A DNA stretch of 64,000 nt from assembly GCA_004214175.1 (NCBI GenBank), contig SGZH01000001.1:62001-126000 (forward strand). Direction: 5' to 3'. The stretch comes from Flavobacteriales bacterium (GTDB lineage: Bacteria > Bacteroidota > Bacteroidia > Flavobacteriales > Flavobacteriaceae). The position numbers and the translations under genes were made by a program. Shown piece by piece: positions 1 through 64,000 of this stretch. Below the pieces are notes generated by a model. It was not told the DNA's origin. It ran no database searches and saw only the letters and a program-made list of their open reading frames with translations. Each line of letters begins with the position of its first letter. The stretch's first letter is position 1.

Positions 1-14
1 TAAAAAGTAAAATT

Positions 15-659
15 ATGCGTGATAATTTGCACGATTATCGAAAAAGTTATAACAGAGGAGCTTTAACTAAAGATAAGGTGGATACGAATCCATTACAGCA
101 GTTTAAAAAATGGTTTTATGAAGCAAAAGATTCAGGTAGTGTTGAAGAAGCAAATGCGATGACTTTATCAACTACTGGACTTGATGGATTTTCAAAGGGG
201 AGGGTCGTATTATTAAAAAAGTACGACAAATACGGTTTTTATTTTTATACCAATTATTTAAGCGAAAAAGGAAAATCCATAGCACAAAACAATAAGGTTT
301 CCCTGTCTTTTTTTTGGCCGGGTCTAGAACGACAAATTATTATTAAAGGGATCGCATCGAAGACTTCAGAAGACGATTCAGAGAACTATTTTAACAGTAG
401 ACCCAAAGGTAGTCAATTAGGAGCTTTACTTTCTAATCAAAGCGAGGTTATAGAAAATCGTAAAGTGATTGAAAATAAATTAGTATTATTAGAAAATCAA
501 TATTCCGATAAAGAAATCAAAAAACCAGCAAATTGGGGAGGTTATTTAGTATCGCCAATTTCTATTGAATTTTGGCAGGGTAGGCCAAATAGACTGCATG
601 ATCGCATTAGGTATAGGTTAAGTCATTCAGACTGGATTATCGAAAGACTTTCACCTTAG
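15..659 (+). CDS. pdxH: Pyridoxamine 5'-phosphate oxidase
   Basis: Full ORF; PNPOx-type motifs (FYTNYLSEKG, FFWPGLERQI, WGGYLVSPISIEFWQGRPNRLHDR). Confidence 0.95.
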   Translation: MRDNLHDYRKSYNRGALTKDKVDTNPLQQFKKWFYEAKDSGSVEEANAMTLSTTGLDGFSKGRVVLLKKYDKYGFYFYTNYLSEKGKSIAQNNKVSLSFFWPGLERQIIIKGIASKTSEDDSENYFNSRPKGSQLGALLSNQSEVIENRKVIENKLVLLENQYSDKEIKKPANWGGYLVSPISIEFWQGRPNRLHDRIRYRLSHSDWIIERLSP

Positions 660-712
660 ATTTAACTTTATGTAAAGTTGTTTAAACTACTGTTTATTAG
701 TGTTTTGTATAT

Positions 713-1198
713 ATGAAAAATTTATATTTAGTTCGACATGCAAAATCATCATGGAAATTACCAGTTGATGATCTTAAACGTCCTTTAAAAAAAAGGGGAA
801 TTTTAGATGCTATTTTAATTTCGGATCATATAAAAAAACTTGTTTCAAAACCTGATTTTTTATTAACAAGTGATGCAGAAAGAGCTCATTCCACTGCTAT
901 ATATTTTAAAAAAGCTTTTAAAATTAATGCTAATTCATTTATTATAAATAAATCTCTGTATGACTTTCAGGGTAATAATGTTTTAAGAGTAATCAACGAA
1001 CTGAATGATTCATATAACATCGTTATGATTGTTGGGCATAACCACGCGTTGACATCTATAGCAAATATGCTTGGAGACGTAATTATTAATAACATACCAA
1101 CATGTGGTTTTATAAATATAGAATTTACAACTCAAAAATGGGAATTTGCTAATTTTGGTCAAACTAAGAACGTCATTTTTCCAAAGGATTTAAAATAA
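713..1198 (+). CDS. sixA: SixA-like phosphohistidine phosphatase (histidine phosphatase family)
   Basis: N-terminal LVRHAKSSW RHG motif; size 161 aa. Confidence 0.85.
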   Translation: MKNLYLVRHAKSSWKLPVDDLKRPLKKRGILDAILISDHIKKLVSKPDFLLTSDAERAHSTAIYFKKAFKINANSFIINKSLYDFQGNNVLRVINELNDSYNIVMIVGHNHALTSIANMLGDVIINNIPTCGFINIEFTTQKWEFANFGQTKNVIFPKDLK

Positions 1199-1208
1199 AA
1201 TATATAGT

Positions 1209-2093
1209 ATGTTAATTAAAAAATATGCAGCTATAGATATTGGCTCTAATGCAATACGACTACTTATAACAAGTATTATTGAACAGTCTGATAATCAAAC
1301 AAAGTTTAAAAAAACTTCTTTAATTAGAGTTCCTATAAGACTTGGTGATGATGTTTTTAAATTAGGAATAGTATCTGATGATAATTATAACCGGATGGAG
1401 GAATCAATAAAAGCTTTTAAATTATTAATGAAAGTACATAATGTCTCTAAATATAGAGCCTGTGCAACTTCTGCAATGCGCGAGGCTAAAAATGGTCAAA
1501 GTATCACCAAAAAGATAAAAAAGAAAACAGGAATCGATATTGAGATTATTAATGGAAATGAAGAAGCAAAAATAATAGCCTTAACAGATATAAAAAATTA
1601 TTTAGTCAATGATAAAACTTTTCTTTATGTTGATGTAGGAGGTGGAAGTACAGAATTAACTCTTTTTTCAAAAGGAAAATCTATTCTATCAAAATCTTTT
1701 AAAATTGGTACAGTTCGCTTGATTAATGAGTTAGTTCCAGATAATGTTTGGAACCAAATGAGATCATGGATAAAAGAGCATACAAATAATTACCAACAAA
1801 TAACTCTTTTAGGGACTGGAGGTAACATAAATAGCACCTATAAATTTAGTGGTATTAAACCCGGTAAACCCTTGAGCTACATCTACTTAAAAGAATACTT
1901 TAATATGGTAAAGTCATTTTCATACGAAGAAAGAATTTCTAAACTAAATATGAATTTTGATCGAGCAGATGTGATATTACCTGCCTTAAAAATATACATT
2001 TCTGCAATGAAATGGAGCGGAGCAAAAGAAGTTTATGTACCTAAAATTGGACTAGCAGATGGTATAATTAGAAGTCTATATCGTGATAATTAA
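1209..2093 (+). CDS. ppx: Ppx/GppA family exopolyphosphatase
   Basis: AAIDIGSNAIRLLI and VDVGGGSTELTLF motifs. Confidence 0.9.
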   Translation: MLIKKYAAIDIGSNAIRLLITSIIEQSDNQTKFKKTSLIRVPIRLGDDVFKLGIVSDDNYNRMEESIKAFKLLMKVHNVSKYRACATSAMREAKNGQSITKKIKKKTGIDIEIINGNEEAKIIALTDIKNYLVNDKTFLYVDVGGGSTELTLFSKGKSILSKSFKIGTVRLINELVPDNVWNQMRSWIKEHTNNYQQITLLGTGGNINSTYKFSGIKPGKPLSYIYLKEYFNMVKSFSYEERISKLNMNFDRADVILPALKIYISAMKWSGAKEVYVPKIGLADGIIRSLYRDN

Positions 2094-2099
2094 TTGTAA

Positions 2100-2681
2100 C
2101 TACCCATGAATTGTCTCCTTACTTCCTAGACTTTTCATAATTTCTGCTTCAAATATTAAAAGATTTTGCCATTTTTCATCGACAACTTTTCGATCTCCGT
2201 ATTTTCTAGCAAAATTTAAAAATAGCGTATAATGTCCTGCTTCACTTTCCATCAAACTTCTAAAGAAAAGGGCTAACTCTTTGTCTTTTAAATTTTCAGA
2301 TAATATTTTAAATCGTTCACAACTTCTAGCTTCAATGAGGGCAGCATATAAAAGGCGATGTACCAGTTGTGTTGTTCTGCTACCTCCTTTTGGGAAAAAT
2401 GACAATAGTTTAATAACATAATGGTCTTTACGATCTCTTCCAAGTGTCCAACCCCTATCTATAATAATGTTATGGACTAATTCAAAATGACACATTTCTT
2501 CTTTAGCAAGAATAGGCATTTCTTTTACTAACTCCGTATATTCTGGAAATGATACCATTAATGAAATAGCAGTCGAAGCTGCTTTTATTTCACAAAATGC
2601 ATGATCAGTTAAAATTTCTTGTATATTTTTTTCTGCTATATTAATCCATCTTGGATCTGTCGGTAATTTTAGTCCTAACAT
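2100..2681 (-). CDS. miaE: tRNA-(ms2io6A)-hydroxylase
   Basis: MiaE-like di-iron protein; ARSCERF and ESEAGHY motifs. Confidence 0.9.
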   Translation of the reverse strand: MLGLKLPTDPRWINIAEKNIQEILTDHAFCEIKAASTAISLMVSFPEYTELVKEMPILAKEEMCHFELVHNIIIDRGWTLGRDRKDHYVIKLLSFFPKGGSRTTQLVHRLLYAALIEARSCERFKILSENLKDKELALFFRSLMESEAGHYTLFLNFARKYGDRKVVDEKWQNLLIFEAEIMKSLGSKETIHG

Positions 2682-2690
2682 TTTTATGTA

Positions 2691-4448
2691 TTATAATTCT
2701 AAACCTAATTCCTTTCTTAAAGTGTCTAGTAGAGGATTTTTATCTATTAATTTTTCATATTTTTCAATTGGAGTGTAGGCATATTTTTTTTCTATTGTTT
2801 CATTTACGATTATTTCTAGCGTTAAATCATAATTTTTAAGTTTATCCTTAATAAAAGAAAGAATCTGATGTTCCGCTCTTTCTACTTCAGTTTTAATTGT
2901 AGTATTAGGATAAACTAGGTTGATGGAAGTTCCATTAAGAAACGGTTTTGCCATTGTAAGATGCGACAATAAATTATATTTACCTTCTTTATCAATTTTT
3001 TCAGTAAATTGATCCCAAGCTAAGTGAAACTCCTTTTCTGTAAATGAATTATTAGGTTTTTCTGCCTCCTCAGGCTTATTATCGTTTATTATTTTAAGAA
3101 GCTCCTTTTTCTTTTTAACACTAGTTATTGAAAATGCAGATTTTTTTTTTGGTCTTTTTATCGATAACTCAATTTTTTTCTTTTCCTCTTTATCATTTTT
3201 AGGGGATGTTTGAACTGTTTTTGAGTTTTCACTTACAATTGGTGAAATAGTTGATTTCGAAATTTGAGCTATTTCTTTTTCGTGAACTTCAACTTTGTTG
3301 TTATCAATTTTAAAGTATGAAGGAGGAATAATATCTAAATTGTTTATTCCAGCGAAAGTCAGTTTAGTTTTTTTTTTTTTGAAGTTCTCAGAATCAAAAG
3401 TAATTGATGCCATTTGCATCAAACACAACTCAACCAATAGTCTTTGATTTCTGCTTGATTTATATTTTAAATCACAGCTATTTGACTTTTCGATGCAAGC
3501 TACTAGAAATGTATGAGATGTTTTTTTAGACTGGTCCAAGTACATTTTTTTTACTTGCTGACCAACTTCTAAAAGTTCAATAGTTTCAGGAGTTTTACAA
3601 ACTAGTAAATCTCTAAAATGAGATGCTAGTCCCATAATAAAGTGATGCCCATCAAATCCTTTCGATAGAATATTATTAAACAGAATTAAGGTGTCTGGAA
3701 TATTATTTTCTAATAATAGGTCGGTGACTTCAAAATAATAGGTATAGTCTAGAACATTTAAATTTTCAGTTACAGCTTCTCTTGTTAATTTATTACCTGA
3801 GAAACTTACGACTCTATCAAAAATTGAAAGCGCGTCACGAAGAGCACCGTCAGCTTTTTGTGCGATAATATGTAAAGCGTCATCTGCAGCTTCGATTCCT
3901 TCAGACTTTGCAACTCGGGCTAAATGTTTTTTGGTATCCTGTACATTAATTCTTCTAAAATCAAAAATCTGGCATCTAGACAAAATAGTAGGAATAATCT
4001 TATGCTTCTCAGTTGTAGCTAGGATAAAAATAGCATGCTTTGGAGGTTCTTCTAATGTTTTTAGAAAAGCGTTAAATGCAGCCGAAGAAAGCATATGCAC
4101 TTCATCGATTATATAGACTTTGTATTTTCCAACTTGAGGAGGTATTCGAACTTGATCAATTAAATTCCTAATATCATCAACCGAGTTATTGGATGCTGCA
4201 TCTAATTCAAAAATATTAAAGGCAAAATCTTCATTTTCATTTTGGGAACCATCTTGATTAATTTTTTTTGCAAGTATTCTTGCGCATGTAGTTTTGCCTA
4301 CCCCACGAGGCCCCGTAAAAAGCAAAGCTTGTGCAAGGTGGTTATTTTCTATAGCACTTTCTAAGGTATTTGTAATAACTTGTTGCCCTACTACATCTTT
4401 AAATAGAGTAGGTCTATACTTTCGTGCAGATACAATAAAATGTTCCAT
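2691..4448 (-). CDS. dnaX: DNA polymerase III subunit gamma/tau
   Basis: ARKYRPTLFKDVVGQ, GPRGVGKTTCARILAKK, YIIDEVHMLSSAAFNAFLKTLEEPP. Start set at the internal ATG (MEHFIVSARKYRP) because the ORF-track start overlaps a -7 box. Confidence 0.95.
   Translation of the reverse strand: MEHFIVSARKYRPTLFKDVVGQQVITNTLESAIENNHLAQALLFTGPRGVGKTTCARILAKKINQDGSQNENEDFAFNIFELDAASNNSVDDIRNLIDQVRIPPQVGKYKVYIIDEVHMLSSAAFNAFLKTLEEPPKHAIFILATTEKHKIIPTILSRCQIFDFRRINVQDTKKHLARVAKSEGIEAADDALHIIAQKADGALRDALSIFDRVVSFSGNKLTREAVTENLNVLDYTYYFEVTDLLLENNIPDTLILFNNILSKGFDGHHFIMGLASHFRDLLVCKTPETIELLEVGQQVKKMYLDQSKKTSHTFLVACIEKSNSCDLKYKSSRNQRLLVELCLMQMASITFDSENFKKKKTKLTFAGINNLDIIPPSYFKIDNNKVEVHEKEIAQISKSTISPIVSENSKTVQTSPKNDKEEKKKIELSIKRPKKKSAFSITSVKKKKELLKIINDNKPEEAEKPNNSFTEKEFHLAWDQFTEKIDKEGKYNLLSHLTMAKPFLNGTSINLVYPNTTIKTEVERAEHQILSFIKDKLKNYDLTLEIIVNETIEKKYAYTPIEKYEKLIDKNPLLDTLRKELGLEL
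3368..3380 (-). other. A13 homopolymer in dnaX, candidate slippage/frameshift site
   Basis: Coding strand TTC AAA AAA AAA AAA ACT AAA CTG A; deletion of one A gives CTA AAC TGA, gain of one A gives AAC TAA. Confidence 0.6.
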
Positions 4449-4463
4449 AAAATTAACTACTAA

Positions 4464-4471
4464 CAAATATA
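4464..4471 (-). promoter_or_regulatory. Putative Bacteroidetes -7 box (TATATTTG) for dnaX
   Basis: Matches TAnnTTTG just upstream of the dnaX ATG at 4448. Confidence 0.5.
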
Positions 4472-4545
4472 AAAATAGTAGAATTTTTAGGATAAAAAAC
4501 CAAATCTTATTTTTGTCTTTTTATTAACAAGTAACTAATTTATTT

Positions 4546-4553
4546 TACATTTG
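4546..4553 (+). promoter_or_regulatory. Putative -7 box (TACATTTG) for rnpB
   Basis: TAnnTTTG about 5 nt before the predicted 5' end of the RNase P RNA. Confidence 0.55.
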
Positions 4554-4556
4554 CCA

Positions 4557-4870
4557 AGCAGACCGTCTCATCGCCTTAATTTAAAATTAATTAAGGAGGA
4601 AAGTCCGGACACCAAAGGGAAGCATAACGGCTAACAGCCGTCGGTACTTTTAAGTATTAGGACAAGTGCAGCAGAAAGAATGTACAGGTAATGCTGTAGT
4701 GAAACCAGGTAAACTCTATGCGGTGCAATGTCATGTAAACCTACAATTGAGGGTTCCCGCCCAATGTAGGAGGGTAGACAGATAAAGAAAATTGGTAACA
4801 GTTTTTTTAGATAAATGATGAGAATTAACTTTTGTTAATACAGAATCCGGCTTATAGGTCTGCTTTTTTT
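4557..4870 (+). ncRNA. rnpB: RNase P RNA component (bacterial class A)
   Basis: Conserved GAGGAAAGTCCGGAC, ACAGTGGTAACAG-like region, CAGAATCCGGCTTATAGGTCTGC; terminal P1 pairing GCAGACC/GGTCTGC followed by T-run. Confidence 0.93.
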
Positions 4871-5405
4871 ATTTTTCAAAAAAACTAAATACGGAACTAC
4901 CGTATCGTCGAGCCTCAGTAAAATATCGATTACTTGATAAGTCGCTGTGTTTTGAATGTTCTATAATTAATATGCCCTCTTTATAAAGTAAATCTCTTTT
5001 AAAAACGGTATTAACAATTAGCATAAAATCATCAGTAGGGATGTGATAAGGAGGATCAGCGAAAATAATGGAAAACTTATAAGAGGTAGTCGTTAAATAT
5101 TTGAATACATCTAACTTTATGGTTTTTATTAAAAAATTTAATTCTTCAGAAATACTGTTAATATATTTTATACAACCATAATGCGAGTCTATTGCAGTGA
5201 GATCTTTAGTACCTCTAGATCCAAACTCATAACTAATGTTACCAGTTCCTGCAAAAAGATCTAACAAGGTTATTTTTTCAAAATCAATACGATTCATTAA
5301 AATATTGAAAAGTGCTTCTTTAGCATAATCTGTAGTAGGCCTGACAGGCAATTTTTTTGGAGCTACTAATCTTTTTCCCTTATATGTTCCAGAAATAATT
5401 CTCAA
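4869..5405 (-). CDS. rsmD: 16S rRNA (guanine(966)-N(2))-methyltransferase
   Basis: MRIISGTYKGKRL, RPTTDYAKEALFNIL, DLFAGTGNISYE, FADPPY motifs. Confidence 0.93.
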   Translation of the reverse strand: MRIISGTYKGKRLVAPKKLPVRPTTDYAKEALFNILMNRIDFEKITLLDLFAGTGNISYEFGSRGTKDLTAIDSHYGCIKYINSISEELNFLIKTIKLDVFKYLTTTSYKFSIIFADPPYHIPTDDFMLIVNTVFKRDLLYKEGILIIEHSKHSDLSSNRYFTEARRYGSSVFSFFEK

Positions 5406-6220
5406 TGAAAATATTTTAAAAGCAAGTTATGGTGCGATTGGTCTTGCTCTGAGGTTTTAATTTCTTTTTTTGAAATGTAAAAGGAAACATTACGGATATA
5501 TTTATATAAAATGGAATGATTTGAATCTCCCTTATTAATGGCTCCAGATACGAATAAATCAATGGTTTCAGGATTCATTTTTAATTGTTCTAAACAGAAT
5601 AATATGTAGTATATAAAATCTTCTGGGGTATTAAATTCAAATGAATTGCATAGTAACAGCTTGTCATTTTTAATAGCTACTAAATCAAATGTTTTTGAGT
5701 AAATATTTAAATATATTTTTGGGAGGTTAAAATTTTTATCTTCTTCAAAAATATTTTTTAATAATAGTGTGATAGAATGGTGGTAATTAAAATTACCAAA
5801 TTTTTCAAACAAAAAATTATTGATATTTATAAAGGGGATATATATAATGGTTATGTCATGATTTTTAAGTGTATCATGAGCAATAAAATCATTTTCTAAA
5901 ATTTTAGCATTAAACTTTAAATAATCACTAGATTTTGATTCATCAAAAAGTGAAGTTGGAGTTAACGAGTAGAGTGTTGTATGATAAATGACATTTATTT
6001 CTGAGAATTCGGTGTTAAAAATAGAATTATTGTTCAATACCGATTTTAATTCCAGTAATAGTTCCTCAGGACTAACAGTTTGCTCAATTTTTTTTTCAGA
6101 AAAAAAATCAATTTCATTTTTAGCGATATTGGTCACTAAAAAAGAAAATCCGGTCAATGTTAATTGAACGGATAGTCTATATTTATTATGTTGATTTATA
6201 TTATTGTTTTGGAGAGTCAT
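5402..6220 (-). CDS. DUF3822 family protein
   Basis: Typical flavobacterial gene partner of rsmD, with YKLSVQLTLTGFSF-like N-terminus; start at MTLQNNN. Confidence 0.7.
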   Translation of the reverse strand: MTLQNNNINQHNKYRLSVQLTLTGFSFLVTNIAKNEIDFFSEKKIEQTVSPEELLLELKSVLNNNSIFNTEFSEINVIYHTTLYSLTPTSLFDESKSSDYLKFNAKILENDFIAHDTLKNHDITIIYIPFININNFLFEKFGNFNYHHSITLLLKNIFEEDKNFNLPKIYLNIYSKTFDLVAIKNDKLLLCNSFEFNTPEDFIYYILFCLEQLKMNPETIDLFVSGAINKGDSNHSILYKYIRNVSFYISKKEIKTSEQDQSHHNLLLKYFH

Positions 6221-6962
6221 ATAATTTTGGCCAATTTCCGCCGGTATCAATATCTTTCATAGTGCCAACTCGCACTGTAGGTCCGTTAATTCCATCTACT
6301 GAAACTAACTGTTCTTCTTGATAGATAAGGTCAGTATCTTGATCACTTAGTAATAATCGTTTTGCAACACTTGCTTCAAATACAGAATAGAAAACATCAT
6401 TTTTTTCAAATTTTCCTGCTTGGAGTTCAAATTTAGAACCTTCAGTAATTTCTTTGTTATCCACATCGGGTATATACATCATAGTTTTGTATCGATCAGA
6501 ATCACCAAATAAAGAATCTTTTACAGATGCAAAACGTAACGTGTCTACAATGATTTCTTCTATATAGTATCCACCTTTTTGTGCATCTAAACCAAATGCT
6601 CTATTTCTCTCTACATCTGCATAACTAGTATCTCTCCTTTGTGTTATTGCAAACTTTGCGGTATCTATAAATTGAATTAGGCTATCAAAATTTCCTGAAA
6701 ATTTACCTTCAATTTCTTGATAAGCCAATTCAGATATTCTAATATCTTTTAAGTTTTCAATCACTTTTGCATATCGAATCCGTTTTACTTGATTAAATTC
6801 TACAGGTCCAATGATAGATTTGTATAAATTGTAACCTAAAAACAAGATAACAACCCAAAGAAAAATTGATATGGAAGGATTAAATTTTAAAGGAATATAT
6901 TTTTCCATCAAATAGATAAGTCCAACGCAAACTAAAATGCTGAGTATAATATTTAAAATCAT
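6201..6962 (-). CDS. Conserved hypothetical membrane-anchored protein
   Basis: N-terminal two hydrophobic segments; intact 253 aa ORF upstream of the DUF3822 gene. Confidence 0.75.
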   Translation of the reverse strand: MILNIILSILVCVGLIYLMEKYIPLKFNPSISIFLWVVILFLGYNLYKSIIGPVEFNQVKRIRYAKVIENLKDIRISELAYQEIEGKFSGNFDSLIQFIDTAKFAITQRRDTSYADVERNRAFGLDAQKGGYYIEEIIVDTLRFASVKDSLFGDSDRYKTMMYIPDVDNKEITEGSKFELQAGKFEKNDVFYSVFEASVAKRLLLSDQDTDLIYQEEQLVSVDGINGPTVRVGTMKDIDTGGNWPKLYDSPKQ

Positions 6963-7003
6963 AGTTTATATTGAGGTTTGATTTATAAAAAAATGGTTCA
7001 ACG

Positions 7004-7011
7004 CAAATCTA
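7004..7011 (-). promoter_or_regulatory. Putative -7 box (TAGATTTG)
   Basis: TAnnTTTG about 40 nt upstream of the 6962 start. Confidence 0.5.
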
Positions 7012-7086
7012 CAATTTTTTTTTAACCGTAAAAGTAATTTCTGAAAAAAACATACCTATATTTAATGCCTCATAGCGAATGATATA

Positions 7087-8511
7087 ATGCATACAACTAA
7101 CATTTATTTAGATTTATTAAAAGATTTTTCTCACGAACCTACTGTCAAGCAAGATAGTGCATTACATATCGTCTCTAAATTTTTATTAAGTCATGATTAT
7201 GAGGAGTTATTTTTACTAAAGGGATACGCTGGTACTGGAAAAACATCAATTGTTGGTACCTTAGTTAAAAATTGTTGGAAAATTAATAAGAATTTAGTTT
7301 TGTTAGCACCAACAGGTCGTGCTGCTAAGGTGATAAGTAGCTATGCAAATAAAGAAGCTTTTACAATACACAAAAAAATATACTATCCTAAGTCAAAAAA
7401 AGGAGGAGGAATCACTTTTTCGCTTCAAAAAAATAAACATAAAAATACTATTTTTATAGTAGATGAGTCTTCAATGATTCCTGATACTAGTCCTGATACT
7501 CTATTATTCGATAAAGGATCATTATTAAGTGACCTAATTCAATATGTATACAGTGGGCATCAATGTAAATTAATTTTAATAGGAGACACTGCGCAACTCC
7601 CTCCAATCAAATTAGATATCAGTCCAGCCCTTGATAAATCGACACTAGAAAATTTTTATAACAAAAAAGTTATCACCATTGAATTAGACGAAGTGGTCCG
7701 TCAAGAAAAGGGAAGTGGAATCTTACACAATGCCTCTAGGATAAGAGAAAGTTTAAAGGATGAATTTTATGATATATTTAAGTTTGAAAAAGAAAATTTT
7801 CCTGATATAATTCGACCCTACGACGGTCAAGAATTAATGAGTGCACTTGAAGACAGTTATTTAAAATCTGGAGATGAAGAAAGTGTTTTTATCGTTAGAT
7901 CTAATAAAAGAGCATTTTTGTATAATCAGAATATTAGAAGTAGAATTTTATACAAAGAGGAGGAATTATCGATTGGAGACCATCTTATGGTTGTTAAAAA
8001 TAATTACTTTTGGTTAGAAACTAATAGTGAAGCTGGGTTTATAGCCAATGGCGATATTATTGAAATATTAGAAATTTACAGTATCAAAGAATTATATGGA
8101 TTTAAATTTGCAACAGTTAACGTCAAAATGATTGATTATCCCACGATGCCTGCTTTTGAAACTGTTTTAATTTTGGATACCTTATCTTCAGAAATAGCTT
8201 CTTTATCATTTGAGGATTCTAATAAATTATATCAGGAGGTCTTAAAAGATTATGAACATGAAACCTCTAAGTATAAGAAATTTCTATCGGTCAAAAAAAA
8301 CATTTATTTTAACGCTTTACAGGTTAAATTTTCCTATGCAATCACCTGTCATAAATCCCAAGGCGGACAGTGGGATACCGTTTTTGTAGAACAACCTTAT
8401 TTACCTAATGGCATTGATAAAGAATATTTAAGATGGCTTTATACTGCTATTACTAGAGCTAAAAAAAATATATATCTTATTGGATTTAATGACGATTTTT
8501 TTAAAGTCTAA
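7087..8511 (+). CDS. RecD-like ATP-dependent DNA helicase (UvrD C-terminal domain)
   Basis: LKGYAGTGKTSIVGTL Walker A, FIVDESSMIPD Walker B, TCHKSQGGQWDTVFVEQ and LYTAITRAKKN motifs. Confidence 0.9.
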   Translation: MHTTNIYLDLLKDFSHEPTVKQDSALHIVSKFLLSHDYEELFLLKGYAGTGKTSIVGTLVKNCWKINKNLVLLAPTGRAAKVISSYANKEAFTIHKKIYYPKSKKGGGITFSLQKNKHKNTIFIVDESSMIPDTSPDTLLFDKGSLLSDLIQYVYSGHQCKLILIGDTAQLPPIKLDISPALDKSTLENFYNKKVITIELDEVVRQEKGSGILHNASRIRESLKDEFYDIFKFEKENFPDIIRPYDGQELMSALEDSYLKSGDEESVFIVRSNKRAFLYNQNIRSRILYKEEELSIGDHLMVVKNNYFWLETNSEAGFIANGDIIEILEIYSIKELYGFKFATVNVKMIDYPTMPAFETVLILDTLSSEIASLSFEDSNKLYQEVLKDYEHETSKYKKFLSVKKNIYFNALQVKFSYAITCHKSQGGQWDTVFVEQPYLPNGIDKEYLRWLYTAITRAKKNIYLIGFNDDFFKV

Positions 8512-8556
8512 ACCAAATACTTTTAAATAAATCAGTATTCACACAAATAATCTTTA

Positions 8557-8564
8557 TATTTTTG
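8557..8564 (+). promoter_or_regulatory. Putative -7 box (TATTTTTG) for kdsB
   Basis: TAnnTTTG 30 nt upstream of the kdsB ATG. Confidence 0.45.
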
Positions 8565-8593
8565 AATAAAATTTTAATGTAGATTTTCTGAAA

Positions 8594-9334
8594 ATGAAGA
8601 TAATAGCAATGATACCAGCAAGATACGCTGCAACTCGATTTCCCGGTAAATTAATGCAAGATTTAGGAGGCAAATCTGTAATAGTTCGTACTTACGAGTC
8701 AACAAAAGCAACACAGCTTTTCGATGAAGTTTATGTGGTTACCGATAGTGAAATAATATTTGAAGAAATAAAAGCACAAGGCGGAGTTGCAATTATGAGT
8801 AATGAAAAACACGAATGTGGCAGTGATCGAATTGCAGAAGCCATAGAATTCATGGATGTAGATATTGTCGTTAATGTACAAGGCGACGAACCTTTTACCA
8901 GTAAGGAAGATTTAGAGAAGGTTTTAAAAATATTTGATGGTGAAGATGCTTGTAATGTTGATTTAGCAACTTTGATGACAAAAATGACGGATTGGAATGA
9001 AGTTAATGACCCTAATTTTGTTAAAGTGGTCGTAGATGAAAATAATTATGCTTTGTATTTTTCGAGATCTCCAATTCCATATCCAAGAGATCGTAATATT
9101 CCGATGGAATATTATGAGCATAAAGGTATTTATGCCTTTAGAAAAAAAGCTTTGATGGACTTTTATCGCCTACCAATGAGAAATCTAGAAGCTTCAGAAA
9201 AAATTGAATGCCTTCGATATCTGGAATATGGAAAAAAAATAAAATTAGCCATTTCTACTACAAAAAATGCTGTAGAAATTGATACCCCAGAAGATTTACT
9301 TAGAGCAAATAAAATAATAAATAAAAAAAAATAG
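8594..9334 (+). CDS. kdsB: 3-deoxy-manno-octulosonate cytidylyltransferase
   Basis: [31 protein letters not shown] motifs. Confidence 0.95.
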
Positions 9335-9347
9335 TAATCACATTCTC

Positions 9348-10442
9348 ATGTCTGTAAACAACGAATATAGAAATTTTCCAATGGTACCAAGAGTAGTTTT
9401 TGGTAAAGGAAGTTTTAACCAATTGACATCAATATTAGATTTAAAAAGAAAAAATCAAGCTCCTTTTATATTCATCGTAGATGATGTTTTTGATCAACCA
9501 GGGTCTTTAGTCGATAGGATTGAATTAAAATGTAATGATAAATTAATTTATGCTTCCTCTCAAGAGGAACCTAAAACAACTCAAGTCGATTCATTAGTTA
9601 AAAATATACTGTTGGAGTTTAGCGAGCTTCCTTCTGGTATAATTGGAATAGGAGGTGGGTCTATTATGGATTTAGCAAAAGCTGTTTCACTAATGCTAAC
9701 TAATGAGGGAAGCGCGGCAGATTATCAAGGATGGGATTTAATTAAAACAAAATCAATATACCACGTAGGTATCCCAACAATTTCTGGAACTGGAGCTGAA
9801 GTATCCAGAACTTGTGTATTGTCGGGTCCCGTCAGAAAATTAGGAATTAATAGTGATTATACCACTTTTGATCAAGTAATTCTCGATCCACTATTATTAG
9901 ATGGAGTATCAAAAAATCAATGGTTCTATACGGGTATGGATTGTTTTATACATTGTATTGAATCTTTGGAAGGGACTTTTTTAAACGATTTTAGCCAAAG
10001 CTATGGAGAAAAAGCCTATGAATTATGTTTAGAAGTTTACTTGGAAGATAATAATTTATCAGTCGAAGAAAAGAATGGCAAGCTGATGATGGCTTCCTGG
10101 CATGGAGGAATGAGTATTGCCTATTCACAAGTGGGCGTAGCTCACGCGATGAGTTATGGTTTAGGTTTTGTTTTAGGAACTAAACATGGTATTGGAAATT
10201 GCATTGTTTTTAATTATCTAGAAGATTACTATCCGGAAGGAGTTGCAATTTTTAAACAAATGGTTAAAAAACACCAAATCGATATTCCTAGAGGTATTTG
10301 CTCTAATCTTTCAGATGAGCAGATGGAAACTATGATCAATGTGGCCTTAAGTTTGGAACCATTATGGGAAAACGCTTTAGGTAAAGATTGGAAAAATATT
10401 ATGACACGCGAAAAAGTAAAGACTATGTATCTAAAAATGTAA
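9348..10442 (+). CDS. kdnB: 3-deoxy-alpha-D-manno-octulosonate 8-oxidase (iron-containing alcohol dehydrogenase family)
   Basis: RVVFGKGSFNQL, GIGGGSIMDLAKAVSLMLTNEGSAADYQGWDLIK, GIPTISGTGAE, WFYTGMDCFIHCIESLEGTFLNDFS; closely resembles Shewanella KdnB as remembered; adjacent to kdsB. Confidence 0.85.
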   Translation: MSVNNEYRNFPMVPRVVFGKGSFNQLTSILDLKRKNQAPFIFIVDDVFDQPGSLVDRIELKCNDKLIYASSQEEPKTTQVDSLVKNILLEFSELPSGIIGIGGGSIMDLAKAVSLMLTNEGSAADYQGWDLIKTKSIYHVGIPTISGTGAEVSRTCVLSGPVRKLGINSDYTTFDQVILDPLLLDGVSKNQWFYTGMDCFIHCIESLEGTFLNDFSQSYGEKAYELCLEVYLEDNNLSVEEKNGKLMMASWHGGMSIAYSQVGVAHAMSYGLGFVLGTKHGIGNCIVFNYLEDYYPEGVAIFKQMVKKHQIDIPRGICSNLSDEQMETMINVALSLEPLWENALGKDWKNIMTREKVKTMYLKM

Positions 10443-10470
10443 TATTTAATAAAAAAAATAGTAATAAAAT

Positions 10471-10499
10471 AATGCCTACGTTTAATAACATTAGGCATT
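10471..10499 (+). terminator. Possible hairpin/attenuator between kdnB and acyltransferase
   Basis: AATGCCTA-N13-TAGGCATT inverted repeat; no strong T-run. Confidence 0.4.
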
Positions 10500-10515
10500 T
10501 AATTTATAGTAAATA

Positions 10516-11055
10516 ATGAATATTTATAAATTCATACTGTACAAAATTTTGGGTTGGAAAATTATTGGTGATTTTAATCAAGACAACCTTAAAAAAGTTG
10601 TCATTATTGTCGCTCCACACACGAGTTGGAGTGATTTTGTTATAGCGATACTTTCAAGAAAAGTTCTTGGTGTAATGGTTAATTTTGTTGGTAAAAAAGA
10701 ATTGTTTGTTTGGCCTTTCGGCTATTATTTTAAATGGGTTGGGGGAGCCCCATTAGATAGAACAAAGAATCATAATAAAGTGGAAGCTATAGCTTCTATT
10801 TTTGACTCTAAAAAAGAGTTTAGGTTAGGAATGTCACCTGAAGGAACTCGAAAAAAAGTTGACAAATGGCGAACAGGATTTTATTATATAGCATTGAAAG
10901 CAAAAGTCCCAATTATTCCAACTTCTATGGATTACAAAACTAAAACAATAACTATTGGTAAGCCCTTTGATCCTTCTGGGGATATTGAAACAGATTTAAA
11001 AATATTAAAAAAGTTCTTTGAAGGTAGTGTTGGTAAGATAAAAAAATACACTTAA
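10516..11055 (+). CDS. 1-acyl-sn-glycerol-3-phosphate acyltransferase family protein
   Basis: HX4D motif (APHTSWSDF) and SPEGTRKK. Confidence 0.88.
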   Translation: MNIYKFILYKILGWKIIGDFNQDNLKKVVIIVAPHTSWSDFVIAILSRKVLGVMVNFVGKKELFVWPFGYYFKWVGGAPLDRTKNHNKVEAIASIFDSKKEFRLGMSPEGTRKKVDKWRTGFYYIALKAKVPIIPTSMDYKTKTITIGKPFDPSGDIETDLKILKKFFEGSVGKIKKYT

Positions 11056-11073
11056 AATTATATTGCAAACAAA

Positions 11074-11787
11074 TTACGATTCGTCCATCGTATGATATAC
11101 ATTTTGGACATCATCATCGTTATCCAATTTTTCTAGTAATTTATCTACATCTGCTGCCTGTTCTTTAGAAACCTTTTTCGTCACCTGCGGTATACGTTCA
11201 AAACCAGATGATAAAATTTCAAATTCTTTTTCTTCTAATACTTTTTGAATGCTTCCAAAACTTTCAAAGGGTGCATAAATTAAGACTCCATCTTCATCTT
11301 CAAAAACTTCTTCCACACCATAATCTATCAATTCTAATTCTAATTCTTCTAAATTAATTTCTTTAGGATTAATTCTAAAATTACAAGTATGATCAAACAT
11401 AAAAATAACCGATCCAGAAGTTCCCATATTACCATCACACTTACTAAAACATGCTCTTACATTAGCAACTGTTCTTGTATTATTATCCGTGGCTGTCTCA
11501 ACAAGAATAGCAATGCCATGCGGGGCATATCCTTCAAATAATACTTCCTTAAAATCTCCTTGGCCTTTTTCAGTAGCTTTTTTAATAGCCCTTTCAACAT
11601 TATCTTTGGGCATGTTGACAGCTTTTGCATTTTGAATAACAGCTCTCAATCTAGAATTTGAATCAGGATTCGGTCCACCTTCCTTAACAGCCATTACAAT
11701 ATCTTTTCCAATGCGTGTAAATGCTTTTGACATTGCAGACCAACGCTTCATTTTTCTTGCCTTTCTAAACTCAAACGCTCTTCCCAT
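11074..11787 (-). CDS. YebC/PmpR family transcriptional regulator/translation factor
   Basis: MGRAFEFRKARKMKRWSAMSKAFTRIGK, FEGYAPHGIAILVE; start at internal ATG. Confidence 0.93.
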   Translation of the reverse strand: MGRAFEFRKARKMKRWSAMSKAFTRIGKDIVMAVKEGGPNPDSNSRLRAVIQNAKAVNMPKDNVERAIKKATEKGQGDFKEVLFEGYAPHGIAILVETATDNNTRTVANVRACFSKCDGNMGTSGSVIFMFDHTCNFRINPKEINLEELELELIDYGVEEVFEDEDGVLIYAPFESFGSIQKVLEEKEFEILSSGFERIPQVTKKVSKEQAADVDKLLEKLDNDDDVQNVYHTMDES

Positions 11788-11865
11788 AGTTAATCTTTTA
11801 AGTTCTACAAAAATAAAAAAATGCACTAAACCACCAAGAGAAGTAGGATTCTTCTTTTTTATTAA

Positions 11866-12711
11866 TTATTCTTTTACAGAATCGATTGCTTCTTGCAATA
11901 CACAATCACTAATAATTTGATTTAAAGTTATTTGATAATTTTTTGGGAGTAAATTTTGTTTTGGAAGAATAGCAAGGTAGCTATCTTTGTTGGAGGTGTA
12001 TATCTTTTTGAAGATGACGTTTTTTAATCCAAGCTTATCAGTTATTTCATAAAACAATTCGGAATGATGGATCATATCATTACTTGAAAGATGAAATATA
12101 CCCTCTAAATTTTTATTGATTATGTAATGAATTTGTTGCGCTATTTTATTGATAGTATTCGCGCTGATAACCAAATTTGGAAATATCTCAAATTCTGCAT
12201 TGTATTTTGAGGCTTCCTTTAATTGAATTATTTTAGGGGAATTTACTCCTAATATCATTGGTAATCTCAAAATCACATACTTTGAAGAGGGGAGTTTTTT
12301 TATTGTCTTTTCTTGCTTTATATTATATTTTCCATCTAATGACTTAGATGAAAGGAGATCTTTTTCGTAGCTAGGGAACTTTCCTTTTGCATCAAAAACC
12401 CTAAAACTCGATAAGTATAGTAATTTACAATCGATAGTTGATAATACATAATCTAATAGTTCTTGATAGAGGACAAATTGGGTTTTGTAATTACCTTTTA
12501 TAGTAGGTATTATAAAATTTGGTTGAATCTCATTTAAAATCGATTTAATAGTGTTTTTATTCATATCAAAATGAAACATGACAGCATTTTCCTCAAATTC
12601 TTTTTTTGGTGATTTAAATGTACCGTATACATCAAAATAGGGAAGAAGTTCCTTATATAGTTTATTACCTATAAAACCGCTAGCTCCTAATATTAAAATT
12701 CTATTCCCCAA
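11866..12711 (-). CDS. RmlD/NAD-dependent epimerase-like sugar nucleotide reductase
   Basis: ILILGASGFIGNKLY Rossmann motif; SDR-like architecture. Confidence 0.8.
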   Translation of the reverse strand: MGNRILILGASGFIGNKLYKELLPYFDVYGTFKSPKKEFEENAVMFHFDMNKNTIKSILNEIQPNFIIPTIKGNYKTQFVLYQELLDYVLSTIDCKLLYLSSFRVFDAKGKFPSYEKDLLSSKSLDGKYNIKQEKTIKKLPSSKYVILRLPMILGVNSPKIIQLKEASKYNAEFEIFPNLVISANTINKIAQQIHYIINKNLEGIFHLSSNDMIHHSELFYEITDKLGLKNVIFKKIYTSNKDSYLAILPKQNLLPKNYQITLNQIISDCVLQEAIDSVKE

Positions 12712-12725
12712 AGATGTCTAAAAGA

Positions 12726-13814
12726 TTATAATCCTTTATAAAAAGGTATCTTTACTATAGTTGCTTGGATTGTTTTTTTACGTATTTGAATAAAAAGTTT
12801 TGTGCCAAAAGATGTTAAATTGCTTGGAACATAACCCATTCCAATTCCTTTGCCTAGCGATGGCGACATGGTTCCACTAGTCACTATACCAATTTTATCC
12901 CCTTGACTATTTAAAATATCATAACCTTGTCTTGGAATTCCTCTTTCATCTAATTCAAACGCAACTAACTTTCGTTGAGTTCCAAGTTCTTTTTGTTTTA
13001 ATAAATATTCAGAATTAATAAAATTTTTCGTGAATTTGGTTATCCAACCTAAACCAGCTTCAATAGGCGATGTAGTATCGTTAATATCATTACCATAGAG
13101 GCAATAACCCATTTCCAGTCTTAAGGTGTCTCTTGCTGCCAATCCAATTGGTTTGATATCAAAATTATTACCAGCATTAAAAATTTTTTTCCAAATTTGT
13201 TTAGCCTCGTTATTTTTACAATAAATTTCAAATCCTCCACTGCCGGTATATCCAGTAGCACTGATAATAATATTTTCTATACCTGCAAAATCAGCAATTT
13301 GAAAATGATAAAATTTTATAGTGCTAAGATCAATTGAAGTAAGGGATTGCATTGATTCAACAGCTTTTGGTCCCTGAATTGCAAATAAAGAATAATCTTC
13401 CGATACATTTATAAGCTCAGCACCAATACTATTGTGACTATTAATCCAATTCCAATCTTTTTCAATATTGGAAGCATTAACTACTAAGAGCCATTTTTCA
13501 CTATTAATTCGGTAAACGATTAAATCGTCTACAATTCCACCAGTGGCGTTTGGAAAACAACTATATTGAGCCTGGTTATCAACTATTTTAGAGGCATCAT
13601 TACTAGTTACTTTCTGAATTAACTCAAGTGCATTAGGGCCTAAAACTAAAAATTCTCCCATATGCGATACATCAAAGACTCCAACATTATTTCGAACAGT
13701 TTCATGTTCAATATTAACGCCTTCATAGGAAACAGGCATATTGTAGCCTGCAAATGGGATCATTTTTGCACCAAGCTTTTTATGTGTCTCAGATAATGCT
13801 ATTTCTTTTATCAT
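12726..13814 (-). CDS. gcvT: Glycine cleavage system aminomethyltransferase (T protein)
   Basis: [66 protein letters not shown]; start at MIKEIAL. Confidence 0.95.
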
Positions 13815-13867
13815 ATTATTTATAATGTTAAAACAAGGTTTATAAATAACACCAAATTTTAAGACCA

Positions 13868-13875
13868 CAAATATA
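13868..13875 (-). promoter_or_regulatory. Putative -7 box (TATATTTG) for gcvT
   Basis: TAnnTTTG overlapping the ORF-track start; supports the internal start at 13814. Confidence 0.5.
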
Positions 13876-13938
13876 TTATTTTGTTTTGGTATTGAAGGTA
13901 GGGGTAACGTTAAAATAAGATACTTAATTTTAGTATAT

Positions 13939-13959
13939 TAGTACTCTAACAATAGTACT
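13939..13959. repeat. TAGTACT-N7-TAGTACT repeat upstream of alkB
   Basis: TAGTACT at 13939-13945 and 13953-13959; AGTACT cores are palindromic. Confidence 0.5.
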
Positions 13960-13981
13960 TATTTTTATAGCAATTAGATTC

Positions 13982-15019
13982 ATGAAAAAATATTACTTTC
14001 TATTTATCTACAGCCTACCACTATTTGTTTATATTTCTTTAACAAGTAATGGTTGGAGTACTTTATTACCAGTTTTAATTTATTTTGGTCTGGTTCCACT
14101 TATTGAACTTTTTTTTCAGCCTGACCCTACAAATATCGATAAAGATCTTGAGTCGCAATTGAAACAAGACCCATTTTATGAATGGATTATTTATTTAATT
14201 ATTCCTTTACATTTGTTTCTATTAATTAAATTCTTTTTTGTCATTGATAATACAGAACTTGGTTCAATAGAGTTTTATGGCAGAATATCAAGTATTGGTA
14301 TTTTATTAGGAGTTACTGGAATTAATCTTGGTCATGAATTAGGTCACAGAAATAATATAGGTTTAAAATACCTTGGTGAATTATTATTATTAACTTCTTT
14401 AAATACTCATTTCTTACCATATCATAATGCTGGACATCATTTAAATGTTGCCACACTAAAAGATGCTGCCACAGCTAGAAAAAATGAGCTATTATTTATA
14501 TTTTGGATTCGTTCTCATTTTGGGAGTTATATTGAGGCATGGAAAATAGAGAATAGAAGGATGCGGACTACTAACAAATTTATTTTTTCTTTTGAGAACA
14601 GGATGGTTATTTATACAGTCTTGAATGTTTTAGTACTATCATCTGTTTATTTTATTTTTGGTTTTAAGGTACTCTTATCATATTTGTTAGTGGCCTCAAT
14701 AGGAATATTACTTTTAGAAACTGTAAATTATATTGAACATTACGGACTTTTAAGAAAGAAAAATGAGCATGGTAGATATGAAAAAGTTAAACATTATCAT
14801 TCTTGGAATTCTGATCATATTATTGGAAGAAGTATGATGTTTAACTTATCCCGCCATGCCGATCATCACTATAATGGCAGTAAAAAATATCAATTACTAA
14901 AATCTATCAAATCCAGTCCCCAAATGCCTACAGGTTATCCAGGAATGATGTTAATTGCATTATTACAACCGCTATGGTTTTATATTATGAATAAAAAACT
15001 AAAGGAGTTAGGTGAGTAA
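13982..15019 (+). CDS. alkB: Alkane 1-monooxygenase (AlkB-type membrane di-iron hydroxylase)
   Basis: Histidine boxes HELGHR, HNAGHH, HADHH plus NYIEHYGL; multiple TM segments. Confidence 0.88.
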   Translation: MKKYYFLFIYSLPLFVYISLTSNGWSTLLPVLIYFGLVPLIELFFQPDPTNIDKDLESQLKQDPFYEWIIYLIIPLHLFLLIKFFFVIDNTELGSIEFYGRISSIGILLGVTGINLGHELGHRNNIGLKYLGELLLLTSLNTHFLPYHNAGHHLNVATLKDAATARKNELLFIFWIRSHFGSYIEAWKIENRRMRTTNKFIFSFENRMVIYTVLNVLVLSSVYFIFGFKVLLSYLLVASIGILLLETVNYIEHYGLLRKKNEHGRYEKVKHYHSWNSDHIIGRSMMFNLSRHADHHYNGSKKYQLLKSIKSSPQMPTGYPGMMLIALLQPLWFYIMNKKLKELGE

Positions 15020-15090
15020 ATGATTAAAGTAATTTATCTGAAAATAATTATACTGTTTTAAAAATTCTTATTTTCTTAAGAAGGAATTAG

Positions 15091-15098
15091 TACTTTTG
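15091..15098 (+). promoter_or_regulatory. Putative -7 box (TACTTTTG) for hutH
   Basis: TAnnTTTG 24 nt upstream of the ATG. Confidence 0.5.
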
Positions 15099-15121
15099 TT
15101 TTTTAATTTTTATTTTAATCT

Positions 15122-16630
15122 ATGACAAAAGTCCATTATGTAAGTGGTGATTTACTTGATTTAGCTACAATTAAATCGATAATCGAGGAACGTAAAGTCT
15201 TAGAATTATCGAATGAAGTAGTTTTAAATATTGAAAAATCAAAAAAATATTTAGAAAAAAAAATTTTAAATAACAGCCAACCTATCTATGGTATTAATAC
15301 AGGTTTTGGCTCTCTCTACAATGTAAAGATAGCATCAGATGATTTAACCAAACTTCAAGAAAATATTGTTATGTCTCATGCCTGTGGAACCGGTAATTTG
15401 GTGCCTAAGGAAATAGTCAAATTAATGTTATTGCTTAAAGTACAGTCTTTAAGTTATGGCTACAGTGGAGTTCAATTAAAAACAATACAACGTTTAGTTG
15501 ATTTTTATAATTTAGATATCACCCCGCTTATATACGAATTAGGTAGTCTCGGAGCTTCGGGTGATTTAGCACCACTTGCTCATATGGCTCTACCTCTAAT
15601 TGGAAAAGGAGAGGTGTATTATAAAAATGAAATACGTCCTGCTAAAGATATTTTAAATCAACTAGACTTTGAACCAATCAAACTAGAAGCGAAAGAAGGC
15701 CTAGCTTTATTAAATGGCACTCAATTTATGAGTGCCTACGGAATTTTTTCATTGATAAAAAGTCACAAGCTTTCCTATTTATCAGATTTAATTTCTTGTA
15801 TTTCAATCGATGCTTTTAATTGTAATATGAGTCCCTTCGATCCACTTGTACATTTAGTTCGTCCTCATAGAGGCCAAGTAAAAACTGCTGAACGAGTTTT
15901 AGATTTATTAGAGGGAAGCGAGATAGGAAATTTAAAAAATAAAAGCATTCAAGATCCATATTCTTTTCGTTGCATCCCTCAAGTCCACGGAGCATCAAAA
16001 GATACCATTGCATTTGTAACAAAAACTTTTAATACCGAAATTAATTCAGTAACTGATAATCCTAATATTTTTATGAAAGAGGATAAGATTATATCAGGAG
16101 GGAATTTTCATGGTCAACCACTAGCAATGGCCCTTGATTATTTAGGTATTGCATTGGCTGAATTAGGAAATATATCGGAACGAAGGACATATCAATTAAT
16201 AGGTGGATTAAGAAATCTTCCTCCCTTTTTAGTAAAAAAACCAGGAATTAATAGTGGTTTTATGATTCCTCAATACACTGCAGCAAGCATAGTTAGTCAA
16301 AATAAACAACTTGCAACCCCTGCTTCCATAGATTCTATTGTTTCATCGAATGGACAAGAAGATCACGTGAGTATGGGTGCGAATGCTGCTACTAAATGTT
16401 TGCAAATTGTAAATAATCTCGAACGAATTTTGGCTATAGAATTAATGAATGCTTCACAAGCGCTATCATTTCGTAGGCCTTTAAAATCATCAAGATCAAT
16501 AGAGGATTTTGTAAATAGTTACCGTAAGGAAGTTCCTTTGGTTGAACATGATCGTATCTTAGCAAAAGACATCAAAAAAACAATTTTGTTTTTTGATTCT
16601 CTGGGGGTAGACAATAAAATTTTGTTTTAG
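15122..16630 (+). CDS. hutH: Histidine ammonia-lyase
   Basis: MIO Ala-Ser-Gly motif GSLGASGDLAPLAHM; YGINTGFG; SHACGTG. Confidence 0.93.
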   Translation: MTKVHYVSGDLLDLATIKSIIEERKVLELSNEVVLNIEKSKKYLEKKILNNSQPIYGINTGFGSLYNVKIASDDLTKLQENIVMSHACGTGNLVPKEIVKLMLLLKVQSLSYGYSGVQLKTIQRLVDFYNLDITPLIYELGSLGASGDLAPLAHMALPLIGKGEVYYKNEIRPAKDILNQLDFEPIKLEAKEGLALLNGTQFMSAYGIFSLIKSHKLSYLSDLISCISIDAFNCNMSPFDPLVHLVRPHRGQVKTAERVLDLLEGSEIGNLKNKSIQDPYSFRCIPQVHGASKDTIAFVTKTFNTEINSVTDNPNIFMKEDKIISGGNFHGQPLAMALDYLGIALAELGNISERRTYQLIGGLRNLPPFLVKKPGINSGFMIPQYTAASIVSQNKQLATPASIDSIVSSNGQEDHVSMGANAATKCLQIVNNLERILAIELMNASQALSFRRPLKSSRSIEDFVNSYRKEVPLVEHDRILAKDIKKTILFFDSLGVDNKILF

Positions 16631-16642
16631 TCTCTTTACTAT

Positions 16643-19186
16643 TTATTTAGATTCCTTTTTCTCTGTTATTTTAATAACAATTTCATTAGTTTTTTTATTC
16701 AGATCTATTTTAATACTGTCACCTTCTTTTAGCTTTGTATTAATAATCTCTTCTGCTAAGACATCTTCAATATATTTTTGAATAGCTCTTTTAAGGGGTC
16801 TAGCTCCGTATTGTTTGTCAAATCCTTTATCTGCAATAAAATCCTTAGCATTTTTTGAAAGTTTTAACTGGTAGCCTAATCCGTCAATTCTAGCATATAA
16901 TTTACCTAATTCAATGTCGATTATTTTATGAATATCTTCTTTTGATAACGCATTGAAAACAACAACATCATCTATTCTATTTAAAAATTCTGGTGCAAAT
17001 GTTTTCTTTAGTGCATTTTCGATAACTCCCTTTGCATAAGTGTCGGCTTGATTCGTTTTAGCTGAAGTTCCAAAACCAACACCTTGACCAAAATCTTTTA
17101 ATTGTCGTGAACCAATATTAGAGGTCATGATAATAATGGTGTTTCTAAAATCAATTTTACGACCTAAACTATCAGTTAAAAATCCATCATCTAGAACTTG
17201 AAGCATCATATGAAATACATCTGGGTGAGCCTTTTCAATTTCATCAAGTAAAACGATCGAATAAGGCTTCCTTCTTACTTTTTCTGTTAATTGACCACCC
17301 TCCTCGTATCCTACATATCCTGGAGGTGCACCAACTAGTCTAGATATGGCAAATTTTTCCATATATTCACTCATATCTATTCTTATTAAGGCGTTATCGG
17401 AATCAAAAAGCTCTTGTGCCAATACTTTAGCTAGTTGTGTTTTTCCAACCCCTGTCTGACCAAGAAATATAAATGAACCAATGGGTTTATTAGGATCTTT
17501 TAATCCTGCTCTGTTTCGTTGTATCGCCTTTGCTATTTTTTGAACAGCATCGTCTTGGCCTATTACTTTCCCTTTAATTCTTTTCGGTAAAGCAGCAAGC
17601 TTAGTACTCTCTGTTTGTGCAATCCTATTAACGGGAACTCCTGTCATCATTGAAATAACTTCAGCTACATTTGCTTCAGAAACAACTTCTCTGTGCAGTT
17701 GTGATTCTTTTTCCCAGGCTTCTTGTTCAGAGGAAAGTTCTTTTTCAAGATTCTTTTCATCATCTCTTAGTTTAGCTGCCTCTTCATATTTCTGTTTCTT
17801 GACTACTGAGTTTTTTAAATCTCGAACTTCTTCTAATTGTTTTTCAATTTGTACTATTTTTTCTGGTACATGAATGTTTGTGATATGTACTCTGGATCCT
17901 GCTTCATCAAGTGCATCAATAGCTTTATCTGGTAAAAAGCGATCTGTCATATAACGATTGGTTAATTTAACACAGGCAAGTATTGCATCTTCAGTATAAG
18001 TAACATGATGATGCATTTCATACTTGTCTTTAATGTTTTGCAGAATTTCAATTGATTCTTCAACCGAGGTGGGTTCCACTATTACTTTTTGAAATCTTCG
18101 TTCTAAAGCACCATCCTTTTCAATGTATTGTCTATATTCATCTAGTGTTGTTGCTCCAATACATTGTAACTCACCTCTTGCTAGAGCTGGCTTGAACATG
18201 TTAGAAGCATCTAAAGAACCTGTAGCTCCTCCAGCTCCAACAATCGTATGAATTTCGTCAATAAATAAGATAATGTCATCATTTTTTTCAATTTCATTCA
18301 TTACAGCCTTCATACGCTCTTCAAATTGTCCACGGTATTTTGTACCGGCAACCAGGCTAGCTAAATCTAGCGTAACTACTCTTTTATCAAAAAGAATTCT
18401 TGAAACTTTCCTTTGGACTATTCGTAAAGCCAAACCTTCAACAATTGCAGATTTACCGACTCCAGGTTCTCCAATTAATAATGGATTATTCTTTTTTCTT
18501 CTACTTAATATCTGAGAAACACGTTGTATTTCTCCTTCTCTTCCCACTACAGGGTCTAATTTACCTTCGGTGGCCAAATAGGTTAAATCACGCCCAAAGT
18601 TGTCTAAAACAGGTGTCTTTGATTTTTTATTAGTTTTAGTTGTACTCCCAGTAAAAAGGTTTTCTTTACCAGACTGGTCAGCTGGCAAATCCTCACTTGG
18701 AAATGCGTCTGAAGTAGGGGAGTCTTGGAAATCATCATCACTTGAGATCAAGGATTTAAATTGATTTTTAACACCATCATAATCAATTTTCATTTTATTT
18801 AAAAGTTTGGTAGTAGGATCATTTTCATTTCTTAAAATACAGAGTAGTAAGTGTGCCGTATTTATAGAAGTACTTTGAAAAAGTTTAGCTTCTAAAAAAG
18901 TTGTTTTTAAAGCTCTTTCAGCCTGTCTAGTTAAATGAAGATTTTTTTTGTCATTGCTGTTGGATTCAGTGTGAGGATTGGCAGGACTTAATATTTCAAC
19001 TTTTCTACGAAGATGATTCAAATCTATATCCAATGTATTTAGTATCGAAACTGCTTTACCGTTACCGTCGCGAAGCAATCCTAACATTAAGTGCTCAGTA
19101 CCAATAAACTCATGTCCTAATCTCAAAGCCTCCTCTTTACTAAAAGCAATTACATCTTTTACTCTCGGTGAAAAATTATCATCCAT
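16643..19186 (-). CDS. clpC: ATP-dependent Clp protease ATP-binding subunit ClpC
   Basis: N-terminal Clp repeats, two AAA+ modules ([30 protein letters not shown]), UVR linker. Confidence 0.95.
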
Positions 19187-19274
19187 AATTAATATCTCTT
19201 TATTTTAAACACTTTACGATTTTAGATGTTAAGTGTGAAAAGTATTGTTTTATTGTTATTAAAATTAATTAATT

Positions 19275-19300
19275 ACAATCAGAACAAATATAATGATTGT
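19275..19300. promoter_or_regulatory. Inverted repeat ACAATCA-N12-TGATTGT bracketing a -7 box (TATATTTG, minus strand, 19285-19292) upstream of clpC
   Basis: 7-bp perfect inverted repeat flanking a TAnnTTTG element. Confidence 0.45.
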
Positions 19301-19668
19301 TTTTAACCACTAATTCTCTTTAACTATTTTTTATCAATAATTATTAAACCACAAAAACATTTATAAAATCAATAAACATACCATAATTATTTAAGGTATA
19401 AAGTCAAAAATTTAATCCCAATGAAAATATAAAATAAATATAATAACTTTTAATTATTTTAATTGTTTTGAAAATCCTAAAAAAAGCTAATATCACTATA
19501 TAAAACTTATAAATTACAAAATAATAGTATAGATAGTTATTAACGTTTTACACCTAGCTATTTGTTAATAAAATAGTTATTTTTCGACTTGTTTTTTTAT
19601 TAAAAAATATGCAATTAATGTATCTTGCTTATTACTAATTTTTACTAAAAAAAATAAAATAAATTTAT

Positions 19669-22200
19669 ATGGCTGAAGGTGAAAAATTGATCCCCATCAA
19701 TATTGAGGATGAAATGAAATCAGCTTACATTGATTATTCAATGTCAGTTATTGTATCGCGTGCTTTACCAGATGTAAGAGATGGGATGAAGCCTGTACAT
19801 AGGCGTGTTCTTTTTGGCATGCACGAATTAGGAATAAGAGCAACAGGAGCTCATAAAAAATCTGCAAGAATTGTTGGAGAAGTTTTAGGTAAATACCATC
19901 CCCATGGAGATACTTCTGTTTATGATGCCATGGTTCGAATGGCACAAGAATGGAGTTTGCGTTACATGTTGGTCGATGGACAAGGAAACTTTGGCTCAAT
20001 TGATGGTGATAGTCCAGCTGCGATGCGTTACACAGAAGCGCGAATGCAAAAGATTTCTGAGGATATGCTTGCTGATATTGATAAAGACACCGTTGACCAT
20101 CAATTAAATTTTGATGATACACTAAATGAACCCACTGTTTTACCTACTCGTATTCCTGGGTTACTAATAAACGGTGCTTCTGGTATTGCGGTCGGGATGG
20201 CTACTAATATGCCTCCCCATAATTTAACTGAAGTGATAGACGGCACAATGGCTTACATCGATGACAACGAAATTGATATTGATGGATTAATGCAGCATGT
20301 AAAAGCTCCAGATTTTCCAACAGGTGGAGTTATATATGGTTACGAAGGTGTTAAAGATGCTTTTCATACTGGAAGAGGAAAAATAGTCATGCGAGCAAAA
20401 GCTTCTTTTGAAGAAGTAAATGGTAGAGAATGTATTATTGTTTCTGAAATCCCTTATCAAGTTAATAAGGCAGACATGATCAAAAAGACTGCTGATTTAG
20501 TAAACGAAAAAAAGATTGATGGAATTTCAAACATTCGAGATGAATCCGATAGAAAGGGAATGCGTATTGTATATATACTCAAACGTGATGCTATTCCTAA
20601 CATTGTACTAAATATGTTATTTAAATACACTGCGCTACAATCTAGCTTTAGTGTGAACAATATATGTCTGGTTAATGGACGTCCACGTTTACTTAACTTA
20701 AAAGAGTTAATCCATTATTTTGTCGAACATCGTCATGAAGTAGTAGTTAGACGAACTAAATATCTCTTGAATAAAGCAGAGGAACGCGCTCATATTTTAG
20801 AAGGTTTAATTATTGCCTCTGATAATATCGATGAAGTTATAAAATTGATACGTTCATCCAAAAATGCTGATGAGGCAAGAGAGCGACTTATTAATACTTT
20901 TAAACTCACTGAAATTCAAGCGAAAGCAATTGTTGAAATGAGACTTCGACAACTAACGGGTCTTGAACAAGATAAATTACGCAGTGAATTCGACGAGTTA
21001 ATGAAAACCATCCAAGGTTATAAAGACATTTTAGCAAGTAAGGAATTAAGAATGTCTATTATTAAAGACGAACTTAATGAAATTAGAACTAAATATGGAG
21101 ATGAACGCCGTTCTATAATAGAGTATGCTGGTGGTGATGTGAGTATTACCGACCTAATACCAGATGAAAAAGTAGTAATTACTATTTCGCATGCTGGTTA
21201 TATAAAACGTACTTCCTTGTCTGAATACAAAAAACAGAATAGAGGAGGAGTAGGGGCAAAAGCTTCGTCTACTAGAAATGAAGACTTTTTAGAACATTTA
21301 TTTGTAGGAACCAACCATCAATACATGTTATTCTTTACCCAAACTGGAAAGTGTTTTTGGATGCGTGTATTCGAAATTCCTGAAGGAACAAGAACATCAA
21401 AGGGCAGGGCTATTCAAAACTTAATCAACATTGGTCAAGATGATAAAGTAAAAGCTTTTATTTGTACACAAGACCTAAAAGATGAAGAATACATTAATAG
21501 TCATTATGTTATTATGGCGACCAAAAATGGTCAGGTCAAGAAAACTTCTTTAGAACAATACTCTCGTCCTAGAACTAATGGAATTAATGCCATTACTATA
21601 AAAGATGGAGATGAATTATTAGAAGCTAAATTAACCACAGGAGATAGCCAAGTAATGTTAGCTGTTAAATCTGGTAAAGCGATTCGTTTTGAAGAAGAAA
21701 AAACAAGATCTATGGGTAGAAATGCCTCAGGTGTTAGAGGTATCCGTCTAAACAATGATACTGACGAAGTTATCGGTATGATTACTATCAATGAATCTGA
21801 GTCTGATGTGCTGGTAGTTTCAGAAAATGGATATGGAAAAAGATCTAGCTTAGAAGATTACAGAATTACCAATCGAGGAGGAAAAGGAGTAAAAACTATA
21901 AGCGTCACTGAAAAAACTGGTAGTTTAGTAGCCATTAAAAATGTAACCGATAGTGATGATTTAATGATTATAAATAAATCAGGAATCGCTATTCGTTTAG
22001 AAGTTGATAATTTACGAGTGATGGGTAGAGCTACCCAAGGGGTGCGTTTGATTAAAGTTAGAGATGGAGATGCTATAGCAGCAGTAGCAAAAGTTATGTC
22101 CGATGATGATGATATTGAAATCGACGAAGATGGTAATGTAATCGTTCCAGAAAATAACGCTAATGAAAATGATTCTGATATCACTAAAGAAGAAGAATAA
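19669..22200 (+). CDS. gyrA: DNA gyrase subunit A
   Basis: [33 protein letters not shown] catalytic Tyr, GyrA-box-like RGGVGAK. Confidence 0.97.
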
Positions 22201-22214
22201 AAAATAAAAAAACA

Positions 22215-23468
22215 ATGAAAAAACAATTAATAGTAATAGCATTATTACTAGTTTCTGCGACTACATTTGCTCAGAAAAAAGAAATCAAAACTGCTCAAAA
22301 ATCAATTAAGTCAGGAAATTTTACTGAGGCAATCACCACATTAGCTTCTATCGAGGGATTGGTTGATAAAGCCGATTCTAGCATTAAAGAACAGTATAGT
22401 TTAATACTTGCACAAGCCTATTTAGGTGCAGCTAATAACGATTTTGAAAAATTAAACTTAGCTGCTAATTTGTTCGAAAAAGTATTGCTTAACAAAAGCA
22501 GTAAATATGTAGGTGATGCATCAAAAGGACTTGAAGAAGTAGGAGTAGCACTCATTAATAGTGCCCAATTAGATCAAAAGAACCAGAATTATATCGAAGG
22601 TTCCAAAAAAATCTATCGAGGTTATACCTTAAGAAAAAATGATACCATATTTTTATATTATGCTGCCTCTTTAGCTACCGATGGTAAAGATTATGATTTA
22701 GCTATAAATCGTTATGAGGAACTTATGGATATTGGTTATACCGGAATTTCAGAAGAGTTTTATGCCACTAAAAAAGGTACGAAGGAAGAAACAAAGTTTT
22801 CTTCAAAAACAGAACGAGATTTGTTAGTTAAAAAAGGTGATTATGTAATACCAAGAAGTAAATTCACAAAATCTAAAAAAGGGACTATTTTAAAAAATAT
22901 GACTTTTATTTATTTAAATAAAGGAGAGAAAGAAAAAGCTACAGAGTTAATGAAGAAAGCCAGAGCAGCTTCTCCTAACGATAAAAGCTTAATGTATGCA
23001 GAAGCTGAGTTGTATTATACCAGCGGTGATATGACAAATTATAAGAAAATAATTAGTGAACTAATTAAAAGTGATCCCAATAATCCTGATTTATATTATA
23101 ACTTAGGTGTTGCAAGTTCAAGAAATGGTGAAAAAGTGGAAGCTATGGAATATTATTCTATGGCTATTGAACTCAATCCGGACTATGCTGAAGCTTTAAT
23201 TAATAAGGCTCAATTAATACTTGATGGTGAAAGAACAATTATTGATGAAATGAATAGTCTTGGGACTTCAAATGCTGATTATGATCGTTATGATGTTCTT
23301 AAAGAGGAAAAGAATAAATTGTACCTTGAGGCACTACCATACCTAGAATCTGCATCAAGACTGCGTCCTGAGTCTATGGATATTGTCAAAACTTTAAAAG
23401 GAATCTATGGCCTTTTAGGTATGGATACAAAAGAAAAAGAAATGAGAATTATATTAGATCAAAACTAG
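22215..23468 (+). CDS. TPR-repeat periplasmic protein
   Basis: Signal peptide (MKKQLIVIALLLVSATTFAQ) and TPR-like repeats (YYNLGVASSRNGEKVEAMEYYSMAIELNPDYAEALIN). Confidence 0.85.
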   Translation: MKKQLIVIALLLVSATTFAQKKEIKTAQKSIKSGNFTEAITTLASIEGLVDKADSSIKEQYSLILAQAYLGAANNDFEKLNLAANLFEKVLLNKSSKYVGDASKGLEEVGVALINSAQLDQKNQNYIEGSKKIYRGYTLRKNDTIFLYYAASLATDGKDYDLAINRYEELMDIGYTGISEEFYATKKGTKEETKFSSKTERDLLVKKGDYVIPRSKFTKSKKGTILKNMTFIYLNKGEKEKATELMKKARAASPNDKSLMYAEAELYYTSGDMTNYKKIISELIKSDPNNPDLYYNLGVASSRNGEKVEAMEYYSMAIELNPDYAEALINKAQLILDGERTIIDEMNSLGTSNADYDRYDVLKEEKNKLYLEALPYLESASRLRPESMDIVKTLKGIYGLLGMDTKEKEMRIILDQN

Positions 23469-23495
23469 GTTTAATATTTATTTTTTAGTTATTAG

Positions 23496-23520
23496 AAGCT
23501 TCTATAATAGAAGCTTTTTT
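23496..23520. terminator. Rho-independent bidirectional terminator
   Basis: AAGCTTCTA-TAA-TAGAAGCTT hairpin followed by T-run, between convergent genes. Confidence 0.85.
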
Positions 23521-24269
23521 TATATCATCCGTTTGATCACTCTAAGTTTATGGGTATGCTTCTGTTTTTCAATATTAAAAATACCTGAATGATCTAATTG
23601 ATCAATTCTAACTTTACCATGAGCATGAATAATTCGATTGTTTTCCAATATAATACCTACATGAGTTATTATACCTTCATCATTATCAAAAAATGCTAAA
23701 TCACCAGCTTCACTTTCTTCTATAAAACTTAATACTTCCCCTTGATTTACCTGCTGAATTGCATCCCGAAATAATTGGTATCCACAAAGTTTATAAACCA
23801 TTTGAGTAAAACCACTGCAATCTATTCCAAAAGGTGTTTTTCCTCCCCACAAATAGGGACTATTTAAATACATTTGTGCAAATTCTGTAAGGTTTGATTT
23901 GTTTAATTTTTTAGAGGTAGTAGCTCCTTCAAATGAGTGATTTAAAAATTTTGAAATTGCTGTGTTACTCCCAATACTAATTGGCAATAGCGTATTAGTA
24001 GCTGTTGTTATTATATCTAATAAATGGGTAGAAAGTTTTGGAGTTTTTTGACTCAATTCTTCAAATTCAGAAAGCGAGATTTTTTTACACTGTTTATTGT
24101 CGATCCAACCTTCATATTGATCATCAACTAGACGAACTTTACACCATTTTTCGGTAACTTCAAGAATCTCAAATAGATCACCATAGAGTACTTGTGAAAT
24201 CATTTCACTACAATCAGAGTCTTCTAATCGTAATGGAATAATATTTAAGTTACAGAGTCCGTAATCCAT
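23520..24269 (-). CDS. NlpC/P60 (C40) peptidase with SH3 domain
   Basis: PFGIDCSGFTQMVYK catalytic Cys, HVGIIL; N-terminal SH3b-like region. Confidence 0.9.
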   Translation of the reverse strand: MDYGLCNLNIIPLRLEDSDCSEMISQVLYGDLFEILEVTEKWCKVRLVDDQYEGWIDNKQCKKISLSEFEELSQKTPKLSTHLLDIITTATNTLLPISIGSNTAISKFLNHSFEGATTSKKLNKSNLTEFAQMYLNSPYLWGGKTPFGIDCSGFTQMVYKLCGYQLFRDAIQQVNQGEVLSFIEESEAGDLAFFDNDEGIITHVGIILENNRIIHAHGKVRIDQLDHSGIFNIEKQKHTHKLRVIKRMI

Positions 24270-24286
24270 TAATTATGGGTGTGAAA

Positions 24287-25465
24287 TTAATTTCTTTCTA
24301 AAATCATCGCTGAAGCTCCACCGCCACCATTACAAATTGCAGCTGCACCAAGTTTTGAGTTATTTTGTTTTAAAACATTAATTAAAGTTATTAATATTCT
24401 AACACCACTACAGCCTAAAGGGTGACCTAAAGAAACCGCACCACCATTAACATTTACAATTGAATTATCCACACCTAAAAGTTTCATATTTGCAAGGCCT
24501 ACTACAGAAAATGCTTCATTCAATTCAAAATAATTGATATCATCGATTTTCAAATTTGCTTTTTCTAAAGCGATGGGTAAAGCTTTTGCTGGTGAAGTCG
24601 TAAACCATTTTGGGTTTTGGGCTGCATCTGCATAACTTTTTATAGTAGCTAAGGGAGTTAAGCCCATTTCTATGGCTTTTTCCTCATTCATCAAAATCAT
24701 AGCACCTGCACCATCATTAATGGTAGATGCGTTTGCTGCGGTTACTGTACCTCCTTTAGTGAAAACAGCACGTAAGTTTGGAATTTTTTCCATACGAACA
24801 TTTTTGTATTCTTCATCTTCATTAAATACTAAAGGTGCTCCTTTTCGTTGGGGTATTTCAACGGGTATCACTTCATCATTAAATTTTCCATCATTCCAGG
24901 CTTTCATTGATCTTGTGTAGGATTCTATAGCAAAGTTGTCTTGTTCCTCACGTGTTATTTGATGTTCTGAGGCACATAAATCTGCAAAAACTCCCATTGC
25001 TTCCTGATCAAAAGAGTCAACCAATCCGTCTTTTTGCATGCCATCTTGCATTTCCTTTGATCCAAATTTGTGTCCGTTTCTTAAATGCAGGTAATGTGGA
25101 ATATTACTCATACTCTCCATACCTCCAGCAATTACGATTTGAGCATCTCCCAATGCAATTGCCTGAGCAGCATTCATAACAGCTTTCATTCCAGAAGCAC
25201 AAACTTTGTTTACAGTAGTACAAGGAACTGAATCAGAAATACCAGCACCAATAGCGGCTTGTCTTGCAGGAGCCTGTCCAACTCCAGCTTGAACAACATT
25301 TCCCATATATACTTCATCAACTAGGGAAGGATTTAAATTTATTTTTTCCATAGCGCCTTTAATGGCTATAGCACCTAATTTGGAAGCTGATAAAGATGAT
25401 AAGCTTCCCATAAAACTCCCTATGGGAGTTCTTATTGCACTCACTACAACAACTTTTTTATTCAT
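24287..25465 (-). CDS. Acetyl-CoA C-acyltransferase (thiolase)
   Basis: VNKVCASGMKAV, NVNGGAVSLGHPLGCSG, AAICNGGGGASAMI. Confidence 0.95.
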   Translation of the reverse strand: MNKKVVVVSAIRTPIGSFMGSLSSLSASKLGAIAIKGAMEKINLNPSLVDEVYMGNVVQAGVGQAPARQAAIGAGISDSVPCTTVNKVCASGMKAVMNAAQAIALGDAQIVIAGGMESMSNIPHYLHLRNGHKFGSKEMQDGMQKDGLVDSFDQEAMGVFADLCASEHQITREEQDNFAIESYTRSMKAWNDGKFNDEVIPVEIPQRKGAPLVFNEDEEYKNVRMEKIPNLRAVFTKGGTVTAANASTINDGAGAMILMNEEKAIEMGLTPLATIKSYADAAQNPKWFTTSPAKALPIALEKANLKIDDINYFELNEAFSVVGLANMKLLGVDNSIVNVNGGAVSLGHPLGCSGVRILITLINVLKQNNSKLGAAAICNGGGGASAMILERN

Positions 25466-25501
25466 TTAAATAAGGGTTTTTAGACTTGATTTTATTGATT
25501 A

Positions 25502-25509
25502 CAAATTTA
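25502..25509 (-). promoter_or_regulatory. Putative -7 box (TAAATTTG) for thiolase
   Basis: TAnnTTTG about 36 nt upstream of the thiolase start. Confidence 0.4.
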
Positions 25510-25599
25510 AGCATTTAATATTAAAAAATCTTTCTCGATAATTTTCTTATTGTAAATAAACAAACGATATTTATACCAATTATCAGGAAATTGATATTG

Positions 25600-27636
25600 A
25601 TGAAAAAATATTTTACTTCTTTTACAAAAAATCAGTCTCTTATATACAAAATATTATTATTTGTACTCTCGACTGGTTTAATCATGTATTTACTGCCAAA
25701 GGGAGGGCAATTTAAATATAATTTTCAGAAAGGTAAACCATGGCAATATGAGAATCTGTATGCGCCATTTTCTTTTACCATCAAAAAAAGTGATGCCTCC
25801 ATTGAAGAAGAGAAGAAAATGATTATTGAGGATAATACACCTTATTTTGAAGTTGACATATCTAAAAAAGCTTCTTCTAAATCGTTGTTTTTATCCTATT
25901 TGAAAAAAAATGATTCAATAATTGGTTCAGTAAATACCAATAATACTTTAATTGGCACTTCAATTATAGATGAATTATATACTTACGGGATAACAAACGA
26001 AAAATATTCCTTTCCACCTGAAAAAATAATTTATTTAAAAAAGGGAAACGAACTACAGGAAATAGGATACAATCAATTAATTTATTTTGGTGATTTAAAA
26101 AATGTAATTAGCACAATGATTAACGGATTTAGCGAGAAAGCATCTCCTTTTTTATTAGATCTACTTTTAAACTCATTAATTTCTAATGTGAGTTTAGATA
26201 GTAAATTAACAGAATCTATCGTTTTATCTAGAATTGAAAAAATTAATCCAAATCGAGGGGTAATAGATAAGGGAAGTAGAATTATAGCAAAAGGAGAGGT
26301 TGTTGAAGGATCTAAGTTTCAAATATTAAATTCTTACAAAGCAGTTTTTCAATCACAAGTATGGAGTAAATCTAATTACAACTGGTTATTATTAGGATAT
26401 TCGCTGTTAATTTCACTTGTCTTCTTGATGTTATTTTTGTTTATGAAAAACTACAGGAAAGAAATTTTCAAGGATAATAATAAAATGACATTTATTTTAT
26501 TTAATGTTGTCTTAATGATATTCGTTACTTCTTTGGTAGTTACATACGATGCAAAATTAGTTTATATAACCCCCTTATGTATTTTACCATTAGTTCTTAA
26601 AGCTTTTTTTGATGCGAGATTGGGTTTGTTTGTCCACGTGCTTACCATTTTGTTGCTTGGATTTACTGTTCCTAGCAGTTTTGAGTTTTTATTTTTACAA
26701 ACAATAGCAGGAATGGTTACTATCTTGACAGTATCAGAATTATACAAAAGAGCAAATTTATTTATATCAGTAGGTCAAATAACCTTTGTGTATATACTTG
26801 GTTATTTTGCCTTTTTTGTTATTCAAGAAGGAAATGTAGAATTAATTCAATGGGATTATTTTATGTATTTTATCCTCTGTGGACTATTAACCTTATTTTC
26901 TTTCCCTTTAATATATATCTATGAGAAGATGTTTGGTTTGGTATCCGACGTTTCCTTACTAGAATTGAGTGATACTAACTCAAAATTACTAAAAGAACTA
27001 TCTAATAAAGCACCAGGGACTTTTCATCATTCCTTAAATGTTGCTAATCTAGCCGAAGCAGCAGCCAATGAAATCGATGCTAACGCAATGTTAACTCGAG
27101 TAGGAGCTCTATACCATGATATTGGTAAAATGGTACAACCTACTTATTTTACTGAAAATCAAATTTCTTCGGTTAACTCTCATGATGATTTGGATCCCAA
27201 GGAAAGTGCTGAAATTATTATTGACCATGTAATTAATGGTATTGAAATTGCTAAAAAAAATAACATACCGGATCGAATCATTGATTTCATTAGAACACAC
27301 CATGGAACAAGTTTAGTATATTATTTTTATAATAAAGAATCAGAAAAAATAGGAGAGGTTAACAAAACAGATTTTTCATATCCAGGCCCGACTCCTTTTT
27401 CAAAAGAAACAGCCATTCTAATGATGGCAGATAGTGTAGAAGCAGCTAGTAAAAGTTTGAAAGAACCTACATCGTCTAAATTAGATTCTTTTGTAGAAAA
27501 TATTATTGATAATCAGTTAAATCAAGGTCAGTTTTTGAATGCCAATATTACATTGAAAGAAATTCAAAAAATAAAAAAGGTATTAAAAAAGAAACTTAAT
27601 AATATGTATCATTTAAGAGTAGAGTATCCTCAGTAG
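25600..27636 (+). CDS. 7TMR-HD family phosphohydrolase (PgpH-like, putative c-di-AMP phosphodiesterase)
   Basis: N-terminal extracellular domain, TM bundle, HD motifs (TFHHSLNVANLAEAAA, YHDIGKM, RTHHGTSLVYYFY). Confidence 0.88.
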   Translation: MKKYFTSFTKNQSLIYKILLFVLSTGLIMYLLPKGGQFKYNFQKGKPWQYENLYAPFSFTIKKSDASIEEEKKMIIEDNTPYFEVDISKKASSKSLFLSYLKKNDSIIGSVNTNNTLIGTSIIDELYTYGITNEKYSFPPEKIIYLKKGNELQEIGYNQLIYFGDLKNVISTMINGFSEKASPFLLDLLLNSLISNVSLDSKLTESIVLSRIEKINPNRGVIDKGSRIIAKGEVVEGSKFQILNSYKAVFQSQVWSKSNYNWLLLGYSLLISLVFLMLFLFMKNYRKEIFKDNNKMTFILFNVVLMIFVTSLVVTYDAKLVYITPLCILPLVLKAFFDARLGLFVHVLTILLLGFTVPSSFEFLFLQTIAGMVTILTVSELYKRANLFISVGQITFVYILGYFAFFVIQEGNVELIQWDYFMYFILCGLLTLFSFPLIYIYEKMFGLVSDVSLLELSDTNSKLLKELSNKAPGTFHHSLNVANLAEAAANEIDANAMLTRVGALYHDIGKMVQPTYFTENQISSVNSHDDLDPKESAEIIIDHVINGIEIAKKNNIPDRIIDFIRTHHGTSLVYYFYNKESEKIGEVNKTDFSYPGPTPFSKETAILMMADSVEAASKSLKEPTSSKLDSFVENIIDNQLNQGQFLNANITLKEIQKIKKVLKKKLNNMYHLRVEYPQ

Positions 27637-27655
27637 AGAGAAAAAATTAGATGAC

Positions 27656-27967
27656 TTGAAAAAGTTTACAAAAATAGAAATAGAAAAAACAATTAAAAAA
27701 TTAAGCAATTGGACTTATCACGACAAGGCAATTCATGCTACCTTTAAATTTAACAATTTTAAGGATACATTTTTTGTGATGGAACAAATAGCTTTAATTG
27801 CAGAAAAAATAAATCACCATCCCAATTGGTCTAATGTTTATAATGTATTAAATATTAGTCTTACAACCCATGATGCTGGAGGATTAACCAATAAAGATTT
27901 TGAATTGGCAACAATGATTAATGGAGTAGTCGAAGAGATCTTAATGAAAAATGATACAACTATTTAG
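27656..27967 (+). CDS. 4a-hydroxytetrahydrobiopterin dehydratase (pterin-4-alpha-carbinolamine dehydratase)
   Basis: KINHHPNWSNVYNVLNISLTTHDAGGLTNKDFELA motif; TTG start. Confidence 0.9.
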   Translation: MKKFTKIEIEKTIKKLSNWTYHDKAIHATFKFNNFKDTFFVMEQIALIAEKINHHPNWSNVYNVLNISLTTHDAGGLTNKDFELATMINGVVEEILMKNDTTI

Positions 27968-27996
27968 TAGCGATCTCTTAAAAGTTATTAAATTAA

Positions 27997-28077
27997 TTAA
28001 TGTTCCTTTACTACAATTGCAATCACCATTAAGACAATAAAACCGATAGTCCAAACTATAATACCACCTACTCCCAT
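27997..28077 (-). CDS. Putative 26-aa small membrane protein (MGVGGIIVWTIGFIVLMVIAIVVKEH)
   Basis: ATG..TAA ORF, single predicted TM helix, preceded by a TACCTTTG promoter element; below the ORF-track cutoff. Confidence 0.55.
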   Translation of the reverse strand: MGVGGIIVWTIGFIVLMVIAIVVKEH

Positions 28078-28100
28078 AACTTATTTTTTTTAAATTTTAT

Positions 28101-28108
28101 CAAAGGTA
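28101..28108 (-). promoter_or_regulatory. Putative -7 box (TACCTTTG) for the 26-aa sORF
   Basis: TAnnTTTG 23 nt upstream of the sORF ATG. Confidence 0.5.
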
Positions 28109-28130
28109 CTATAATTCATGTTAAAGATTA

Positions 28131-28149
28131 TGATATAATTATTATATCA
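28131..28149. repeat. Inverted repeat TGATATAA-TTA-TTATATCA
   Basis: Perfect 8-bp arms, upstream of the sORF -7 box. Confidence 0.5.
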
Positions 28150-28165
28150 AATTATAATATTTATG

Positions 28166-28198
28166 ATAAAAAAAAACACTCTAATTAAAGAGTGTTAA
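28166..28198 (-). terminator. Rho-independent terminator for the 28296-28616 gene
   Basis: Minus strand AACACTCT-N6-AGAGTGTT followed by T-run. Confidence 0.85.
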
Positions 28199-28295
28199 TT
28201 CCAACTTTCAAAACAAACAATTATAATAGTATCTAATAATTAATCTATAAATGACAAGCCCTAGTTTATCTAAAATTATTAACTCCTTGAGTTAA

Positions 28296-28616
28296 TTAAT
28301 ATATTTCAGAAACTGCTTTTTTATTTATAATTTCTTGCATTTCTTCATCACATAATGCAATATGGTAATCGCATTCAATAACCTGTTTTTCGCGAATTAA
28401 ATTAGTAAGTTCGCTACTAGCATTATCTAAATGAATTAATTCCTTTTTTAATTTTTTATAAGATTCAATAGATTCGTTTAAGTGATTTAATAGTTTAGAT
28501 GTGCTCCAATCTTTACGTTCCCTAAGTCTTAAATCTTCATCCATAAATTGTTTTACAGAAGCTATAATTTCATTTTGGGACATTAATTTGTTAAACTCTA
28601 TTGCTGATCTTTTCAT
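28296..28616 (-). CDS. Hypothetical protein, helical/coiled-coil
   Basis: Intact ORF with own promoter and terminator; start at MKRSAIEF because the ORF-track start overlaps a -7 box. Confidence 0.7.
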   Translation of the reverse strand: MKRSAIEFNKLMSQNEIIASVKQFMDEDLRLRERKDWSTSKLLNHLNESIESYKKLKKELIHLDNASSELTNLIREKQVIECDYHIALCDEEMQEIINKKAVSEIY

Positions 28617-28637
28617 TTCTATAAATCTATTAAAGCA

Positions 28638-28645
28638 CAAAAGTA
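28638..28645 (-). promoter_or_regulatory. Putative -7 box (TACTTTTG)
   Basis: TAnnTTTG 21 nt upstream of the ATG at 28616. Confidence 0.5.
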
Positions 28646-28924
28646 TATAAGTTTACTTAATAAAACAAGAAAAAACAAAATTAAATATAGCTGTAAAGCT
28701 GTTAACTAGTGTTTAAATGTAGTTTTTTATCGATAAATGTATTTTAAAACTATATCATTATTCAATAATTATGACGTTTATGTGAATATTTTTAAGACTT
28801 AGAAACTCTTTTATTGTGCTAATTGTACATCCATTTTATAAGTATCAACTATGTATCAATAGTTTATTTTTTTTTATTTATTATTGTAAAATAAATATTA
28901 ATTAAAAATTTAAATACTTAAATT

Positions 28925-29617
28925 ATGAATAAATTATTTAAAATATTGATAGCACTACTAGTTGTATTTTTAGCAACAGAAAAATTAAGTGCACAAAAGT
29001 TAAAAGTTTTCAATAGCTCAATAACTAAGAAAATTGGTCCTAAAAAAGTTGCGGTACCCTATACCGATGTTACCTCTTATATGGGCTATGCATCTCCTGG
29101 AACAGAAGATGAAATAAAAGACGGAAAAAAATTCTATTACATTTATCTTTGGATTCCTGTAGTAGTTCCAGAAATTGGGGTTAGAATGATCTCGCCAGCT
29201 GCTTCAATTAAAGCTAAAAATATCGTGCAATCCTCAGAATATACTGAGAATAGTGATTCTAAGGATTATTTTGATACTTACATAACTTTAGAAAGGTCCA
29301 ATATATTTACTAAACAAGAAATAAGTGAGGAAGGAGTCGCAAATGCTTCTTGGAATACATTAGCCCGAAACGATGATAGTAGTGAAATGCCAAAAAATCC
29401 AGGAGGAAGAAGTTATAATTCTTTATTGCGATATGAGAGTAATTTAAATGATCCACTGGGATCTCTTACAGTAGGGTTATATCGAATTGGTTTTACAACT
29501 TATAAAACAGGAGAGGTTAGTGGTACGTTTTTAGCACAGGTTGCATCTTCTGTAAAATTACCAGGTGTTGGAGTAGCAAAAACTATTAGTACCTTATTGG
29601 AGCAAATAAATGATTAG
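28925..29617 (+). CDS. LipL32-like secreted/surface protein
   Basis: Signal peptide; VPYTDVTSYMGYASPG, YYIYLWIPVVVPEIGVRMISP, YFDTYITLERSNIF, GLYRIGFTTYKTGEVSGTFLAQV match the Leptospira LipL32 fold signature as remembered. Confidence 0.8.
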   Translation: MNKLFKILIALLVVFLATEKLSAQKLKVFNSSITKKIGPKKVAVPYTDVTSYMGYASPGTEDEIKDGKKFYYIYLWIPVVVPEIGVRMISPAASIKAKNIVQSSEYTENSDSKDYFDTYITLERSNIFTKQEISEEGVANASWNTLARNDDSSEMPKNPGGRSYNSLLRYESNLNDPLGSLTVGLYRIGFTTYKTGEVSGTFLAQVASSVKLPGVGVAKTISTLLEQIND

Positions 29618-29856
29618 CTAGTCGTTATTGAAAAAATTAACCATATATACCAATATTTGAATGGGTGGTTTCTCTTTTATCAAAAGTCGTCTAGGAAGAT
29701 TATAAAATGCTTATAATATGGTTTTCTTGTGTTTGCTTCATTTAGCGTCATAGAGATTTTCTTGTTTACAAGTCAAATTTAAACTACTTTATATTGTTAT
29801 ACAACTTATATTTTATTTAGATTGAATAGACTTTAAAGGATATGGGATTTTAACGT

Positions 29857-29885
29857 AAAAACCCCTCGTAGCGATACGAAGGGTT
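29857..29885 (-). terminator. Terminator downstream of tRNA-Arg
   Basis: Minus strand AACCCTTCGTA-TCGC-TACGAGGGGTTTTTA hairpin plus T-run. Confidence 0.85.
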
Positions 29886-29889
29886 GATG

Positions 29890-29963
29890 TGAGCCCGATA
29901 GGATTCGAACCTATGACCGCCTCCTTAGAAGGGAGGTGCTCTATCCAGCTGAGCTACGAGCCC
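29890..29963 (-). tRNA. tRNA-Arg (anticodon TCT)
   Basis: Cloverleaf: GGGCTCG..CTTCTAA loop..GGTTCGAATCC..CGGGCTC. Confidence 0.95.
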
Positions 29964-30129
29964 ATTTTAACTTACAAAATGGTTTCTTTTGCGGCTGCGA
30001 ATATACAAATTATATTAAAAAAGGTTCGATTTTTAAATTAAATATTTACCTTAATACTAAGCAAAATAACTTCAAAAAACTAACTAAATTTAACATTCTA
30101 ATTGGACTTTTTAATTCTTTCAGTCAAAT

Positions 30130-30161
30130 AAAAAAAGCCTAATTATTCAATTAGGCTTTTT
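30130..30161. terminator. Terminator downstream of tRNA-Pro (symmetric)
   Basis: AAAAAGCCTAAT-TATTCA-ATTAGGCTTTTT. Confidence 0.88.
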
Positions 30162-30163
30162 GG

Positions 30164-30238
30164 TCGGGGTGGCAGGATTCGAACCTGCGGCCTCCACGTC
30201 CCAAACGTGGCGCGATAACCGGGCTACGCTACACCCCG
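30164..30238 (-). tRNA. tRNA-Pro (anticodon TGG)
   Basis: CGGGGTG..TTTGGGA anticodon loop..GGTTCGAATCC..CACCCCG. Confidence 0.95.
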
Positions 30239-30276
30239 AATAGGTTATCTAGAAATTTAATTCTATTTTTTTGATG

Positions 30277-30363
30277 CGGAGAGGAAGGGATTCGAACCCC
30301 CGGTACCCGTTAGAGTACAACTCCTTAGCAGGGAGCCCCGATCGACCACTCTGGCACCTCTCC
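30277..30363 (-). tRNA. tRNA-Ser (anticodon GCT)
   Basis: Class II tRNA with long variable arm; GGAGAGG..CTGCTAA loop..GGTTCGAATCC..CCTCTCC. Confidence 0.95.
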
Positions 30364-30397
30364 ATTTATGATGAATAAACACCTTAAATTGCGGATG

Positions 30398-30429
30398 CAA
30401 ATCTACTTTAACATTTGTAATAACGCAAA
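30398..30429 (-). promoter_or_regulatory. Promoter of tRNA-Ser cluster (TTTG-N20-TAGATTTG)
   Basis: Full Bacteroidetes -33/-7 consensus with 20-nt spacing. Confidence 0.7.
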
Positions 30430-30472
30430 CAAAAAGGATGCTTTTTTTTATAATTCTCTAGGAAGTTTGGTT

Positions 30473-31639
30473 TCAAGCTTTTGTACAACAGATTATAATT
30501 TTATTATTGTTTAAATCTGTTGTAAAAAATAAATATAAATTTCCACCATCAGCAATTTTCATTTTATTTCTTAAAGAGGCAACACTTTCAGGAAAATTTC
30601 GAGTACTTAGATTGGCTTTTTTTATAGCTTTTAATTCCTTTAAATCTTTTTTGCTAAATTTTAATATACGTGTTATTAAAAAACGCCTTCCGGGAAAGTC
30701 TTTTAATACTTTAGATGTGTATAAATGACTGTTTTGATGTAATTTGTTAATTGAATAACGTTCTGAAACTAGATTAAAAGCGCCACTTTTCATAATGGCA
30801 GCATTAGGCTCATATAAGTATTTTTCTGGTAATGAAAATATTGGTGTGCAAATATCTCCTAAACGATAATTAAATTTTTGTGATGTTTGCTTACCAATAT
30901 TAATTGTTTTAATTTTTATAACTTCATTATAACCTTTTTGAAGTAACCATAACACCTCTTTTACATCATTATTAACAGCTACAATATGAATTTGTGATAC
31001 CATTTTAAGTTCTTTGATTCCTTGAGTGATATCCAACATCGGAGAGGTCTTTATCATAATTTGTTCCGTACTTGTAAAGAGTTTATTAATTTCTTTAGGA
31101 ATATTGGGCTCACAATCGATCAAACGGTAAACTCTTCCCTTATGTTCATGACGTCGGGAAGGATCAATATAGATCAAATCATAAGAATGTTTTGTGATTT
31201 CATTTAAACCATTATTGGCTATACATGTAATATTTGAACTTTTAAGTTGTTTAAAATTATGTGCTGCAATAGCAGATAAACATTTATCCTTTTCACAATG
31301 AATGACCGCAGTAAAATATTTTGAAAAATAATAGCTATCGACTCCAAATCCACCAGTTATATCAGCTATAGTCTTTCCTTTTACAAGAGTTGATTTATAT
31401 TTTGCAGTAATTTCTGAGGAAGTTTGTTCTAAATTTAGTTTTGGTGGATAATAAATAGCCTCACTTTGGAACCAAGTGGGTAATTTGTGTGATACTTTAT
31501 TCCTATTTTCAATCTGTTGTAAAAGCTCTTTAATTTTTATAGAAGGAAAGGGACTTCCAGAAAAAGCAAGTTCTGAAATACTTTTACTGTAATTAATTAT
31601 AAATTTTTGAACCTCAGTTGCTAATATGTCTTTATTGAT
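30473..31639 (-). CDS. Class I SAM-dependent methyltransferase with THUMP-like C-terminal domain; apparent ATC start
   Basis: Continuous open frame extends 154 codons upstream of the ORF-track TTG start and contains SAM motif I (IADITGGFGVDSYYFSKYF) and LIYIDPSRR; no ATG/GTG/TTG in frame before it. Confidence 0.8.
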   Translation of the reverse strand: MNKDILATEVQKFIINYSKSISELAFSGSPFPSIKIKELLQQIENRNKVSHKLPTWFQSEAIYYPPKLNLEQTSSEITAKYKSTLVKGKTIADITGGFGVDSYYFSKYFTAVIHCEKDKCLSAIAAHNFKQLKSSNITCIANNGLNEITKHSYDLIYIDPSRRHEHKGRVYRLIDCEPNIPKEINKLFTSTEQIMIKTSPMLDITQGIKELKMVSQIHIVAVNNDVKEVLWLLQKGYNEVIKIKTINIGKQTSQKFNYRLGDICTPIFSLPEKYLYEPNAAIMKSGAFNLVSERYSINKLHQNSHLYTSKVLKDFPGRRFLITRILKFSKKDLKELKAIKKANLSTRNFPESVASLRNKMKIADGGNLYLFFTTDLNNNKIIICCTKA

Positions 31640-31646
31640 ACAAATA

Positions 31647-32735
31647 CTATATGCCTTTAGTTAATTTTTGAACAATTTGATTATCAGATAAAAATTCCTT
31701 TAAAATAACTTTTATAACGGTATAAACAGGGATTGCTAAAATTAAACCAATAACTCCAAAGAGTATTCCTGCTATCATAATGACAAGGAAAATTTCAAGT
31801 GGATGGGATTTAACACTTTTTGAGAATATATAAGGTTGACTAATAAAATTATCAACAAACTGACCAATTATAAATCCAATCAAAACATATATAGTTTTTG
31901 GTAAGATGACCGTTTGAAAATCACTTCCAATAAAACTAGTCATCGTAAGAAGGGTCATTAAAAAGGCACTAATAACTGGGCCGATGTAAGGTATTAAGTT
32001 TAATAATGCACATAAAAATGCAATGACAATAGGGTTATGAACTCCAAAAATAAGCAAGACGATAGTATAAATGATAAAAAGTATTGTAATCTGTAAAATG
32101 AGCCCAACAAAGTATCTAGAAAGAAGATCTTTAATTTTATTCATTGATCTTTTTGTTCCTTCAACATTTCGGTCTGTTACAAATGTTAAAACTCCATGCT
32201 GCAATAATTTGCTGTCTTTTAAAAGGAAAAAAGATATAAATACAATAGAAAAAAGAGCGATACTAAAACTTCCAAACCCACTTATAATAGAATTTAAAAA
32301 ATTGGGGATTACACTATAATCAATTTTTGAAAAAATACTATTTTTTGTGAATGATTGTGCTAAATCAATATCTTTATTAGATAAATAACTAATAATTTTT
32401 TGGTTTAAGCTCTCCATACTGGTTTGTAATTCTGTAATATTGAGTAAAGACAGATTATGGCTCTGTTCAATTACCAGTGGGATAAACAAGCTTACAAGAC
32501 ATGTTAGTAGGCCCATTAAGGCAACTATGGTTAAAATAACCGCTAGTGTATCGTTAAACTTCAATTTTTTGTTTAAAAAATTAACGATGGGCAATCCTAT
32601 TAATGAAATAGTAGCGGCAACTAAAATATAAACGATAATAGTCTGTATCTTAAATAAAAATAATAATAATAATGAAGCGCCAATTACATAAAAAATCGCT
32701 TTTAATATTCCTTTAGTAATGTCGTTTGATGTCAT
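31647..32735 (-). CDS. AI-2E family transporter
   Basis: Multi-TM; ALLNLIPYIGPVISAFL, IIGQFVDNFISQPYIFSKSVKSHPLEIFLVIMIAG. Confidence 0.92.
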   Translation of the reverse strand: MTSNDITKGILKAIFYVIGASLLLLFLFKIQTIIVYILVAATISLIGLPIVNFLNKKLKFNDTLAVILTIVALMGLLTCLVSLFIPLVIEQSHNLSLLNITELQTSMESLNQKIISYLSNKDIDLAQSFTKNSIFSKIDYSVIPNFLNSIISGFGSFSIALFSIVFISFFLLKDSKLLQHGVLTFVTDRNVEGTKRSMNKIKDLLSRYFVGLILQITILFIIYTIVLLIFGVHNPIVIAFLCALLNLIPYIGPVISAFLMTLLTMTSFIGSDFQTVILPKTIYVLIGFIIGQFVDNFISQPYIFSKSVKSHPLEIFLVIMIAGILFGVIGLILAIPVYTVIKVILKEFLSDNQIVQKLTKGI

Positions 32736-32739
32736 TTTT

Positions 32740-33252
32740 TTAAATATAAAACTTATGAATAATAGTATTTAATGCGATGGATGTAGCTTGGGCTACATTC
32801 ATACTGCTGTTAGTTCCATACATTTGGATGTGCGTACAAATATCGCTAAATTTTAAAACATTCTCTGATATACCTTCTTGTTCATTTCCAATAACAACTG
32901 CAATTTTATGAAAAGTATTCAATTTTAAGGAGTGAATAGGTTGGCTTGAATTGGTAATTTCTAATGAAACAATGGTATAACCGTTTTTTTTTAAATCTTT
33001 AACTTTATCTAAGGTATTCGCTTCTATCGCAAATGGTACATTATCTTGAGTATTCCTAGCTGTTTTTTTTAATCTAGCCGAACCAAAATTTATAATTGAA
33101 TTACAGAAATAAATTTTTTCAATTCCAAAAGCTTCACTAACTCTAAATAAGGAACCTATGTTAGCAGGGCTTTGTAGACCGTCTGCAACTAAAGTCAATG
33201 GAAATTTTCTTTGTAAATATTGAGATTCCATATGCGATAATTGCTTATTCAT
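32740..33252 (-). CDS. TrmH/SpoU family RNA methyltransferase
   Basis: PANIGSLFRVSEAFG, VIGNEQEGISENVL, QMYGTNSSMNVAQATSIAL. Confidence 0.93.
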   Translation of the reverse strand: MNKQLSHMESQYLQRKFPLTLVADGLQSPANIGSLFRVSEAFGIEKIYFCNSIINFGSARLKKTARNTQDNVPFAIEANTLDKVKDLKKNGYTIVSLEITNSSQPIHSLKLNTFHKIAVVIGNEQEGISENVLKFSDICTHIQMYGTNSSMNVAQATSIALNTIIHKFYI

Positions 33253-33896
33253 TAATTTAAAAATGCATAGTTGATAATATTAGCTCCCATTTGTAGGGCT
33301 TTTAGTCTTATTTCTTGAGGATCATTATGAATTTCTGAGTTTTCCCAACCATCTCCCAAATCACTTTCGTAAGTGTAAAGTAGAACAATTCTTTCTTCAA
33401 CATAAATTGCAAAAGCTTGAGGTCTATTTCTATTATGTTCGTGAATTTTTGGAAGTCCCAATGGGAAACGATAAGGTTTATTAAATAGCTGATGGTCTTT
33501 GGGAAGTTCCTCTAATTTTTTATTAGGAAATACTTTTATAAGTTCTTTCCTAAGATACTGATCCATCCCATAATTATCATCGATATGTAAAAACCCTCCA
33601 CTAAGTAAATAGTCTCTTAAATTTTTAGCAGCCTCATCGCTAAAATATACATTTCCATGTCCAGTCATATGGACAAAAGGGTAGTCAAACAATTCCGTAC
33701 TGTTAGGGCTTACAACTTTCGGTTTTTTATTGATAGTAGTGTTAATATTATCATTGCAAAATTTAATTAAGTTAGGCAATGCTGTTGGATTTGCATACCA
33801 GTCTCCTCCGCCTTGATACTGAATTACAGCAATATCTTGTGAGAATAACCTACTGGTTATAAAAAACGTTAAAATAAATATTGTTTTGTAATGCAT
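33252..33896 (-). CDS. DUF4159 domain-containing protein
   Basis: Signal peptide; YQGGGDWYANPTALPNLIKF, FVHMTGHGNVYFS, LLSGGFLHIDDNYG. Confidence 0.88.
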   Translation of the reverse strand: MHYKTIFILTFFITSRLFSQDIAVIQYQGGGDWYANPTALPNLIKFCNDNINTTINKKPKVVSPNSTELFDYPFVHMTGHGNVYFSDEAAKNLRDYLLSGGFLHIDDNYGMDQYLRKELIKVFPNKKLEELPKDHQLFNKPYRFPLGLPKIHEHNRNRPQAFAIYVEERIVLLYTYESDLGDGWENSEIHNDPQEIRLKALQMGANIINYAFLN

Positions 33897-33953
33897 AGAG
33901 TTTCAAAAATACAACTTATATAGAAGTTTCATTTACATTTATTTGGACAAAAT

Positions 33954-34664
33954 TTATTCATTTATAAATGAGACACTATGGCAAGCAATTACTGCAGCAG
34001 TTTCAGTTCGAAATCTGCTTTTACCTAAGCTAACGGAAGTAAAGCCTGCACCAAGTGATTGATTAATTTCATCAATAGAAAAGTCACCTTCTGGGCCAAT
34101 GAGTATAGTAGTGTGTCCTCCTTTTTTTAAAACACTTTTAAGTGTTTTTTTATTAGTTTCTTCACAATGAGCTATAAATTTCTGTTTGGTATTATTTTCT
34201 TGCAATATCAAAAAGTCTTTAAATTTTAATGCTTTATTTAATTTAGGTAAATAGGACTTTAGCGATTGTTTCATAGCATTTTGAATTTTTTTTTCAAAGC
34301 GTGCTAAATTTATAATTTTTCGCTCACTATGATCACAAATAATAGGGGTAATTTCTGTGATTCCTATTTCTGTAGCTTTTTCTAAAAACCACTCATAGCG
34401 ATCATTTAGTTTTGTTGGAGCAACTGCTACATGTAACTCATAGGGTAATGGATCTACAGATTGTAAATTAATTACTTTACCAATACATTTTTTTGGATTG
34501 GATGCTAAAATAAGTATTTTAAAAAATACACCTTTACCATTAGTAAGGTTCAATAAATCCCCTTCAGATTTCCTTAAAACTTTGACAATATGATTGCTTT
34601 CGCTTTTATCGAAAACAAATTCTTTTGTATTGGAATCTAGGGATGGATTAAAGAACAGTTGCAT
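33954..34664 (-). CDS. rsmE: 16S rRNA (uracil(1498)-N(3))-methyltransferase
   Basis: HIVKVLRKSEGD, LIGPEGDFSIDEI, VSLGKSRFRTETAAVIA. Confidence 0.95.
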   Translation of the reverse strand: MQLFFNPSLDSNTKEFVFDKSESNHIVKVLRKSEGDLLNLTNGKGVFFKILILASNPKKCIGKVINLQSVDPLPYELHVAVAPTKLNDRYEWFLEKATEIGITEITPIICDHSERKIINLARFEKKIQNAMKQSLKSYLPKLNKALKFKDFLILQENNTKQKFIAHCEETNKKTLKSVLKKGGHTTILIGPEGDFSIDEINQSLGAGFTSVSLGKSRFRTETAAVIACHSVSFINE

Positions 34665-34668
34665 AAAT

Positions 34669-35691
34669 TTAATATTTCATTCTAGCTTTTGCTACTACAT
34701 CGTTACTTGCAAATAGTTGTTGTTGGTATTTTAATTCACCGACAATAGCAATCATTGCAGCATTGTCAGTACAATATTCAAGTTTAGGAATATGCACTTT
34801 CCAACCCAAAGAAGTTTCGGTGTCTTGCAAGGCTTTTCGAATTCCAGAATTAGCTGAAACACCACCACCAATTGCAATTGTTTGAATATTAGTCGCTTTA
34901 ACAGCATTCTTTATTTTATCCATCAAATAATCGACAATGGTAAATTGTAAACTTGCGCAAATATCATATAAGTTTTCTTTAACAAAATCAGGATTGTCTT
35001 TAGACATTTTTTCTATAAAATACAAAACAGCTGTTTTTAATCCACTAAAACTAAAATCTAAAGGACCTACTTTTGGTTTTGGAAAAATAAAAGCATTCTT
35101 ATTTCCTAAACTGGCATATTGATCAATTAAAGGACCTCCAGGATAGGGCAGACCTAAAAGTTTTGCGCTTTTATCAAAGGCTTCTCCAACTGCATCATCT
35201 AAAGTTTGCCCAATTACTTTCATCTGAAAATAATCGGTCACTTTTACGATTTGTGTATGTCCACCGCTAATGGTTATTGCCAAAAAAGGAAAACTAGGAA
35301 TAGATTGCTGATCAGTTTTTATAAAATGTGCTAAAATATGGGCTTGCATATGATTTACTTCGATCAGTGGAACCTCTAAACCCATCGCTAATGATTTAGC
35401 AAAAGAAGTTCCAACGAGTAATGAACCCATTAATCCAGGACCTCTTGTAAAGGCTATGGCATTTAATTGTTTTTTGTCGATATTTGCTTTTTGTAAGGCA
35501 AGTTGAACGACCGGTACGATATTTTGTTGATGTGCTCTTGACGCAAGTTCAGGAACAACACCACCGTATTCTTTATGAATGCTTTGTGTAGCGACAACAT
35601 TAGATAATATACTACCATTTTTTATTACAGCTGCAGCAGTATCATCACAAGAAGATTCGATACCTAAAATGTATGTGTGTTTTGGTGTCAA
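34669..35691 (-). CDS. tsaD: tRNA N6-adenosine threonylcarbamoyltransferase
   Basis: LGIESSCDDTAAAVI, VNHMQAHILAHF, AIGGGVSANSGIR. Confidence 0.96.
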   Translation of the reverse strand: MTPKHTYILGIESSCDDTAAAVIKNGSILSNVVATQSIHKEYGGVVPELASRAHQQNIVPVVQLALQKANIDKKQLNAIAFTRGPGLMGSLLVGTSFAKSLAMGLEVPLIEVNHMQAHILAHFIKTDQQSIPSFPFLAITISGGHTQIVKVTDYFQMKVIGQTLDDAVGEAFDKSAKLLGLPYPGGPLIDQYASLGNKNAFIFPKPKVGPLDFSFSGLKTAVLYFIEKMSKDNPDFVKENLYDICASLQFTIVDYLMDKIKNAVKATNIQTIAIGGGVSANSGIRKALQDTETSLGWKVHIPKLEYCTDNAAMIAIVGELKYQQQLFASNDVVAKARMKY

Positions 35692-35739
35692 TTTTAAAAA
35701 GGCATATTTATTGTTTGTAAAAATAAAACATTAAGACGT

Positions 35740-38700
35740 ATCAAAAAACTCAAAAAAATAATTAAAAAATTTTTAGCGATAATTTTAATTTTATCAGCTC
35801 TAATAATTATTATTTTATCGACTTCAGTTGTACAAACTTTTCTAGCAAAAAAAATAACAAAAGCTATAAATGTTAATTTTGAAACTAATATTCATATCAA
35901 ACGTTTAGGGCTAAACTGGAAAGGAGAATTAGACCTTAGAGATATATACATAGAAGATCATCACCAAGATACTTTAATTTATTCGAAAAGGCTTGTAACA
36001 GATATATTGAGTATTAATAATCTGGTTCAGGGAAATTTAGATTTTGGCACTGTAAAAATATATGAACCTAAATTTTACTTAAAAACTTACCAAGACGAGC
36101 AAAACGATAATATTTCAATTTTTGCAAATAAGTTTGTTTCTAAAACTCCTAAAAAAGGAAATGAATTTCAATTAGATGTAAACGCTTTAAATTTAACGAA
36201 TGGTAAGGTCAAAATTATCAATGAAAATTTAAATACCTCCGAAATTTTTAATTTTTCAAATATTTTTATCGTAACAAATGATTTAGTTGTTAAAGGTTCT
36301 ACTGTTAATATAGCTGTAAAAAAACTATCATTGTTCGCAAAAAGAGGGTTTGAAATTAAAAATTTGGAAACTGATTTTTCTTACAGCCCTAATTCAATTA
36401 AGTTAAATTCACTCAAGCTTGAAACTAAGGAGGAATCTAAATTAAATGGAGATTTTTTATTTAATTATAAAAGGGGTGAAATTTCAGATTTTTTAAATAA
36501 AGTAACCCTTGATTTTAAGTTTATCGAAACTAAGATTAATACTAATGATTTAAATACTTTTTACAACGAATTTGGGAATAATCAGATGATTACTTTAAAT
36601 GGTGATGTTAATGGAAATTTAAATGATTTTGTATTTACAAATGGGTTAATTTCCTGCAATAATATTAATATTAGAGGAAACTATAATTTTAAAAATTTAT
36701 TTAAACAAAATAATGATTTCATTGTTTATGCAACCAATCATTCAATTAGTGGGGACTATATCTCTCTTTCGCGTTTTATGCCTACTATTTTAGGAAGGGT
36801 TTTACCAAAAGAAATAGACTACCTCGGAAAGATTAATTTTATAGGTAGTACAACAGTTACTAATTCTACTTTAGTAACTTCCAGTAATTTAGTGAGCTCT
36901 CTGGGTACAGCTCAAACAAAAATTAATATTAATAATTTAAACAATAACGAAAAAGTATCTTATGTAGGAGAAATTAAATTTAAAGATTTTGATTTAGGAC
37001 AATTAGCTAAATCAGAACGTTTAGGAGTCATAACGGCTACTCTTGAAGTGGAGGGCACCGGTTTTTCTAAAAAATCAATCGACGCTAGGGTTAGCGGACT
37101 AATCAATTCTTTAATTTTTGAAACCTATAACTATCAAAACATAACACTTTCAGGAAATTTTAAAAATCCTTTATTTGATGGTTCTCTGTTAATAGATGAT
37201 CCCAATTTAAAATTTGAATTTAATGGATTAGTAGATATTTCTGAAGAATTAAATAGATTTGATTTCAATGCAAATGTTGATTTTGCTGAACTGAAACAAT
37301 TAAATATTATCAAAAGAGATAGTATCTCCATTTTTGCTGGAAAAGTTGATATGGAGATGATAGGCAATGATTTAAATACTCTATTTGGATCCATCTCATT
37401 TAAAGAAACATTCTACCAAAACGATATTGATAACTTTTATTTTGATGACTTTAAAATTACATCTTATCAAGAAGACGTAAAACGAATAATTAAAATAAAC
37501 TCTCCAGATATAATTACAGGATTTATAGATGGTAAATTTTTGATCGAAGAAATTCCATCACTTTTTATTAACGGAATTGGTAGTGTTTATACAAATTTTA
37601 AACCTTTAAAAATTTCTAAAAATCAATTTTTAGATTTCGATTTTGAAATTTACAATAAACTTGTTGAGATTTTTGTTCCTGAACTTCAATTTGGTGAAAA
37701 TACAAGAATAAAAGGTACAGTTTACTCAAATAATTCTAAATTAAAATTTGATTTTGACTCACCGGAAATTATACTTTTTAATACCTATATAGGGAAGGTT
37801 AAGTTTAACGTAAATAACCACAATCCATTATACAATACTTATATATCAATTGATACAATTAACAACGGATTTTACAATTTAAAAAAGTTTAACTTCATTA
37901 ATAAAACTATTAATGACACCCTTTATGTAAACTCTAATTTTATGGGAGGAAAAAATAAAGATCAGTATAATTTGTCCTTATATCATACGATCAATAAGGA
38001 CAATAATTCTGTTATTGGTGTTAAAAAATCTGCTATCAACTATAATGGAAATACCTGGTTTTTAAACGAGAATAATAATAAAAACAATAAAATTGTTTTT
38101 GATAAAGATTTTAACAATATTAAATTCGATTCTATATCTTTAAATAATAATAATGAGTATTTAAGATTAGCGGGGTCTGTTAATGATAGTACTTATAAGA
38201 ACTTGAAAGTTAGTTTTGACAACGTTGATCTTGGAAAGTTAATTCCTAAAGTAGATAGCTTAAGTCTTAAAGGAACAGTTAATGGTAATTTAAATATATT
38301 ACAAAAAAAAGGTCTTTATTATCCAAATTCGAATATTACAATAGACGCTATAGATTTTAACAAAATCTCTCTAGGTGATATGGTTATTGATATCAAAGGA
38401 AATAATGAATTAACCCGTTATGATTTGATTACTACTTTAACAAATGGTAACATAAAGTCCATTAATACCATTGGGTATATAGACGCTTCAAATGATAATA
38501 CCAAAATAGATTTAGATATAGAACTAAATAAATTTGATTTAAATACGATTAGTCCTTTTGGTGGAAATGTAATCAACACTATAAGAGGAGATTTATCTGG
38601 TAGCGGAAAAATAACCGGTGAATTAAAATCACCTAATATTTTCGGAGATTTTAAGATAGTTAATGGTGGCTTAAAAGTTCCCTATCTAAATATTGATTTT

Positions 38701-40119
38701 TCGCTAGGTAGTGTCACCAATTTATTTATTACAAAAGAAAAGTTAGAAATAGAAAATACAACAATCACTGATTCTAAATATCTTACTAAAGGATTACTCT
38801 CAGGACTTGCAACACACACTAATTTTAGAAATTGGAAATTAGATTTATCAATTGATTCTGATAATATAGTGGCTTTAGATACTCAAAAAGAAGAAAATCA
38901 ATTGTATTATGGTACTGCATTTATTAGTGGTAATACTCATATTTATGGACCAATAAATGAATTAGTTATTGATATTGAAGCTGCTACAGAAGAAAATACA
39001 GAATTTAAAATCCCCTTAAGTGACACCGAATCGATTGGAGATAATTCGTTTATAAAATTTCTTTCACCAAAGGAAAAAGAAGCAAAACTCCGAGGGGAGA
39101 AAATTATTACTGATAATTTAAAGGGGTTATCCTTAAATTTTGACTTAGATATTAATAAGAAAGCCGAAATAGAAATTGTAATAGATCAAGAAACTAAATC
39201 TGCCTTAAGAGGAAGAGGGGCAGGGACATTACTAATAGAAATTAATACACTTGGTAAATTTAATATGTGGGGTGATTTTATTGTTTATCAAGGAATTTAT
39301 GATTTTAGATATGGTAAAATTATCCGTAAAGAAATTGAAGTTGAAAAAGGAGGTACTATCACTTGGGATGGTCTAGCAAGTAATGCTGATTTAAATTTAA
39401 AGGCTATCTATAAAAGTAAGGCAAACCCGTCTTCATTGTTAGATGACCCTACCATTAATAGAAAAATACCTGTGGATGTTTACATTGATTTAAAAGATAA
39501 AATCACTCAGCCAGAATTAGTATTTGATATTGATTTTCCAGAGGTAAGTTCAACTGTAAGAAGTGAATTAGAATATAAGTTACAAACACAAGAAGAAAGA
39601 GAAAAACAAGCTTTATTTTTATTAACTACGGGTTCGTTTATTAGTGAAACTGCAGGGCAAAGTGCAATATCGGGAACGGTTACAGATGGAGTCAATGCGA
39701 TATTAGCACAGATACTAACAGATGACGATGCCGTAATTAATATTGCACCTTATTATGATATGGGTATCGATACAAAAGAAATTGAAACTCAAGATGAGTT
39801 TGGGGTTCAGTTTTCATCTCAAATAAGTGAACGTATTGTAGTCAACGGAAAAGTTGGTATTCCAGTTGGAAAAATTAATGAGTCACGAGTGGCAGGTGAT
39901 TTTGATGTTCAATGGTTAGTCAATGAAGATGGTAGTCTACGTATTGATTTTTTTAATAGACAAGCTGAGTTGCAATTTATTGGAGAGGATCAAACTTTTG
40001 AACAGGGTGCAGGTGTTTCGTATCAAGTAGATTTTGATACCATAAAAGATTTAATGGACAAGCTGTTTGGAGTTCAAGTAGAGCTAATTCCTGAGGAAAA
40101 TATAGTTCCTATAAAATAG
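35740..40119 (+). CDS. tamB: TamB-like translocation/assembly module protein; apparent ATC start
   Basis: C-terminal DUF490/TamB region (LRGRGAGTLLIEINTLGKFNMWGDFIVYQGIYDFRYG); open frame continues upstream of ORF-track TTG start with IKKLKKIIKKFLAIILILSALIIIILSTSVVQTFLAKKI, the expected N-terminal TM anchor. Confidence 0.82.
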   Translation: MKKLKKIIKKFLAIILILSALIIIILSTSVVQTFLAKKITKAINVNFETNIHIKRLGLNWKGELDLRDIYIEDHHQDTLIYSKRLVTDILSINNLVQGNLDFGTVKIYEPKFYLKTYQDEQNDNISIFANKFVSKTPKKGNEFQLDVNALNLTNGKVKIINENLNTSEIFNFSNIFIVTNDLVVKGSTVNIAVKKLSLFAKRGFEIKNLETDFSYSPNSIKLNSLKLETKEESKLNGDFLFNYKRGEISDFLNKVTLDFKFIETKINTNDLNTFYNEFGNNQMITLNGDVNGNLNDFVFTNGLISCNNINIRGNYNFKNLFKQNNDFIVYATNHSISGDYISLSRFMPTILGRVLPKEIDYLGKINFIGSTTVTNSTLVTSSNLVSSLGTAQTKININNLNNNEKVSYVGEIKFKDFDLGQLAKSERLGVITATLEVEGTGFSKKSIDARVSGLINSLIFETYNYQNITLSGNFKNPLFDGSLLIDDPNLKFEFNGLVDISEELNRFDFNANVDFAELKQLNIIKRDSISIFAGKVDMEMIGNDLNTLFGSISFKETFYQNDIDNFYFDDFKITSYQEDVKRIIKINSPDIITGFIDGKFLIEEIPSLFINGIGSVYTNFKPLKISKNQFLDFDFEIYNKLVEIFVPELQFGENTRIKGTVYSNNSKLKFDFDSPEIILFNTYIGKVKFNVNNHNPLYNTYISIDTINNGFYNLKKFNFINKTINDTLYVNSNFMGGKNKDQYNLSLYHTINKDNNSVIGVKKSAINYNGNTWFLNENNNKNNKIVFDKDFNNIKFDSISLNNNNEYLRLAGSVNDSTYKNLKVSFDNVDLGKLIPKVDSLSLKGTVNGNLNILQKKGLYYPNSNITIDAIDFNKISLGDMVIDIKGNNELTRYDLITTLTNGNIKSINTIGYIDASNDNTKIDLDIELNKFDLNTISPFGGNVINTIRGDLSGSGKITGELKSPNIFGDFKIVNGGLKVPYLNIDFSLGSVTNLFITKEKLEIENTTITDSKYLTKGLLSGLATHTNFRNWKLDLSIDSDNIVALDTQKEENQLYYGTAFISGNTHIYGPINELVIDIEAATEENTEFKIPLSDTESIGDNSFIKFLSPKEKEAKLRGEKIITDNLKGLSLNFDLDINKKAEIEIVIDQETKSALRGRGAGTLLIEINTLGKFNMWGDFIVYQGIYDFRYGKIIRKEIEVEKGGTITWDGLASNADLNLKAIYKSKANPSSLLDDPTINRKIPVDVYIDLKDKITQPELVFDIDFPEVSSTVRSELEYKLQTQEEREKQALFLLTTGSFISETAGQSAISGTVTDGVNAILAQILTDDDAVINIAPYYDMGIDTKEIETQDEFGVQFSSQISERIVVNGKVGIPVGKINESRVAGDFDVQWLVNEDGSLRIDFFNRQAELQFIGEDQTFEQGAGVSYQVDFDTIKDLMDKLFGVQVELIPEENIVPIK

Positions 40120-40147
40120 CCTATTTTAGAGCTAATTCAATGAACAG

Positions 40148-40528
40148 CTAAAACGAAGCAATCATTGATATTTCTATATGAACTGATTTAGGTAACCTCG
40201 AAACTTCGACAGTTTCTCTTGCAGGAGCATTTTTTTCATTAAAGTAAGATGCATAAATTTCATTTATCTGAGAATAATTGTTCATATTACTAATAAAGAT
40301 TGTGACTTTTATTACATTCGAAAAATCCATATCTACTTCATTTAGAATAGCTTTTAAATTTTCCATGACCTGTTTAGTTTCCTCTCTTATATCGCTTGTC
40401 TTCAAAGTACCATTTTTAGGATCAATAGCGATTTGCCCTGAAGTGTAAAGCATATTATCAATTAAAACTGCTTGATTGTATGGGCCTATTGCTGAAGGAG
40501 CTTTTATTGTATGTATTATTTTTTTCAT
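40148..40528 (-). CDS. ridA: RidA family enamine/imine deaminase
   Basis: APSAIGPYNQAVLIDNMLYTSGQIAID, PARETVEVSRLPK. Confidence 0.94.
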   Translation of the reverse strand: MKKIIHTIKAPSAIGPYNQAVLIDNMLYTSGQIAIDPKNGTLKTSDIREETKQVMENLKAILNEVDMDFSNVIKVTIFISNMNNYSQINEIYASYFNEKNAPARETVEVSRLPKSVHIEISMIASF

Positions 40529-40542
40529 TAAAATTAGTTTAT

Positions 40543-43236
40543 TTATAGGCGTTTGTCTGGTTCTCTTCGTTTTTCATATTTAATATCACTTAATAGTGAA
40601 GACTTAATTCCAATAAACATATACCAGGAAGTATTTATACTTCCGATTGGAGTCCAATTAAAACTTAATCTCCAACTTTCTAAATCCCTTTGAAATCTAA
40701 ATTGTGTAAGTGTAACTCCATTATTTTTGAAATCATAACCGGAGGAAATACCAACTTTCCATTTGGGAGAAAACTCAATATTAGAACTTATCATTAAAGA
40801 TTGAGATGTGATTTTGTTTTGCCTGGCAGTGTTTTGATAGGTCATCGTGTAAGCAAGTCTTAAATCCCATGGAATTGAAAAATTATACCAATTATAATCA
40901 GAACTAGAAGAAGATTCAGTATCTACATCAAATTTACTGGGATCGTTAATAGGAGTAGAATTACCAAACAAATCATCAGGTCTACCACCATTTTTAAATG
41001 TTTCAGTTTCAAAATCATCTTTTTCTTTTCCCCTAAAATCAGAGCTAGAAAAATTATAGTTAACACTTATGTTTCCATTCGTAAGTCTAAAAAGACTTCC
41101 TCCATTATTTATATTAAATTTATCGATTCTAATATTATTATTGTCCAATGCATAGGGGTCTAAGGTTCCATTAAAATTTAAATCTAATTTTTTTACAATC
41201 GGAATACTACCAGAAAAACGAATTGGATTCCAATTCAAAGAGTCCCCTAAAATATTGTATGCGGTATTAAAATTTAAATTATTTAAAAGCACTACTTTTT
41301 TTGGTTTTATAGCTGTTGTGTCGCTATCTTTAATCTTAGCCTCAAAAGTATTACTTAAAGAGATGCCAACATTACTTGACCTTACTTTTGAAGGGGCCCC
41401 ATATAAAGATTGTTCAAACCTTGAATATTCTATATTTTCATCAATAGCATTTGGATCTTGATAAGAGTCATAATAATGCTCGTAAGATGGATTAATATTA
41501 TAACTAACTGAAGGTCTAAACACATGCCTAATTGCTTCAATTTTTTTATTTTTACCGAAATTAAACATACCATACACTGTTGTGCCTAAATTTGCTGAAA
41601 AATTATAGGTTCGATAACTATCAAAACCACTTATAGTATCCTTAACAACTCCACCTTCACCGTTATTTATAGATGGATCATAATCTTTTTTTACAGTATC
41701 AAAAACCCATGTTTCCTGGAAGGTTGTACTTAACGATGAGCTTAAATGCTTAAATACTTTAAAATTGGTACTGATAGGAATAGTATGACGTGCACCTAAC
41801 TTGGCACCTTCAAACATTTGAGAGGTAAAAAACTCTGAATCTGTTGTTCTAATTCTATTTTCAGCAGTTAAATTATATTGCAAATTTATATTTTCAATAA
41901 TTCCTTTTTTGGCGCCTATTTTTGGTTCAAATGGAAAGATTCTGGCAACACTAGCATTTAAGTTTGGTAAGGACATATTAATCTCTTCTGTATTTGTATT
42001 TTGAGAATGTGTACCAGCAATTGAAAAATTTATTTGTGGAATTGTTTCAAATGTTTTTGAATACGATATGGAGGAACTAAGCGTATTAACTAGAGAACTT
42101 GCATTGTTGGTTTGATTAATTGATTGATTAAAATATTGGCTACTACCAAGATTAACTGATGCTGAAAAACGAGAACTAGGATTCGATTTTGTATCTTGAT
42201 TGTGGCTCCATCGAATATTGTAGATTGCACTTTCGCTAAAATCATCAAAACCTCGATCTCCATTAATTAACTTTTCGTATCTAAAACTAACATTTCCTCT
42301 AAATTTATAACGTAATGCATAAGAAGATTCTCCACGTAATGCATAACTTCCATTGGTGTAATAATCACCCAGTATAGTTAAGTCTGCATAATCACTCAAA
42401 GCAAAATAATAACCACCATTTTGAAGAAAAAAACCACGATTTCTATTATCTCCAAAACTAGGAACTATAAACCCAGAGGTTCTATTTTTTGTAAGGGGAA
42501 AAAATGCAAATGGTAAACCTAATGGTAAAGGTACATCTGCGATATACATATTTGAGAAACCAGTTATGATTTTTTTATTAGGAACAACTTTTGCCTTACG
42601 TGTGTAAAAGTAATATTCCGGATTATCGATATCTTTAGCAGTAGTAAATTTAATATTTTGTAAATAATAAACTGAGTCATTAACTTTTTTCGCAACTTCT
42701 GCTTTATAGTTAATTTCATCTTTACCAGATCTTGAATTATAGATTAATGCTTTTTTTGTATTCATATTAAAACGAATAGAATCAGGAATCACTTTATTAT
42801 TGGTTTGTGTAAATATTGGTGTTTGAGAATAAGTACCCGCACTATCAATTCCTCTTGCATAGATTTCATTTTTATTGTAATCTAAAATGATGTACCCCGA
42901 CTCAATACGCATGTCTTCATAGGTAATATAGGCATTGTTATACATATAAACCTTATTTTCTTTTTTATCTAAATAAACATAATCATCACCATAATAATCA
43001 ATGACATCAGTTAAAAATTCATCATTAGATTTTATAGAATCTATTTTTACGGTATCTAACTCCATTGTTCTCAATTCCGTTTTTATAGATGGATCATTTG
43101 AAGTTATAGAATCGTTTTCTTTTTTTAGAGGAATTGTAGTTTCGTTTTTTATCGGTAATTCCTGAGAATAAACATTACCATTACATAATGAGACAAGCAC
43201 CAAAGTTGTTATAATAAAATGCCTAAAAGTTTGCAA
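40543..43236 (-). CDS. lptD: LPS-assembly outer membrane protein LptD-like
   Basis: OstA-like N-terminal region (YMYNNAYITYEDMRIESGYIILDYNKNEIYA), large beta-barrel; TTG start. Confidence 0.85.
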   Translation of the reverse strand: MQTFRHFIITTLVLVSLCNGNVYSQELPIKNETTIPLKKENDSITSNDPSIKTELRTMELDTVKIDSIKSNDEFLTDVIDYYGDDYVYLDKKENKVYMYNNAYITYEDMRIESGYIILDYNKNEIYARGIDSAGTYSQTPIFTQTNNKVIPDSIRFNMNTKKALIYNSRSGKDEINYKAEVAKKVNDSVYYLQNIKFTTAKDIDNPEYYFYTRKAKVVPNKKIITGFSNMYIADVPLPLGLPFAFFPLTKNRTSGFIVPSFGDNRNRGFFLQNGGYYFALSDYADLTILGDYYTNGSYALRGESSYALRYKFRGNVSFRYEKLINGDRGFDDFSESAIYNIRWSHNQDTKSNPSSRFSASVNLGSSQYFNQSINQTNNASSLVNTLSSSISYSKTFETIPQINFSIAGTHSQNTNTEEINMSLPNLNASVARIFPFEPKIGAKKGIIENINLQYNLTAENRIRTTDSEFFTSQMFEGAKLGARHTIPISTNFKVFKHLSSSLSTTFQETWVFDTVKKDYDPSINNGEGGVVKDTISGFDSYRTYNFSANLGTTVYGMFNFGKNKKIEAIRHVFRPSVSYNINPSYEHYYDSYQDPNAIDENIEYSRFEQSLYGAPSKVRSSNVGISLSNTFEAKIKDSDTTAIKPKKVVLLNNLNFNTAYNILGDSLNWNPIRFSGSIPIVKKLDLNFNGTLDPYALDNNNIRIDKFNINNGGSLFRLTNGNISVNYNFSSSDFRGKEKDDFETETFKNGGRPDDLFGNSTPINDPSKFDVDTESSSSSDYNWYNFSIPWDLRLAYTMTYQNTARQNKITSQSLMISSNIEFSPKWKVGISSGYDFKNNGVTLTQFRFQRDLESWRLSFNWTPIGSINTSWYMFIGIKSSLLSDIKYEKRREPDKRL

Positions 43237-43399
43237 TGCTACGATACCTTTTTTTTGTAATTTTGGCTTGATGATTGTAAGTTAAATTAAAAAGAAATAC
43301 ATTTTTTCAAAAATAAGCATATTTTTTATGTGATTTTTTTTTAAAGTATTTTTTTAACAACTTGATTACAATGAATACCTAAGATTAAAAACGTTTTAA

Positions 43400-44527
43400 A
43401 TGGTTATTAATTATAAATCTATTTTTTTTATTGTTTTTTTATTTTTTGTGACTAAATCAAATTCTATGGTCAAGAATTATAAAAATCCTGATAAACCTTT
43501 TATCGTTGTATTAGATGCAGGCCATGGTGGACATGATCCTGGAAATTTGGGAAATGGTTACAGAGAAAAAGATATCGTTTTAAAAATTGTGTTAGAAATT
43601 GGTAGGATCCTAGAGAGACAACCCGACTTTAAAGTTATTTATACTCGGAAAACAGATGTATTTGTAAAATTACATGAAAGAGCTCCAATTGCAAATAGAG
43701 CAGATGCAGATTTATTTGTTTCTGTGCATTGTGATGCTTTTACTAATAATGCTTTTGGAGCAGGAACTTTTGTGTTGGGATTACATAAATCTAAAGCTAA
43801 TTTTGAGGTGGCTAAAAGAGAAAATGAAGTAATTTTTTTAGAAGACGACTACGAAGAAAATTATGAAGGATTTGATCCAAATTCACCTGAATCCCTAATT
43901 GGAATGACTTTAATGCAAGAAGAATATTTAGATCAAAGTATCCTTCTAGCATCACTAATTCAAAATAATTTTTCTAATAACTTGAATAGAAAAGATCGGA
44001 GTGTTAAACAAGCTGGGTTTATGGTCTTATATAAAAGTTATATGCCAAGTGTTTTAATTGAAGCAGGATTTTTAACTAACAAAGAGGAGGGAGCCTATTT
44101 AAATTCAACGAAGGGTCAAAAGGAGATTGCAAATGAGATTGCTAAAGGTATTATTACTTATAAAAAAAGTTTATCTGTTACTAATGAAATAATTCAAGAT
44201 TCTTTAAATCAATCAGAAAATATAAACTCTCAAAATAATAGCCCATCGGAAAATAATTATAACGGAGTTGAATTTAGAGTGCAGATTGCAGCTTCAAGTA
44301 AAAAGTTAGAACCAAAACCCTATAACTTTAATGGCCTCAAAAATATTAAAAGAAAAAAAGAAGGAAAGCTATTTAAATATTACTATGGCTCTACTTTTGA
44401 CTATGATGAAATTTTAAAATTAAAAATAGATGTCCTTGAAAAAGGTTACAACTCTTGTTATATTGTAGCCTTTAAAGATGGGAAAAAGTTAAAATTATCA
44501 GATGTTTTAATTTCTACAAACAAATAA
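43400..44527 (+). CDS. N-acetylmuramoyl-L-alanine amidase
   Basis: VVLDAGHGGHDPGNLG, SVHCDAF, MPSVLIEAGFLTNKEE. Confidence 0.94.
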   Translation: MVINYKSIFFIVFLFFVTKSNSMVKNYKNPDKPFIVVLDAGHGGHDPGNLGNGYREKDIVLKIVLEIGRILERQPDFKVIYTRKTDVFVKLHERAPIANRADADLFVSVHCDAFTNNAFGAGTFVLGLHKSKANFEVAKRENEVIFLEDDYEENYEGFDPNSPESLIGMTLMQEEYLDQSILLASLIQNNFSNNLNRKDRSVKQAGFMVLYKSYMPSVLIEAGFLTNKEEGAYLNSTKGQKEIANEIAKGIITYKKSLSVTNEIIQDSLNQSENINSQNNSPSENNYNGVEFRVQIAASSKKLEPKPYNFNGLKNIKRKKEGKLFKYYYGSTFDYDEILKLKIDVLEKGYNSCYIVAFKDGKKLKLSDVLISTNK

Positions 44528-44580
44528 ACTTATTTCACCATTTTATTTATAAATTTGTTTGAATTAAAATACATTAATCT

Positions 44581-45531
44581 TTGAAAATCACTAAAGAAAT
44601 AAAGACTGGAATATTAGCATTATTTGCCATTTTATTATTAATTTATGGCTATGGTTTTTTGAAAGGCTCCGATCTTTTCTCAAATGAAAGAACATTCTAT
44701 GTTTCCTATGATAATGTTGCCGGTTTAACAGTTTCTGCTCCTGTAACTATAAATGGTTATGTCGTTGGTCAAGTAAAAAAAATAGAATTTGAAAACGATT
44801 TAGGAGGACTATTGGTTACTTTTTCAGTTACTGAAGATTTTAATTTTTCAAAAAATAGTATCGTAAGAATATACAGTACAAGTGTTATTGGAGGTAATGC
44901 TCTAGCTATTATACCTGAAATTGATAAAGATCGTATTGCAATAGACGGTGATGTCCTAAATGGGGAAATTGAAAAAGGAATGCTTGAATCATTAACATCA
45001 GGGCTAAAGCCTTTAGAAAACAAAATTTATACAACGCTCTCAGGATTAGATTCACTACTTAGTAACTTTAATTCAGTTTTAAATAAAGACACAAAAAATA
45101 ATTTAAAAGATGCCATTAGTAGTTTAACAAAAACAGTCTACTCATTTGAAGACAGCTCTTCAGATTTAAATTCTTTATTAAAAGAAAACAAACCAAAATT
45201 AGACAGTACCTTTTCTAATCTGGAAACTATTACTGATAATTTAGCAGTTTTCTCAGATTCTTTAACTCAAATTGATATAAAGGCTATTTCTAATAATTTA
45301 CAGACTACGCTGGATAGTTTTAATTCAATAATGGATAAGTTCAATAATGGCAAAGGAAGTATAGGTAAGTTGATAAATGATGAGAATCTTTATAAAAATC
45401 TTCAAGCTGCCTCAAAAGAATTAGAAGAATTATTAAGAGATTTAAAAGAAAATCCAAAACGATACGTTCATATCTCAGTTTTTGGAAAAAAAGAGAAAAA
45501 ATACGAACCTCTTGATTCTAATAATAAGTAG
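44581..45531 (+). CDS. MlaD/MCE family lipid transport protein
   Basis: TTG start; N-terminal TM and MCE domain (YDNVAGLTVSAPVTINGYVVGQVKKIEF). Confidence 0.92.
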   Translation: MKITKEIKTGILALFAILLLIYGYGFLKGSDLFSNERTFYVSYDNVAGLTVSAPVTINGYVVGQVKKIEFENDLGGLLVTFSVTEDFNFSKNSIVRIYSTSVIGGNALAIIPEIDKDRIAIDGDVLNGEIEKGMLESLTSGLKPLENKIYTTLSGLDSLLSNFNSVLNKDTKNNLKDAISSLTKTVYSFEDSSSDLNSLLKENKPKLDSTFSNLETITDNLAVFSDSLTQIDIKAISNNLQTTLDSFNSIMDKFNNGKGSIGKLINDENLYKNLQAASKELEELLRDLKENPKRYVHISVFGKKEKKYEPLDSNNK

Positions 45532-45534
45532 TCT

Positions 45535-46854
45535 ATGCATTATATCCCGAATATTTTGTTTTTAATCATTTTATTTCTTGGCATAGGTTTTTTTGTCAAG
45601 AATTGTAAAAAAATTATCAGAAATATAAAGCTAGGTCATAAAGTAGATATTTCGGATCATAAAAATATACGTTGGAATAATGTTTTCAGAATAGCATTAG
45701 GTCAGTCAAAGATGGTAGTTAGACCATTGTCAGGATTTCTTCATATTATTGTTTATATTGGATTTGTTGTTATTAACATCGAAGTGTTAGAAATCATTAT
45801 TGATGGATTATTTGGTACCCATCGTATTTTTTCTGGTCTTGGAGTTTTTTACGATATTTTAATTGGTTCTTTTGAAATTTTAGCATTTTTAGTTTTGATT
45901 AGCGTGATCGTATTTTGGATTCGAAGAAATTTTAAAAAAATTAAACGTTTTTGGTCTGCAGAAATGAAAGGTTGGCCAAAAAATGATGCAAATATTATTT
46001 TATATTTTGAGATGGTATTAATGTCATTATTCTTATTAATGAATGTTTCTGATTTACAACTTCAATTATTAGGAGTTGATCATTATAATGTTGCAGGTAG
46101 TTTTCCAGTTAGCAGTTACCTTTTACCTTTGTTTGAAAATTTTTCAGTATCGAGCTTAATTATTTTTGAACGAACTGCATGGTGGCTTCACATCATTGGT
46201 ATTTTTATTTTTTTAAATTACTTATATTATTCTAAACACTTACATATCCTATTAGCATTTCCAAATGTATATCATGGAAGTGTCGAACCTAAAGGGAAAT
46301 TTAATAATTTAGAGTCAGTTACTACTGAAGTTAAATTGATGATGGATCCAAACTTAGATCCTTTTGCAACACCTAGTGGAGGATCTGAAGTCCCTGCAAA
46401 GTTTGGTGCAAGTGACGTATTAGATTTAAATAGGACACAATTATTAAATGCATACACCTGTACTGAATGTGGCCGTTGTACTAGTAATTGTCCAGCTAAT
46501 CAAACTGGTAAAAAATTGTCTCCAAGAAAAATTATGATGGATACCCGTGACCGTTTGGAAGAAATAGGGAATAATATTGATAAAAACGGTGAATTTAAAG
46601 ACGATAATAAACAATTGTTAGATAATTATATCACAAGAGAGGAATTATGGGCTTGTACTACTTGTAATGCTTGTGTTGAGTCATGTCCGATTAGTATAGA
46701 CCCATTATCTATCATAATGGATATGCGTCAATATTTAGTAATGGAGCAATCAGCTGCTCCAAACGAACTAAATATTTCTATGACAAATATTGAAAATAAT
46801 GGAGCTCCTTGGCCATACAATCAAATGGATCGATTAAATTGGAAAAATAACTAA
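45535..46854 (+). CDS. Membrane (Fe-S)-binding protein, heterodisulfide-reductase-like
   Basis: Multi-TM N-terminus and two 4Fe-4S motifs CTECGRCTSNCP and CTTCNACVESCP. Confidence 0.9.
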   Translation: MHYIPNILFLIILFLGIGFFVKNCKKIIRNIKLGHKVDISDHKNIRWNNVFRIALGQSKMVVRPLSGFLHIIVYIGFVVINIEVLEIIIDGLFGTHRIFSGLGVFYDILIGSFEILAFLVLISVIVFWIRRNFKKIKRFWSAEMKGWPKNDANIILYFEMVLMSLFLLMNVSDLQLQLLGVDHYNVAGSFPVSSYLLPLFENFSVSSLIIFERTAWWLHIIGIFIFLNYLYYSKHLHILLAFPNVYHGSVEPKGKFNNLESVTTEVKLMMDPNLDPFATPSGGSEVPAKFGASDVLDLNRTQLLNAYTCTECGRCTSNCPANQTGKKLSPRKIMMDTRDRLEEIGNNIDKNGEFKDDNKQLLDNYITREELWACTTCNACVESCPISIDPLSIIMDMRQYLVMEQSAAPNELNISMTNIENNGAPWPYNQMDRLNWKNN

Positions 46855-46855
46855 T

Positions 46856-47290
46856 ATGAATAAAAACGAAATAGATAAATTATTAAATGATAAAACAGAA
46901 GCAGGAGAATCTGTAAGTCCTGTTTTACCAGACGGTATTAAAAACTACTTAATAGATATTGACGGAACAGTATGCGATGATATTCCTAATGAGGAACCAG
47001 ACCGTATGCTTACAGCAAATGTTTATCCAGATGCTTTACGAACATTAAATAAATGGTATGATGAGGGTCATATTATATGTTTTTTTACTTCACGAACTGA
47101 AGAACATAGAGAAAATACTGAGATTTGGTTAAAAAAACATGGTTTTAATTATCATTCTTTATTAATGGGAAAACCTAGAGGTGGAAATTATCACTGGGTA
47201 GATAATCACCTTGTCAAGGCAACACGATACAATGGAAAGTTTACTGATTTAATAGACAAAGAAATTACAATTCAAGTTTTTGATGATTAA
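46856..47290 (+). CDS. Small HAD-like hydrolase
   Basis: LIDIDGTVCDD, FFTSRTEEHRENTEIWLKKHGF, HWVDNHLV. Confidence 0.8.
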   Translation: MNKNEIDKLLNDKTEAGESVSPVLPDGIKNYLIDIDGTVCDDIPNEEPDRMLTANVYPDALRTLNKWYDEGHIICFFTSRTEEHRENTEIWLKKHGFNYHSLLMGKPRGGNYHWVDNHLVKATRYNGKFTDLIDKEITIQVFDD

Positions 47291-47328
47291 AATAAAGTTT
47301 TAAAATTTTTACTTTAAATTATATGTAA

Positions 47329-48123
47329 ATGAGTGAAGCATTAAAAGTCCCAACAATGGCAGAGTATCTTGCTCAGGGAAAAATCCCTGAAGTTTTATTT
47401 TGGGTAGGATGTGCCGGAAGTTTTGATGATAGAGCAAAAAAAATCACTAAAGCTTTTGTTAAAATATTAAATAACTGCGATATTGACTTTGCAGTTTTAG
47501 GAACTGAAGAAAGTTGTTCTGGTGATCCTGCAAAAAGGGCAGGTAATGAATTTCTTTTCCAAATGCAAGCAATGACTAATATCCAAGTGTTAGATGAATA
47601 TAAAATAAAGAAAATTGTTACCACCTGTCCACATTGTTTTAATACTCTAAAAAACGAATACCCAAATTTGGGTGGTCATTATCATGTAATACATCACACA
47701 CAATTTTTGAAGGATTTATTAAATGAAGGAAGATTAAAAGTGGAAGGTGGAAAATTTAAAGGCAAAAGAATAACTTTTCATGATCCTTGTTATTTGGGAA
47801 GAGCAAACAATGAATATGAAGCACCTCGAGATTTGCTAAAAAAATTAGAAGTGGAACTTATAGAAATGCGAAGATGTAAATCTAATGGATTATGCTGTGG
47901 AGCTGGAGGAGCTCAAATGTTTAAAGATGCAGAACCAGGAACAAAGGAAATTTATGTTGAGAGAACAGAAGAGGCTTTAGAAATAAAACCCTCAATAATT
48001 GCAACTGGTTGTCCTTTTTGTAATACTATGGTAACAGATGGAGTTAAGTCAAAAGAAAAAGAAGCCGATGTAAAGGTTTTAGATATTGCTGAAATTATTG
48101 TTAATGCTGAAGATTTAATATAA
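47329..48123 (+). CDS. (Fe-S)-binding protein, CCG-domain (HdrB-like)
   Basis: CAGSFD, HDPCYLGR, CCGAGGAQMF, ATGCPFCNTM motifs. Confidence 0.92.
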   Translation: MSEALKVPTMAEYLAQGKIPEVLFWVGCAGSFDDRAKKITKAFVKILNNCDIDFAVLGTEESCSGDPAKRAGNEFLFQMQAMTNIQVLDEYKIKKIVTTCPHCFNTLKNEYPNLGGHYHVIHHTQFLKDLLNEGRLKVEGGKFKGKRITFHDPCYLGRANNEYEAPRDLLKKLEVELIEMRRCKSNGLCCGAGGAQMFKDAEPGTKEIYVERTEEALEIKPSIIATGCPFCNTMVTDGVKSKEKEADVKVLDIAEIIVNAEDLI

Positions 48124-48608
48124 TGTTAGTAAACTTTGACGAACTTCCTGAAAATTCACGAATATGGATTTACCAATCAAATAGAAAGCTAAGTGATAGT
48201 GAAATACTTTCTATAGAACCAAAAATTATAACATTTTTAAATTCATGGACAGCTCATGGAAAAAATTTGGAAGCAGGCTATGAAATTAAATACAATCGTT
48301 TTATTGTATTTGGATTAAATCAAGAAAATGCATCAGCTTCTGGCTGCAGTATTGATGCTTCTGTTAATTTCATCCAAGCGATTGAGAAAGATTTTGATTT
48401 AGATCTAATGGATAAAATGAACGTTACTTACTACAATGGAAAATTTATAGCACATAAATCGTTAATTGACTTTAAAAAAATGGCTAAAGCTAAGTCAATT
48501 TCAAAAAATACGATTGTCTTTAATAATCTTGTAAATACTAAGATAGACTACCTTAAAAATTGGGAAGTACCAGCAAAAGATAGTTGGCATGGAAGATTTT
48601 TAAGATAG
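48123..48608 (+). CDS. Conserved flavobacterial protein, commonly labelled 'ABC transporter ATPase' but without Walker motifs
   Basis: YQSNRKLSDSE..FLNSWTAHGKNLEAGYEIKYNRFIV; TAATG overlap with the preceding gene. Confidence 0.8.
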   Translation: MLVNFDELPENSRIWIYQSNRKLSDSEILSIEPKIITFLNSWTAHGKNLEAGYEIKYNRFIVFGLNQENASASGCSIDASVNFIQAIEKDFDLDLMDKMNVTYYNGKFIAHKSLIDFKKMAKAKSISKNTIVFNNLVNTKIDYLKNWEVPAKDSWHGRFLR

Positions 48609-48630
48609 TTTTTATTGACTACATTAACCT

Positions 48631-51546
48631 ATGAAAAAACTTTTCGTCACTACTTTAATTCTATTTTTTTTCAATTTTTTATCAGCTCAGGATTTTTATC
48701 CTTTACATATAGAGAAAGACCAAAAAAATCAAAAAAAATGGGTGGATAGTATGTACAACTCGATGTCAATTAATGAAAAAGTCGGGCAACTTTTTATGGT
48801 TGATGTTTTTTCAAAAGATTCAAAGAATAAAACAGACCTTATAGATTCACTAATAAAAAATCACCATATAGGTGGAATTATTTTTTCTAAGGGAGGTCCT
48901 GTCCGTCAAGCCAAACTAAGTAATCATTATCAGAATATCTCAAAAACTCCTTTATTAATAGCAATGGATGCAGAATGGGGTTTAGCAATGCGTTTAGATT
49001 CTACTTATGCGTATCCTTGGAATATGACGCTAGGTGCGATCACGGATAATAAAATAGTTTATGATATCGGTAAACAGATAGGAGAACATGTTAAGCGAAT
49101 GGGCATGCATATTAATTTTTCTCCTGTAGTAGATATTAATACAAATCCTGATAATCCTATCATTGGTAATCGCTCTTTTGGTGAAGATCGAGATAATGTT
49201 ACTAATAAGGCTTTAGCTTATATGCGTGGTATGCAAAGTAGTGGTATACTTGCAAATGCAAAACATTTTCCAGGTCATGGTGATACAGATCTAGATTCAC
49301 ATAAAATATTACCTACGATATCGTTTACAAAAAAAAGATTGGATAGTATTGAGTTATATCCTTATGAACGTTTATTTCAAGAAGGTTTATCAAGCGTTAT
49401 GGTAGCTCATTTAAATGTTCCAGCATTAGAAAAAAGAAGAAATTTACCATCTTCAATTTCAAAGACAATAGTTACCGATTTATTACAGAATCATCTAAAT
49501 TTCCATGGTTTAATTTTTACAGATGCTCTAAATATGAAAGGAGCATCAAATTTTAAAAAACCTGGTGAAATTGATTTAGCAGCTTTTTTAGCAGGAAATG
49601 ATGTGTTATTAATATCAGAGAGTATTCCTAAGGCACATCAACTTATCGTTGAAGCCTTTAGGAAAGGTAAAATATCAGAAGAAAGATTATCGAGATCAGT
49701 AAAAAAAATATTATTTGCTAAATATAAAGTTGGCTTAAATAACTATCAACCTATCGAGTTAAGCTCGTTACTATCAGATTTAAATACCCCGTATGATGAT
49801 TTTCTCTACGAAAAAGCTATAGAAAATGCACTAACCGTAGTTAAAAATGATCGTCTTATCATACCAATTAGAGAATTAGAAAATACAAAGATTGCTTATG
49901 TCCATATGGGAGATGATTCAGGAACCTATTTTTTAAACCAACTAAATAAATACACTAAAGTAGACTGGATTAAAGCTAATTCAATTGCTGATTATAAACA
50001 AAAACTAAAAGAATACGATCTTACGATCATAGGTTTTCATAAATCAAATGTCAATCCATGGAAAGAATATAAATTTAGCGATCATGAACTAACAACTCTT
50101 TATGAAATATCTAGGACCAACAAGGTCATTTTAGATGTATTTACAAGACCTTACGCATTAAATGATATACAATCATTTTCTAATATTAACGGTATCGTAT
50201 TGTCTTATCAAAATAGTAAAATTTCACAAGAATTATCTGCACAACTAATTTTTGGTTCTATAACTGCTAAAGGTTCGTTACCTGTTTCTATCGGAAATCA
50301 ATTTCCAGTAAATTTAACAAACTTCACACGTTTACAAAAACGGCTACAATACGGAACTCCAGAGAGTGTTGGAATTAACTCAATCAAATTAAAAAAAATT
50401 GATTCATTAGTAAATCATGGAATAAAAGAGAATATGATGCCAGGTGCACAAGTTCTAGTTGCACGAAAAGGAAAAATTATATATAATAAAACTTTTGGGT
50501 ATCATACTCAAGAAAAAATAACTAAAGTTTCTGAGAATGATATTTATGACCTAGCATCGCTAACAAAAATTTTAGCAACCTTACCAATGGTTATGGAATT
50601 AGTTGATGATAGTACAATAAACTTAGATACTAAGATTTCAGAATTACTTCCCGAATATTTTGGAACTAATAAAGAAAATATAACTATTAAAGAAATGCTT
50701 TCGCATTATGCAAGGATTAAATCATGGATCCCTTTTTACCTAGAAACTTTAGATTCTTTAAATGTACCAGATAAAAAATATTACTCAAACAGTAAATCTA
50801 AAAATTTTAAAACTCAGGTGGCTAATAACTTATTCGTAAGAAACGATATGAAAGATTCAATTTATACGAAGATCAAGGAAAGTGAACTATATAAAAATTT
50901 AGAGTATAAGTACAGTGATTTACCATTTTATATTCTTAAAGAATACATAGAACGTCACCATAATAAGCTATTTAAAGATTTGGTTCAAAACAACTTATAT
51001 CAGTCATTAGGAGCAAACCTTACAACTTTTTTACCATTAGAGAAATTTTCTTTGAATATGATACCACCAACAGAAATAGATCAATATTTTAGAATGCAGA
51101 AAATTCATGGCTTTGTTCATGACCAAGGTGCTGCTCTTTTGGGAGGAGTAAGTGGTCATGCTGGATTATTTAGTAATTCTAATGATATAGCAAAAATCAT
51201 GCAGATGTATTTATGGAATGGTAGTTATGGAAACAAGCAATACATAAAATCAGAAACCATAGATTTATTTAACTCCTGTAATTTCTGTAATGAGGATGTA
51301 AGACGGGGAGTAGGTTTTGACAAACCGCAATTAGAAGATCTTGGACCAACTTGCGGTTGTATTTCTATGAATAGTTTTGGTCACAGCGGATTTACAGGTA
51401 CTTTTACCTGGGCAGATCCAGATGAAGAAATTATTTATGTTTTCTTATCAAATCGAACCTATCCATCTGCAGAAAATAAAAGTATCATTGAAAATAATTT
51501 ACGAAGTGATATTCAAGGCTTAATTTACGAATCAATTGAAAATTAA
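48631..51546 (+). CDS. Glycoside hydrolase family 3 / serine beta-lactamase-like hydrolase fusion
   Basis: NagZ-like AKHFPGHGDTDLDSHKILP and FTDALNMKGA; C-terminal SLTKI (SxxK), HSGFTG. Confidence 0.92.
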   Translation: MKKLFVTTLILFFFNFLSAQDFYPLHIEKDQKNQKKWVDSMYNSMSINEKVGQLFMVDVFSKDSKNKTDLIDSLIKNHHIGGIIFSKGGPVRQAKLSNHYQNISKTPLLIAMDAEWGLAMRLDSTYAYPWNMTLGAITDNKIVYDIGKQIGEHVKRMGMHINFSPVVDINTNPDNPIIGNRSFGEDRDNVTNKALAYMRGMQSSGILANAKHFPGHGDTDLDSHKILPTISFTKKRLDSIELYPYERLFQEGLSSVMVAHLNVPALEKRRNLPSSISKTIVTDLLQNHLNFHGLIFTDALNMKGASNFKKPGEIDLAAFLAGNDVLLISESIPKAHQLIVEAFRKGKISEERLSRSVKKILFAKYKVGLNNYQPIELSSLLSDLNTPYDDFLYEKAIENALTVVKNDRLIIPIRELENTKIAYVHMGDDSGTYFLNQLNKYTKVDWIKANSIADYKQKLKEYDLTIIGFHKSNVNPWKEYKFSDHELTTLYEISRTNKVILDVFTRPYALNDIQSFSNINGIVLSYQNSKISQELSAQLIFGSITAKGSLPVSIGNQFPVNLTNFTRLQKRLQYGTPESVGINSIKLKKIDSLVNHGIKENMMPGAQVLVARKGKIIYNKTFGYHTQEKITKVSENDIYDLASLTKILATLPMVMELVDDSTINLDTKISELLPEYFGTNKENITIKEMLSHYARIKSWIPFYLETLDSLNVPDKKYYSNSKSKNFKTQVANNLFVRNDMKDSIYTKIKESELYKNLEYKYSDLPFYILKEYIERHHNKLFKDLVQNNLYQSLGANLTTFLPLEKFSLNMIPPTEIDQYFRMQKIHGFVHDQGAALLGGVSGHAGLFSNSNDIAKIMQMYLWNGSYGNKQYIKSETIDLFNSCNFCNEDVRRGVGFDKPQLEDLGPTCGCISMNSFGHSGFTGTFTWADPDEEIIYVFLSNRTYPSAENKSIIENNLRSDIQGLIYESIEN

Positions 51547-51554
51547 AATTTTAG

Positions 51555-51562
51555 TAATTTTG
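51555..51562 (+). promoter_or_regulatory. Putative -7 box (TAATTTTG) for bshA
   Basis: TAnnTTTG 19 nt upstream of the ATG. Confidence 0.5.
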
Positions 51563-51580
51563 TTTAATTAAAATAACCTT

Positions 51581-52714
51581 ATGAAAATTGCAATAGTTTG
51601 TTATCCAACCTTTGGTGGAAGTGGAGTAGTGGCAACTGAATTGGGTATTGCTTTAGCTGAATATGGTCACGAAATTCATTTTATAACCTATAAGCAACCT
51701 GTTCGATTGCAACTTCTACATAATAACGTTCATTATCATGAGGTAAGTGTCCCTAGCTATCCATTATTTCATTACCAACCTTATGAATTAGCTTTATCAA
51801 GTAAATTAGTAAATATGGCTAAATTACATAAAATAGAAATAGTTCATGTTCATTATGCAATTCCACATGCATATGCTGGTTATATGGCTAAACAAATGTT
51901 AGCTCAAGAAGGTATTTTTATACCAATGGTGACAACACTACATGGTACTGATATAACTCTAGTTGGTAGCCATCCCTTCTATAAACCAGCTGTTACTTTT
52001 AGCATTAATAATAGTGATGCAGTTACATCTGTATCAAAAAGTTTAAAAGAGGATACACTAAGGCTTTTTAATATCAAAAAAGAAATAGAAGTAGTTCCTA
52101 ATTTTATCGATACAAAAAAATATGAAAATCTTTATTCTGATTTTGAAAGAAAGTTAATTGCTTTTCAAAATGAGAAAATAATTACCCACATAAGTAATAT
52201 TAGAAAAGTTAAAAGGGTAGATGATGTAATAGAAATATTTGATCGAATTCAAAAAGAAATACCTGCAAAACTAGTAATAGTAGGTGATGGACCTGAAAAA
52301 AAATCCTTAGAAAATTTATGTAAAGAAAAAGGTATCAATGAAAAAGTTTTGTTTGTTGGAAATAGTCAAGAAGTTGATAAAATTTTATGTTTTAGTGACT
52401 TATTTATACTTCCATCAGAACATGAAAGTTTTGGTTTAGTAGCCTTGGAAGCAATGGCTTGTGGCATTCCAGTCATCTCTAGTAATGCAGGGGGTTTACC
52501 TGAAGTGAATATAGATGGGCAAAGTGGCTATTTAAGTAATGTAGGAAACATTGATGAAATGGCTAAAAACGCCCTCAAGATTCTTAAAAACAGTGATACT
52601 CATCAATCATTTAAAAGAAAAGCTAAAGAGAATGCAAAACGATTTGAAACAAAATCTATAGTTCCACTTTATGAAGAGATTTATAAAAAATCTTTAGAAA
52701 ACAAAATATTATAA
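51581..52714 (+). CDS. bshA: N-acetyl-alpha-D-glucosaminyl L-malate synthase
   Basis: CYPTFGGSGVVATELG, TLHGTDITLVG, LPSEHESFGLVALEAMACGIPVISSNAGG. Confidence 0.94.
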   Translation: MKIAIVCYPTFGGSGVVATELGIALAEYGHEIHFITYKQPVRLQLLHNNVHYHEVSVPSYPLFHYQPYELALSSKLVNMAKLHKIEIVHVHYAIPHAYAGYMAKQMLAQEGIFIPMVTTLHGTDITLVGSHPFYKPAVTFSINNSDAVTSVSKSLKEDTLRLFNIKKEIEVVPNFIDTKKYENLYSDFERKLIAFQNEKIITHISNIRKVKRVDDVIEIFDRIQKEIPAKLVIVGDGPEKKSLENLCKEKGINEKVLFVGNSQEVDKILCFSDLFILPSEHESFGLVALEAMACGIPVISSNAGGLPEVNIDGQSGYLSNVGNIDEMAKNALKILKNSDTHQSFKRKAKENAKRFETKSIVPLYEEIYKKSLENKIL

Positions 52715-52808
52715 ATAAATCCTAGAAATTGATTTTTATTTTTGGTAAGTTGTATTTCATTCGTTTTCAGTATGGAAATTTTATAATAAAATCAATATTA
52801 GTTAAGAG

Positions 52809-54494
52809 CTAAGGTTGGTTGGGTTTTTTATTCACAGTAAATTGTATAAGAATAGCAATGAATATTACTAAGATACATCCTACCAAATTTAGCCATAAAT
52901 AAGGCATTAAATCGATATACCAAAAGTAGATAATAATAAATTGGGTTAATAAGGCAGCTATAAATACAGCTGTACTTTGTATATATTTAATAAAAAAAGC
53001 CAATAAAAATATTCCTAAGACATTACCATAAAAAATAGATCCAATAATATTTACTAATTGAATTAAATTATCAAAAAGATTCGCAACGCAGGCTATCGAT
53101 ATTGCAATGATTCCCCAAAGTAAAGTAAACCATTTGGAAGCTTTTACATAGTGTTTATCACTTTTATCACTAACATTCCTTTTATACAAATCAATAGCAG
53201 TTGTAGAAGCTAATGCATTTAATTCGGAAGCTGTACTGGACATCGCTGCACTCAAGATTACTGCCAATAATAGTCCTATTAAACCACGAGGCAAATTATT
53301 TAAAATAAAATATATAAAAACATAGTCTTTATCATTTGTTTCAGCCTCTGGATTCGCTTTTATAATCAATTTTTTAGTTTGGTCTCTTAAATCTTGTTTT
53401 AGAGAGTTTAAATAAAGAATATCTTCTGATATCACTTTTCGTTCATTATTATTTTGAGTACCTACATAGAGAATTTGTTTGTCTCTAATAACAATATCTA
53501 AATCTTTTTTTTTGTTTTCTAGATCAATTAATGTAGATGAAAATTGAGAATTTCTTACATTTTCAATTGCAGATGGATTAAAGTTTAAAGGAGACTCATT
53601 AAACTGATAAAAAACAAATACCATAACTCCAACTAATAATATGAAAAATTGCATCGGAACTTTTAGCAAACCATTCATAATTAGACCCATTTGACTTGCA
53701 CGAATTGATTTGCCACTCAAGTATCGTTGAACCTGACTTTGGTCAGTACCAAAATAGGAGAGTGCTAAAAAAGTACCTCCAATTATACCACTCCAAAAAG
53801 TATACCGGTTATTAAAGTCAAAAGAAAAGTCTAAAATATCTAATTTACCATTAGCTCCTGCAAGTTCAATAGCATTTGTAAATGAAATATCAAGAGGTAA
53901 ATAATTTAAAATAATTAAAAAAGTGAAGAACATTCCAGCAAAAATAACCCCCATTTGTTGTTTTTGAGTAATGCTAACTGCTTTTGTACCACCACTAACA
54001 GTGTATATGATGACTAATAAACCAATGATAATATTTAAGGTTAATAAATTCCAACCTAAAACAGCAGATAAAATAATTGCGGGAGCAAAAATAGTAATCC
54101 CTGCAGCTAAACCCCTTTGAATTAAAAATAATATAGCAGTTAAAGTTCTAGTTTTTAAATCAAATCTAGTTTCTAAAAACTCATACGCTGTAAATACTTT
54201 TAGTTTGTGATAGAGCGGAATAAAAACCATACTTATAATAATCATTGCTATTGGGAGTCCAAAGTAAAATTGAACAAAACCCATTCCGTCATGAAAAGCC
54301 TGTCCAGGTGTTGATAGAAATGTTATGGCACTAGCTTGAGTAGCCATAACACTTAGACCAATGGTCCACCAGTTGGATGAATTTCCACCTTTTAAATAAT
54401 CTGTTATATTTTTATTATGTCGTGTTTTGTAGGTACCATACAAAACAATAAAAGCTAAAGTTCCACCAAGTACTATCCAATCAATTAATTGCAT
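52809..54494 (-). CDS. SSS-family sodium:solute symporter
   Basis: Multi-TM; LSVMATQASAITFLSTPGQAFHDGMGFVQFYFGLP, SYFGTDQSQVQRYLSG. Confidence 0.93.
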   Translation of the reverse strand: MQLIDWIVLGGTLAFIVLYGTYKTRHNKNITDYLKGGNSSNWWTIGLSVMATQASAITFLSTPGQAFHDGMGFVQFYFGLPIAMIIISMVFIPLYHKLKVFTAYEFLETRFDLKTRTLTAILFLIQRGLAAGITIFAPAIILSAVLGWNLLTLNIIIGLLVIIYTVSGGTKAVSITQKQQMGVIFAGMFFTFLIILNYLPLDISFTNAIELAGANGKLDILDFSFDFNNRYTFWSGIIGGTFLALSYFGTDQSQVQRYLSGKSIRASQMGLIMNGLLKVPMQFFILLVGVMVFVFYQFNESPLNFNPSAIENVRNSQFSSTLIDLENKKKDLDIVIRDKQILYVGTQNNNERKVISEDILYLNSLKQDLRDQTKKLIIKANPEAETNDKDYVFIYFILNNLPRGLIGLLLAVILSAAMSSTASELNALASTTAIDLYKRNVSDKSDKHYVKASKWFTLLWGIIAISIACVANLFDNLIQLVNIIGSIFYGNVLGIFLLAFFIKYIQSTAVFIAALLTQFIIIYFWYIDLMPYLWLNLVGCILVIFIAILIQFTVNKKPNQP

Positions 54495-54498
54495 ACGA

Positions 54499-54606
54499 TT
54501 AAAAGCTAATCATTAATAAGTAAAAAAGTACAATGTAGAGAGTATTAAGTATGACTACCCAAGTATAGCTTTTTTTCCAACTAAATTTATTTTTTTTATC
54601 CTTCAT
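54499..54606 (-). CDS. Putative 35-aa small membrane protein (MKDKKNKFSWKKSYTWVVILNTLYIVLFYLLMISF)
   Basis: ATG..TAA ORF between PIG-L (18 nt downstream of its stop) and SSS (4 nt before its start); basic N-terminus and single TM. Confidence 0.72.
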   Translation of the reverse strand: MKDKKNKFSWKKSYTWVVILNTLYIVLFYLLMISF

Positions 54607-54624
54607 TGAGTATATTTAAGAATG

Positions 54625-57123
54625 TTACTTTCCAATTGATAATATATTGGCAAATAAACGATAAGCACCAGGAACTCCAGCAGGTAATTCTCTAAAAAAA
54701 CTAATTCCTGTATAAATGTAATGCCCTTTACCATAAGGTGCAACTAATAATGAACCTTTAGTTAGTTTATTGTTTTTATCATTCATACCTAAAATAGGAA
54801 TAAATTCCTTAGCCCATTTATTTGGAAAATAAAGACCACGTTCTTGCACCCAATTTTCAAAATCATTCTCACTAATTTTATTTGGATAATTTAAGATAGG
54901 ATGTTCTGGAGCTAAAAACGATACCTCAGAAAACTCATCTGTTACTCGATCTCTGGATAATTCAATTTTAAATGGAGCTAAATCTTTTGTAATCAAACGA
55001 TGACTTGTATTGTATTGAATAATTAAATTTCCTCCATTTTCAATATATCGATTTAATTCAACTTGTTTAAACTTTAATTCTGGAACCGTATTATAAGCTC
55101 TAATACCCATTACAATAGCATCAAATTGTATTAATTTATCATAAGAGATTTCCGAAGGATTGATAAGAGTAACTTGGTATCCAATTTGCTTTAAACTTTC
55201 AGGAACTGCATCACCTGCCCCTTCAATATAACCAATATTTTCACCTTTTTTTTGTAGCACTAAATGAACAACTTTTGATTCAGATTTCATCAATACTTGT
55301 TGGAGTGGAATGTATTTATAATCTAATATATGAAGTTCTTTGTCGTATGTATTTTCTCCAATTTGAATAATTGGATTAAGTTTACCTTCACTTATTTCTT
55401 TCGGGGGAGAAACTTCAAAATATACGATTGATTGGTCTCCTTTTTTTTCAACTGAAAATGGAATACTTTGAGGTTTTATGCTCCAACCCTCAGGTGAATT
55501 TAAGCTAATAACCCCTTTAATATTATCTTTACCAGCAAGAATATGTACAGGGATTTTTTTATTTTTCTGATCAGAAAAAATGATTACTTTTTCTTTAATA
55601 CTGCAAGTAACTTCAGGTAATACAGCAAATGGTTGGTAAACTTCTCCTTCTACAGGATCATTAAATTTATATACAATATTTCTTTGAAAATCTATATCAA
55701 CATCATTAATTGACATATGAAATTTAACAGGAAAATTCATTAATTTTTCAGGATAACCTAAAATGCTTTTATCATTAACTTGATACATTCCCAAAGTGCC
55801 TTTTTGTTTTAACCAATAAGGAGTACTATAATCTTTACCTAAAAAAGTACCTGCAGTACTTTCTAAATTATACTTATTATTCATTTTTAAAACATATTCT
55901 TTGAATGAAGCAGGAAAAGTAACTACAGGAGAAGAAATACGTTTAATAGTTATTTTAGTGTCCGACCGATTTATCGCTTCAACTGTGAATGTGACATCTC
56001 CATTGGGAACAATATTTTGTTGATTAGAGGCTACCTCTAAATAAAGCCCAGCGCAATTAACAATTAAAGCTTTTAATTCTTTTAGTTTTATTGATTTCCA
56101 ATGACTTTCAGGTAATTTAAAAAGTAGCTTATAAGCAGTTAATAATTTAGGAATTATTTTGGAAGGGTTTGAGAAGTTAAAATTTCTCTCCAAAGGGTAA
56201 AGAATATCACCAATTTTATCACCACCTTCAATTCTTGACCAAGTGGTATCAATACCATCAAACAAATTCAACTTATTTCGTGGAAAATCACCCTTCAAAA
56301 ATTCTAAATATTCAGTTTGCTTACCTCGAACTCCTGTATTACCAAATCCCTGAGATTTATGCATACTTCGACTTGAAGCAGCAATTTCCCCATTGGATAG
56401 ACCTAATATTGGATAGTAATTACCTGTCTCTACTGTTATCAGATTTTCCTTATTTGCTTTTTCAAAATTCTCTTTAGACCCATAAAACCACCAGGAAGTA
56501 TTAAATAATAATCTTTTTGGTTGCCAAACACCGTATTCTTTAGCTGAATTTGGGTATTGATTAGCTTTTCCAACCAAATCAAATGCTTCAATACTCAGCA
56601 TCGCTGAAGATGTATGATGACCATGAGTGCTTCCTGGATTTCGATGATTAAATCGGTTGATGATAAGATCGGGTTTAAATCGCCTTATATTTAGAACAAC
56701 ATCACTCAAAACCTCATTTTTATTCCAAATTTTAAGTGTTTCATCAGGATGCTTAGAGTAACCAAAATCGTTTGCTCTTGTAAAAAATTGCTCTCCACCA
56801 TCTATTTTTCTAGCTGCAATTAATTCTTGAGTTCTAATAACTCCTAATAATTCTCTGATCTCTGAACCGACTAAATTTTGTCCACCATCACCTCTTGTCA
56901 AGGATAAATAGGAAGTTCTAGCATGAATATCGTTAGATAAATAAGAAATTAAACGAGTATTTTCATCATCTGGATGCGCAGCAATATACATGACAGATCC
57001 CAGAAAATTTAAATTTTGAAGTTGATGATATAGTTGTGAAGAAGTAGGTTTTTCTGGTTGTTGAGCAATTATTATACTCATTTTAAACAAAAACAAATAA
57101 AAAATAAAAGTAGATAATTTCAT
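54625..57123 (-). CDS. Secreted PIG-L/LmbE family deacetylase, multidomain
   Basis: Signal peptide; YIAAHPDDENTRLISYLSND, LTRGDGGQNLVGSE, NHRNPGSTHGHHTSSA. Confidence 0.92.
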   Translation of the reverse strand: MKLSTFIFYLFLFKMSIIIAQQPEKPTSSQLYHQLQNLNFLGSVMYIAAHPDDENTRLISYLSNDIHARTSYLSLTRGDGGQNLVGSEIRELLGVIRTQELIAARKIDGGEQFFTRANDFGYSKHPDETLKIWNKNEVLSDVVLNIRRFKPDLIINRFNHRNPGSTHGHHTSSAMLSIEAFDLVGKANQYPNSAKEYGVWQPKRLLFNTSWWFYGSKENFEKANKENLITVETGNYYPILGLSNGEIAASSRSMHKSQGFGNTGVRGKQTEYLEFLKGDFPRNKLNLFDGIDTTWSRIEGGDKIGDILYPLERNFNFSNPSKIIPKLLTAYKLLFKLPESHWKSIKLKELKALIVNCAGLYLEVASNQQNIVPNGDVTFTVEAINRSDTKITIKRISSPVVTFPASFKEYVLKMNNKYNLESTAGTFLGKDYSTPYWLKQKGTLGMYQVNDKSILGYPEKLMNFPVKFHMSINDVDIDFQRNIVYKFNDPVEGEVYQPFAVLPEVTCSIKEKVIIFSDQKNKKIPVHILAGKDNIKGVISLNSPEGWSIKPQSIPFSVEKKGDQSIVYFEVSPPKEISEGKLNPIIQIGENTYDKELHILDYKYIPLQQVLMKSESKVVHLVLQKKGENIGYIEGAGDAVPESLKQIGYQVTLINPSEISYDKLIQFDAIVMGIRAYNTVPELKFKQVELNRYIENGGNLIIQYNTSHRLITKDLAPFKIELSRDRVTDEFSEVSFLAPEHPILNYPNKISENDFENWVQERGLYFPNKWAKEFIPILGMNDKNNKLTKGSLLVAPYGKGHYIYTGISFFRELPAGVPGAYRLFANILSIGK

Positions 57124-57143
57124 AACGGTAATTTGGTAATAAT

Positions 57144-57173
57144 CAAATATAGCTAAAAGACAAATGGTCCAAA
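57144..57173 (-). promoter_or_regulatory. Promoter for PIG-L/sORF/SSS operon (TTTG-N18-TATATTTG)
   Basis: Both -33 and -7 consensus elements with 18-nt spacing. Confidence 0.65.
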
Positions 57174-57215
57174 AAATCTTTTAATCTATTTTAACAATCA
57201 ATAAAGTATAATTAG

Positions 57216-57800
57216 TTAATTTTCAATATTTAATAGAGTTTGATAAACTTTATGAGTTGGTAAGCCCATAACATTAAAAAATGAACCTTCAATTTTATTA
57301 ATCCCAATATAACCGAGCCATTCTTGAATCCCATAGGCTCCAGCTTTATCAAGAGGTTGGTAAGTATCTACATAATAACTAATTTCTTCATCTGTAAGTT
57401 TATTGAACCATACTTTAGTTGAATCATTTATGGTTTTTTGAAAATTTTTTCCTGTAAAAGTAACCGAAGTGAAGACTATGTGCATTCGATTACTAAAGGA
57501 ACTAATCATTTTAAATGCCTCTTTTTTATTTTTTGGTTTTTCAATCGCTTTTCCATCAAACCAAACAATAGTATCGCTTGTGATTACAATTTCATTTTCG
57601 GTAATATTTTTAAAAGTTGACGCCTTTAGCTTCGATAAGTAATCAGTAATTTCTGATTCTTTTAAATAAGATGGATAGACCTCATTTATTGGTTTTACTT
57701 TAATTTTAAAATCAATACCTAATTCTTCAAAAAAGCGTTGTCTCCTTGGAGATCCCGAAGCTAATATAATTTTATAATTTGAAAGTTTTTTTGAGAGCAT
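57216..57800 (-). CDS. maf: Maf family nucleotide pyrophosphatase
   Basis: ILASGSPRRQRFFEELG, DKAGAYGIQEWLGYIGINKIEGSFFNVMGLP. Confidence 0.95.
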   Translation of the reverse strand: MLSKKLSNYKIILASGSPRRQRFFEELGIDFKIKVKPINEVYPSYLKESEITDYLSKLKASTFKNITENEIVITSDTIVWFDGKAIEKPKNKKEAFKMISSFSNRMHIVFTSVTFTGKNFQKTINDSTKVWFNKLTDEEISYYVDTYQPLDKAGAYGIQEWLGYIGINKIEGSFFNVMGLPTHKVYQTLLNIEN

Positions 57801-57867
57801 AAAATTTTAATTTTTTTGATTAAAATAGAAATAAAGAACAAACAGAAAAAAAGTCAAGGAAAAATAA

Positions 57868-58395
57868 TTAATCGTATTGAGCATCTATTTGGTCTTTGCC
57901 CAACCAATTATTTTGAACTTTTAGAACTTGTTCAATAACGTCTCTAACACAACCTTTACCTCCTTTTTTATGGGAAACATAATGAGAAATTTTTTTTATT
58001 TCTTGGACAGCGTCCTGAGGGCAACAAGCCAATCCTACCTTCTGCATAACCTGTAGGTCAGGAATATCATCACCCATATACATAACCTCTTCCATTTTTA
58101 ATCCTTTTTTCTGTAAATAAGCTTCCAAAGTTTTCATTTTATGGTGAACTCCTAGATAAACATCTTCAATACCTAAACCATTTAATCGCTTACGAACTCC
58201 CTCATTATTCCCACCAGATATAATGCAGATATGGTAACCACAATCGACTGCATGTTTGAGTACATAGCCATCTTTTGTGTGCATCTTTCTATACATATCC
58301 CCATTAGTTGCAACTAAAATGGTTCCGTCGGTCAAAACGCCATCCACGTCAAAAATCAGAGTTGTAATGTTGTTCAAGTATTCTTTATAGCTCAT
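57868..58395 (-). CDS. kdsC: 3-deoxy-D-manno-octulosonate 8-phosphate phosphatase (HAD, KdsC-like)
   Basis: LIFDVDGVLTDG, HTKDGYVLKHA, YMGDDIPDLQVMQKVGLACCPQDA. Confidence 0.9.
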   Translation of the reverse strand: MSYKEYLNNITTLIFDVDGVLTDGTILVATNGDMYRKMHTKDGYVLKHAVDCGYHICIISGGNNEGVRKRLNGLGIEDVYLGVHHKMKTLEAYLQKKGLKMEEVMYMGDDIPDLQVMQKVGLACCPQDAVQEIKKISHYVSHKKGGKGCVRDVIEQVLKVQNNWLGKDQIDAQYD

Positions 58396-58396
58396 A

Positions 58397-59155
58397 TTAA
58401 TGTTTGTATTTTTCTAAAATTGAATTTGTGATTTTTTTATATATTTCTAGGTAAGGATTATCCTTCAACAAATGTAATTGTTTTTCTATTGTTTTTAAGT
58501 CATTCCTTTTAGCTGGTCCTGTTTGAGTGTTATGTGGACTTATATTCTTTATTTTAGTAGCAGTTTCAAATATTAAAGGTTTTAAAATATCAAAAGTTAA
58601 AGATTGATTCATTAATAAATCTTGACCAATTAGATATAAATGATTTACGAAATTGTTCACGATAACTGCGCTCAAGTGGATATGTTCTCTTTGAGTTGAT
58701 GTTACTATTTGCACATTGTTTGATATTGATTTTCCCAGTTCTTGTAATAATATTAAATCTTCTTGATGAGAAGTTTCGATGCAAATAGGTATTTCTGAAA
58801 AATTAACCTTCGCATTTAAAGTAAATGTTTGTAATGGATAAAATACTCCTTTTCGATTGTTCTCCGAAAGTTGTTCCATTCGAACGGAACCTGAAGTATG
58901 AACAACAAGTCTATTCTTAAAAGGTATTTTTCTGGAAAAATCAATAATAGCATCATCAGGTATCACAATAATATAAATTGATGCTTTTTTTATAGTATTT
59001 AAATCGTTGGTTTTGTCAACATTTAGATCAAAATTATCAAGTGTTCGTTTGGTTTTACTATAAACTTGAATAACTTCAAAACTTTTAGAATTATGAATAG
59101 CTTCGCACAAATGCATAGCAACATTTCCAGCACCAAATAAGACAACAGATTTCAT
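58397..59155 (-). CDS. Rossmann-like and DUF2520 domain protein
   Basis: VVLFGAGNVAMHLCEAI, HTSGSVRMEQL, YPLQTF; start at MKSVVLFG. Confidence 0.88.
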   Translation of the reverse strand: MKSVVLFGAGNVAMHLCEAIHNSKSFEVIQVYSKTKRTLDNFDLNVDKTNDLNTIKKASIYIIVIPDDAIIDFSRKIPFKNRLVVHTSGSVRMEQLSENNRKGVFYPLQTFTLNAKVNFSEIPICIETSHQEDLILLQELGKSISNNVQIVTSTQREHIHLSAVIVNNFVNHLYLIGQDLLMNQSLTFDILKPLIFETATKIKNISPHNTQTGPAKRNDLKTIEKQLHLLKDNPYLEIYKKITNSILEKYKH

Positions 59156-59298
59156 TATACGAATATAGTACTTTTTAAATTTCAATATTTTTTAATTTCA
59201 AATGATTAAAATGTTTAAGCTGTTTTTATTAACAAGAGAATCTACTAAATAAGTATAATGATTAACATTTTATGAAGATAATACTGATTGTAATTTCT

Positions 59299-59306
59299 TA
59301 AATTTG
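59299..59306 (+). promoter_or_regulatory. Putative -7 box (TAAATTTG) for ccsBA
   Basis: TAnnTTTG overlapping the ORF-track start; supports the ATG at 59322. Confidence 0.5.
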
Positions 59307-59321
59307 CAAAAAATTGTTTTC

Positions 59322-62300
59322 ATGATTAAGAAAATAGCTTCAATTCTTTTTTCAACACGTTTAACCGCTGTTTTATTTATTGCATTTGCAACAGCAATGG
59401 CTGTGGGAACGTTTATGGATGCATCAGCAGAAACATCTCCAACTCCCTATACTAGAGAATTAATTTATAATGCATGGTGGTTTGAAGCTATTATGGGCTT
59501 GTTAATGATAAACTTTATTGGAAATATCAATAAGTATCGTCTTTTCAGAAAAGAAAAATGGGCAACGTTGACTTTTCATCTAGCCTTTATATTAATTATT
59601 TTTGGAGCGTTTATTACAAGATATGTAAGTTTTGAGGGTGTTATTCACATCCGTGAGGGGGACACGGAAAATACAATTTTATCCTCTGAAGCTTATATCA
59701 CAGCATTTATAGATGGCAACTATAAAATTGGTGGTGTTCCACAAAGAAGAACTATTTCACCAAAAAAGGTAAGATTTTCTGAAAAACTAGACAATGATTT
59801 TGAATTAAATACGGATTACAATGGTCAAGCAGTAAAAATTAAACTAAAACAATTTATCAGTAATGCAAAAGAGGGAGTAATCCCATCTGAAAACGGAAAA
59901 GATTTTTTAAAAATTGTTGAAGCAAGCGGAGGAAAACGAAACGAACATTGGATTGGAGATGGTGAAGTATTAAATATACACAACATTTTAATATCATTAA
60001 ATAATCCAACAAATGGCGCTATTAATTTATTTCATGACAATGGAACATACTCAATTTCTTCACCTTTTGAAGGTCAGTGGATGCGAATGGCAGATAGAGA
60101 GCAAGGTAAATTAATCATTGACTCTCTTCAATCTTTAAATCTAAGGTCATTATATCAAGTTGCAGATTTGGCTTTTGTAATACCTGAAATGGTAATATCT
60201 GGAAAATATGGTGTTGTAAAGGCTCCAAAAGAAGAACCCACCAACTTGAATGCTATAATACTTGAGGTTAGCTCTAACCAAGAGTCTAAAAATATTGAGA
60301 TCCTAGGAGGAATAGGAAACACAAGAAGTCCAATTTCTGTTGAATTAGCTGGTTTAAAAGTTTTTTTAGCTTACGGATCTAAGGAATATCAATTGCCATT
60401 TAGCATAACTTTAAACGATTTTATAGCAGATAAATATCCAGGAACCGAAAAAAATTATTCTGCGTTTAAAAGTAAAGTTACTGTCAATAGGAGTGATTCT
60501 GATTTTTACGATTATGAAATATTTATGAACCATATTCTAGATGAGCAGGGATATCGCTTTTTTCAATCCTCCTTTGATGGGGATGAAAAAGGAACCATTT
60601 TATCTGTGAACCATGATTTTTGGGGTACATGGATCACCTATATAGGGTATACGCTGTTGTACTTAGCAATGCTTGCTATTTTATTTGATAAAAACACCCG
60701 ATTTGCTAGTCTAAGAAAGATGCTTGAGAAAATTAAAAAAAAGAAAGGTATCATAGTAACAACCTTAACTTTACTCTTTTGTTTTTCAAGCATTTCTCAA
60801 AGTACCACTAACCATAAAATTAAGATTTCAAAAGAAAAAATCGACTCCATCATAATTGCTAATTCGGTTTCTATAGAACATGCTGCAAATTTTGCAACAT
60901 TGGTTGTCCAAGACAATGGACGTATGAAACCCATCAACACGTTCGCTAGTGAATTATTAAGAAAAATAAGTAGAAAGAATAGCTATGCTGGCCTCGATGC
61001 CAATCAAGTATTTTTATCGATGACAGAATTTCCTAGTCTATGGCTTGAAGCTCCTATCATGTCTTTAAAATGGCAAAATGATAGTATCAGAGAGATTATA
61101 GGAGTAAAAGATGCTAACCATTTTTCACTGATGGATCTTATTGATAATAATGGAAGTAATAAACTTGGACCCTATATAGAAGAAGCTTCAAAAACCATCA
61201 ATAAAAATCAGTTTCAAAAGGATTTCATGAAGGCTTATGAAAACTTTTATTTGTTAAATGAAGTTTTAGGAGGAAGTCTCCTTAAAATATTTCCAATACC
61301 TGATGATGAAAATAATAGGTGGGTTTCTTACCCAGAACTTGATAATGTAAATTATAGTAAAAAGGATTCAATTTTAGTGAGGACTATCCTACCTTATTAT
61401 TTAAATACTTTAATAGATGCAAGAAAAACAGGTGATTATAAGAATGCTGACATAATTTTATCAGGACTTCTGAAATTTCAAAACCAGCATGGTAATGAAG
61501 TGATGCCATCCCAAAATAAAATTACTGCTGAGATAAAGTATAATAAAATTGATATTTTTAATAGATTATATAAATATTTTGCTGTATTTGGAATTTTAAT
61601 GTTTGTTTTTATTATTATTCAGATATTTAAAGAAAATAAAATTATCAATTCTACGGTTAAATTATTCAAATATTTAATTTGGATTTTATTCATTCTATTA
61701 ACTTTAGGTTTAATTGCTCGTTGGTATATAAGTGGTCATGCACCTTGGAGTGACGCCTACGAATCCATTATTTATGTTGCATGGGCAACTGTTTTTTTTG
61801 GTTTAGCATTAGGTAAGAAAAGTTATTTAACAATTGCGTCTACCTCTTTTGTTGCAGCAATTATTTTGTGGGTAGCACATGAAAATTGGATAGATCCTTC
61901 CATTTCTAATTTACAACCTGTACTTGACAGTTACTGGTTAATGATCCATGTTGCTGTAATAGTTGCAAGTTATGGACCATTAACGTTGGGAATGATATTA
62001 GGACTTACCTCGCTCTTGTTAATGGTTTTAAGTACAAAGAAAAACCTAAAAAAAATGCAATTGAATATTAAAGAGATAACTATTATTAATGAAATGGCTT
62101 TAACGGTTGGGTTAATTCTTTTAACTATTGGAAATTTTTTAGGCGGTCAATGGGCTAACGAAAGTTGGGGACGTTATTGGGGTTGGGATCCAAAAGAAAC
62201 TTGGGCATTGATTAGTATAATGATTTATGCTTTTGTGCTTCACATGCGACTTATTCCTGGCTTAAGAGGTAAATGGACTTTTAATTTTGCAGCTGTTGTA

Positions 62301-62474
62301 GCTTATGGCTCTATTATGATGACCTATTTTGGTGTTAATTTTTATTTAACAGGTTTGCATTCATATGCGAGTGGAGATGTACCAGTTACTCCAAGTTTTG
62401 TTTGGTACTTTACTGCATTTGTATTCATATTGAGCATGGTGGCTTACTGGAGAAATAGAAAGCTAAGTAACTAA
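59322..62474 (+). CDS. Cytochrome c biogenesis protein CcsBA (fused ResB/CcsA)
   Basis: ResB-like N-terminus; C-terminal WWD-type motif WGRYWGWDPKETWALIS and HAPWSDAYES. Confidence 0.93.
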   Translation: MIKKIASILFSTRLTAVLFIAFATAMAVGTFMDASAETSPTPYTRELIYNAWWFEAIMGLLMINFIGNINKYRLFRKEKWATLTFHLAFILIIFGAFITRYVSFEGVIHIREGDTENTILSSEAYITAFIDGNYKIGGVPQRRTISPKKVRFSEKLDNDFELNTDYNGQAVKIKLKQFISNAKEGVIPSENGKDFLKIVEASGGKRNEHWIGDGEVLNIHNILISLNNPTNGAINLFHDNGTYSISSPFEGQWMRMADREQGKLIIDSLQSLNLRSLYQVADLAFVIPEMVISGKYGVVKAPKEEPTNLNAIILEVSSNQESKNIEILGGIGNTRSPISVELAGLKVFLAYGSKEYQLPFSITLNDFIADKYPGTEKNYSAFKSKVTVNRSDSDFYDYEIFMNHILDEQGYRFFQSSFDGDEKGTILSVNHDFWGTWITYIGYTLLYLAMLAILFDKNTRFASLRKMLEKIKKKKGIIVTTLTLLFCFSSISQSTTNHKIKISKEKIDSIIIANSVSIEHAANFATLVVQDNGRMKPINTFASELLRKISRKNSYAGLDANQVFLSMTEFPSLWLEAPIMSLKWQNDSIREIIGVKDANHFSLMDLIDNNGSNKLGPYIEEASKTINKNQFQKDFMKAYENFYLLNEVLGGSLLKIFPIPDDENNRWVSYPELDNVNYSKKDSILVRTILPYYLNTLIDARKTGDYKNADIILSGLLKFQNQHGNEVMPSQNKITAEIKYNKIDIFNRLYKYFAVFGILMFVFIIIQIFKENKIINSTVKLFKYLIWILFILLTLGLIARWYISGHAPWSDAYESIIYVAWATVFFGLALGKKSYLTIASTSFVAAIILWVAHENWIDPSISNLQPVLDSYWLMIHVAVIVASYGPLTLGMILGLTSLLLMVLSTKKNLKKMQLNIKEITIINEMALTVGLILLTIGNFLGGQWANESWGRYWGWDPKETWALISIMIYAFVLHMRLIPGLRGKWTFNFAAVVAYGSIMMTYFGVNFYLTGLHSYASGDVPVTPSFVWYFTAFVFILSMVAYWRNRKLSN

Positions 62475-62475
62475 G

Positions 62476-63867
62476 TTAATTACCGATCATATCTTCTGGT
62501 CGTACCCATAAATCAAATTCCGCTTCAGTTACATACCCTAAGCTAAGTGCCGCTTCTTTTAGAGTAGTTCCATTTTTATGAGCAGTATTAGCGATTTCTG
62601 CTGCCTTATAATATCCTATTTTGGTGTTAAGTGAAGTAACCAACATTAATGAATTCTTCAATTGTTTATCAATCATTTGATAATTTGGTTCAATTCCTGC
62701 TGCACAATGTTTTTCAAACGATAAACAAGCATCGCCTAGTAACTGTGCTGAAGATAAAAAATTAGCAGCCATCAAAGGTTTAAATACATTCAATTCAAAA
62801 TGTCCTTGCATTCCTCCAACGGAAATAGCCATATCATTTCCAATTATTTGAGCGCAAACCATAGTCAATGCTTCCGCTTGCGTAGGATTTACTTTTCCAG
62901 GCATTATAGAAGATCCTGGTTCGTTTGCGGGTATCGTAATTTCTCCTATACCAGACCTTGGGCCACTAGCTAACAATCGGATATCATTTGCAATTTTATT
63001 TATTGAGATAGCTAACTGTTTTAGCGCTCCATGGGTTTCAACAATGGCGTCATGTGCAGCTAAGGCCTCAAACTTGTTTTCTGCGCTAACAAAAGGTAAA
63101 TTGGTGAATTTTGAAATGTATGAAGCTACATTCTCTGCATACCCTTTTGGGGTATTAATACCGGTACCGACAGCAGTACCACCAAGGGCTAATTCTGACA
63201 AATGTGCAAGGGTATTCTCCAATGCTTTTAGTCCGTGTGCTAGCTGTGAGGCATAACCACTAAATTCTTGTCCCAGTGTAAGGGGAGTGGCATCCATTAA
63301 GTGAGTTCTACCAATTTTAACTACGGAATTAAAATCATTTGATTTCTGAACTAAAGTTGAATGTAATTTTTTGACTCCTGGGATCGTAACCTCAGTTATT
63401 TTTTTATACGCAGCAATATGCATTCCCGTTGGAAATGTATCGTTGGAGGATTGCGATTTATTTATATCGTCATTAGGAAGCAATGTTTTTTCTCCATCAC
63501 CAATAACCTTTCCAGCAAGTTGATGCGCTCGGTTAGCTATAACCTCATTTAAGTTCATATTGGTTTGAGTACCACTACCAGTTTGCCAAATCACTAAAGG
63601 AAATTGATTATCATGATTCCCAGAAAGTATTTCGTCACAAACAGCAGCTATAAGGTCTCTTTTTTCTTCACTAAGAACGCCCAATTCACAATTACTATAG
63701 GCAGCAGATTTTTTTAAATAAGCAAAACCATAAACTATTTCTAGTGGCATTGAGGCTGGAGTACCAATTTTAAAATTATTTCGGGAACGTTCTGTTTGCG
63801 CACCCCATAGTTTGTCAGCAGGAACTTTTACTTCACCTAGCGTATCTTTTTCAATTCTGTAGTCCAT
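62476..63867 (-). CDS. fumC: Class II fumarate hydratase
   Basis: [21 protein letters not shown] signature; [20 protein letters not shown]. Confidence 0.96.
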
Positions 63868-63984
63868 AATTTAGTTTATTTAAAGAATGCTAAGTTACGT
63901 AAATGGCTAATTTTACTCAAACTTTAATGTTTATTTCCTGTTAACAAAATAAAATATTTATTATAATTATTGAGAAAAGCATAG

Positions 63985-63992
63985 TATCTTTG
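63985..63992 (+). promoter_or_regulatory. Putative -7 box (TATCTTTG) for a gene beyond the window
   Basis: TAnnTTTG at the window end. Confidence 0.35.
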
Positions 63993-64000
63993 TTTTTTAT

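Follow-up and report, generated by a model that had tools for sequence, protein, structure and literature searches.

The window, by which we mean the whole stretch of 64,000 nucleotides analyzed here, almost certainly encodes a true LipL32-family protein, and its sequence presents this protein as a genuine, intact, and non-lipidated member of the family with an apparently conserved calcium site. In pathogenic Leptospira, LipL32 is the most abundant protein of the outer membrane. The LipL32-like gene is a solitary open reading frame (ORF) of 230 codons starting with ATG (positions 28925 to 29617, forward strand), and the antisense strand in register with it is closed. The ORF, its coordinates, and all five peptides quoted in the first-pass annotation were recovered in the sequence, and the LipL32 segments given in this annotation agree with the PDB LipL32 sequence in our alignment.

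The proposed homology was borne out by the profile search, in which the LipL32 family PF12103 (Lipl32) matched far beyond chance (E = 3.7e-75; 251.9 bits, where the curated cut-off is 25), covering profile positions 1 to 178 of 179 and residues 40 to 216 of the protein (29042 to 29572, forward strand), a domain predicted to form a jelly roll. Three PDB sequences of Leptospira interrogans LipL32 (2zz8, 3frl, and 2wfk) also matched at E ~2e-25, with 41% identity over 176 aligned residues, and the order of the conserved blocks is common to both proteins. The score against the LipL32 equivalog model NF038394 was 103.1 bits, below its cut-off of 300, and the window protein is thus a homologue rather than a LipL32 equivalog.

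Structure prediction pointed to the same family. An AlphaFold2 model of the window protein, based on 41 window and locus sequences, had a pLDDT of 87 and a pTM of 0.82, and a Foldseek search of the PDB with this model returned LipL32 chains as its top eight matches (E <= 9e-15), the ninth match lying at 4e-3. The best match was 2wfk_C, "Calcium bound LipL32" (E = 5.1e-18, TM 0.70), with an rmsd of ~4 A taken over the whole precursor. Hence, the outcome that the first-pass annotation had named as speaking against its claim, a missing profile match together with a different fold, did not occur. It is extremely improbable that the resemblance is due to chance or that the protein belongs to some other jelly-roll family, for example the carbohydrate-binding modules or capsid-like folds: Foldseek does give weak jelly-roll matches, viral coat proteins and calpain C2-like domains among them, but the non-LipL32 jelly rolls reach E >= 4e-3 in the PDB versus 5e-18 for LipL32, and the family match at 3.7e-75 argues against chance, so that this candidate is refuted by the Pfam, PDB sequence, and Foldseek matches alike. 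A structural viral relative was also rejected, with weak, low-TM matches only.

The calcium cluster of LipL32 consists of Asp132, Thr133, Asp164, Asp165, and Tyr178 (PMC5566480), and all five positions are kept in the window protein. Once the FDTW aspartate was numbered 132, residues 164 and 165 came out as Asp and residue 178 as Tyr with no other shift, showing that the numbering is self-consistent. In the alignment, D117-T118 (29273 to 29278) correspond to the ligands D132-T133, D150-D151 (29372 to 29377) to D164-D165, and Y164 (29414 to 29416) to Y178, all on the forward strand. Moreover, these five positions and N149 do not vary across the 95 distinct relatives of full length. The calcium-binding loop had been described as apparently replaced, which the alignment does not bear out at the ligand positions; the run of aspartates is indeed shortened, DDDDDGDD in LipL32 versus ARNDDSSE within the shorter acidic loop NDDSSEMPKNPGG of the window protein, but the loop still holds the ligand pair D150/D151. 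Judging from its sequence, the window protein would bind calcium.

Residues 1 to 23 (MNKLFKILIALLVVFLATEKLSA; 28925 to 28993, forward strand) are predicted to form a signal peptide of the signal peptidase I type, leaving a mature protein of ~207 amino acids that begins with Gln24. As previously annotated, the signal ends in LSA|Q without a lipobox cysteine, and no cysteine was found within residues 1 to 40, whereas L. interrogans LipL32 has Cys20-type lipidation. This led to the earlier suggestion of a different anchoring mode, which holds in so far as the lipobox is missing here but is not peculiar to the window protein: a strict lipobox was found in 0 of 95 distinct relatives, sampled from Bacteroidota plus one Chlorobiota locus. 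As read from these signal sequences, the absence of lipidation is general in the sampled Bacteroidota/Chlorobiota branch. Gln24 is itself invariant among the 95 relatives, with a signal of the signal peptidase I type, and the Q-rule of Bacteroidetes, under which the N terminus left by signal peptidase I is typically a Gln that is converted to pyroglutamate (PMC5837995), would explain this invariance. Pfam and NCBIfam scans of the window protein found no C-terminal sorting domain of the type IX secretion system (T9SS). With neither this domain nor a lipid anchor, the periplasm is the default location, and the periplasm or the medium is the most parsimonious one. The status of LipL32 as a "surface" lipoprotein, taken as established in the first-pass annotation, is contested, since LipL32 has been re-assigned to the subsurface (PMC3544172), a report that sits well with a periplasmic reading of the window protein.

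The family is patchily distributed. PF12103 was present in 17 of 399 genomes of the bacterial family (14 of 237 genera), in 1 of 397 genomes sampled across the phylum, which was the window's own, and in 4 of 19 genomes of the genus, again counting the window's own. A genome-wide collection yielded 152 stretches encoding relatives, those kept being nearly all from Flavobacteriaceae, and many Aquimarina carry two lipL32 copies. No LipL32 homologue was found in the plasmid, phage, and viral collections, which thus give no evidence for a mobile element. Flavobacterial orthologues, of the same branch as the window protein, were already listed in 2014 in Cellulophaga algicola, C. lytica, Formosa agariphila, and Ulvibacter SCB49 (PMC4080168), and the flavobacterial placement is therefore not new. 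The description of an "environmental relative" is supported, and the window protein belongs to an already known, patchy marine branch of LipL32. The Ulvibacter SCB49 copy (L072) has, like the window protein, a signal peptidase I signal and no lipobox. Another marine member of the family, PtlL32 of Pseudoalteromonas tunicata, has calcium- and polypeptide-binding regions reported as conserved with LipL32; its published description calls it an orthologue of the lipoprotein, and it groups with Leptospira in the published tree (PMC4080168).

In 45 of 83 copies, lipL32 ends a same-strand gene cluster, with a gap before lipL32 of mostly 29 to 49 bases, a spacing that suggests co-transcription. Ahead of lipL32 lie genes for a small membrane protein with no Pfam family, in some loci a zinc-ribbon protein, and often a SIMPL/DUF541 protein (28 of 45), and a TPR histidine kinase with a LuxR-type regulator lies upstream in 25 of the 45. 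The cluster was found in nine named genera (e.g., L009:768-5678, L011:3961-9958, and L017:3460-10406, among ~45 loci in all). In many Aquimarina, lipL32 is followed by an unknown 254-amino-acid protein, an SPFH/SHOCT protein, a DUF6620 protein, and sometimes a second lipL32. Searches of the open-access literature found no paper pairing LipL32 with "SIMPL domain," nor one describing the lipL32-ending cluster seen in about half of the relatives. This two-component/small-membrane-protein/SIMPL context points to the cell envelope, so that a role there is no less likely than adhesion. The SCB49 copy sits in such a cluster, whereas the window copy lies outside it and in another subclade. In our tree, the window copy pairs with that of G018, a genome of the same genus (100/99); L008 and two Aquimarina copies join this pair next (97/91), and the window copy falls outside the group holding the cluster copies (88/90, not starred). 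As homologues of the SIMPL and small membrane proteins were not found in the window's genome, which is 70% complete, the operon inference may not transfer to the window copy.

The solitary window copy lies between a 114-amino-acid ORF and a tRNA-Arg/Pro/Ser cluster. This ORF (28296 to 28640, reverse strand) has no Pfam family and occupies the same place in G018 and in a second same-genus genome, G001, with 79 to 86% identity. At the syntenic site in G018, the interval bearing lipL32 (28769 to 29854), beside the 3' end of the tRNA-Arg gene, is missing: the site spans 157 bases there, without lipL32, versus ~1087 in the window. G001 likewise lacks the gene at this site. Both carry lipL32 elsewhere, in unrelated surroundings, and the similarity between copies begins 57 to 92 bases before the start codon and stops at the stop codon. 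These limits match one gene and its upstream stretch, and lipL32 thus appears, from the sequence comparison, to have moved as a single-gene unit. We found no paper describing this tRNA-Arg-side site, devoid of the gene in two same-genus genomes. Around lipL32, the search for direct or inverted repeats or an integration scar returned short, chance-like repeats only; no mobile-element genes were seen at 28769 to 29854, and a scan for sigma-70-type promoters gave no more than chance (9 found versus 8.0 expected). Within the same tRNA cluster, the tRNA-Pro to tRNA-Arg spacing is ~1.1 kb in G001 and G016 (L124:8200-9361 and L126:8832-9990) whereas the window and G018 have ~0.2 kb there, and this gap is another variable insertion spot. 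The G001 copy of lipL32 (L103:8136-8829, i.e., G001:C2:343135-343825), located near DUF285-repeat genes, is frameshifted and represents a pseudogene or an assembly error.

Such a copy, together with the presence of lipL32 in few genomes of the genus and at unrelated places, could be taken as the sign of an accessory gene that the organism can do without, one that moves about and drifts to loss in the genus and has no important role. We consider this quite unlikely: the window gene is full length with all ligands intact, the comparison with its G018 orthologue (dN 0.077, dS 0.978, dN/dS ~0.08) indicates that lipL32 is under constraint, and the G001 frameshift could come from the assembly. A released or loosely surface-bound adhesin to algal, animal, or particle matrix, comparable to PtlL32 in P. 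tunicata, is the main alternative, tenable though tentative. The carrier genera are mostly marine, several of them known as algal or invertebrate isolates, and, by the title of the 2010 report of Tung, the LipL32 calcium site is said to modulate fibronectin binding. P. tunicata provides a gammaproteobacterial homologue that demonstrably aids attachment and so favors this role, as the ptlL32 knock-out showed ten-fold less Matrigel binding and less Ulva colonization, complementation mending the Matrigel defect (PMC4080168). However, the window protein has neither a lipid anchor nor a T9SS domain, which leaves no known means here of keeping it at the surface, and the gene cluster of its relatives looks regulatory and envelope-like, not adhesin-like.

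We therefore favor, with about even confidence, an exported, Ca2+-binding jelly-roll protein that is soluble in the periplasm or the medium, for which the relatives' cluster suggests an envelope role. In this mechanism, Sec would export the protein, signal peptidase I would cleave its signal peptide, Gln24 would be cyclized to pyroglutamate, and the folded protein would bind one Ca2+ and, soluble in the periplasm or after its release, would bind a ligand of the envelope or the matrix.

For the branch as a whole, we propose a model that we still hold as doubtful, in which the Bacteroidota LipL32 would be a non-lipidated, Ca2+-binding periplasmic protein under two-component control, acting with SIMPL and the small membrane protein (and with SPFH in some Aquimarina) in envelope maintenance. 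If true, the LipL32 fold would serve the envelope generally, with lipid anchoring of the Leptospira type as one version of this role. For LipL32 itself, the primary function is still given as largely unknown (PMC3544172). With its non-lipidated proteins, invariant calcium site, and compact conserved cluster, this branch may offer tractable laboratory relatives for probing the basic role of the fold, and since the carriers are marine bacteria with no known human pathogens among them, that role could be examined without working on the pathogen. The gene cluster of the relatives is the part worth following, as it offers a test of the role of the LipL32 fold.
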